Position numbers and translations under genes: made by a program. Shown here piece by piece: positions 1 through 20,416 of a DNA stretch of 20,416 nt (positions are counted from its first letter, which is position 1; every line of letters begins with the position of its first letter). Source of the stretch: a virus; the IMG/VR virus record IMGVR_UViG_3300043803_002720, positions 1-20,416 of that record; one strand, written 5' to 3'. The notes under the pieces were generated by a model. That model was not told the origin of the DNA, made no database searches, and worked only from the letters and a program-made list of their open reading frames with translations.

Positions 1-1457
1 TCAACGTTAGACAACCCGGCAGCAGTTTTGTCTAAAGTTTGCCAACTCTTATCACCTCTCCAATATTGTCCTGTTGTTCCAGCTGTTATTGTGTTTTCTT
101 TAGCATTTAATGCTGTTTGGGTAGCTGCGGATACAGGCTTGTTAGCATCACTAGTATTGTCAACGTTGCTTAGCCCTATACTTTCTTTAGTAAGTGTTAT
201 ATTTCCACTACCCAACAAACTTTCTTGGTTCAGTGTTTTAATGTTATTTCCACTGACAAGTTGATTTTGTTTTGTATTAACTTGGGCTACAGAAGCAATG
301 ACGGTGTCGTCTACTAAAACAGTGTTTGTTTCTTTAATCAAGCCATAACCCGCCAAAATAAGATTAGCGTCTTGATTTGTGTAATAAACAAAATTTAATG
401 GGGTTGTATTTAGATTTACATTTCCGCTGGTTATTAAAACCCAGGCAGAGTTTTTATTAATCGACCCATCTAGTACAAACACATAAACACCATTTTTCAT
501 CTCTAACGAAGAATCAGCATCTGTAGTTCTTTGCCAAATTCCTCCGATATTAACAGTGTAAATACCGTTTTGTGCTGGGTTTGTTTGATTTTTAACCAGT
601 ACACGGTTACCTGCAGTTAATGCAACACCATCAATTGAAGTTACTGAGCCAGTTAAACTTATATTTCCGGTCTGAGGAGTAGTAGCTACCTTAACAGGCT
701 CTCTAACAGTCAAACCGCTCTGTAAAGCATCGACATAGGCTTTTGTGGCAGCATCACGCTCGTTAATAGGTGTACCTAGTGAAGTTATTCTAAAATTATT
801 TAAACTAACATTGTTTCTAGGAGCTGTGAAGCCATCTATACTTTGTTGTTTAACATAGCTTGTAGTAGCTAGTCTGGTATTATTGTCTGTATAGTCTGGG
901 GTGGGTGCAGTTGCAAGTCCAGTGAACTGCGGATTATTTACAGGTGCCTTGGAGCTATCAGAAGGATGCGAATGGTCTTCTCTGGCAAACTTTATACTTG
1001 TTCCAACCTCTCCAGAAACACTGTCAGGTTCAGGAATTTCTGTTGCAGTTAAGTTTTTTACAAAAGCAGTTGTAGCTACTTGTGTAGAATTTGTTGCTGT
1101 GGGCGCAGTGGGAGCTGTCGGAACACCTGTAAAATTAGGCGAGTCAAAATCTTCTTCAGAATCCTGAACCGTGCTCAAACGAATCCAGCTATTTTCTTGG
1201 CTCGCTGGAGAAGTTTTTAAGAAATATATAGAATTATTGTCGCTCTGAATACAAAAATCTCCGGGAGTAGCTGAAGATAGGGCTAAACGAGCAGCGGTAT
1301 TAACTGCATCGTATATTGTGGCAGAATTGCTTACTAAGCTGAGGTTTATTTTTCCCTCAGCATCCAAAAGAGGAACTTTAAAGGCATCTGCCTCACCAGA
1401 ACTCTCGAAAACCGCACCCCTTACAGGGAGTCTAGATAAAAAAGCGCTATCAGCCAT
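1..1457 (-). CDS. Tail fibre / collar-repeat protein, 3' end outside the window
   Basis: Starts at ATG 1457-1455 (M-A-D-S-A-F-L-S-R-L-P) and stays open to the left edge, so at least 485 residues are seen and the C-terminus is missing. The middle holds two copies of a tail-collar style repeat, P-N/Q-F-T-G-x-x-T-A-P-T-P followed by T-x-x-A-T-T-x-x-V-K, then the hinge 'DAATKAYVDAL', and near the left edge two G-L-S-N-V-D motifs with 'TSDANKPVS', typical of phage tail fibres. The role is host adsorption at the tail tip (family knowledge). It is the last visible gene of the leftward structural block, 44 bp after the 124-aa gene. Plus-strand ORFs in this stretch are antisense shadows. The adhesin or chaperone end expected at the C-terminus cannot be judged. 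Confidence 0.85.
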   Translation of the reverse strand, partial: MADSAFLSRLPVRGAVFESSGEADAFKVPLLDAEGKINLSLVSNSATIYDAVNTAARLALSSATPGDFCIQSDNNSIYFLKTSPASQENSWIRLSTVQDSEEDFDSPNFTGVPTAPTAPTATNSTQVATTAFVKNLTATEIPEPDSVSGEVGTSIKFAREDHSHPSDSSKAPVNNPQFTGLATAPTPDYTDNNTRLATTSYVKQQSIDGFTAPRNNVSLNNFRITSLGTPINERDAATKAYVDALQSGLTVREPVKVATTPQTGNISLTGSVTSIDGVALTAGNRVLVKNQTNPAQNGIYTVNIGGIWQRTTDADSSLEMKNGVYVFVLDGSINKNSAWVLITSGNVNLNTTPLNFVYYTNQDANLILAGYGLIKETNTVLVDDTVIASVAQVNTKQNQLVSGNNIKTLNQESLLGSGNITLTKESIGLSNVDNTSDANKPVSAATQTALNAKENTITAGTTGQYWRGDKSWQTLDKTAAGLSNV

Positions 1458-1501
1458 TAGACTATTCTATAAATTCGTTAGCTGTTAGTCAATTTATAAG
1501 G

Positions 1502-1876
1502 TTAACTATCTAGTTTTTTTACGATAGGCATTTTTTCTTCAGAAACATCCTCGTCGTCTTGAATATAGTAATTTATTTCTCGGCTAGAATAAAATTTAGC
1601 TTTTTCAACTTCAGTCTCAATTTCTTCGAAGTCTTCTTCTGTTTCTCTGTCGGCATTTTTAAATACTGCTCTTACAGAATCATTATAAACTTTATCTACT
1701 ACACGCATTTCACTAGCCCCTACCTCACCCATAAAAATACCTTGTTTGGGTTTTGTAAAGGAATTTTCTACACACGTCCATTGTTCCTGAGGAACACCTA
1801 ACATTTTTAAAGCTTCTACTCTTTCTTTTGGAATTTCTTTTCCACTAACCATACATTTATAAATTTCTTTAGGCAT
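1502..1876 (-). CDS. Conserved-looking 124-aa phage protein, unknown function
   Basis: 124 residues, ATG at 1876, lying only 5 bp downstream of the portal stop and ahead of the tail fibre, so probably part of the same transcript. The N-terminus (Y-K-C-M-V-S-G-K-E-I-P-K-E-R-V-E-A-L) and 'QWTCV' give two cysteines about 27 residues apart, loosely like a C-terminal half of a small zinc or DksA/TraR-type protein, but there are only two Cys, so I do not call it. The second half is strongly acidic (E-T-E-E-D-F-E-E-I-E-T-E-V). No signal peptide or membrane segment. No Shine-Dalgarno sequence; the ATG is preceded by A/T-rich sequence. Position suggests a virion or assembly role, which is inference only. 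Confidence 0.8.
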   Translation of the reverse strand: MPKEIYKCMVSGKEIPKERVEALKMLGVPQEQWTCVENSFTKPKQGIFMGEVGASEMRVVDKVYNDSVRAVFKNADRETEEDFEEIETEVEKAKFYSSREINYYIQDDEDVSEEKMPIVKKLDS

Positions 1877-1881
1877 AATTT

Positions 1882-3615
1882 TTATTGAGTCGGTTGTTTA
1901 CTTTGTTCCAGCCCTTGGCTACGTGCCTGAGAAGTCATTTGCTCTAATTGAGACTTAACGGTAGCATAAAGTGCTTGGTCTGTTGCCTTTATTTCTTGCA
2001 ACTTACTTCTGCGCTGCGCTCCATCTAATGGAAATAGCTGTTGCGCAATGTCCTGGGCTTGTTGTAGTGCATCTTGAGGAGTAGCAGGTCCTGCCGCCCC
2101 TTGAGGCTGGTTAGCGCTCATAACATCGTAAATATTAACGTTGTTCAATTGAGCAAATTCATCTTTTTCTTGTTCTTCTATTTGAAGATCTTTAGCTATA
2201 CGGTCTTCTTCGGTTTTCTTCCGTAGCTGGTCTTCATAATCAAAGTTGTATAGGTTGAGAAGTTCTGATCTAGCGATAGCATTAGCAGAAACAAGTTGTC
2301 CGATGACAGATTTGCGCTCGATATCGTCCGAGAAAGAAATCGGTATCAACCCAACCTTGGCCTTAGGAAGTGATAAAATTTTACCTATAACATCAGCAAG
2401 GTGATTTAAAAGAACGTTGTAGTTGTTAGGTATAACATTCCAAGAATTCTCAAATAGTCTCAAAGCTGGACCAGCTGCTTCAGCTTTCAAAGACATTTGG
2501 AAAAGCTCCACAGGTATATCGAGAGCATTCAGAATATTATTTTTATAATTTTCCATCAATTCAACAGGAGCTAAATTTTTACCTTCACCACCGAGTTGTT
2601 GATAGTTGATGGGGAATGGGAACTTGTGATAAGCACCTGGATCTTTACGATGCTCATCAATCATTTCGTCTACAGAAGCAGCCCAAATACCGCCGTTTTG
2701 ATGCAAAATTGGGTTGGCTGCCGAGTTACTCTCTGGACTCATCGAAATAACTCTGAATGGGGCTATATCTTCGTAGCAAATAACCTCGTTATACTTCTTC
2801 AGTGTTTGAAGCATGAAAAGATCTTCGAACAAAAACATACAGGGAGGAATAGCTTTACCGTCTGTTCTCAAGGTTGTAGGAGTTTCTAGTTTGAGATGCA
2901 GAAAGTTTTTGGTATTGAAAGACAGCATTTTCTTGTCAAAAATACAGTCGTAAATTACCTTCGGAGTTTTTTTACTGTAAAACTTATTATTCTTAGTAGT
3001 TACTTTCTTAATGTACTGCTGTGGTATATCCCAAAAATACTCATATTCTCCGGTAGTATCTTCGTAACGAATCTTAATTTCTTTGGCGGGCCAGTGAACT
3101 ATGTGTATTTTTGAAATATCGTTCGAAGGTTTGTCGATAACGAGATGCTCCCCTTTATAGCCGCACTTTAAACAAGTTTTAGTATATTTACCCTTGTTAA
3201 ATTCAAAGTTATTAACTTTGTCGATATTGTCTACTCTCCCACATTTAGGACATGACAGATTTCTAACAAACCCCTGGTTAACAGTTAAAAATTCATTTCC
3301 AAAAGCCAACAAATTCAACCCAGCAACACTCAATATTTGCCGCCACTTCAGCTCTTCTAAAACTTCTTTATATTTTTCTTTGGCTTCAGAATCATCACAT
3401 TCCACATTAAGAGAAGTGATGAAATAGTTAGCAATTCGGTTTAATGCCTGCTTATAGAAACCGTTACGGAAAAGAAAATGCTCAGCCCAAAGCAACATTC
3501 CGTCAATATTTAACGGCATGTATTGAAGGGGTATATTATAAAAAGGATTACTATAGCGGTCATTCTTCCCCAACCCTGTCTGGAAAAATGCTTGTGGTTC
3601 GTTAGGATTTATCAT
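1882..3615 (-). CDS. Portal protein with an inserted zinc ribbon
   Basis: 577 residues. Portal rings sit at one capsid vertex, admit DNA during packaging and connect to the tail (family knowledge). What supports the call: length, position upstream of tail genes, an N-terminal clip/wing style region, 'NNILNALDIPVELFQMSLK' in the position where portals carry N-x-x-L-D-I-P-x-x-L/L-x-x, a 'SVIGQLVSANAIARSELL' helical stretch, and a Gln/Ala-rich coiled C-terminus. A four-cysteine zinc ribbon is inserted near residues 122-151 (C-P-K-C ... C-L-K-C), which most portals lack but which occurs in several large-phage portals. ATG at 3615, no clear Shine-Dalgarno. Downstream gene follows after 5 bp. Confidence in 'portal' is good but rests on motif reading, not an alignment. 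Confidence 0.75.
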   Translation of the reverse strand: MINPNEPQAFFQTGLGKNDRYSNPFYNIPLQYMPLNIDGMLLWAEHFLFRNGFYKQALNRIANYFITSLNVECDDSEAKEKYKEVLEELKWRQILSVAGLNLLAFGNEFLTVNQGFVRNLSCPKCGRVDNIDKVNNFEFNKGKYTKTCLKCGYKGEHLVIDKPSNDISKIHIVHWPAKEIKIRYEDTTGEYEYFWDIPQQYIKKVTTKNNKFYSKKTPKVIYDCIFDKKMLSFNTKNFLHLKLETPTTLRTDGKAIPPCMFLFEDLFMLQTLKKYNEVICYEDIAPFRVISMSPESNSAANPILHQNGGIWAASVDEMIDEHRKDPGAYHKFPFPINYQQLGGEGKNLAPVELMENYKNNILNALDIPVELFQMSLKAEAAGPALRLFENSWNVIPNNYNVLLNHLADVIGKILSLPKAKVGLIPISFSDDIERKSVIGQLVSANAIARSELLNLYNFDYEDQLRKKTEEDRIAKDLQIEEQEKDEFAQLNNVNIYDVMSANQPQGAAGPATPQDALQQAQDIAQQLFPLDGAQRRSKLQEIKATDQALYATVKSQLEQMTSQARSQGLEQSKQPTQ

Positions 3616-3652
3616 TTTTGGTGCTCGTTAGATAGCGATGATGAAACGATGT

Positions 3653-3817
3653 TCAATCTTTTTTCTCAAACAATTCGCTTATTTTTTTAGGATTTTTTAA
3701 TTCGTCTTTATGTTCACGGTCAGCTATCTCAAAACCATCCTCGTCATAAAATTCAGCTTTTTTTGTAGTATCAAAATCGCTTCGAGACTCTTTTGTAACC
3801 ATTCCGTATTTATTCAT
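3653..3817 (-). CDS. Small acidic/basic 54-aa protein, unknown
   Basis: Short ORF (MNKYGMVTKESRSDF...) whose ATG (3817-3815) overlaps the stop of the upstream gene by 8 bp, and which ends 37 bp before the portal start. The overlap, uninterrupted frame and charged, lysine/glutamate-rich composition typical of its neighbours argue that it is real. No cysteine pairs, signal or membrane segment. Function unknown; location between an unknown structural-block gene and the portal suggests a head or assembly accessory protein, which is inference. Confidence 0.65.
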   Translation of the reverse strand: MNKYGMVTKESRSDFDTTKKAEFYDEDGFEIADREHKDELKNPKKISELFEKKD

Positions 3818-4400
3818 CTTTTTTAGGTACCTTAAAAAGTATCATAGCTTTTTTTACACCATCCGTCCAATCAAATATAACTCCTGGATAGTAAACAGAA
3901 TAGCTAACTTTATTATAGGTAAAGTCTAGAGTTTCACTCACTTTAGGTTCAAATACGATTTCATCTTCACTAGAAAAGAGAAGCATAAAAGCCAGATCAT
4001 GCTCTATAACTTTCTCAACAGCTGAGCGTATCTTACCAAAGGCGTTCTCAAAATAAACTTGAGTGGGTTTAACTTTTTCTATTACAGACTCTTCCACAAA
4101 TTCTATGTTTTCGGTTGTAGAAATTTTATAAGTTGGTTCGACATCTACCGGAATATAACTATTTATTTTTTTTGTTTTTCTGCCTTTTTTCTTTTGGAGT
4201 TTTCCGCTTTCTCCTATTTGCTGCCCTGATTGCTTAGCAGCTTTTTTAATTTGTTCTTGCAACTGTTCTATATCTGCCTCGTCTCCAACAATAGCCACAC
4301 CACCATCAACCAACTTTCTACCTTCCGCACTATAGACTGACTTTGAGGGATCTCTAGTACCTATAACTAGATCTCCAGTTTTTAAATTCATGGTTTCCAT
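3810..4400 (-). CDS. 196-aa protein at head of the structural operon, unknown
   Basis: The frame is open from 4436, but that upstream start would be TTG; I prefer ATG 4400-4398 (METMNLKTGDLVIG...), with a second ATG at 4391. Residues about 8-25 (L-K-T-G-D-L-V-I-G-T) look like a small beta-barrel opening; then comes a low-complexity Lys-rich linker (K-K-K-G-R-K-T-K-K) and a C-terminal beta-rich part (VYFENAFGKIRSAVEKVIEHDLAFMLLF...). I do not recognise the family. It is the first gene after the leftward promoter at 4471-4498 and its stop overlaps the 54-aa gene, so it leads the portal/tail transcript. Confidence 0.75.
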   Translation of the reverse strand: METMNLKTGDLVIGTRDPSKSVYSAEGRKLVDGGVAIVGDEADIEQLQEQIKKAAKQSGQQIGESGKLQKKKGRKTKKINSYIPVDVEPTYKISTTENIEFVEESVIEKVKPTQVYFENAFGKIRSAVEKVIEHDLAFMLLFSSEDEIVFEPKVSETLDFTYNKVSYSVYYPGVIFDWTDGVKKAMILFKVPKKDE

Positions 4401-4459
4401 AATAATTTCATGTACTCTAATCCAACCCAAACACAAGTCAAATTATTTTTTGAAACTAG

Positions 4460-4488
4460 TTGACCTGGTTAAATTAAAGAAGTATCTT
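4460..4488 (+). promoter_or_regulatory. Rightward sigma70-like promoter
   Basis: TTGACC (4460-4465), 17-bp spacer, TATCTT (4483-4488). The predicted start, near 4495, would give a leader of only about 13 nt before the ATG at 4508. Faces the 102-aa HNH-like gene and probably the metallophosphoesterase behind it. Confidence 0.5.
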
Positions 4489-4498
4489 ATATTGTCAA
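4471..4498 (-). promoter_or_regulatory. Leftward sigma70-like promoter of the structural operon
   Basis: On the minus strand TTGACA (4498-4493) is a perfect -35 box, followed after 16 bp by TAATTT (4476-4471) as a modest -10. It lies about 70-100 bp upstream of the first structural gene. It overlaps almost completely with the rightward promoter at 4460-4488, so the two directions probably exclude each other. Confidence 0.5.
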
Positions 4499-4507
4499 AG
4501 CCTGAAA

Positions 4508-4816
4508 ATGAGTTCATCCAAGCTGTACATAGCTAAAAAAAATAGCAAACGTCGTCTAGGTATTTTAGTAGATCTAGAAGACTACATTAAATATCATAAA
4601 TGTAACCTTCGTGTACTACCCGATGGAAGAGTTTATTTTACCGACAAAGGCAAAAAAAAGTATTTGCATAGAGAGATTTTGGATTTGACAAGCCCCGAAA
4701 AGAAAGTATTTTTCAAATCAGTGAATAAATTAGACCTGCGTAAAACTAACTTAATCATCCGAGAAGTATCTGATGAGTATAGAGGACGTTATGCCGTACA
4801 ATTTTACAACAACTGA
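4508..4816 (+). CDS. HNH/AP2-like DNA-binding protein, catalytic histidine apparently lost
   Basis: 102 residues. The middle reads K-K-Y-L-H-R-E-I-L-D-L ... V-F-F-K-S-V-N-K-L-D-L-R-K-T-N-L-I-I, which follows the layout of phage HNH endonucleases (L-H-R-x-I ... V-D-H-x-N-x-x-x-L-D-N-R-x-x-N-L). The L-H-R and L-D-x-R-x-x-N-L parts are kept, but the V-D-H-x-N core is replaced by V-F-F-K-S-V-N, so the metal-binding His is missing and nuclease activity is doubtful. It may survive as a DNA-binding regulator. First gene after the rightward promoter; no Shine-Dalgarno before ATG. The family assignment is tentative. Confidence 0.65.
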   Translation: MSSSKLYIAKKNSKRRLGILVDLEDYIKYHKCNLRVLPDGRVYFTDKGKKKYLHREILDLTSPEKKVFFKSVNKLDLRKTNLIIREVSDEYRGRYAVQFYNN

Positions 4817-4913
4817 AAAAATTAAACTCGAGCTAATTTTATTATAAGTGCTTAGTTATAAATTAATTACAAATATTAACTAATAAATTTAGTAAAGTTT
4901 TAAAAAATAAAAA

Positions 4914-6425
4914 ATGAATACAACAGAATTATTCTCAAAATTAACAAAACTAAAAGAACAGAAAAAAGGAGCTAAGAGCTTCCTTCTAAAAAAAGGGTAC
5001 CAGATAAAAGAAGCTGATCGTGTTGTGGAAGTATTCCGGGCAGCTAAGAATGAGAGAGACTTTGAAGCTAAGGTCGATCGTTTTATTGCCGATCTTCCTG
5101 AAGACGAACACAACTGGACAGAGAGTCTAAAGTTTGCTGAAAAGTATGTGTACAATAAAGACGATGATAAATATGTTTTCTATTTGAAGGCAGCTAACGA
5201 TTTTATCGTACTTCCAGGAAATACTGTTCGTGGAATAATTGATAATTACTCTAATTGGTACAAGAGCCCTAGCTCGGTAAATGAAATTTGTAGAAATTAC
5301 CAAATTCCCAAAGCTTATTTCAACGAACTGCGTGAAATTTTAGGCATTACACATAATTCAGAACCTATTACCAAAGAAGAACTTATAACAAAAAACATAG
5401 ACCAATTAGCTGACGATATCTTAGAGAAGAAAAAATTCCAACTCTACCAAAAAGTACAAAAAAAGAGTTGGAAAGACACTGAAGAAGCTGCCAGTAAATG
5501 GTATGATTTTATCGAAGGGTCATTCAATCCGTTTGACTCGCTGTTGAAGTCTTGGGTTCCACCAAAATACGAATCAATCAAACAAATAAACAAAAAGAAA
5601 AAAGTCGGCAATAAAGCTATTGTTGTAGGTTTGTCAGATATCCACTTCGGAACATATGCCAGCCCAGATAGTTCTTTTCGTAACAAAGGGTCTAACACAG
5701 AAGATATTATTAGGAGCATTGAAAAATACTCCAAAGATATTGTGGAATTTTTAGATAATAGAACCTATAACTTTAACGAATGTATTATAACTTCACTGGG
5801 GGATATCTTACATACTACTGGACAGGGATTCACTACCAAAGGGACCTTGTTGAGTCACGACTGTATTAAAGAAGAGCAGTTCAATGCCGCTTTTGATACG
5901 CTGACTAAGTTCGTCAGTAGTATGTTAGAGCTCTTTCCCAAAGTCAAAGTAAAGAGCGTTAAAGGAAATCATAACGACTTTGGAGATTATGTATTATTCC
6001 GTGCTTTGCAGGCATATTTCAGAAAAGAGAAGCGTATTGAATTTGAAGTGTTCCAGTCTGACCACGGGCTATTCAAAGTAAACAACACACTATTCATTAT
6101 TTCTCATGGTTATAGTGCTGAGTATAAAGGGCACCTACCTGCTAACGGGAAAGCTCGTGAAAGCTATATAGCTAATTTATTTCTAGCTAATCCCGAAGCA
6201 CTAATGAATGTAAAATCTAAAGTACTACTCACTGCTGATCAACATCATTGGGAAGCAAAGGAATATGCCGAGTTCGAACACTACATGCTCAGTACTATTG
6301 TAGAGGGGGATAAGTATTCTGAATCGATGGGATTAAACAGCAGAGCAAAACAGAGTTGTTTCATTGTCGATGACGAAGGAATATCTGAAATAATATACAG
6401 CTACGCTGGGGGGAAAAAACAATAA
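4914..6425 (+). CDS. Calcineurin-like metallophosphoesterase with N-terminal extension
   Basis: 503 residues. The C-terminal half carries the ordered metallophosphoesterase motifs: D-I-H (D242, H244), G-D-I (D297), G-N-H-N-D (N352, H353), H398 in S-H-G, and D-Q-H-H (around 442-445). These bind two metal ions in phosphodiesterases and nucleases of the SbcD/Mre11 and lambda-phosphatase type (family knowledge). The first 230 residues are charged; residues near 120-145 (S-V-N-E-I-C-R-N-Y-Q-I-P-K-A-Y-F) look like a helix-turn-helix, suggesting DNA binding. Substrate cannot be read from sequence; a DNA repair, recombination or packaging nuclease is plausible. An A-rich stretch, not a Shine-Dalgarno, precedes ATG. 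Ends 10 bp before a strong terminator. Confidence 0.85.
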   Translation: MNTTELFSKLTKLKEQKKGAKSFLLKKGYQIKEADRVVEVFRAAKNERDFEAKVDRFIADLPEDEHNWTESLKFAEKYVYNKDDDKYVFYLKAANDFIVLPGNTVRGIIDNYSNWYKSPSSVNEICRNYQIPKAYFNELREILGITHNSEPITKEELITKNIDQLADDILEKKKFQLYQKVQKKSWKDTEEAASKWYDFIEGSFNPFDSLLKSWVPPKYESIKQINKKKKVGNKAIVVGLSDIHFGTYASPDSSFRNKGSNTEDIIRSIEKYSKDIVEFLDNRTYNFNECIITSLGDILHTTGQGFTTKGTLLSHDCIKEEQFNAAFDTLTKFVSSMLELFPKVKVKSVKGNHNDFGDYVLFRALQAYFRKEKRIEFEVFQSDHGLFKVNNTLFIISHGYSAEYKGHLPANGKARESYIANLFLANPEALMNVKSKVLLTADQHHWEAKEYAEFEHYMLSTIVEGDKYSESMGLNSRAKQSCFIVDDEGISEIIYSYAGGKKQ

Positions 6426-6435
6426 GACCCCCCTT

Positions 6436-6486
6436 AAAAATACTCCCTACTTTTAAGGTATAATTAATTAGTAGGGAGGTATTTTT
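6436..6486 (+). terminator. Rho-independent terminator, long A/T-flanked hairpin
   Basis: A 16-bp stem with one bulged G (A6436-T6451 with A6470-T6486), 18-nt loop and a T run inside the 3' arm. It follows the metallophosphoesterase stop and precedes the tRNAs. The flanking A and T tracts could make it bidirectional. The loop contains TATAAT (6459-6464), see promoter findings. Confidence 0.8.
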
Positions 6487-6498
6487 CGCCCTATTTTT

Positions 6499-6569
6499 TA
6501 CCTCGTGGTGTAATGGTAGCACAAGAGTTTTTGGCACTCTTTGTCATAGTTCGAGTCTATGCGAGGTAG
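6499..6569 (+). tRNA. tRNA-Gln (anticodon TTG)
   Basis: Seven-pair acceptor stem (6499-6505 with 6562-6568), T8, 4-pair D stem with GG in the loop, anticodon stem AGAGT/ACTCT with loop TTTTGGC giving TTG, 4-nt variable loop, perfect 5-pair T stem with loop TTCGAGT, discriminator G6569. The 3' CCA is not encoded and must be added. Reads CAA and CAG. Sits 13 bp after the terminator and 10 bp before the next tRNA. Confidence 0.9.
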
Positions 6570-6579
6570 TAGTAGATTA

Positions 6580-6673
6580 GCTGGATTAGTGTAACTGGAA
6601 GCACCGACGGTCTTATAAGCCGTGTGCCCTAGATGAGGGCCGAGCGTAGGTTCGATTCCTACATCCAGCACCA
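6580..6673 (+). tRNA. Class II tRNA with UAU anticodon (identity uncertain)
   Basis: Acceptor 6580-6586 with 6663-6669 (7 pairs), discriminator A6670, encoded CCA 6671-6673, T stem GTAGG/CCTAC with loop TTCGATT. D stem GTG/CAC with GG in the loop. The anticodon stem ACGGT/GCCGT encloses CTTATAA, so positions 34-36 are TAT, which would read AUA (Ile). A long variable arm (stem GCCCT/AGGGC, 6626-6640) makes it class II, the class used by Leu, Ser and bacterial Tyr, not Ile. One extra nucleotide lies between D and anticodon stems. A73 is compatible with Leu. The charging enzyme cannot be decided here. Confidence 0.75.
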
Positions 6674-6700
6674 ACCGTAACAACAAACATAAAACACAAT

Positions 6701-6859
6701 ATGCCTAGCAAAAAACCCACAAAGAAAGCAGCTCCTAAAAAAGCCGCAGCAAAAAAACCGGCAGCTAAAAAATCAGCAGCTAAAAAAGTCGACACTAAAA
6801 AAGATCCTGCTCCTACTTCCCTCTCCATTCCTGGTTATGGAAGACGTGCAGCAAAATGA
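6701..6859 (+). CDS. Lysine/alanine/proline-rich histone H1-tail-like protein
   Basis: 52 residues starting at ATG 6701 (MPSKKPTKKAAPKK...), built of about six repeats of the A/P-A-K-K type followed by a short tail ending in 'SIPGYGRRAAK'. The composition matches histone H1-type C-terminal tails, AlgP and chlamydial Hc1-like proteins that bind DNA or RNA electrostatically (family knowledge). The stop overlaps the next ATG (ATGA at 6856). Downstream of two tRNAs with a CA-rich leader. Likely a nucleic-acid condensing or packaging protein; which one is inference. It is too short for a folded domain. Confidence 0.75.
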   Translation: MPSKKPTKKAAPKKAAAKKPAAKKSAAKKVDTKKDPAPTSLSIPGYGRRAAK

Positions 6860-7359
6860 AAGGTTCTTTAGCTGTAGACTCAGTTAAATTACACTTTTTC
6901 TCTGACTCACTCTATAGGTTAGCTGGGTGTGCGTACTCAGCTATTAGTATACTCACTGGAGAAAATCCCGAGTTGTTAAGAAAACATTATAAAGATGCAT
7001 CAGGAATGCCTCCGAATGTAATGTTAAAACATCTTAAAAAACTCAAATTTACTATAAAAAAAATAGATAAAAATTTTCTCTATAAATTAATACAAGAAGG
7101 AAAATATGTCACAGATAGCCATGTAATTTTGGCGTCTGTGAGAATGAATAAAAAAGAAGCTTCTTGGGTCGTACTGTATGGGGGAAATATGTGGCATAAC
7201 TTTGTACCGTTGAGTACATCTTACGTCACCTCCATGAGTTATCCTATGGAGCATGGATATGTCTTGTATTTGCCTGAATGGAGAACATGTGCAATTAATA
7301 CTGTGATAGATAAGCGGATATTAAGATTACAAAAACTTAAAAGACGAACACTACATTAA
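6856..7359 (+). CDS. Possible C39/papain-like cysteine protein, 167 aa
   Basis: Starts in ATGA overlap with the histone-like gene. Residues about 21-37 (Y-R-L-A-G-C-A-Y-S-A-I-S-I-L-T-G) put a single Cys at the start of a helix, and later 'DSHVILASVRMNKKEASWVVLYGGNMWHN' gives a conserved-looking His and a W-H-N on beta strands. Cys-helix then His-strand is the order in C39 and other papain-like peptidases, but the oxyanion Gln normally before the Cys is not seen (A-G-C instead). I therefore offer a fold guess, not an activity. No signal peptide. Next gene begins one base after the stop. Confidence 0.7.
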   Translation: MKGSLAVDSVKLHFFSDSLYRLAGCAYSAISILTGENPELLRKHYKDASGMPPNVMLKHLKKLKFTIKKIDKNFLYKLIQEGKYVTDSHVILASVRMNKKEASWVVLYGGNMWHNFVPLSTSYVTSMSYPMEHGYVLYLPEWRTCAINTVIDKRILRLQKLKRRTLH

Positions 7360-7360
7360 A

Positions 7361-7558
7361 ATGTTAATAACAAAAACCTCCCAATTAACCGGTAAAACAC
7401 ATACGTTAGATATCCCTGTTACTGAGCACCAATTGAGTGCTTGGAAAACATCAGGTAAAACTATACAGTCAGTATTACCTCATCTCACAGCAGATGAAAG
7501 AGAGTTTATTCTGACTGGTGTTACAACTACTGAGTGGAACAACGTTTTTTCAAGATGA
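7361..7558 (+). CDS. Small phage protein of the 'TKTS..GKTHTLDIPVT' family, unknown
   Basis: 65 residues: MLITKTSQLTGKTHTLDIPVT ... LTADEREFILTGVTTTEWNNVF. I recognise this pattern (T-x-T-S-x-x-T/S-G-x-x-x-x-L/M-D-L/I-x-V-T, then L-T-x-D-E-R-E-F-I-x-T-G-V-T-x-x-E-W) as a widely shared small protein of large phages and some bacteria with no assigned function. No membrane segment. Begins 1 bp after the previous stop and its TGA overlaps the ATG of the following membrane peptide. Confidence 0.8.
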   Translation: MLITKTSQLTGKTHTLDIPVTEHQLSAWKTSGKTIQSVLPHLTADEREFILTGVTTTEWNNVFSR

Positions 7559-7656
7559 AGCATTTGACAACTATTTTCTATAGTCTATCTATAGTTGGAA
7601 CGTTTGCTCTGTTCTGGTTCTTTGCCATTTACGGAGCAATACATTTCTTTAAATAA
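7555..7656 (+). CDS. 33-aa single-pass membrane peptide
   Basis: ATGA overlap with the preceding gene at 7555. MKHLTTIFYSLSIVGTFALF... is almost entirely hydrophobic (about residues 6-30), so one transmembrane helix with a short Lys tail. It ends 6 bp before the Met tRNA. Translational coupling and an intact frame support expression. It could be a small holin-like or membrane-modifying peptide; nothing in the sequence decides. Confidence 0.55.
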   Translation: MKHLTTIFYSLSIVGTFALFWFFAIYGAIHFFK

Positions 7657-7662
7657 TTTATA

Positions 7663-7735
7663 GGGGTGGTAGCTCAATGGTTAGAGCAGTCGGCTCATAA
7701 TCGATTGGTTGGGGGTTCGAATCCCTCCCGCCCCA
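7663..7735 (+). tRNA. tRNA-Met or tRNA-Ile2 (anticodon CAT), elongator type
   Basis: Acceptor 7663-7669 with 7728-7734 (7 pairs, one G-T), D stem GCTC/GAGC with C11-G24 (elongator type), anticodon stem GTCGG/TCGAT, loop CTCATAA giving CAT, T stem with loop TTCGAAT, discriminator A7735, no encoded CCA. CAT can be Met or, after lysidine modification of C34, Ile decoding AUA. The choice between these is not readable here, and depends on the host TilS enzyme. Confidence 0.88.
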
Positions 7736-7743
7736 CACTTTGT

Positions 7744-7947
7744 ATGAAAAAATCTAAACGCAAATACACAGCAAAAAAATACGAACATCTTTTTTTCGCT
7801 GTTACTCAAGGTGAAAACGAAGACTACAAGAGAATGTACAATCTCATGGTAGACTTTGGCTTAACCAAGCAGCAAATATTCAAAAGATTCACAGAATATT
7901 TGGAGACATATCGACACGAAGCCGATATGATTTTAAAGAAAATATAA
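7744..7947 (+). CDS. Basic helical 67-aa protein, unknown
   Basis: The open frame extends back through the tRNA, but the real start is ATG 7744 (MKKSKRKYTAKKYEHLFFAV...). Very basic N-terminus (about 8 Lys/Arg in the first 13 residues), then amphipathic helical sequence (NLMVDFGLTKQQIFKRFTEY). The middle looks like a helix-turn-helix style arrangement (F-G-L-T-K-Q-Q-I-F-K-R-F), so nucleic-acid binding is possible. Sandwiched between the Met and Arg tRNAs, 6 bp before the latter. Confidence 0.65.
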   Translation: MKKSKRKYTAKKYEHLFFAVTQGENEDYKRMYNLMVDFGLTKQQIFKRFTEYLETYRHEADMILKKI

Positions 7948-7953
7948 CACAAC

Positions 7954-8029
7954 GCGCTGGTAGCTCAGTGGATAGAGCAGTAGCCTTCTAAGCTATTGGT
8001 CGCAGGTTCGATCCCTGCTCAGCGCGCCA
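7954..8029 (+). tRNA. tRNA-Arg (anticodon TCT)
   Basis: Acceptor 7954-7960 with 8019-8025, discriminator G8026 and encoded CCA 8027-8029. D arm GCTC/GAGC, anticodon stem GTAGC/GCTAT with loop CTTCTAA giving TCT, T stem GCAGG/CCTGC with loop TTCGATC. Reads AGA and AGG, which are common in this AT-rich genome and rare in many hosts. Confidence 0.92.
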
Positions 8030-8042
8030 CAACAAACCCACA

Positions 8043-8231
8043 ATGAAATTTAGTACAGATATATTTTTCGGATTAATTATAGCCATGTTGATTGTTCTCT
8101 TTACAATTCAAGCTAAAGAAACAAAACAACTACAAACTCAAATAGATGAATTAAGAGTAGTGGTAAACCAAAGGTTTTTACCTGCCATGATACTTGATGA
8201 ATTAAACGTAAGACCCTATGAAAATAATTGA
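8043..8231 (+). CDS. 62-aa membrane-anchored coiled-coil protein
   Basis: MKFSTDIFFGLIIAMLIVLFTIQAK gives one N-terminal transmembrane helix (about residues 8-23) followed by a charged heptad-like helix (E-T-K-Q-L-Q-T-Q-I-D-E-L-R-V-V-V-N-Q). This resembles the inner-membrane half of a spanin or similar small phage envelope protein in shape only; there is no lipobox partner next to it. Leader has the CCACAAC motif after the Arg tRNA CCA end. The next gene begins 14 bp before its stop. Confidence 0.6.
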   Translation: MKFSTDIFFGLIIAMLIVLFTIQAKETKQLQTQIDELRVVVNQRFLPAMILDELNVRPYENN

Positions 8232-8379
8232 AAGAAAGTACACTCACGAAACACCTAATGAGTTAAAATATTTTTTACATCTCAGAGTACAAAATCTGGA
8301 CCAGTCTCACTACCCTGAAGATGCCGAAGTAGATAAGCGCGAATTTAACTTATTGAAAGTAGGAGATAGATTTGAATGA
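8218..8379 (+). CDS. 53-aa charged protein upstream of uvdE, unknown
   Basis: ATG 8218 (MKIIERKYTHETPNEL...) overlaps the membrane-protein gene by 14 bp in another frame, and its TGA (8377-8379) overlaps the uvdE start (ATGA). The sequence is rich in Glu, Asp and His (SHYPEDAEVDKREF) and ends F-N-L-L-K-V-G-D-R-F-E. No recognisable domain. The double overlap strongly suggests translational coupling into uvdE. Confidence 0.65.
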   Translation: MKIIERKYTHETPNELKYFLHLRVQNLDQSHYPEDAEVDKREFNLLKVGDRFE

Positions 8380-9296
8380 ACCCTATCACTAAAACACGAT
8401 TAGGTTATTGCTGTATCTCTCTAGGTAAGTTCGAAAGCTCTTTTAAAACTGTCACACTGACAAAAACAAGAACGTTATCTAAAACCGAAGCCCGAGAAAA
8501 GCTGTTTAAAACCTGGATAAACAACCTCCACGAGTATTGCGAAATTTTGCAATATAATATGGATGCGGGTATAAAACTCTACAGAATCAGTAGCGATCTG
8601 TTTCCATTAGCAGACCATGAAGAATTCGAATACATCTGGAATGAATTTAGTTTTGTGAAAAACTATTGGAATAGCGCCCGATATTTCACAAACGAGTTTC
8701 TGGAGAACGGTGGAAGACTTTGTGCTCATCCCGGGCAATTTGTTTCCCTGGGTAGCCCTTCAAAAAAGGTACGCAAAAATTCCATAACTAACTTAGAGTT
8801 ACATGCTGTGGTATTTGATCGTCTAGGCTTACACTTAGACAGAAATTCTCCACTCAATATCCATCTCAGCAACGGTAAAGATAATATAAAAAATCTGCCT
8901 TTCTTTGAAGAGTCGCTGAGTGAATTGAGCGACAGTGTGAAAAACAGGTTAGTGTTTGAAAACGAGGATAAATCTTTCTGGACTTGGCAGAATATTAGAA
9001 AATATTTTTCCACCTATCCAGTCACTTTAGATTTTCATCACAGAAATCTAAACAATGAAGAAGAGTCTGAGATAGAGGCATTTGATGCTTGCGTTGAATC
9101 TTGGTGGCCTGTGCGACCCATAATGCACATCTCTGATGGTCGTGAAAGTCCTATGGATCGTAGTCACCATGATTGGGTAGCCGAATTACCTCCGGTAGTT
9201 CTGAAGCCTAGCGGCGTAGATCTCGAAATTGAGGCGAAGAAGAAAGATCTTGCTGTACTTTTCTTGAAGAGTAAATATAGTAACGAAGTAATTTAA
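8376..9296 (+). CDS. uvdE: UV-damage endonuclease, UvdE/UvsE family
   Basis: 306 residues, close to the family size of about 300. The enzyme nicks DNA 5' of UV photoproducts and other lesions, beginning an alternative excision repair; it is a TIM barrel with three metal ions (family knowledge). Matching motifs in order: R-L-G-Y-C at the N-terminus, Y-R-I-S-S-D-L-F-P, C-A-H-P-G-Q-F-V-S-L, N-L-E-L-H, 'INIHLSNGKDN'-type His strand, L-V-F-E-N-E-D, T-L-D-F-H-H-R-N, M-H-I-S-D-G-R and S-H-H-D-W. All the His/Glu/Asp ligand positions expected by the family appear kept, so activity is likely. It starts in an ATGA overlap. A phage copy would repair its own genome during infection of a light-exposed host. 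Confidence 0.93.
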   Translation: MNPITKTRLGYCCISLGKFESSFKTVTLTKTRTLSKTEAREKLFKTWINNLHEYCEILQYNMDAGIKLYRISSDLFPLADHEEFEYIWNEFSFVKNYWNSARYFTNEFLENGGRLCAHPGQFVSLGSPSKKVRKNSITNLELHAVVFDRLGLHLDRNSPLNIHLSNGKDNIKNLPFFEESLSELSDSVKNRLVFENEDKSFWTWQNIRKYFSTYPVTLDFHHRNLNNEEESEIEAFDACVESWWPVRPIMHISDGRESPMDRSHHDWVAELPPVVLKPSGVDLEIEAKKKDLAVLFLKSKYSNEVI

Positions 9297-9297
9297 T

Positions 9298-9519
9298 ATG
9301 TACACACCATCTAGCAATGTTCCTGATGCCGAAGTAGAAATAGTCTGTCTGGCTACAGGCGAAAGCTATGTTCATGTGGAGGGAGACGATGCCACGATGC
9401 TGGATCCTAAATTAGCTCAAGGAGCTATCGATATGCTCCCTGTGAGATTTTATCGCTATCCTTGGGCAGTTAAATTACCTAACAATCAAGTAAGGATTAT
9501 ATTTCCTAAAATGGAATGA
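9298..9519 (+). CDS. 73-aa protein after uvdE, unknown
   Basis: Begins 1 bp after the uvdE stop (MYTPSSNVPDAEVEIV...). Acidic, beta-rich-looking sequence with a proline-rich start and 'YPWAVKLPNNQVRIIF' near the end. No cysteine cluster or membrane segment. The TGA overlaps the following ATG by 4 bp. I do not recognise the family. Confidence 0.7.
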   Translation: MYTPSSNVPDAEVEIVCLATGESYVHVEGDDATMLDPKLAQGAIDMLPVRFYRYPWAVKLPNNQVRIIFPKME

Positions 9520-9740
9520 ACTCGAGCACAACAATACAGCTGACTTCACCAGCAAATGATAAAAACGGTAAACCTCTTAAACGTGGAGACATTGTAAAAT
9601 ATGGAGATATTGAAGGGTGCAGATATCGTGTAATGAATGCATTTGAAAATGCTGCAGGAATTACACAAATACAAGTTGAACCTATGACTGCACAGGCACA
9701 TATGTATGTTTATGAAAAGGATATAGAATTATATGAGTAG
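9516..9740 (+). CDS. 74-aa KOW/SH3-like small protein
   Basis: MNSSTTIQLTSPANDKNGKPLKRGDIVKYGD... 'K-R-G-D-I-V-K-Y-G-D-I-E-G-C-R-Y-R-V' is the style of small phage proteins folding as an SH3-like barrel (x-x-G-D-x-V/I ... x-x-V), but no specific family is certain. ATGA overlap upstream, and its end overlaps the YopX gene by 8 bp. Confidence 0.7.
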   Translation: MNSSTTIQLTSPANDKNGKPLKRGDIVKYGDIEGCRYRVMNAFENAAGITQIQVEPMTAQAHMYVYEKDIELYE

Positions 9741-10107
9741 AGAAATTAAATTTAGAGTCTGGGACAATACCGGTAAAGCTTTTATTTATTTTGATATCTA
9801 TAATTATCCATCCGGTGTTTATGGTGGGGTCTCTAATCCCCAGCAATACACAGGTCTAAAGGATAAAAATGGAAAAAAGATTTACGAAGGAGATATCGTG
9901 AGTTTTTCTACAGACAATACTGTTTGTTTAGGCGACAAAGATATCAATGAATGGCAAGGTCAAGAAGTATATTGGGATAACCAACACGCTACATTCATAT
10001 TTGGTCATAGATATGAATTCACAATGCTAGACAGAGTGATGGAAGAAACTCTAACGGTTCAAGGAAATATTTTTGAAACTCCTGACATCTTAGAAAACCT
10101 CGTATGA
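9733..10107 (+). CDS. YopX family protein
   Basis: 124 residues. Hallmarks of the YopX family, common in phages and prophages: M-S-R-E-I-K-F-R-V-W-D at the N-terminus, then Q-Y-T-G-L-K-D-K-N-G-K-K-I-Y-E-G-D-I-V in the middle and a 'VQGNIFETPDIL' end. The biochemical function is not established for the family. In tandem with other small genes (8-bp overlap upstream, 4-bp overlap downstream). Confidence in family high, in role none. Confidence 0.92.
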   Translation: MSREIKFRVWDNTGKAFIYFDIYNYPSGVYGGVSNPQQYTGLKDKNGKKIYEGDIVSFSTDNTVCLGDKDINEWQGQEVYWDNQHATFIFGHRYEFTMLDRVMEETLTVQGNIFETPDILENLV

Positions 10108-10343
10108 ATATAGATATAAAATCCTCAGAAATAAACAGACTCAAAATGCAGGGAGAAGATCTTGAAGTTTCTATACAACTGATAACGGGATATAAACAAA
10201 TTATCGGTGAGTTATTGAGAACAATTGACTGCTTGTTAATAGCTTTAGAAATAGAGGCAGACTACCCTGGTGAAAGAACTCGCGAAGAAATTTCTAATGC
10301 TAAGGCACTCTATCAAGAGCTTGTTGACATCGGGTATAAATGA
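10104..10343 (+). CDS. 79-aa helical protein, unknown
   Basis: MNIDIKSSEINRLKMQGEDLEVSIQLITGYKQIIGELLRTIDCLLIALEIEADYPGERTREEISNAKAL is predicted helical with heptad-like hydrophobics. Starts by ATGA overlap with the YopX gene. Its last codons contain the -35 box of the promoter for the following RNA. No recognised domain. Confidence 0.65.
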   Translation: MNIDIKSSEINRLKMQGEDLEVSIQLITGYKQIIGELLRTIDCLLIALEIEADYPGERTREEISNAKALYQELVDIGYK

Positions 10344-10351
10344 GTTATTAT
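10324..10351 (+). promoter_or_regulatory. Sigma70-like promoter for the 10358-10959 RNA
   Basis: TTGACA (10324-10329) is a perfect -35; 16 bp later TATTAT (10346-10351), or at 18 bp TTATAC, serves as -10. It lies in the end of the 79-aa gene and points at a stretch with no credible gene for about 700 bp, so the transcript start would be near 10358. Confidence 0.6.
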
Positions 10352-10357
10352 ACATTA

Positions 10358-10867
10358 GCTCTTTGACAAATTGTGCCTCCTCGGCGCAAGAGGTTTCCAG
10401 GTAATGCCTCATCCCAAAAAAACCTGTGTGGGATTGGTTTCGGCCATAAACCGAACAGGTTTAAAGTTTTCGAAGTCTAACTTCCTCTCTATTATTCCTT
10501 TCGTAGAGAGCCCGGCAGAGTCCCTTGTTCGGAGCTTGGGACGGCTAAAAAAACTCCCTTTGGGTTAATCTTGTAAGTAGGAGCCAACTGTCCATTGTGC
10601 GCAACGATGGGTGAGATTAGTCCTGAGACGTCGTGGGTAAACGTCTCGCACTTTTTCGGTGATAGCCTATGTATGCCGAAAAGAACATGTTTCTTTTTCC
10701 TGTTGGTGTGTTGGGGAAACTTGTTCAGCCAGGTGAGTGAAGCTATCAGAACTGTGACCCTGAGCTTATTGTACGACACAGGATATAGACGATGATGGGT
10801 CTGCTCATGCGGACGCTTCGTTGAGTGTGGAACAAAACCCGGGACAAAATCCACAAATACCATTTTC
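10358..10867 (+). ncRNA. Candidate large structured non-coding RNA
   Basis: No credible gene; the frames found here are short, without overlaps or leaders. Instead it is dense in perfect hairpins: 10420-10462 (8 bp outer plus 5 bp inner), 10485-10510 (7 bp), 10520-10542 (5 bp), 10592-10610 (7 bp), 10625-10647 (7 bp), 10653-10682 (7 bp), 10799-10814 (6 bp), 10827-10854 (5 bp). It has its own promoter and ends in a tmRNA-like domain. Large ornate RNAs (GOLLD, ROOL) are known in phages, often beside tRNA genes, and are of this size (family knowledge). I cannot match a primary sequence to them, so the class is open. Total with the 3' domain is about 600 nt. Confidence 0.6.
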
Positions 10868-10959
10868 GGGGGTGAAAGGAATCGAGTGTAATATCACACG
10901 GGTACCGTATGGTATACCTAGATATAAGCATTACGGCGGTTCAAATCCGCCCACCTCCA
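10868..10959 (+). ncRNA. tmRNA-like acceptor/T-arm domain without a message part
   Basis: 5' strand GGGGGTG (10868-10874) pairs fully with CACCTCC (10952-10958), discriminator A10959; no CCA encoded. Next comes AAAGGAATCGAG, similar to the conserved D-like region of tmRNA, and a T arm GGCGG-TTCAAAT-CCGCC (10935-10951). The same acceptor stem, G5-T-G with CACCTCC, is found in bacterial tmRNAs from memory. Between them is only a short arm: GTAAT (10888-10892) with ATTAC (10930-10934) and a hairpin TACC-GTAT-GGTA. There is no anticodon stem and no room for a tag-peptide ORF. Either an RNA-processing and CCA-adding signal for the upstream RNA or a degenerate tmRNA. Confidence 0.6.
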
Positions 10960-10964
10960 TGTAT

Positions 10965-11000
10965 AAATAGCTACAAGTCTGTATAAAAAAAGCTATTTTT
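10965..11000 (+). terminator. Hairpin terminator after the structured RNA
   Basis: AAATAGCT (10965-10972) pairs with AGCTATTT (10991-10998), 18-nt loop, five Ts at the 3' side. AT-rich, so moderately strong at best. Placed 6 nt after the tmRNA-like domain. Confidence 0.5.
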
Positions 11001-11068
11001 AACATTACAAAGTTGTCACGTAAGTTTTGTTTCCCTTAGGCTGAAACATGCTGGTAGAATAGAAGGCT

Positions 11069-11272
11069 ATGAAAACTAACTTCAAATCACCAGAATATCT
11101 CGCTAACACCGGGATTGTATTTGGTCCTTATGGAAGTATTGGATATTACAACACAAATCCGTTAGTGAAAAGAAACTCTATAAAACGAGCCTGTGTGCGT
11201 TTCCGCAAGGCTTGTTCTCCGGAGTTTTTGAAAAAGCTGATGGGTGGTTTCGTAATTGAAAACGCATCATAA
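11069..11272 (+). CDS. 67-aa basic protein, unknown
   Basis: MKTNFKSPEYLANTGIVFGPYGSIGYYNTNPLVKRNSIKRACVRF... is basic and Gly/Tyr-rich, with 'KRACVRFRKACSPEFLKKL' helical at the C-terminus. GAAGG is placed about 6 nt upstream of ATG, one of the better ribosome sites here. A GGTAGAAT box at about 11052 may be its promoter. Stands alone between the RNA and two tRNA genes. No recognised domain. Confidence 0.6.
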   Translation: MKTNFKSPEYLANTGIVFGPYGSIGYYNTNPLVKRNSIKRACVRFRKACSPEFLKKLMGGFVIENAS

Positions 11273-11307
11273 TTGGATTAAAATATTATAAATTATATAC
11301 ATTTTAT

Positions 11308-11380
11308 TGCGGGGTACAATTCCGGCGAATTGGGGTGTCTCATAAGCATCTTTAGGTGGGTTCGACTCCCACCCCCGCTA
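11308..11380 (+). tRNA. tRNA with CAT anticodon, initiator-like features
   Basis: Acceptor 11308-11314 with 11373-11379: six pairs plus a T1-T72 mismatch at the end. D stem CAAT/ATTG with A11-T24, anticodon stem GGTGT/GCATC (two G-T), loop CTCATAA giving CAT, T stem GTGGG/CCCAC with loop TTCGACT, discriminator A11380, no CCA. Unpaired 1-72 and A11-U24 are the hallmarks of initiator tRNA-fMet; the third hallmark, three G-C pairs in the anticodon stem, is absent. Call: initiator-like Met or an odd elongator. Confidence 0.8.
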
Positions 11381-11437
11381 TACACATACACAAATATAGT
11401 GACTGCGGTGTGAACCTTGCGCTATGATTTCGAGTAT

Positions 11438-11510
11438 GGCTGTGTAGCCCAACGGCAGAGGCAGCAGACTTAAAATCTGTTCAGTGTGGGTTCGAATCCC
11501 ACCACAGCCA
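11438..11510 (+). tRNA. Class I tRNA with TAA anticodon (Leu by anticodon)
   Basis: Acceptor 11438-11444 with 11503-11509 (7 pairs), D stem GCC/GGC, anticodon stem GCAGA/TCTGT with loop CTTAAAA giving TAA, T stem GTGGG/CCCAC with loop TTCGAATC-type, discriminator A11510, no CCA. The variable loop is only 5 nt, so class I, whereas bacterial tRNA-Leu is class II. Anticodon UAA would read UUA/UUG. It is not a stop-reading tRNA (that would need TTA). Confidence 0.85.
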
Positions 11511-11518
11511 CTTCCTTA

Positions 11519-11608
11519 ATGGAAGATAACCTAACAACTGTAATATTTTCTTTAATGTTTTGCTTGCTCATCTGGAAGATTGTTCTGGATGTAGGAAAGC
11601 ATAAATAA
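11519..11608 (+). CDS. 29-aa membrane peptide
   Basis: ATG 11519 (MEDNLTTVIFSLMFCLLI...) is 9 bp after the tRNA end; residues about 7-22 form a transmembrane helix, then 'DVGKHK'. One of several one-helix peptides in this window. The start is supported by the frame only; no clear Shine-Dalgarno. Confidence 0.45.
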   Translation: MEDNLTTVIFSLMFCLLIWKIVLDVGKHK

Positions 11609-11613
11609 TTTTT

Positions 11614-11700
11614 ATGAATACATACATCATCAAACTAACAGCAGTAGGGATATGCGTTGGGTTATTCATTGCAATTGTCTTATTCTTAGGCCGATTATAA
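11614..11700 (+). CDS. 28-aa membrane peptide
   Basis: ATG 11614 (MNTYIIKLTAVGICVGLFIA...) to TAA 11700; nearly the whole chain is a single hydrophobic helix. It follows the previous peptide by 5 bp and the stop abuts the C-tract of the next promoter. Real expression is plausible, not proven. Confidence 0.4.
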   Translation: MNTYIIKLTAVGICVGLFIAIVLFLGRL

Positions 11701-11710
11701 CCCCTCCCCT

Positions 11711-11746
11711 CCCCCCTTGGTTAAGCCAAGATTTATCCGGTATAAT
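11711..11746 (+). promoter_or_regulatory. Promoter of the C6-N-GGTATAAT type
   Basis: Perfect TATAAT (11741-11746) with TTGGTT (11717-11722) 18 bp upstream as a poor -35, and a C6 run ending at 11716 that lies 24 nt before the -10. Two related sites share the C6 run and GGTATAA (6428-6464 and 12509-12544). The predicted start, near 11752, would place the hairpin 11756-11808 at the very 5' end of the RNA. Confidence 0.6.
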
Positions 11747-11755
11747 ACAATGTGA

Positions 11756-11808
11756 ATCAGAAGTCCTGTGCCCTTCTATCAAGAATAGTTCAGGAACTAC
11801 CTTCTGAT
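11756..11808 (+). promoter_or_regulatory. 5' UTR hairpin before the 75-aa gene
   Basis: Outer stem ATCAGAAG with CTTCTGAT (8 bp), then TCCTG with CAGGA (5 bp) separated by a 5-nt bulge. It starts just after the TATAAT promoter and ends 38 nt before the ATG. Without a T run it is not a terminator; a stabilising or regulatory 5' end is likely. Confidence 0.5.
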
Positions 11809-11845
11809 CCACTTAACATTAACCCTAAACACAACACATAAAAAA

Positions 11846-12073
11846 ATGAATATTGGTCAATTAGTTGGTGCCGCCATTGGCGGTGTAGTCGCAGTCGCAG
11901 CAGGTTACGGAGTTCATCTTGGAGTAGAACATTGGTTCGGAGAGGAAGAAATTGCCCCCAGCCGAGCTCCCAAGAAAAAGCCTGCTAAAAAAGGCAAAAA
12001 AAAGCCTGTGCAAAAACCCAAAAAGAAACCTTTGAAAGCTCTTAAAGCTGAGCTGGAAAAAGTGGTGGAATAA
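11846..12073 (+). CDS. 75-aa membrane protein with basic PKKKP tail
   Basis: MNIGQLVGAAIGGVVAVAAGYGVHLGVEHWFG is a Gly-rich N-terminal helix (about residues 5-28, with G-x-x-x-G-like spacing) followed by a lysine/proline-rich tail (KKKPAKKGKKKPVQKPKKKP) and an acidic end. This would anchor a nucleic-acid-binding tail at the membrane. ATG preceded by A-rich sequence and the leader motif ACACAACACA. Function unknown; the tail resembles that of the 6701 protein. Confidence 0.65.
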   Translation: MNIGQLVGAAIGGVVAVAAGYGVHLGVEHWFGEEEIAPSRAPKKKPAKKGKKKPVQKPKKKPLKALKAELEKVVE

Positions 12074-12094
12074 TACTCTGTTGTTGAGGGGACA

Positions 12095-12130
12095 TGCCTC
12101 TCCCGTCTGCCCCAATAGATGGGAGAGGCA
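12095..12130 (+). terminator. 14-bp GC-rich hairpin, terminator or start-site switch
   Basis: T12095-GCCTCTCCC-G-TCT pairs with AGA-T-GGGAGAGGC-A12130, 14 bp with one G-T, 8-nt loop. It is the most stable hairpin in this stretch. Followed by CCCTTTCTTTT, a broken T run, so termination would be incomplete. An ATG at 12119 lies in its 3' arm and would be hidden when it folds. Confidence 0.6.
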
Positions 12131-12142
12131 ACCCTTTCTTTT

Positions 12143-12451
12143 ATGGCCCACATTGTTGAATTTCGTGGTGAAGAATGTACTGTGCTTCTAAGACGGTACG
12201 TTGATGGAAACACCTGTCTGCAATTAATAAGCAGTAATGGCTCGCCCATGTGCACATGCACTATAAACATGCCCGAAATAAATAATAATCCTGAATATGT
12301 CGTAGTAAAAGATTATTCTGAAAATCGTGGTGTATTAGAAGCTTTGGAACGCAGTCTTGTGGTACACAGAATTGAAGATTTCACGATCAACAATTTTGGT
12401 ACAACGGTATGGCTCTGCAAAGTAATGATCGGGCGATCATCCTTCAACTAG
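12143..12451 (+). CDS. DUF4313-like phage protein
   Basis: 102 residues from ATG 12143 (MAHIVEFRGEECTVLLRRYVDGNTCLQLISSNGSPMCTCTINMP...). An upstream in-frame ATG at 12119 is inside a hairpin, so I reject it. The layout 'Y-x-x-G-x-x-x-L-Q-L-I/V ... T-I/V-N-M/L-P ... V-K-D-Y-S-E-N-x-G-x-L-E-A-L' is that of small phage proteins of the DUF4313 type, whose role is unknown. A 6-bp hairpin ATGATC-GATCAT (12425-12440) overlaps the 3' end, and a T8 terminator follows. Confidence 0.65.
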   Translation: MAHIVEFRGEECTVLLRRYVDGNTCLQLISSNGSPMCTCTINMPEINNNPEYVVVKDYSENRGVLEALERSLVVHRIEDFTINNFGTTVWLCKVMIGRSSFN

Positions 12452-12454
12452 CAT

Positions 12455-12484
12455 AAAAGAGGAAGAGCAATCTTCCTTTTTTTT
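12455..12484 (+). terminator. Strong rho-independent terminator
   Basis: Up to 12 bp: AAAAGAGGAAGA with TCTTCCTTTTTT, 4-nt loop GCAA and an 8-T run. Just after the 12143 gene. The downstream sequence TTTTTTTTAGCTAT is repeated after the terminator at 18908. Confidence 0.85.
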
Positions 12485-12508
12485 AGCTATCAATACCCCC
12501 TCCCCCTA

Positions 12509-12544
12509 CCCCCCGCATGTATAGAGTTATATGTAGGGTATAAC
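12509..12544 (+). promoter_or_regulatory. Promoter of the C6-N-GGTATAA type
   Basis: C6 run (12509-12514) then after 24 nt TATAAC (12539-12544), preceded by GG. No convincing -35. It is a third member of the set and the only candidate between the terminator at 12455 and the gene at 12605. Confidence 0.45.
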
Positions 12545-12604
12545 ACTATGATGACTAAAGGGCTCTTTTGCCTTTTATTTAAAACCACAACAACGAAAGG
12601 AAAT

Positions 12605-13108
12605 ATGAACAAAGCAGCTAAAATAAAATCCATTATTTCGGGAATCTTTAAAAATATTCCTGCTTATGTGGAAATTTACACCAAGGGAATGAAGGAAGCA
12701 ACCGAACACATGAAAGGATTGATTCCTGTTCCATTCGACACCAATAACGAATTCGATGAATTTATAAAAATTTACATCGACGTTATTTCAGAGGGAATTG
12801 CCGAAAATCGGAAATCTATAGAGCGTATCCTAAAAAGCGAATTGAAAGACCTTCCTCTCAAAGAGCTTGATTTCATTGAGACCGCTATCAACCCCGAAAT
12901 AATCAAGTCTATGACTAGGCTTAATTTTGCTCTGCTTCCCATTATGATGAGAATTGCGATGGGAACCTTGCAGAATGAAGCCTTCATGGAAAAAATGAGC
13001 GGGCTTGTAGAACTTGGTGCTGACTTTGACGTGGCCTCAAAACCCGTTAAAAAATACACCAAGCTCGGTAAAAGCGTAAAAATCAAAACATCTAAACGAA
13101 AGAACTAA
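12605..13108 (+). CDS. 167-aa helical protein, unknown
   Basis: Start chosen at ATG 12605 because GAAAGG sits at proper spacing; the upstream extension from 12548 is probably leader. MNKAAKIKSIISGIFKNIPAYVEIYTKGMKEATEHMKGLI... is all-helical in look, with many Met and Lys, and ends in a basic tail (KLGKSVKIKTSKRKN). A hydrophobic stretch (LLPIMMRIAMGTL) is too short and polar-flanked to call a membrane span. No recognised family. Confidence 0.7.
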   Translation: MNKAAKIKSIISGIFKNIPAYVEIYTKGMKEATEHMKGLIPVPFDTNNEFDEFIKIYIDVISEGIAENRKSIERILKSELKDLPLKELDFIETAINPEIIKSMTRLNFALLPIMMRIAMGTLQNEAFMEKMSGLVELGADFDVASKPVKKYTKLGKSVKIKTSKRKN

Positions 13109-13109
13109 T

Positions 13110-13292
13110 ATGAAAATATTGTTACTAATTGTAGTTTTAGCAAGTACCGCAATGGCTGGGTTGGTATTTAAATACCGATGTGGAACTTGCGGACTCTATG
13201 AAAACTATGCTTTCCCAGGATCCTATAAATGCCCTAGTGATAATGGTATTATGGTTCCTGTAGGAAACGACCCATTCAAGGGGTGTGATTAA
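13110..13292 (+). CDS. Small exported cysteine-rich protein, 60 aa
   Basis: MKILLLIVVLASTAMAGLVF is a clear signal peptide (likely cleavage after A-M-A, residue 16). The mature part is small: Y-R-C-G-T-C-G-L-Y-E-N ... Y-K-C-P-S-D-N-G ... F-K-G-C-D, with C-x-x-C and C-x-x-x-type pairs that look like a rubredoxin-style metal knuckle or two disulfides. Begins 2 bp after the preceding stop. An exported small zinc-ribbon-like protein from a phage is unusual; role unknown. Confidence 0.65.
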   Translation: MKILLLIVVLASTAMAGLVFKYRCGTCGLYENYAFPGSYKCPSDNGIMVPVGNDPFKGCD

Positions 13293-13300
13293 CTCCTGAA

Positions 13301-13399
13301 TTTGAATAGATAGCACACGAATTTTAAAGTGTTATTCGTGGCGGCTTCAACTGAGCTAGCTATCATTCAAACTCCCTGCTCCATGTGGATGTCAGGGAG
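13301..13399 (+). ncRNA. Compact structured RNA upstream of the SUMF1-like gene
   Basis: A 13-bp closing stem with one bulged A (13301-13314 with 13359-13371) holds a 7-bp hairpin CACGAAT/ATTCGTG (13316-13322/13334-13340) and a small GCT/AGC hairpin, forming a three-way junction. It is followed directly by a 7-bp hairpin CTCCCTG/CAGGGAG (13372-13378/13393-13399). No ORF fits here. It lies 90 nt before the ATG at 13489, so a 5' UTR element or small RNA. No known riboswitch class is recognised. Confidence 0.55.
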
Positions 13400-13488
13400 G
13401 CTTAATGCAGCCAGTGGCAATGTTTGTCGCTGATGGTCACAAGCCCATAAAATGCAGAGTGAGCAACCACAACAATAATACACAACAC

Positions 13489-14544
13489 ATGAAAAAATTA
13501 ATATATTTGTTTTTCTTGGCAATTACAGAATTTGCCGTAGGAGAAATAAACATTGAAACAGTTGTAATTGAAAACAGCGGGAACAGTGCAGATGTCCGCT
13601 CAGGAATGGGTGGAGTTTCTCACCGTTACGCTATAGGAAAATACGAAGTTACTGTTAAACAATACGCAGAGTTTTTAAATTCTATAGCAACAACCAACAC
13701 GGATAGTTGGATAGTTAACCTCTGGAATCCTGAAATGCAGTCGAACCCTAATATTGCAGGAATTGCACGAACTGGAAATGGAACAGCTGCAAATCCGTAT
13801 ATATACACTACTATAGGTGACGATACTCGACCTATAGCTTGTGTAAGTTGGTTTGATGCGGCGCGTTTTTGTAATTGGATGCATAACGGAGGAAACATTA
13901 ATTCAAGTACCGAAACAGGTGCCTATAATTTAAACGGAGCCACTACATCAGTTGTAGCTAAAAATTCCAATGCTAAATGGTATATACCTACTGAAAATGA
14001 GTGGTATAAGTCCGCCTTCAATAAACGCGAAGGTGGGTATTGGCGTTTTGCAAGTCAGAGAGACACAACTCCTGGTGCAGTTAATTATAGATACTCTGGC
14101 GGAAACACAGTATTTTATGCAGCCACAGGATCATCAGCATGGGCTCCCGTAAGCTATATTATGCCTGTGGGAACCTTTGGAAGTCAAAGTAGTTGGGGCA
14201 CCCTCGACCAAAGCGGTAATCTAAACGAATGGGTAGATACACCCAATGGACCTGCTATACGAGGAGGCTCATGGTTTGACCATGATGAAAAGAGGTTAAG
14301 TATATATGGCAGTATCTCAGAGCAGGGCTACAATGAAAATATTTATACAGGTTTTCGTGTAGCTAAAAGTTCTGCTCCCGAGCCCGCTAATGGAATACTT
14401 ACACTCGAAGTGAGTAATGGTATTTCTTCAGGCTGGACAGAGATCAAACTCGACGCATCCATGATAACTCCAGAAGGTAAAATTAATATTGGTACCCTAA
14501 CTAGTGATGCTGAGTTTTACCGGTTAAAAGTTGAAGCAAAATAA
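13489..14544 (+). CDS. Exported SUMF1/FGE-sulfatase fold protein (catalytic Cys absent)
   Basis: 351 residues. Start moved to ATG 13489 because MKKLIYLFFLAITEFAVG is a signal peptide and the leader ACCACAACAATA precedes it. Domain layout is the SUMF1 (formylglycine-generating enzyme/C-type lectin-like) fold: Y-A-I-G-K-Y-E-V-T-V-K-Q-Y-A-E-F-L-N, 'ACVSWFDAARFCNWM', W-Y-I-P-T-E-N-E-W-Y-K-S-A, G-T-L-D-Q-S-G-N-L-N-E-W-V, and A-I-R-G-G-S-W. True FGE has catalytic cysteines after G-G-S-F/W; here it reads S-W-F-D-H-D-E, so no FGE activity. The C-terminus (I-T-P-E-G-K-I-N-I-G ... F-Y-R-L-K-V) is like exported proteins of Verrucomicrobia and Planctomycetes. Likely a binding protein displayed outside the cell or on the virion. 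Confidence 0.85.
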   Translation: MKKLIYLFFLAITEFAVGEINIETVVIENSGNSADVRSGMGGVSHRYAIGKYEVTVKQYAEFLNSIATTNTDSWIVNLWNPEMQSNPNIAGIARTGNGTAANPYIYTTIGDDTRPIACVSWFDAARFCNWMHNGGNINSSTETGAYNLNGATTSVVAKNSNAKWYIPTENEWYKSAFNKREGGYWRFASQRDTTPGAVNYRYSGGNTVFYAATGSSAWAPVSYIMPVGTFGSQSSWGTLDQSGNLNEWVDTPNGPAIRGGSWFDHDEKRLSIYGSISEQGYNENIYTGFRVAKSSAPEPANGILTLEVSNGISSGWTEIKLDASMITPEGKINIGTLTSDAEFYRLKVEAK

Positions 14545-14556
14545 GTAACAATCACT

Positions 14557-14609
14557 TCAGCCCATTCGTGAGAGTGGGCTGATGTGTCTAGTCGCAATCA
14601 TGTGACTAG
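14557..14609 (+). terminator. Tandem hairpins in the intergenic gap
   Basis: First TCAGCCCA with TGGGCTGA (14557-14582, 8 bp), then CTAGTC with GACTAG (14588-14609, 6 bp). No T run, so they may stop ribosomes or nucleases, or act as a 5' cap-like structure of the next gene, whose leader ACCACAACAAAACC follows at once. Confidence 0.5.
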
Positions 14610-14626
14610 CAAACCACAACAAAACC

Positions 14627-14896
14627 ATGAGTAATAAAATAAAAAAAGCCAAAGAACTTTATCATGTTTTTCGTATTGTCGAAGAAAAAAACAATAAACA
14701 CTACTTTGATTACGACGAAACATTCGACACATATGAGAAAGCAGAAAAATATGTTTCAAGTATGTGCAAAAGATATACCGACGATTATTCTGATGCTGAG
14801 GAATCGTATACATTTGAATTGGTTATTCTGAAAGAGGTAAAAAACGTTCGTGGAGAGGTAAAAGTTAAAAAAATCAGAGAAGTTATTTTATCTTAA
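14627..14896 (+). CDS. 89-aa charged protein, unknown
   Basis: MSNKIKKAKELYHVFRIVEEKNNKHYFDYDETFDTYEKAEKYVSSMCKRYTDDYSDAEESYTFELVILK... A beta-alpha-beta pattern (Y-H-V-F-R-I-V-E ... D-T-Y-E-K-A-E-K-Y-V ... Y-T-F-E-L-V-I-L-K) suggests a ferredoxin-like small fold. CA-rich leader and preceding double hairpin. No known family assigned. Confidence 0.65.
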   Translation: MSNKIKKAKELYHVFRIVEEKNNKHYFDYDETFDTYEKAEKYVSSMCKRYTDDYSDAEESYTFELVILKEVKNVRGEVKVKKIREVILS

Positions 14897-14943
14897 AACA
14901 AAGTATTTACCCTAAACCACAACCTAGAAAGAAAACCACATAT

Positions 14944-16017
14944 ATGCCTGAAACAATAGACAAGATGAAACAGGCTTCCGACATGCTGCTCAAGGCAGCG
15001 GTGAAGGGAGTCTACGACCTCCAAAAACTCCGTGTTAGCATGGGGAATCGCCTGGTAGCACAATTCAAAGTTAAACTTGGTTATGTCCCTGGAACCAAGG
15101 AGGAAGACACGTTGGACGAGGAGGCAACCGAAACCCTCGACAATATCCGTTCTAGCTATAAAAAGCTTACGGATGGTATCAAGAAAGAGCTTCCTGCTAA
15201 AAAGCAGTTTAAGGCCGAGGGTATCATCCACGAATATGCTGAATTGGTGATGGTTCACCAATACATGTCGATGGAACGTCAGGAGGAGAGTCTCTTTCGC
15301 AAGATCGAGGATCTCCTGGAAGATCATCCGCTCTGGACCTCATTCCTCTCCCCAATCAGAGGATGTGGACCTGCCTTGGGTGCAGCAATCATCGCCAGCA
15401 TCGACATCACCAAAGCCGAATACCCCAGCTCGCTCTGGAAATATTGCGGCTTTGATGTAGTGCACGTTGGTCGCCAAGGAAAGAAGGGAATCGTTTCTAC
15501 CAACTTGAGAGAGGTGGAAGATTTCGATGCACTTATGGAGGACAAAACTACTGTTTCTCTCGTCAACCGCAACGACTTTAAAAAGTTGGGTGTGTTGACT
15601 ACTGGAGACATGGAATGGTCTTCTGAGGGGCGCAGAAAGAGGATGGACCACATGGTGGACCGTTGCCTCCTGAATCAGGACGGTGAGGTGGTGAAGACTT
15701 GGAAGAGCCTTCCCTACAACCCCTGGTTAAAGAGTCGTCTCTGGCTTCTCGGTAATAGCTTTCTCCGTTGCGGGAACGCGCATTACAGAGAAGTCTACGA
15801 GAACAGGAAGAATCGTTCCCTGAACCACCCCAAGTGGCAGAACGAATCCAAGAAACATATTCATGATGACGCACTCCGTTACATGATCAAGCGCTTCCTG
15901 GTAGACCTCTACAAGGCCTGGCGTCCTTTGGAAGGTCTCCCTGTTGCCCCTGAGTATTCAGAGGCAAAGCTGGGACTCAAGCACAAGAGTGCCCAGAAAT
16001 ACGCCCAAGCAGCCTAA
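14944..16017 (+). CDS. tasA: Tas-like protein (IS110/Nop-type domain), TIGR-Tas effector candidate
   Basis: 357 residues. Residues 1-130 are helical with no D-x-x-x-K/DEDD RuvC motifs as in IS110 transposases. Residues 138-170 (I-R-G-C-G-P-A-L-G-A-A-I-I-A-S-I-D ... S-S-L-W-K-Y-C-G-F) match the C-terminal Transposase_20/Nop-related region, followed by G-R-Q-G-K-K-G-I; 253-262 (W-K-S-L-P-Y-N-P-W-L) and the helix near 305-327 (H-I-H-D-D-A-L-R-Y-M) complete it. The catalytic Ser expected in IS110 is not seen, nor any HNH motif. The next 113 bp lead to an array of 36-bp units, the partner expected for Tas proteins of TIGR-Tas systems (family knowledge, recalled, not checked). GC content is visibly higher than in the neighbours, suggesting recent transfer. 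Main alternative: an IS110-like relic. The symbol tasA is provisional. Confidence 0.78.
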   Translation: MPETIDKMKQASDMLLKAAVKGVYDLQKLRVSMGNRLVAQFKVKLGYVPGTKEEDTLDEEATETLDNIRSSYKKLTDGIKKELPAKKQFKAEGIIHEYAELVMVHQYMSMERQEESLFRKIEDLLEDHPLWTSFLSPIRGCGPALGAAIIASIDITKAEYPSSLWKYCGFDVVHVGRQGKKGIVSTNLREVEDFDALMEDKTTVSLVNRNDFKKLGVLTTGDMEWSSEGRRKRMDHMVDRCLLNQDGEVVKTWKSLPYNPWLKSRLWLLGNSFLRCGNAHYREVYENRKNRSLNHPKWQNESKKHIHDDALRYMIKRFLVDLYKAWRPLEGLPVAPEYSEAKLGLKHKSAQKYAQAA

Positions 16018-16033
16018 CGGCTAGCCGCTCACA

Positions 16034-16061
16034 GCTCCCAGGGTGTCGAAGCCCTGGGAGC
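16034..16061 (+). terminator. 10-bp perfect hairpin between tas and array
   Basis: GCTCCCAGGG with CCCTGGGAGC, 8-nt loop TGTCGAAG, preceded by the palindrome CGGCTAGCCG (16018-16027) right after the tas stop. No T run follows, so it may be a processing or leader structure of the array transcript, or a weak terminator isolating tas from the array. Confidence 0.55.
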
Positions 16062-16129
16062 ATAGAGCTCTACTTTGTAACACTTTCATGGCGTGGTTAC
16101 GTCATGTTGTGGTTACCAATACGAACAAG

Positions 16130-16676
16130 ACACCCAAATAGAACCAGTGGATCATGAGCTTCACGACACCCAAAAAAAGAAGTTAGTCATGCGGAGGAAG
16201 ACACCCAGTGTTTAATAACGAACCATCTCTAATTATACACCCAGACCGGCCCAGTGAATCAGAAGCTCCCATACACCCAGAAAATCTCAGTGAATCATAG
16301 TGTGGTATACACCCAAATGAACGAAGTGAGTCAGGGAGAAGTATTCACCCATAGAGCCGAAACGCACCATTTGTGTATAGACACCCAGATAGACGAAGTG
16401 AATCAAAGTATCCGAGACACCCAGCTCGCGAAAGTGAGCCTTTAGGCGGCATACACACATTCAAACACAGCGTATCAAGGAGGAGCAGACACCCACTCAT
16501 AGAGAAATGCGTCAGAGGCGACCAGTCACCCTAAATCAACCAGCGAATCAATATTTGGTAGACACCCAAACCCTGGGAGTGAATCATTGTTCGCAAGTCA
16601 CCCATCCACGAAGAATGAGACGAAAGGCAAAATACACCCAACCACGCTTAACGAGTCAGGAACACTTTGACACCCG
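16130..16676 (+). repeat. TIGR-type array: 15 units of 36 bp plus a closing edge
   Basis: Edge block ACACCCA (variants TCACCCA, ACACACA, TCACCCT, ACACCCG) begins at 16130, 16166, 16201, 16237, 16273, 16309, 16345, 16381, 16417, 16453, 16489, 16526, 16562, 16598, 16634 and 16670. Spacing is 36 except one 35 (unit 2) and one 37 (unit 11). Sixteen nt after most edges is a loop block AGTGAATCA (variants AGTGAGTCA, AGTGGATCA, AACGAGTCA, AGCGTATCA). Between are 9 variable nt (for example AATAGAACC, GACCGGCCC) and, after the loop, 11 nt of which the last two are nearly always A then G/T, leaving 9 free. So edge-9, spacer-9, loop-9, spacer-9. All spacers differ. The two quasi-ORFs here (16254, 16507) are by-products of a period divisible by three. 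Confidence 0.85.
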
Positions 16677-16707
16677 AAAAAACCTAGCGTAACTTAATTT
16701 TTTAATC

Positions 16708-17268
16708 ATGGATAAAGAACGAGCAAAGAAGACTTTTTACAAAGTCCGGAGAGAATTAGGGGAGTTAGGAATACTCCCATTAATGCAGGATGTGAAATTA
16801 CACATTTCTGTATGGAGTCGGTATGTCTTGGGAGCCCGTGGATTTGTATACGATGAGGGTGTTCCACCCATGATGCGTATACTGGGCTTTCGTGGTGGTA
16901 TTATATACATTGCCAATGACATGACCAACGACAAGACCCTACTCAGTGTTATACGGCATGAATTTGCACACATCTGGGCATGGGCTAATCCCCGATTCCT
17001 GAAGCGCCCCTGGTTCAGGGAGGCTTTTGGAGATTCATACTTTTCCAGTAGGAGAAGTGGAAAAGTAAAATATTTCGAATTGTCAAAGTTCTATCTCACC
17101 CACGGTTCGGCATATGCACTCACCAACCCTGCCGAAGATTTTGCCGAGACATTCGAATTATACCTTAAACACAAAAACAATCTTGAGAGATTCCGCCACC
17201 GCCCAGGCCTCTACAAGAAATTAAAAGCTGTTAAACGGGCAATAAGGGAACAAGGAGAAAAATTATGA
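16708..17268 (+). CDS. HExxH zinc metallopeptidase-like protein
   Basis: 186 residues. S-V-I-R-H-E-F-A-H-I-W (His84, Glu85, His88) is a zincin motif; a third ligand may be in 'WFREAFGDSYF' or 'NPAEDFAETFELYL', the latter resembling the E/D-x-x-A-E-x-F segment of phage-encoded zincins. No signal or membrane segment, so a cytosolic or virion-associated protease, or an inactive relative. Starts 31 bp after the last array edge and translationally overlaps the next gene (ATGA). Confidence 0.78.
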   Translation: MDKERAKKTFYKVRRELGELGILPLMQDVKLHISVWSRYVLGARGFVYDEGVPPMMRILGFRGGIIYIANDMTNDKTLLSVIRHEFAHIWAWANPRFLKRPWFREAFGDSYFSSRRSGKVKYFELSKFYLTHGSAYALTNPAEDFAETFELYLKHKNNLERFRHRPGLYKKLKAVKRAIREQGEKL

Positions 17269-17492
17269 GAAAAACCACTAAACTCACGAAAATAAAAAAC
17301 ACGAATTGTACTGGCTATAAAATTAAATATGATGAGGATGGTCGTCCTATAAGCATACGTGTTACTTCAGATAACGGTACAGTAGACTTGGACTCCATCA
17401 CTATGATGCAAGCCATTAACGATTGGGAAACTAATCCTAATGAAGATTTCACCTTTCCTCAAAAATATATATTCAACGTAGAGGCAAACTAA
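17265..17492 (+). CDS. 75-aa protein, unknown
   Basis: MRKTTKLTKIKNTNCTGYKIKYDEDGRPISIRVTSDNGTVDLD... Start by ATGA overlap, with the Shine-Dalgarno AAGGAG at good spacing. Beta-hairpin-like core (Y-K-I-K-Y-D-E-D-G-R-P-I-S-I-R-V). No known family; operon member behind the zincin gene. Confidence 0.7.
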   Translation: MRKTTKLTKIKNTNCTGYKIKYDEDGRPISIRVTSDNGTVDLDSITMMQAINDWETNPNEDFTFPQKYIFNVEAN

Positions 17493-17788
17493 TGTCGGCA
17501 GAAAAAATCATTAAAGAAATAGGGGAAATCGTAGAGGAACGCGACACCTGGAGGGACAAGGCCAACTACTGGGAAACCATGAGTCGGCACCACCAAGCTG
17601 AACGCGAACGGCTAGAAATGGAATTAGAAAAATATAAATGGCGACCTATTGAGACGTTCGATAATAGAATGTTTTCCATCATGAGCACAGGAATACCTGA
17701 CAGTGCCGAAGTAGTAAAGTACAAGGGTGATGTTCCTGAATGGGCCGCCATGTGGACTGCGCTTCCACCTATTCCAAGAAATATATAA
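17492..17788 (+). CDS. 98-aa protein with a DUF551-like C-terminus
   Basis: First 50 residues are a charged coiled helix (R-H-H-Q-A-E-R-E-R-L-E-M-E-L-E-K); then K-W-R-P-I-E-T-F ... V-V-K-Y-K-G-D-V-P-E-W-A-A-M-W-T-A-L-P-P-I-P, the W-x-P-I ... W-x-x-L-P-x-P pattern of small phage DUF551-type proteins with unknown role. TAATG overlap with the previous gene by one base. Confidence 0.72.
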   Translation: MSAEKIIKEIGEIVEERDTWRDKANYWETMSRHHQAERERLEMELEKYKWRPIETFDNRMFSIMSTGIPDSAEVVKYKGDVPEWAAMWTALPPIPRNI

Positions 17789-17789
17789 A

Positions 17790-18005
17790 GTGCATCGTAA
17801 ACCCATACCTGGCTGGAGATCCTTCTTTTGCGATTGTGGGTATAGCTGGACTAGTGCTGTTCGTGACTGGTTGAGTCCTAGTCTCGAGCCGTGCCCACGT
17901 TGCTACGAGGAGGTGTTTCCCAAGGCCGAGGGTCCCGACCCCTCACTCAAAGTCGATAGTTCGGGAAATGTCTCAGGAAAAACAATAACACCAGCAATAA
18001 GATGA
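17790..18005 (+). CDS. Zinc-ribbon protein, 71 aa, GTG start
   Basis: The open frame extends upstream into the previous gene, but GTG 17790, one base after that stop, is the credible start (M-H-R-K-P-I-P-G-W-R-S-F-F-C-D-C-G). C-D-C-G ... P-C-P-R-C gives a four-Cys zinc ribbon around residues 14-40; the end is flexible and polar (V-D-S-S-G-N-V-S-G). Overlaps the next gene by ATGA. Small zinc-ribbon phage proteins of this size often bind nucleic acid; the target is unknown. Confidence 0.7.
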   Translation: MHRKPIPGWRSFFCDCGYSWTSAVRDWLSPSLEPCPRCYEEVFPKAEGPDPSLKVDSSGNVSGKTITPAIR

Positions 18006-18211
18006 CAGTAGCAGAACTAATAGAAAAACTGAAAGAACACCCACCAGAAACACTGGTGCTTGTTTCGGGTTATGAGGGAAATTATGATCCACTCAATGAA
18101 GTGAGACCAATCATGGTTCATCACGAACCCACAGAGCACTACTGGGACGGAGACTGGACCGACTGGCCGCCTGAAAAGAGCAACACGCCAGCAGTTCTAC
18201 TCCCACGGTAG
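18002..18211 (+). CDS. 69-aa small phage protein of the 'V.ELIEKL' type
   Basis: MTVAELIEKLKEHPPETLVLVSGYEGNYDPLNEVRP... resembles widespread small proteins (V-x-E-L-I-x-x-L-x-x-x-P-x-x-x-x-V-x-V-x-G-Y-E) of phages and bacteria with no assigned role. ATGA overlap with the zinc-ribbon gene. Tryptophan-rich C-terminal part (H-Y-W-D-G-D-W-T-D-W-P-P). Confidence 0.75.
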   Translation: MTVAELIEKLKEHPPETLVLVSGYEGNYDPLNEVRPIMVHHEPTEHYWDGDWTDWPPEKSNTPAVLLPR

Positions 18212-18222
18212 AAAAATTAAAA

Positions 18223-18828
18223 ATGAAGACACGCATGCCCAACATCTATGAACAGGCCTACCGAACGGTAGTGAGTCGTCCTGATGGAACAGACAAACTA
18301 GACATGGATTATGTTGTTCGAGTACAGGAAAGCAGGCGCAGACTTGTAAAAGAATACGCCTGGGCCATCCCTAATCGCACAGCAATTGATCTCATTGCTG
18401 AACACAGTCCCATTATAGAGTTGGGTGCCGGAACAGGTTACTGGGCTAATCTAGTAACTATTCGTGGTGGAAGAGTAGAGGCTTATGATAAATTCCCTAG
18501 CAGGAATGAGTATAAGTTCGAGAAACGCCACTACAAAATTCAAGAAGGAGATGAAGCTGTCTTGGAATCTTATGATTCCAGCTATACACTCCTACTTTGC
18601 TGGCCCTGCTACGACACACCGTTTGCCTTCAATGCCCTCTCTAGATTCACGGGAAATACCTTGATCTATGTAGGAGAGGGACACGGTGGTTGTTGCGGGG
18701 ATAACCTATTCCACGAAACGTTAGATAACTGTTGGGATTTAACACATCGAGTAGAAATACCTCGGTGGCCCTTTATCCACGACAGCGTCTACATATACAG
18801 AAGGAAAAAAAATGAAATACTGGATTGA
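18223..18828 (+). CDS. SAM-dependent methyltransferase-like protein
   Basis: 201 residues. P-I-I-E-L-G-A-G-T-G-Y-W-A-N-L is a class I SAM-binding motif I, followed by V-E-A-Y-D-K (motif II acidic residue) and, further on, T-L-L-L-C-W-P-C-Y-D-T-P, in the place of motif IV (not D-P-P-Y, so not a standard DNA adenine methylase). Substrate unknown: DNA, RNA, protein or small molecule. First ATG used (MKTRMPN...), with A-rich sequence before it. It ends within the start of the membrane peptide. Confidence 0.8.
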   Translation: MKTRMPNIYEQAYRTVVSRPDGTDKLDMDYVVRVQESRRRLVKEYAWAIPNRTAIDLIAEHSPIIELGAGTGYWANLVTIRGGRVEAYDKFPSRNEYKFEKRHYKIQEGDEAVLESYDSSYTLLLCWPCYDTPFAFNALSRFTGNTLIYVGEGHGGCCGDNLFHETLDNCWDLTHRVEIPRWPFIHDSVYIYRRKKNEILD

Positions 18829-18904
18829 AATCACGGTGGCAGCACTCTTCACATTTTTTGTGGGATTGTTTGTTGCTAGCGTTACTGTCCTAAAGGACAA
18901 GTAG
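18812..18904 (+). CDS. 30-aa membrane peptide
   Basis: ATG 18812 lies inside the end of the methyltransferase gene in another frame, with AAGGA upstream. M-K-Y-W-I-E-I-T-V-A-A-L-F-T-F-F-V-G-L-F... is one transmembrane helix with a short K-D-K tail. The strong terminator begins 4 bp after its stop, which supports it as the last gene of the unit. Confidence 0.55.
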   Translation: MKYWIEITVAALFTFFVGLFVASVTVLKDK

Positions 18905-18907
18905 AAC

Positions 18908-18941
18908 AAAAGGGGAAAAGTAATATTTTCCCCTTTTTTTT
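18908..18941 (+). terminator. Very strong rho-independent terminator
   Basis: AAAAGGGGAAAA pairs perfectly with TTTTCCCCTTTT (12 bp), loop GTAATA, and an eight-T run. Closes the tas-downstream operon. Shares TTTTTTTTAGCTAT with the one at 12455. Confidence 0.93.
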
Positions 18942-18968
18942 AGCTATTGGAAAAGCTATACTTCTACT

Positions 18969-20416
18969 ATGGATGTAGCTAATTTTCCTAAATATTTTAA
19001 TCGTGGGAACATGGGATCGCCCTATATGCTTCAACCCAGCAAACTCTTGTCTCCAGATGTAAATAAATTCTTTGGTACTGGGGCCCTTGACTCGTTATTT
19101 AATAATTTATTAGGTAAAGTATTTCCAAAACTCCCCATGAACCCGTCTTTTGTTAGACAACATGGTATTCAGGATGCCATGGAACTGGGGGAAATGTTTA
19201 ATAATGGTAAAATGCATGTAGATTTAGGTAATTTAGAGCGTGGTCGCCCTATTGTGTCTAATTCAGCGTTCTGGGGAATGGATGGTGCAGGAACAAGAGG
19301 CATGGAAAACTTCGCCAACACTATAGCTGATAAAGCCTACCCAAAATCTCCACATATACCCCTCAATAGTCTACCTCCCAACATAACAAACTTCCTTAAA
19401 TCAGGTGCTGTGGCTGAAAAAATGTTAAAATTAGCCGCTAAAAAGCTAAAAAATGAACAAAAAGAGGCTAAAGATGTAAAATCTACTGTAGAAATCCCAA
19501 AAAGTGACGAAAAAAATAAAAAAAATAACTTAGTTGCTCCAGCTTTAGGGGCTGCTGTGGGCGCTGGATTACCTGCCAGTGCTCTAGCTCAGTATTGGCT
19601 CAAAGATTATAAGAAAATAAAAGAAAATATCAAAAAAGCTCCCGTATACTCACCTAAAAATCTCTCCACACTACTCCGTCCAGGAGATATAGGTACAACA
19701 GGATATATAAATTTTCCAAAAAGGCTGAGAGATGTAGATAATCCTCTCCATGATGGTAGTAGAATCATGACAGGTAGTCCTGCGGGACATGGAGTGAGTA
19801 TAGGAAAACATAAAAAGTTGTATCATGCTGGATTGAATGGTGGCTTTTTAGTAGATTTACCTAAAAAGTATAGAGATGATGGTGTTCACGACAGGTTAGG
19901 TAATATGGTGAGCGCTATCGAGGCTTTCCATGAAAACAAGAGCAAGCCACTCCGGGATAAAATTAAAATAATGATTAACCGTTATTCTGATGGGGAGAAA
20001 CAACGTCGTATATTATTAGATGCCTTGGCTAAAAAGCAACATCCTGAAAAAATATATAAAAGTTTAGATCGACTGCCTACAGAGTTAAAAGAGTTATCTA
20101 GCAAGAAAGAGCCTGGATATGCCATGTTCTTTAGAAATAAAAAAGTTTCTCCATCTCAAAACAATAAAGTTATAGAATCGTTAGAGCGTAACTCCATGCT
20201 TCCATATGGTGGTAAAGATGCCTTATTAGCATCATTAAAAAGAGTTTTCCTCCCTAAGGTAAAAGGTAAAACCACCACAAGCTGTAAAGGAACTATGTGT
20301 GGTGACAGTATCGGAGTAGCCAACAAGATAACTGGTGGTGGTTACGGTGGACGTGCCATGCCTGTGGATACATTTTTACATCCCGACTATGAACCTGTGG
20401 GAATAGCTTCAGGTAA
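18969..20416 (+). CDS. Large protein with permuted papain/NlpC-P60-like region, 3' end outside the window
   Basis: ATG 18969 (MDVANFPKYFNRGNMGSPYM...), open to the right edge, at least 482 residues. Residues 1-165 are unlike anything I know; then a Lys-rich linker and an Ala/Gly-rich hydrophobic stretch (L-V-A-P-A-L-G-A-A-V-G-A-G-L). Next L-L-R-P-G-D-I-G-T-T-G ... S-P-A-G-H-G-V-S-I-G ... L-Y-H-A-G has the P-G-D-I and His-first order of YiiX/LRAT-type permuted papain folds, and later T-T-S-C-K-G-T-M-C-G-D-S-I-G supplies the Cys. A phage lysis or virion peptidoglycan-active enzyme is plausible. The C-terminus is not visible, so the Cys-His assignment is provisional. Confidence 0.7.
   Translation, partial: MDVANFPKYFNRGNMGSPYMLQPSKLLSPDVNKFFGTGALDSLFNNLLGKVFPKLPMNPSFVRQHGIQDAMELGEMFNNGKMHVDLGNLERGRPIVSNSAFWGMDGAGTRGMENFANTIADKAYPKSPHIPLNSLPPNITNFLKSGAVAEKMLKLAAKKLKNEQKEAKDVKSTVEIPKSDEKNKKNNLVAPALGAAVGAGLPASALAQYWLKDYKKIKENIKKAPVYSPKNLSTLLRPGDIGTTGYINFPKRLRDVDNPLHDGSRIMTGSPAGHGVSIGKHKKLYHAGLNGGFLVDLPKKYRDDGVHDRLGNMVSAIEAFHENKSKPLRDKIKIMINRYSDGEKQRRILLDALAKKQHPEKIYKSLDRLPTELKELSSKKEPGYAMFFRNKKVSPSQNNKVIESLERNSMLPYGGKDALLASLKRVFLPKVKGKTTTSCKGTMCGDSIGVANKITGGGYGGRAMPVDTFLHPDYEPVGIASG

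Follow-up and report, generated by a model that had tools for sequence, protein, structure and literature searches.

Does the 602-nt stretch at positions 10358-10959 of this phage DNA encode one large ornate RNA, and if so, of which class? The window, i.e. the whole stretch of DNA analysed, is an IMG/VR virus record of 20,416 bases and represents a phage fragment, in which the 602 nt are flanked by small phage ORFs and by a tRNA-Met/tRNA-Leu pair. An earlier note had described the stretch as a single RNA of about 600 nt, possibly akin to the phage RNAs GOLLD and ROOL, with a sigma70 promoter, no credible gene, at least eight strong hairpins and an attached tRNA-like 3' domain followed by a terminator. 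The expectation of structured non-coding RNA in a tRNA-rich phage region was borne out by covariation in the central part and by the two nearby tRNA genes. The single RNA, on the other hand, has to be replaced by three modules, M1, M2 and M3, which are found apart in other phages (Table 1). Elsewhere, the window encodes a transposase-like protein (PHROG 4285, 14944-16017) and an endonuclease-like protein (PHROG 8420, 8376-9296), and a metallophosphatase-like neighbour protein has no close relative in isolates (24% identity in the best-covering match).

The promoter is recognizable as a sigma70-like sequence just upstream of the stretch. The three ORFs scanned within it (65 and 66 aa on the + strand, 123 aa on the - strand) have no match in PHROGs, the collection searched, and the lengths of the M2 homologues (198-213 nt) differ by non-multiples of three, which agrees with the absence of a credible gene. 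Eight or more strong hairpins do appear in the minimum free energy fold, but the fold of all 602 nt barely exceeds its shuffled counterparts in stability (z = -1.79; 1 of 20 shuffles equally stable). That of M1 is somewhat better (z = -2.17; 4 of 200) and that of M2 is ordinary (z = -0.71; 41 of 200). Therefore, evidence had to come from comparison: folding energy alone is insufficient, and the case for the predicted M2 structure is a comparative one. As for the terminator, the tRNA-like domain is followed by an A/T-rich hairpin and a run of T, but this candidate is weak and is absent from the output of the terminator scan.

Table 1. Features of the RNA locus and its surroundings (window coordinates)
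Feature	Position	Strand	Evidence
Promoter-like TTGACA-16-TATTAT	10324..10351	+	11/12 match, where chance alone predicts about 4 sites with 9/12 or better in the scanned region; overlaps end of upstream ORF
M1, structured 5' RNA, ~290 nt	10358..10651	+	Fold (z -2.17); ends in hairpin 10625-10647 and short T run
M1 part with weak homologue	10558..10639	+	nhmmer E 0.0044 to L280:1320-1394, record G015
M2, putative palindromic kissing-loop RNA	10651..10866	+	Family comparison, covariation
M2 helix P1	10653-10659 with 10676-10682	+	49/49 cells paired in 7 hand-aligned sequences; 6/7 pairs change both sides
M2 long-range helix PK1	10698-10703 with 10778-10783; 10710-10713 with 10774-10777	+	P2 loop to downstream strand
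M2 helix P3	10730-10733 with 10759-10762; 10736-10738 with 10751-10753	+	Fold, 14-sequence alignment
M2 helix P4	10789-10792 with 10818-10821; 10800-10804 with 10809-10813	+	Hand alignment, fold
M2 helix P5, putative kissing hairpin	10826-10831 with 10850-10855	+	Covariation on 8- and 14-sequence alignments
Palindrome CCCGGG in P5 loop, proposed homodimer contact	10838..10843	+	Loop comparison
M3, TLD-only tmRNA	10868..10959	+	RF00023 42.0 bits, E 4e-15; P2-like stem capped by short loop
A/T-rich hairpin then T run, possible terminator (weak)	10965..11001	+	Fold; absent from terminator-scan list
tRNA-Met	11307..11381	+	tRNA gene call
tRNA-Leu	11438..11511	+	tRNA gene call

The nearest relative extending into the stretch is L011, with 76% identity in the adjacent protein. 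It resembles window positions 10692-10892 at the DNA level (E 6.6e-10), and the best-conserved piece shared by the two is a hairpin with the loop ACAAA-N-NNNNNN-ACAAAA. Scanning for these loop flanks with the middle left open returned 39 stretches, five of which (L069, L090, L071, L078 and L080) were recognized by a profile of the window and L011; each of the five has a perfect palindrome in mid-loop. A version of the pattern with a G-C closing pair gave three stretches (L117, L144 and L145), all palindromic. The covariance model (CM) R1, built from eight M2 sequences, was then searched in 28 records. It scores the window, a member of its seed, at 150.2 bits and the record of L117 at 36.8 bits, and its only full-length-score member outside the seed is G026:58583-58749 (E 1.3e-21). 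Sixteen stretches came from a pattern that covers only the long-range helix PK1 and ignores the kissing hairpin. Apart from the known L080, L144 and L145 and from G026 again (L306/L316), these contain the new members L311, L313, L315, L317, L319 and L320 at 108-120 bits, five of them distinct since L319 reads like L317; the CM does not accept L312, L314, L318 or L321-L323 as M2. Altogether, the family of ~205-nt RNAs comprises 16 IMG/VR records with 15 distinct sequences under strong CM or pattern support, and its members mostly sit in or beside tRNA arrays.

Beyond this set, R1 finds weak matches among the 39 loop-flank loci, including L073, L074 and L063, and two more in G009 (E 0.009 at 6920-7004, and E 0.02); from another scan, with 55 loci, it was run on 54 and matched none of them. 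A relaxed loop pattern occurs at 119 loci at least, and among those listed L169 carries the palindrome UGUACA. Isolated phages contribute little. The M2 of L078 finds short matches in only five such records (36-38 nt of the query, E 0.09), those of L080, L145, L315 and L317 find none, and blastn of the whole stretch gives a single 27-nt match, in Stenotrophomonas phage BUCTxx99. On visual inspection this match corresponds to the 3' piece of a permuted tmRNA that carries no annotation, and it was rejected as a homologue. That phage (OR529408.1; L297, ~430-830) appears by eye to have a circularly permuted two-piece tmRNA without annotation. The Rfam search of the window stretch has no match to M2, and the open-licence PMC literature, as represented by titles and the beginnings of abstracts, does not describe it, which is weak evidence of novelty.

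The comparative evidence for the M2 structure comes from three alignments. On a MAFFT alignment of eight homologues, RNAalifold recovers P1, PK1 and P5 unhinted, with 20 of 36 pairs covarying, and the named structure has a covariation score of 0.440, as compared with 0.197 ± 0.023 for shuffled alignments and at most 0.166 when the structure is slid. With 14 sequences the score is 0.546 versus 0.227 ± 0.024 (reached by 0 of 500 shuffles; slid, at most 0.145), 95.9% of the cells pair versus 80.5% after shuffling, and both partners vary in 16 of 21 pairs. The earlier note had staked its proposal on co-variation of the stems, and in M2 the stems do co-vary. In the hand-aligned strands of seven sequences, which omit L078 as being near L069 and, being hand-picked, lean towards the structure, 270 of 273 cells pair, 28 of 39 pairs change on both sides, and none of 5000 shuffles is as good. 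The two segments of helix PK1 are paired in 100% and 98.2% of the cells of the 14 sequences, with changes on both sides in 7 of 10 pairs. P2 was read by eye and kept outside the pair counts. It would surround the 5' strand of PK1, and PK1 would therefore be a pseudoknot. Covariation thus establishes a predicted fold for M2 that consists of P1, P3, P4, P5 and the long-range PK1.

The most characteristic element of M2 is a perfect 6-nt palindrome at a fixed place in the P5 loop, which takes five forms: CCCGGG, UCCGGA, CCUAGG, UCUAGA and UGCGCA. It is present in all 15 distinct confident members, although conservation of the loop is partly a matter of ascertainment because most members were found via its flanks. 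Six members were found without reference to the palindrome or its flanks (L306/L316, L311, L313, L315, L317 and L320). When four helices are picked by hand in them, 129 of 132 cells are paired, and all six contain a palindrome, with UCCGGA, CCUAGG and UCUAGA occurring twice each. In G026 the palindrome UCCGGA is kept despite differing loop flanks. By contrast, any palindromic hexamer occurs in 2.2% of shuffled loops, and among the 63 distinct matches to a combined pattern in the loci analysed, the 9 palindromic ones are M2 members and the other 54 are all non-palindromic. The sequence of the hexamer thus differs from member to member but stays self-complementary, as is characteristic of a kissing loop that joins a homodimer; such a contact is predicted here from the aligned loops, and it is likely that two M2 molecules would pair via these loops into a homodimer. 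Pairing through palindromic loops is also used in retroviral dimer initiation.

The palindrome would not be universal in M2 if the weak matches L073:715-800 and L074:3248-3333 are true homologues; these two nearly identical sequences (29.7 bits, E 1.3e-4) keep the ACAAA flanks around a non-palindromic hexamer, GUUAGA. The weak match L063 (E 0.0038) is non-palindromic as well. Record G015 (L300/L308) has two copies with different palindromes, UCCGGA at 54396-54561 and CCUAGG at 55007-55210, the second being a 24-bit match that crosses a scaffold gap of N and is incompletely assembled.

How the three modules relate to each other can be judged from other phages. L011 has M2 but neither M1 nor M3; its M2 starts a short distance downstream of the preceding ORF, and tRNA-Met comes next. 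In G011 (L071), M2 (101398-101564) and a TLD-only tmRNA (57329-57409, 48.8 bits) are 44 kb apart. Since M1, M2 and M3 are found apart in this manner, the modules are neighbouring genes. In G015 (L144), an M1-like piece lies ~2.5 kb beyond the M2 at 54396-54561. Five of the 14 aligned members have their next gene starting 12-18 nt after M2, within ~20 nt of P5: M3 in the window (12 nt), tRNA-Asp in L071, tRNA-Ser in L145 and L315, and tRNA-Pro in L313. M3 therefore stands where other phages have a tRNA. In L011, L080, L144, L311 and L317 the tRNAs precede M2 or are farther off, and none is seen within the short loci of L320 and L117. A sigma-70-like promoter is discernible by eye just before P1 in L145, L315, L320, L069 and L078. 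M2 is thus an independent gene, which can also be carried within tRNA operons. Both M2 copies of L144 are followed by abiF-like hairpins (RF03085; 35.1 and 30.7 bits, cut-off 37; 11161-11196 and 11887-11922), and by eye an abiF-resembling hairpin comes just after the M2 of L311.

For M1, the one homologue found lies in G015, a record that also bears M2. Among five stretches in which a second was sought, only L286 matched, at the identical place to the G015 piece. M1, with this single, weak and partial homologue, may be a further structured leader.

The tRNA-like 3' domain is clearly present, with a fold that none of 200 shuffles equals in stability (z = -3.04). However, it is not a domain attached to a larger RNA but a TLD-only tmRNA, in the position of an ordinary tRNA elsewhere. 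The tmRNA model RF00023 matches at 10868-10962 from its first to its last position with the mRNA-like domain missing, at a score just under the Rfam cut-off of 47; there is no match to RF00005, and ARAGORN makes no call. M3 is 92 nt long, has neither a tag frame nor pseudoknots, and does not encode CCA. Its acceptor strands, GGGGGUG and CACCUCC, include the alanine identity pair G3.U70 and the discriminator A73 (read from 10868-10874 and 10952-10959), and it has a T stem, GGCGG/CCGCC, in addition to the capped P2-like stem. Because 92 nt and a short-loop P2-like stem leave no mRNA-like domain, we call it "TLD only" rather than a full tmRNA. Its sequence identifies M3 as a predicted tmRNA reduced to the tRNA-like domain (TLD) with G3.U70 and A73.

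Such reduced genes are found elsewhere. A scan of viral contigs for the two tmRNA ends at a spacing of 40-70 nt returned six stretches; L002, L003, L006 and L007 reach the Rfam tmRNA cut-off, and L004 looks like another by eye. In the TLD pattern scans as a whole, L005, which overlaps an antisense tRNA-Gln, and L052, which has no tmRNA match, were rejected. In nine TLD-only genes all 108 cells of the acceptor and T stems pair, and those of the other phages keep G3.U70 and compensate their T-stem changes. The identical scan of 84,980 genomes gave nine stretches, eight Poribacteria MAGs and one unrelated. The Candidatus Poribacteria MAGs (L044-L051) carry a chromosomal TLD-only tmRNA of ~86 nt (e.g. 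L049:4093-4178 and L044:1358-1443; 64-70 bits to RF00023), and six of the eight genomes have a full-length tmRNA as well. In L007 (13481-13839), a Pistol ribozyme lies ~200 nt upstream of the TLD-only tmRNA with a structured-looking stretch in between, and L002:4320-4824 is similar in sequence to this region.

Among the related records, a full-length tmRNA is present in 8/8 of at least 90 kb and in 0/4 of the smaller ones. M3 therefore has the look of a reduced form of a gene that this phage group usually keeps entire, although the window is a fragment and a full copy may lie elsewhere in this phage. Several of the related phage tmRNAs (L290-L295) encode long tag peptides of ~30 residues, e.g. 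AESFDYAPSVAEADAFLEATGFVGAELLAA (ARAGORN). All four M2 records above 100 kb that were first examined carry a tmRNA or a reduced tmRNA, which might have suggested a link between M2 and tmRNA. We rejected it: only G026 of those eight records has M2, and in seven further records, four with a full tmRNA, the M2 record G039 (112 kb) is without any.

Our findings are probably best accounted for by a small RNA island in the tRNA region of the phage, in which three RNAs follow one another, either as adjacent genes or as products of processing. The original proposal of one ornate RNA of ~600 nt of the GOLLD/ROOL type, whose tRNA-like end is an integral part, draws on the size, on the tRNA-rich setting, on the linkers of GOLLD that, in the portion of PMC12286853 available to us, sometimes contain tRNAs, and on a promoter upstream of 10358 with none seen directly before M2 in the window. 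Yet M2 occurs without M1 and M3, the TLD-only tmRNA of G011 lies far from its M2, and Rfam has no match. The covariance search that the earlier note had called for came back empty: the GOLLD (RF02032) and ROOL (RF03087) models find nothing up to E 10 in window positions 10200-11300 and nothing at E of at most 1 in any of seven records, a silence shared by 14 control genomes, so that sensitivity in that setting is unproved. One RNA is thus quite improbable. The likeness to these classes is nevertheless instructive. Like M2, GOLLD and ROOL are phage RNAs beside tRNA genes, and they form homo-oligomer contacts via self-complementary kissing loops, as the consulted part of PMC12286853 describes; M2 is phage-encoded near tRNA islands, and its covarying palindromic loop would favour self-pairing, but membership in either class is not supported. 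GOLLD and ROOL are also much longer than M2 (~570 nt for the Rfam model of ROOL; over 800 nt for many GOLLD according to PMC12286853), whereas the covarying part of M2, 198-213 nt, occurs without flanking modules. The 6-nt palindrome in five forms is unlike GOLLD/ROOL too, and M2 is known here from sequence alone. M2 is a new RNA family, similar to GOLLD and ROOL in manner and not in descent. OLE, which forms dimers, is not known as a phage RNA and has no Rfam match in the window stretch, offers another parallel. Its loop L9.3 contains a palindrome that varies among GGCC, GAUC and AGCU and stays self-complementary (PMC12286853, in the part consulted), much as the palindrome of M2 changes, although it has 4 nt rather than 6.

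The remaining alternatives concern the palindrome and M3. A 6-nt palindrome is also typical of DNA-binding or restriction sites, and the M2 dimer is a prediction; the palindrome might therefore act in DNA, or bind another RNA or a protein, instead of joining two M2 molecules. We regard this as decidedly unlikely because it occupies a constant position within the loop of a hairpin whose stem covaries as RNA, and because five forms argue against one fixed DNA or protein target. That M3 is a tmRNA pseudogene in decay, functionless and already without the mRNA-like domain, would be in line with the full-length genes of its relatives and with its score below the Rfam cut-off. On the other hand, its acceptor, T and long P2-like stems are intact and TLD-only genes elsewhere preserve G3.U70 and their T stem, so we consider decay unlikely, if not negligibly so. 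M3 could also be an attP copy of the 3' end of a host tmRNA, as in many integrative phages, and Mycobacterium and Gordonia phages match such a piece, ~32 nt, of L007, consistent with an attP in tmRNA; since M3 has both the 5' and the 3' tmRNA ends in 92 nt, this can hardly be the case. M3 belongs to the known TLD-only kind of tmRNA exemplified by Mycobacterium phage DS6A, whose tmRNA, according to the accessible portions of PMC4131195 and PMC11915505, is a TLD without tag frame; a DS6A-like molecule is described there as a strong inhibitor of tmRNA, perhaps by titrating SmpB. Compared by description only, both have little beyond the tRNA-like domain and no tag frame, but M3, unlike DS6A, comes immediately after M2, and the relatives of its phage have a full tmRNA. 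Jakobid mitochondrial and Mallomonadaceae plastid tmRNAs have likewise lost the mRNA-like domain or the tag frame (PMC11915505, as far as available); these are organellar, with mitochondrial genes that are usually permuted, whereas M3 is a one-piece phage gene.

Within the RNA island, then, two M2 molecules would likely pair via their P5 palindromes. A tRNA or TLD closely behind M2 would likely let RNase P cut, which would trim the 3' end of M2 and, in the window, would likely release M3 as a small RNA of its own. With moderate confidence, and by analogy, we propose that M3 would be charged with alanine, bind SmpB and compete with host tmRNA. The role of the M2 dimer is a matter of tentative guessing: it may be a stable structural RNA, produced along with the phage tRNAs, whose task is to bind and titrate, or else to scaffold, a host RNA-binding factor related to translation or defence, decoy or scaffold being our best guess. 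The available part of PMC12286853 describes no function for GOLLD or ROOL. A bolder and speculative view, to which we give little credence, is that M2 is the first representative of a class of self-assembling phage RNAs of small size (~200 nt), homodimers with palindromes as interchangeable identity codes; G015, with CCUAGG in its incompletely assembled second copy and UCCGGA in the other, would be a case in point. Their position among phage tRNAs would let tRNA processing release them, and during infection they would act as a scaffold or decoy that shields phage translation while the adjoining TLD-only tmRNA would disable host ribosome rescue.

M3 indicates that reduced tmRNAs also occur in phages besides DS6A, in this case within a group whose members normally have the full gene. 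Few natural homo-oligomeric RNAs are known (OLE, GOLLD and ROOL), and M2 is far shorter, with an apparent self-complementary contact in five forms. Therefore, a 205-nt transcript would allow the need for self-pairing and its role to be tested by swapping loops. M2 is thus a fresh example of a probable self-assembling phage RNA in tRNA gene clusters.

Follow-up and report, generated by a model that had tools for sequence, protein, structure and literature searches.

A message-less tmRNA reduced to its tRNA-like domain in a phage genome fragment, belonging to an RNA family common among viruses

Positions 10868-10959 (+ strand) of the DNA analysed here, a 20,416-nucleotide virus record that is itself a genome fragment (20.4 kb; referred to as the window in the rest of the paper), code for a phage-encoded message-less tmRNA, a "mini-tmRNA" consisting only of the tRNA-like domain (TLD), which belongs to a widespread family of viral RNAs. 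That this segment is a complete tmRNA TLD is near certain. Nearly all bacteria use trans-translation, some of them depend on it for life, and to our knowledge the response of phages to it has been little studied. Message-less copies are common in phages and probably jam or alter ribosome rescue in the host. The element and the features upstream of it are arranged as follows.

10324..10351, + strand: promoter-like TTGACA-N16-TATTAT (11/12), the nearest upstream candidate for the mini-tmRNA transcript, suggestive only
10344..10867, + strand: noncoding stretch of ~520 nt ("RNA X"), whose 3' part matches locus L060
10868..10959, + strand: mini-tmRNA, TLD plus a short P2-type arm, without message (42.0 bits to Rfam RF00023 over both ends; 45.1 bits to family model R1)
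10868..10874, + strand: 5' strand of the acceptor stem, GGGGGUG, in which G3 pairs with U70 (7/7 pairs in the sequence)
10875..10885, + strand: D-like stretch AAAGGAAUCGA; a D stem is missing, as it is in tmRNA (sequence and alignment to the tmRNA model)
10886..10895, + strand: 5' strand of the P2-type arm, GUGU-A-AUAUC (fold of -31.5 kcal/mol, suboptimal against a minimum of -32.3; register of the family)
10900..10918, + strand: terminal hairpin of the arm, GGGUACCGUAUGGUAUACC, without the AAAGCC...GG tip usual in the family (fold and family consensus)
10921..10931, + strand: 3' strand of the P2-type arm, GAUAU-AA-GCAU (fold)
10932..10934, + strand: 3-nt linker UAC between P2 and the T arm (fold and R1 alignment)
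10935..10951, + strand: T arm GGCGG-UUCAAAU-CCGCC (5/5 pairs in the sequence)
10952..10959, + strand: 3' strand of the acceptor stem, CACCUCC, and discriminator A73 (10959), with CCA not encoded (sequence)

The window element thus combines a 7-bp acceptor stem carrying G3·U70 and A73, the D-like GGAAUCGA and a perfect T arm, in non-permuted strand order and with 49 nt separating the D-like stretch from the T arm. At 92 nt in all, its arm is too short to hold a resume codon and a tag, and the length of the element likewise leaves it without a tag frame or pseudoknots. The minimum-energy fold (-32.3 kcal/mol, z -3.04, equalled by 0 of 200 shuffles) places the arm otherwise than in tmRNA. In the third listed fold, at -31.5 kcal/mol (0.8 above the minimum), P2 begins directly after UCGA, is interrupted by an internal loop after four pairs and ends 3 nt before the T stem. 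The UAC linker is shared with the members at L015, L028, L034, L048 and L050.

A search of the 741 bases from 10330 to 11070 with cmscan returned the Rfam tmRNA family RF00023 in an alignment that spans model positions 1 to 374 and skips the central part of the model. The match has an E value of 2.7e-15 and 42.0 bits, a score that does not reach the curated gathering cut-off of 47 bits; no other Rfam family was reported there at E values up to 10. The combination of a 7-bp acceptor stem, GGNNTCGA and a 5-bp T stem has a single occurrence in the window and none in 300 first-order resamples of it. A covariance model built from 30 family members with the window sequence excluded (R1) gave the element 45.1 bits (E 1.2e-9), and the best true tRNA of the window 27.8 bits. 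We rejected a tRNA identity: neither a D stem nor an anticodon arm was found, ARAGORN called six tRNAs in the window and none at 10868-10959, and tmRNA was the sole family reported. A permuted two-piece tmRNA was likewise rejected, as the detector for this form, validated on Stenotrophomonas phage BUCTxx99 (100 bits), gave no match at E values up to 10 in 10330-11070. By sequence similarity, no homologue of the whole 717-nt region was found in 50,697 phage records, and blastn with the mini-tmRNA yielded nothing in plasmids and, in phages, no more than short 3' fragments, most of them tRNA-like.

These results bear out most of the anatomy proposed in the preliminary description. The ends fold as a TLD, with all seven acceptor pairs and all five T-stem pairs formed, RF00023 aligned over both and no equal among the 300 resamples; a short hairpin arm does replace the long P2 and coding part, within only 49 nt; and "no message and no anticodon" holds, in that no tag frame fits the arm and no permuted partner lies in 10330-11070. 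The check it had proposed, Infernal with the tmRNA model, returned both ends at 42.0 bits, short of the cut-off of 47, and the better-fitting tRNA model that it had named as the competing outcome was not found, ARAGORN being silent and tmRNA the only Rfam family. Its argument against alanyl-tRNA synthetase (AlaRS), that G3-U70 was missing, was self-contradictory and fails: the sequence has G3·U70.

The same architecture is present at at least 152 loci in viral contigs (49 of the 52 stretches retrieved with pattern A and 103 of the 116 with pattern B). Pattern A specified a GGGG acceptor start, the D-like core and the T loop, 37-67 nt apart, and matched 52 viral-contig stretches, 49 of which have all seven acceptor pairs; G3·U70 occurs in 49 of these 49 and A73 in 47, the other two having U73. 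L008 and L020 were dropped as chance matches with a tRNA downstream, and L006 because it is cut by the end of its stretch. Pattern B left the acceptor unconstrained and gave at least 120 matches, 116 of them new loci, from which we retained those with at least six of seven acceptor pairs and at least four of five T-stem pairs. Among the matches listed, 103 of the 116 passed, 102 of them with G3·U70 and all 103 with A73. The 13 others were dropped, including L215 and L218, which look like true members taken in the wrong register. The D-loop and T-loop letters are imposed by patterns A and B and hence uninformative, whereas the results for the acceptor (set B), P2 and the arm tip are independent of them.

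Set B comprises 81 unique sequences. Pair 1-72 is G-C in all 81 and pair 2-71 in 80 of them, and G·U occupies 3-70 in 80; pairs 4-69, 5-68 and 6-67 show five, six and four pair types, respectively. The wobble at 3-70 is therefore kept while neighbouring acceptor pairs change. In P2, across 95 non-redundant members, the first seven positions pair in 92.6% of cells when a 3-nt linker is assumed (91.8% in the 35 set A members alone), compared with 33-49% in registers slid to linkers of 0-2 or 4-6 nt, and six of the seven positions show six pair types, so that the sequence is free and the pairing covaries. The arm of the usual members is capped by a short hairpin whose consensus, read by eye, resembles AAAGCC-N-CANG-N-GG. 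When the D loop and one form of this tip served as the sole query, 36 stretches were retrieved, 14 already known and 22 additional, and the predicted T arm, acceptor, G3·U70 and A73 were present in 36 of 36.

Since pattern A, run in the same scan over 84,980 species of bacteria and archaea, matched only 10 stretches, three of them real (L245, L247 and L248) and seven due to chance, the mini-tmRNA form is mainly viral. Around these three, PHROGs families were matched by 3 of 10 proteins, and no structural family was among them. For 28 of 113 mini-tmRNAs a tRNA lies no more than 1 kb away, compared with 9.9% of random positions; placement near tRNAs is a modest preference and not a rule. A 68-nt element of Vibrio phage D239 (L264, 2471-2538) scores 41 bits with the mini-tmRNA model and has an altered D-like region; it is possibly a further shrunken form.

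We surveyed the companions of the mini-tmRNA in 42 carrier records, mostly fragments, on contigs of at least 20 kb taken from the matches listed (80 of at least 120 for pattern B). The short tmRNA match was recovered in 42 of 42, and a full-length tmRNA in none, secondary matches (E 1e-10 or better) being tRNA-sized and at most 31.2 bits; no SmpB gene was found in any of the 42. In one record (G045, locus L030) the mini-tmRNA is overlapped by a permuted-tmRNA match that is partial and weak (35 bits). Seven carriers are complete genomes of cultured phages, namely LuckySocke, GiJojo, pSt2308, BRock and Alone3 of Streptomyces, Stenotrophomonas virus Jojan60 and Pontimonas phage phiPsal1. Each has one mini-tmRNA (R1 scores of 51-75 bits), no full tmRNA and no SmpB (0/7), and none of the seven elements is annotated as tmRNA in the annotation tables. 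A phage-borne SmpB or second full tmRNA as partner was therefore rejected, both being absent from the 42 records and the seven cultured genomes. The cultured Streptomyces, Stenotrophomonas and Pontimonas phages make the family testable in the laboratory.

The window copy is divergent, scoring 45 bits compared with 51-75 for the seven cultured members, with a longer arm and, in place of the AAAGCC-N-CANG-N-GG tip (usual, not universal, in the family), GGUACCGUAUGGUAUACC. Other long members (L015, L030, L039, L047 and L050) also deviate at the arm tip. Relatives of the window were collected through its exonuclease-like ORF (4914-6425, PHROGs), which gave 36 loci; none has a mini-tmRNA, three matches being tRNA-sized and at most 29.1 bits, so the conservation figures given above are those of the wider family, and the window copy has no counterpart in its near lineage. 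A full-length tmRNA is present in the records of 10 of the 36, including all seven longer than 125 kb. Because relatives carry a full-length tmRNA and none of them a mini-tmRNA, the window phage may have replaced an ancestral tmRNA or cut it down, although the two genes do not lie at the same place. In the full-length tmRNAs of these relatives (L093-L102), ARAGORN reads tags of about 30-31 amino acids in nine of ten and of 11 in L098; the most frequent length of tmRNA tags is 10 amino acids, according to a passage in PMC11915505.

Upstream, the promoter-like site is one of three in the region, where shuffles give a mean of 2.3. RNA X and the mini-tmRNA are probably borne on one transcript in the window. 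The 3' part of RNA X shares 77% identity over 90 nt with L060 (12488-12574), and no mini-tmRNA follows it there; since L060 keeps this part without a mini-tmRNA, RNA X is a separate element. With no Rfam match for 10344-10867 at E values up to 10, it stands as a candidate for an unknown phage RNA. A pattern search for its relatives returned only the L060 contig again (L253), together with L254 and L255, which we rejected as they look like chance matches. Several other features of the window deserve mention. An odd tRNA-Met(CAT) at 11307-11381 (+ strand), for which Rfam prefers the tRNA-Sec model (32.7 bits), is conserved in the relative L060 (12642-12716, + strand). At 13399-13465 (+ strand) a match to the type-P1 twister ribozyme (59.3 bits, cut-off 67.2, E 2.6e-11) overlaps the start region of an ORF with an FGE-sulfatase domain (13405-14544). 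Downstream of the tRNA/RNA region, an ORF at 14944-16017 (+ strand) matches a PHROGs "transposase" (E 2.4e-39).

G3·U70 is the main identity element for AlaRS; RNase P cuts tRNA-like ends, to which CCA is added; and SmpB and EF-Tu bind the TLD and deliver it to stalled ribosomes. We consider it rather probable that the message-less tmRNA, charged with alanine, competes with host tmRNA for SmpB, EF-Tu and stalled ribosomes. If expressed, the mini-tmRNA would probably be excised from its transcript by the tRNA-processing enzymes of the host and receive its CCA; host AlaRS would charge it with alanine through G3·U70, and the charged molecule would bind host SmpB and EF-Tu and vie with host tmRNA for stalled ribosomes. 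Without a resume codon and a tag frame, tagging would not be completed, and trans-translation during infection would thereby be blunted or redirected.

The near-invariant alanine identity amid freely changing acceptor pairs raises the question of whether these RNAs are sponges or active substrates. A DS6A-type, TLD-only form inhibits E. coli tmRNA, according to passages in PMC11915505 and PMC4131195, and Lau and Williams (2014), in a passage of PMC4131195, describe inhibition by a similar molecule "whether or not chargeable", perhaps by titrating SmpB. Taken as that passage words it, such inhibition counts against our explanation, as inhibition alone would then leave the retention of G3·U70 unexplained. 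The decoy for SmpB, AlaRS or EF-Tu put forward in the preliminary description fits this published behaviour, but the presence of G3·U70 at 151 of the 152 loci points to a role for charging, and a plain sponge would thus explain only part of the picture. A sponge acting purely by titration of SmpB (or of AlaRS or EF-Tu), for which charging would be irrelevant, is in line with searched carriers that have no SmpB of their own; it does not explain a strict G3·U70 beside varying neighbours, and we regard it as quite unlikely. G3·U70 and A73 would be expected to drift under titration alone, and their near-absolute retention consequently favours a charged competitor acting on the ribosome. The same near-exceptionless pair, needless for a pure sponge, would suit a molecule which, as alanyl-mini-tmRNA with SmpB, takes over the nascent chain and helps to free ribosomes without adding a degradation tag. 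Ribosomes and truncated phage proteins would then stay available for use, and a comparable action has been suggested for mitochondrial tmRNA that lacks its message. A passage in PMC11915505 does suggest that mitochondrial tmRNA without a tag frame helps with incomplete mRNAs. The element encodes no stop codon or release route, however, and the experiment reported in the relevant passages of PMC11915505 and PMC4131195 is inhibition of tmRNA, so that rescue without a tag appears improbable, if less so than the sponge. Returning to the charged competitor, we put forward a broader proposal only tentatively: message-less tmRNAs may be a common phage tool, selected for alanine charging and a conserved tip, that acts on the ribosome by accepting the nascent chain without tagging it, shifting rescue toward the phage instead of serving as a passive sponge.

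Two further explanations are very improbable. The preliminary description had also suggested that the TLD could mark the RNA ahead of it for cleavage by RNase P and for the addition of CCA. This may be a side effect in the window, where the TLD directly follows a promoter-led noncoding stretch of ~500 nt, but it is not a general role: related elements lie between protein genes or in tRNA arrays, and L060 has the 3' part of the upstream element without a TLD. Nor would a landing pad that serves only to cut or finish the 3' end of a noncoding RNA need tmRNA features, as a plain tRNA would suffice. We give equally little credence to a functionless relic, either a full-length tmRNA with its middle deleted or an attachment-site copy of host ssrA. 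The ancestor may indeed have had a full-length tmRNA, judging from the 10 of 36 relatives' records that have one, and the window copy is divergent; against this, all 12 acceptor and T-arm stem pairs are intact, unrelated phages share the short form, its P2 covarying, and attachment sites copy only the 3' part of a gene.

A "TLD only" tmRNA was reportedly noted in mycobacteriophage DS6A by Mao et al. in 2009. Like the window element it is phage-borne and non-permuted, with little beyond the TLD and no tag frame; passages in PMC4131195 and PMC11915505 report it for one phage, and we liken the two by description and not by sequence. As summarized in passages of PMC11915505, the message-less kind is in print for a single phage, for two plastid sequences, for organelles and for a small number of other cases, and the 2025 tmRNA database holds 9 "standard, no CDS" entries among 97,179 sequences and 79 phage tmRNAs of all forms. 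In the open-licence literature searched, we found no description of a widespread phage family of message-less tmRNAs; relative to that literature, the common viral family, its covarying P2, its conserved tip and its kept alanine identity appear to be new. A passage in PMC8040213 calls HMP2_734, an 84-bp structured RNA candidate from the human microbiome, "a novel tmRNA" and reads a tag peptide in it. By description its length and tmRNA-like identity are similar to those of the mini-tmRNA, which makes it a lead only; it may be a mini-tmRNA read as coding.

The message-less tmRNAs of organelles (those of mitochondria and the ~65-bp plastid genes of Mallomonadaceae, as described in passages of PMC11915505) resemble the window element in keeping the TLD and having lost the tag frame, and differ from it in being organellar and, for the mitochondrial ones, usually permuted. 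Permuted two-piece tmRNAs (RF04321), such as that of BUCTxx99 (100 bits), are also phage-borne and have a short acceptor part. In them, however, the 5' acceptor strand comes only after the T arm and the 3' acceptor strand, whereas the window has the standard order and no coding piece near it. Loci L125 (BUCTxx99) and L126 (Synechococcus phage S-CRM01, by eye) show the permuted two-piece layout and are not annotated as such in their tables. Compared with standard tmRNA (RF00023), the window element has 92 nt for 374 model positions and dispenses with pseudoknots, resume codon, tag frame and long P2, while the acceptor, the D-like region, the T arm, G3·U70 and A73 are common to both.

What the first reader, a model, noticed from the sequence alone, without database searches (positions are those of the whole stretch)
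16130..16676. Phage-borne TIGR array: dual-spacer 36-bp guide units
Seen directly: fifteen units with a 36-bp period in which only two short blocks are kept (edge ACACCCA and loop AGTGAATCA, 16 nt apart), with unique 9-nt stretches on both sides of each loop. This is not a CRISPR (repeat and spacers too short, two spacers per repeat), not a classical iteron row (the interspaces never repeat), and not a coding repeat (several stops and two frame changes). From memory, TIGR-Tas systems make 36-nt guides with two 9-nt spacers, next to a Nop-domain Tas protein. Such a Tas-like gene lies 113 bp upstream, on the same strand.
Basis: partly seen in the sequence, partly recalled or inferred. Interest (0 to 1): 0.95.

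Follow-up and report, generated by a model that had tools for sequence, protein, structure and literature searches.

The report
TIGR-TasA guide array in a phage
A large phage carries a genuine copy of the recently described TIGR-Tas system, a row of tiny dual-guide RNA genes beside a guide-binding protein without a cutting domain; it is a well-supported new example of a known kind, and what it aims at is still unknown.

Summary
The observation and its interpretation both hold. At 16130-16676 there are 15 full units (16 edges) with a 36-nt period (one of 35, one of 37). Edge AKACACCCA and loop AGTGAATCA alternate with 9-nt spacers that are near-random by column. The period signal is about 20 s.d. 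above shuffles. The gene 112 bp upstream (14944-16017, 357 aa) is a Tas protein: its best sequence matches in the PDB are TIGR-TasR (9mty, 1e-12) and TasH (21kl, 4e-9), and its model matches the same entries. It has a coiled coil and a Nop domain but no recognisable nuclease, so it is TasA-type. Homologues in phages and in bacterial and archaeal contigs mostly carry 36-nt dual-repeat arrays too, including Salicola phage CGphi29, whose system has been tested experimentally. The tas gene is compositionally foreign (GC3 60% against ~35%). A close relative phage has a different small gene where this one has FGE, tas and array. Spacer pairs gave no target above mispaired controls. Peculiarities are loops ending TCA while edges end CCA, and a 51-aa insert not seen in its relatives. 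New member of a known kind; function of TasA and its targets remain open.

The parts
14944..16017 (+). tasA-type gene, 357 aa: N-terminal coiled-coil helices (about 1-126), Nop/IS110-C-like domain (about 129-345), with a 51-aa insert (178-228) not seen in relatives; no RuvC or HNH nuclease recognised
   Evidence: phmmer to PDB 9mty TasR 1e-12 and 21kl TasH 4e-9; phrog_4285 2.4e-39; AF2 model and VIA-align Z 14.9-16.8 to TasH/TasR; insert from alignment
16018..16129 (+). leader between tas and array; strongly folded (z -4.1), with a GC-rich hairpin at about 16027-16068
16130..16676 (+). TIGR dual-repeat array: 16 edge repeats (AKACACCCA), 15 full units, 15 spacer pairs, 36-nt period
   Evidence: the array transcript itself has no folding signal (z -0.09)
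16677..16707 (+). degenerate terminal half-unit (loop-like AGCGTAACT at 16686-16694) followed by TTTTTT; no hairpin terminator seen
13293..16707 (+). variable cassette (FGE-sulfatase-like gene, 89-aa gene, tas, array); in relative phage L018 the same interval is about 306 bp with an unrelated small ORF

Best explanation
This is a phage-borne TIGR-TasA system. The array is transcribed from the + strand and cut within each edge repeat into 36-nt tigRNAs (inferred by homology). A TasA dimer holds each tigRNA by its edge and loop boxes. Spacer A pairs with one strand and spacer B with the other strand of an 18-bp DNA site, unwinding and bending it without cutting (inferred from TasR and TasH). The most likely use is programmable DNA binding that blocks replication or transcription of competing mobile elements or of host genes; this last step is a guess, as the targets are unknown.
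For: Array geometry and significance. Tas homology to solved TasR and TasH and fold match standing above IS110 recombinases and Nop proteins. Homologous loci with 36-nt edge/loop arrays beside tas: L002 (Salicola phage CGphi29, the published SpTIGR), L003 (Microcystis phage), and L004-L009, L012, L082, L084, L087, L090, L091, L093. Starred clade 99/100 with such tas genes. Published behaviour of TasA, TasR and TasH (PMC12045711). No nuclease domain in Pfam; N-terminal part modelled as long helices.
Against: No RNA or binding data. Array repeats are more degenerate than in relatives, and loops mostly end TCA while edges end CCA, so some units may be inactive. No terminator hairpin after the array. 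No target found above mispaired controls.
Confidence: 0.92

Rival explanations
1. A decaying TIGR locus: the phage picked up a tas-array cassette that is no longer selected, and its repeats are eroding.
For: Loop exact in 4 of 15 units, edge core exact in 11 of 16, one 35-nt and one 37-nt unit, a degenerate last unit; foreign composition of tas; no tas found in 27 related phage records, many of them fragments.
Against: The tas reading frame is intact with invariant Nop residues kept. Key box positions (several edge C/A positions; loop first A and penultimate C) are invariant in all 15 units. Both odd units put the one-base change in spacer A, not in a repeat.
Confidence: 0.12
2. A row of protein-binding DNA sites (iterons, centromere or partition sites) rather than RNA genes.
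For: Regular short repeats between genes on a phage genome.
Against: Alternating edge/loop blocks with unique 9-nt spacers, located beside a Tas homologue as in experimentally tested TIGR loci; no ParB-like or Rep family among the ORFs searched.
Confidence: 0.02
3. IS110-family transposase with a bridge-RNA region instead of a TIGR system.
For: Weak Pfam Transposase_20 match (0.053, below cut-off); PHROG name 'transposase'.
Against: No N-terminal DEDD/RuvC domain; fold Z about 10 to IS621 and ISCro4 against 15-17 to TasH and TasR; tandem array rather than a single bridge RNA.
Confidence: 0.01

Closest known systems
TIGR-TasA systems (Faure et al. 2025, PMC12045711; e.g. Flavonifractor plautii FpTIGR)
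   Same: Nuclease-less Nop protein beside a dual-repeat array; 36-nt units; two 9-nt spacers; 5-15 units typical; phage-borne
   Different: Edge ACACCCA and loop AGTGAATCA sequences, TCA/CCA asymmetry of box C, and a 51-aa insert in the Nop region. FpTIGR itself was not compared (no sequence at hand)
Salicola phage CGphi29 TasH locus (SpTIGR; HQ634153)
   Same: Homologous protein (tblastn 3e-5; PDB 21kl 4e-9), array just downstream, 36-nt period, similar boxes (edge AAGACAACCA, loop AAGCGAGCCA)
   Different: SpTasH has an N-terminal HNH nuclease, 10-nt repeats and 8-nt spacers
Thermoproteota TasR (TaTIGR; PDB 9mty)
   Same: Nop and coiled-coil domains align; 36-nt guides with 9-nt spacers
   Different: TasR has an N-terminal RuvC nuclease; repeats start UG and end CCA
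IMG/VR contig L004 (IMGVR_UViG_3300036761_001092) tas-array
   Same: Closest protein found (about 40-49% identity) with a 36-nt array of 25 or more units beside it
   Different: Edge AGAAAACCA, loop AGCGAGCCA; no 51-aa insert

Membership tests
TIGR-Tas | Array of two alternating 8-12-nt repeats separated by short (~9-nt) unique spacers, ~36-nt unit | tested here: met
TIGR-Tas | Adjacent gene for a Nop-domain Tas protein | tested here: met
   Sequence, PHROG, fold
TIGR-Tas | Homologous tas genes elsewhere sit beside the same kind of array | tested here: met
   not seen beside some more distant or truncated loci (L010, L086, L088, L089, L092)
TIGR-Tas | Box C (CCA) and box D motifs shared by edge and loop repeats | tested here: inconclusive
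   Edge ends CCA in 13 of 16; loop ends TCA in 11 of 15 and CCA in 2; TCA loops are a minority in relatives L002, L004, L006 and L091
TIGR-Tas | Processing into 36-nt tigRNAs | not testable with these tools
   Needs small-RNA sequencing
TIGR-Tas | tigRNA-directed dual-strand DNA binding | not testable with these tools
   Needs biochemistry; no natural target found
TIGR-Tas, TasA subtype | Nop domain without RuvC or HNH nuclease | tested here: met
   No nuclease family in Pfam; N-terminal ~126 residues modelled as long helices, mean pLDDT 62.8
CRISPR | One 25-36-nt repeat with spacers of similar length | tested here: not met
   Two 9-nt repeats, 9-nt spacers
IS110 transposon | DEDD/RuvC catalytic domain before the C-terminal Nop-like domain | tested here: not met
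   only sub-threshold Transposase_20; coiled-coil N-terminus

The most novel reading that the evidence does not exclude
A TIGR-TasA variant in which edge and loop boxes are no longer symmetric (CCA against UCA) and an added 51-aa module in the Nop domain recruits or acts as an effector, so that a large phage uses guide-directed DNA binding to silence host or rival genes.
Probability: 0.1. Interest if true: 0.65.

Novelty: new member of a known kind. Interest (0 to 1): 0.42.

Why it matters
TasA is the commonest and least understood Tas effector, and its natural targets are unknown. This locus gives an intact phage-borne example in a lineage with many sequenced relatives in which no tas was found, and one relative with a different gene at the same place, which makes comparisons of gain, loss and targets possible.

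Tried and rejected
Direct single-sequence peptide scans for relatives found none in viral or genome contigs; alignments were needed. No plasmid match. Spacer targets: pairs placed as spacer A, 0-2 nt, reverse complement of spacer B (geometry deduced from the published 8-nt 3' overhangs) were searched in 2.75 Mb including the window, tas-bearing phages and related large phages; all arrays together gave 5 matches with one mismatch and none exact, against 3-5 for mispaired controls. Exact scans of IMG/VR gave 2, 2 and 0 matches for three units against 1 for a mispaired control, on contigs that share no gene with the window. So there is no evidence for self-targeting or targeting of sibling phages among the sequences held; this does not exclude it. 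A lone one-mismatch hit of unit 2 involves an 8-nt A-rich spacer and was set aside. Rfam gave only tRNAs. Iteron, CRISPR and IS110 readings were rejected (see rivals). A resemblance of spacer 13A to the leader hairpin (D5) is within chance.

Full report
Observation. The repeats are real and lie where stated. Sixteen edge repeats and fifteen loops between them make 15 complete units from 16130 to 16676. Thirteen units are 36 nt, one is 35 and one is 37; in both odd units the change falls in spacer A (8 and 10 nt), which leaves the repeats intact. The edge is AKACACCCA and the loop A[GA][TC]GA[AG]TCA. Repeat columns hold 0.76-2.0 bits; spacer columns are near background. A blind scan of periods 30-45 picks 36 as best for the window, and the score is far outside 200 dinucleotide shuffles (1.128 against a maximum of 0.780).

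The protein. The ORF at 14944-16017 (357 aa) ends 112 bp before the first edge. Against all PDB sequences it matches only two entries' sequences convincingly: 9mty, the 331-residue chain of the TIGR-TasR structure (E 1e-12), and TasH (21kl and others, E 4e-9). It matches PHROG 4285 at 2.4e-39; that family's label 'transposase' probably reflects the IS110-like C-terminus. An AlphaFold model from an eight-row alignment (mean pLDDT 62.8, weak at 173-236) matches TasH and TasR first (VIA-align Z 14.9-16.8), then IS110 recombinases (Z about 10), then lower-scoring helical proteins among which Nop and Prp31 proteins are frequent. The first ~126 residues are long helices, consistent with the coiled coil of Nop proteins, and no nuclease domain was found, so it is TasA-type.

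Relatives. Homologues were found in Salicola phage CGphi29 (the published SpTIGR locus) and Microcystis phage Mvi-JY20, in IMG/VR contigs and in bacterial and archaeal contigs. In most of them a 36-nt edge/loop array sits next to tas. Relatives use edges such as AGAAACCCA and loops such as AGCGAGCCA; the window's ACACCCA and AGTGAATCA are variants of the same plan. No array was seen beside a few distant or truncated loci. A tree puts the window in a nine-member clade (99/100) with tas genes from viral, Desulfobacterales, Spirochaetota, Omnitrophota, Hydrogenedentota and Neomarinimicrobiota contigs; the deeper part of that tree is weak.

Where it sits. The window is a 20,416-base virus record, probably a fragment of a large phage: the 577-aa protein at 1882-3615 (probably the portal, judged by eye only) has relatives in contigs up to 204 kb. 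None of 27 related records contains a Tas match, though many are fragments; the same model does find its own members. In the relative L018 (91% identity in the 1882-3615 protein) the genes matching 13110 and 16708 are separated by about 306 bp holding an unrelated small ORF, where the window has 3.4 kb with an FGE-like gene, an 89-aa gene, tas and the array. The tas gene has 50% GC and GC3 60%, against GC3 of about 26-44% for the other genes measured. Acquisition into a variable spot is the simplest inference.

Mechanism. Shown by others for this family (PMC12045711): arrays are processed to 36-nt tigRNAs; processing needs TasR; one tigRNA binds a Tas dimer; spacer A and spacer B pair with opposite strands of an 18-bp site, with gaps of 0-2 bp tolerated; no adjacent motif is needed; TasA also binds 36-nt RNAs. 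Inferred here: the same for this locus, with DNA binding and bending but no cutting. The array transcript has no folding signal (z -0.09), as expected of the dual-repeat type rather than the stem-loop type, whereas the leader between tas and array is strongly folded (z -4.1); its role is unknown.

Targets. With the geometry spacer A, 0-2 nt, reverse complement of spacer B, no excess of matches over mispaired spacers was found in 2.75 Mb of related and own phage DNA for the window's array or for sixteen other loci's arrays, nor in exact scans of IMG/VR for three units. The purpose therefore stays open.

What is unusual. (a) Edge repeats end CCA in 13 of 16 but loops end TCA in 11 of 15, while in relatives loops mostly end CCA; the published work reports that these boxes almost always covary. 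(b) Residues 178-228 are absent from all eight other members of its clade. (c) The repeats are more degenerate than in close relatives such as L004 and L006. These are differences of degree, not enough for a new variant without experiments. Verdict: new member of a known kind.

Noticed in passing
16094-16118: TGGTTAC occurs twice, 16 nt apart, exactly in phase with the array (36 nt before the first edge and first loop); the second reads TGGTTACCA, which has the UG...CCA form of TasR repeats. Possibly a relict leading unit, possibly chance.
   Followed up: partly
L004:8916-9815; L005:3429-3755: Repeated spacers or spacer blocks inside one array (for example GCAATGGCA three times in L004; a duplicated stretch AAATCTACA...GCGTATCGC in L005), suggesting growth of TIGR arrays by internal duplication.
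   Followed up: no
L005:3429-3755 and 7840-7950; L006:6968-7870 and 9116 onward: Two separate arrays lie near one tas gene; L006 has about 50 units in all by a simple parser, well above the 5-15 said to be usual.
   Followed up: no
6498-8029 and 11307-11511: Six tRNA genes (Gln, Ile, Met, Arg, Met, Leu) scattered in the window.
   Followed up: no
8376-9296: UvdE-type UV endonuclease gene (Pfam 6.1e-47), shared with related large phages.
   Followed up: no
13405-14544: Formylglycine-generating-enzyme-like (FGE-sulfatase) gene in the same variable interval as tas, with no match in the related phage DNA examined by tblastn.
   Followed up: partly
16708-17268: Putative zinc metallopeptidase (Peptidase_Mx, 3e-9) directly after the array; a homologue lies at the matching place in L018.
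   Followed up: partly
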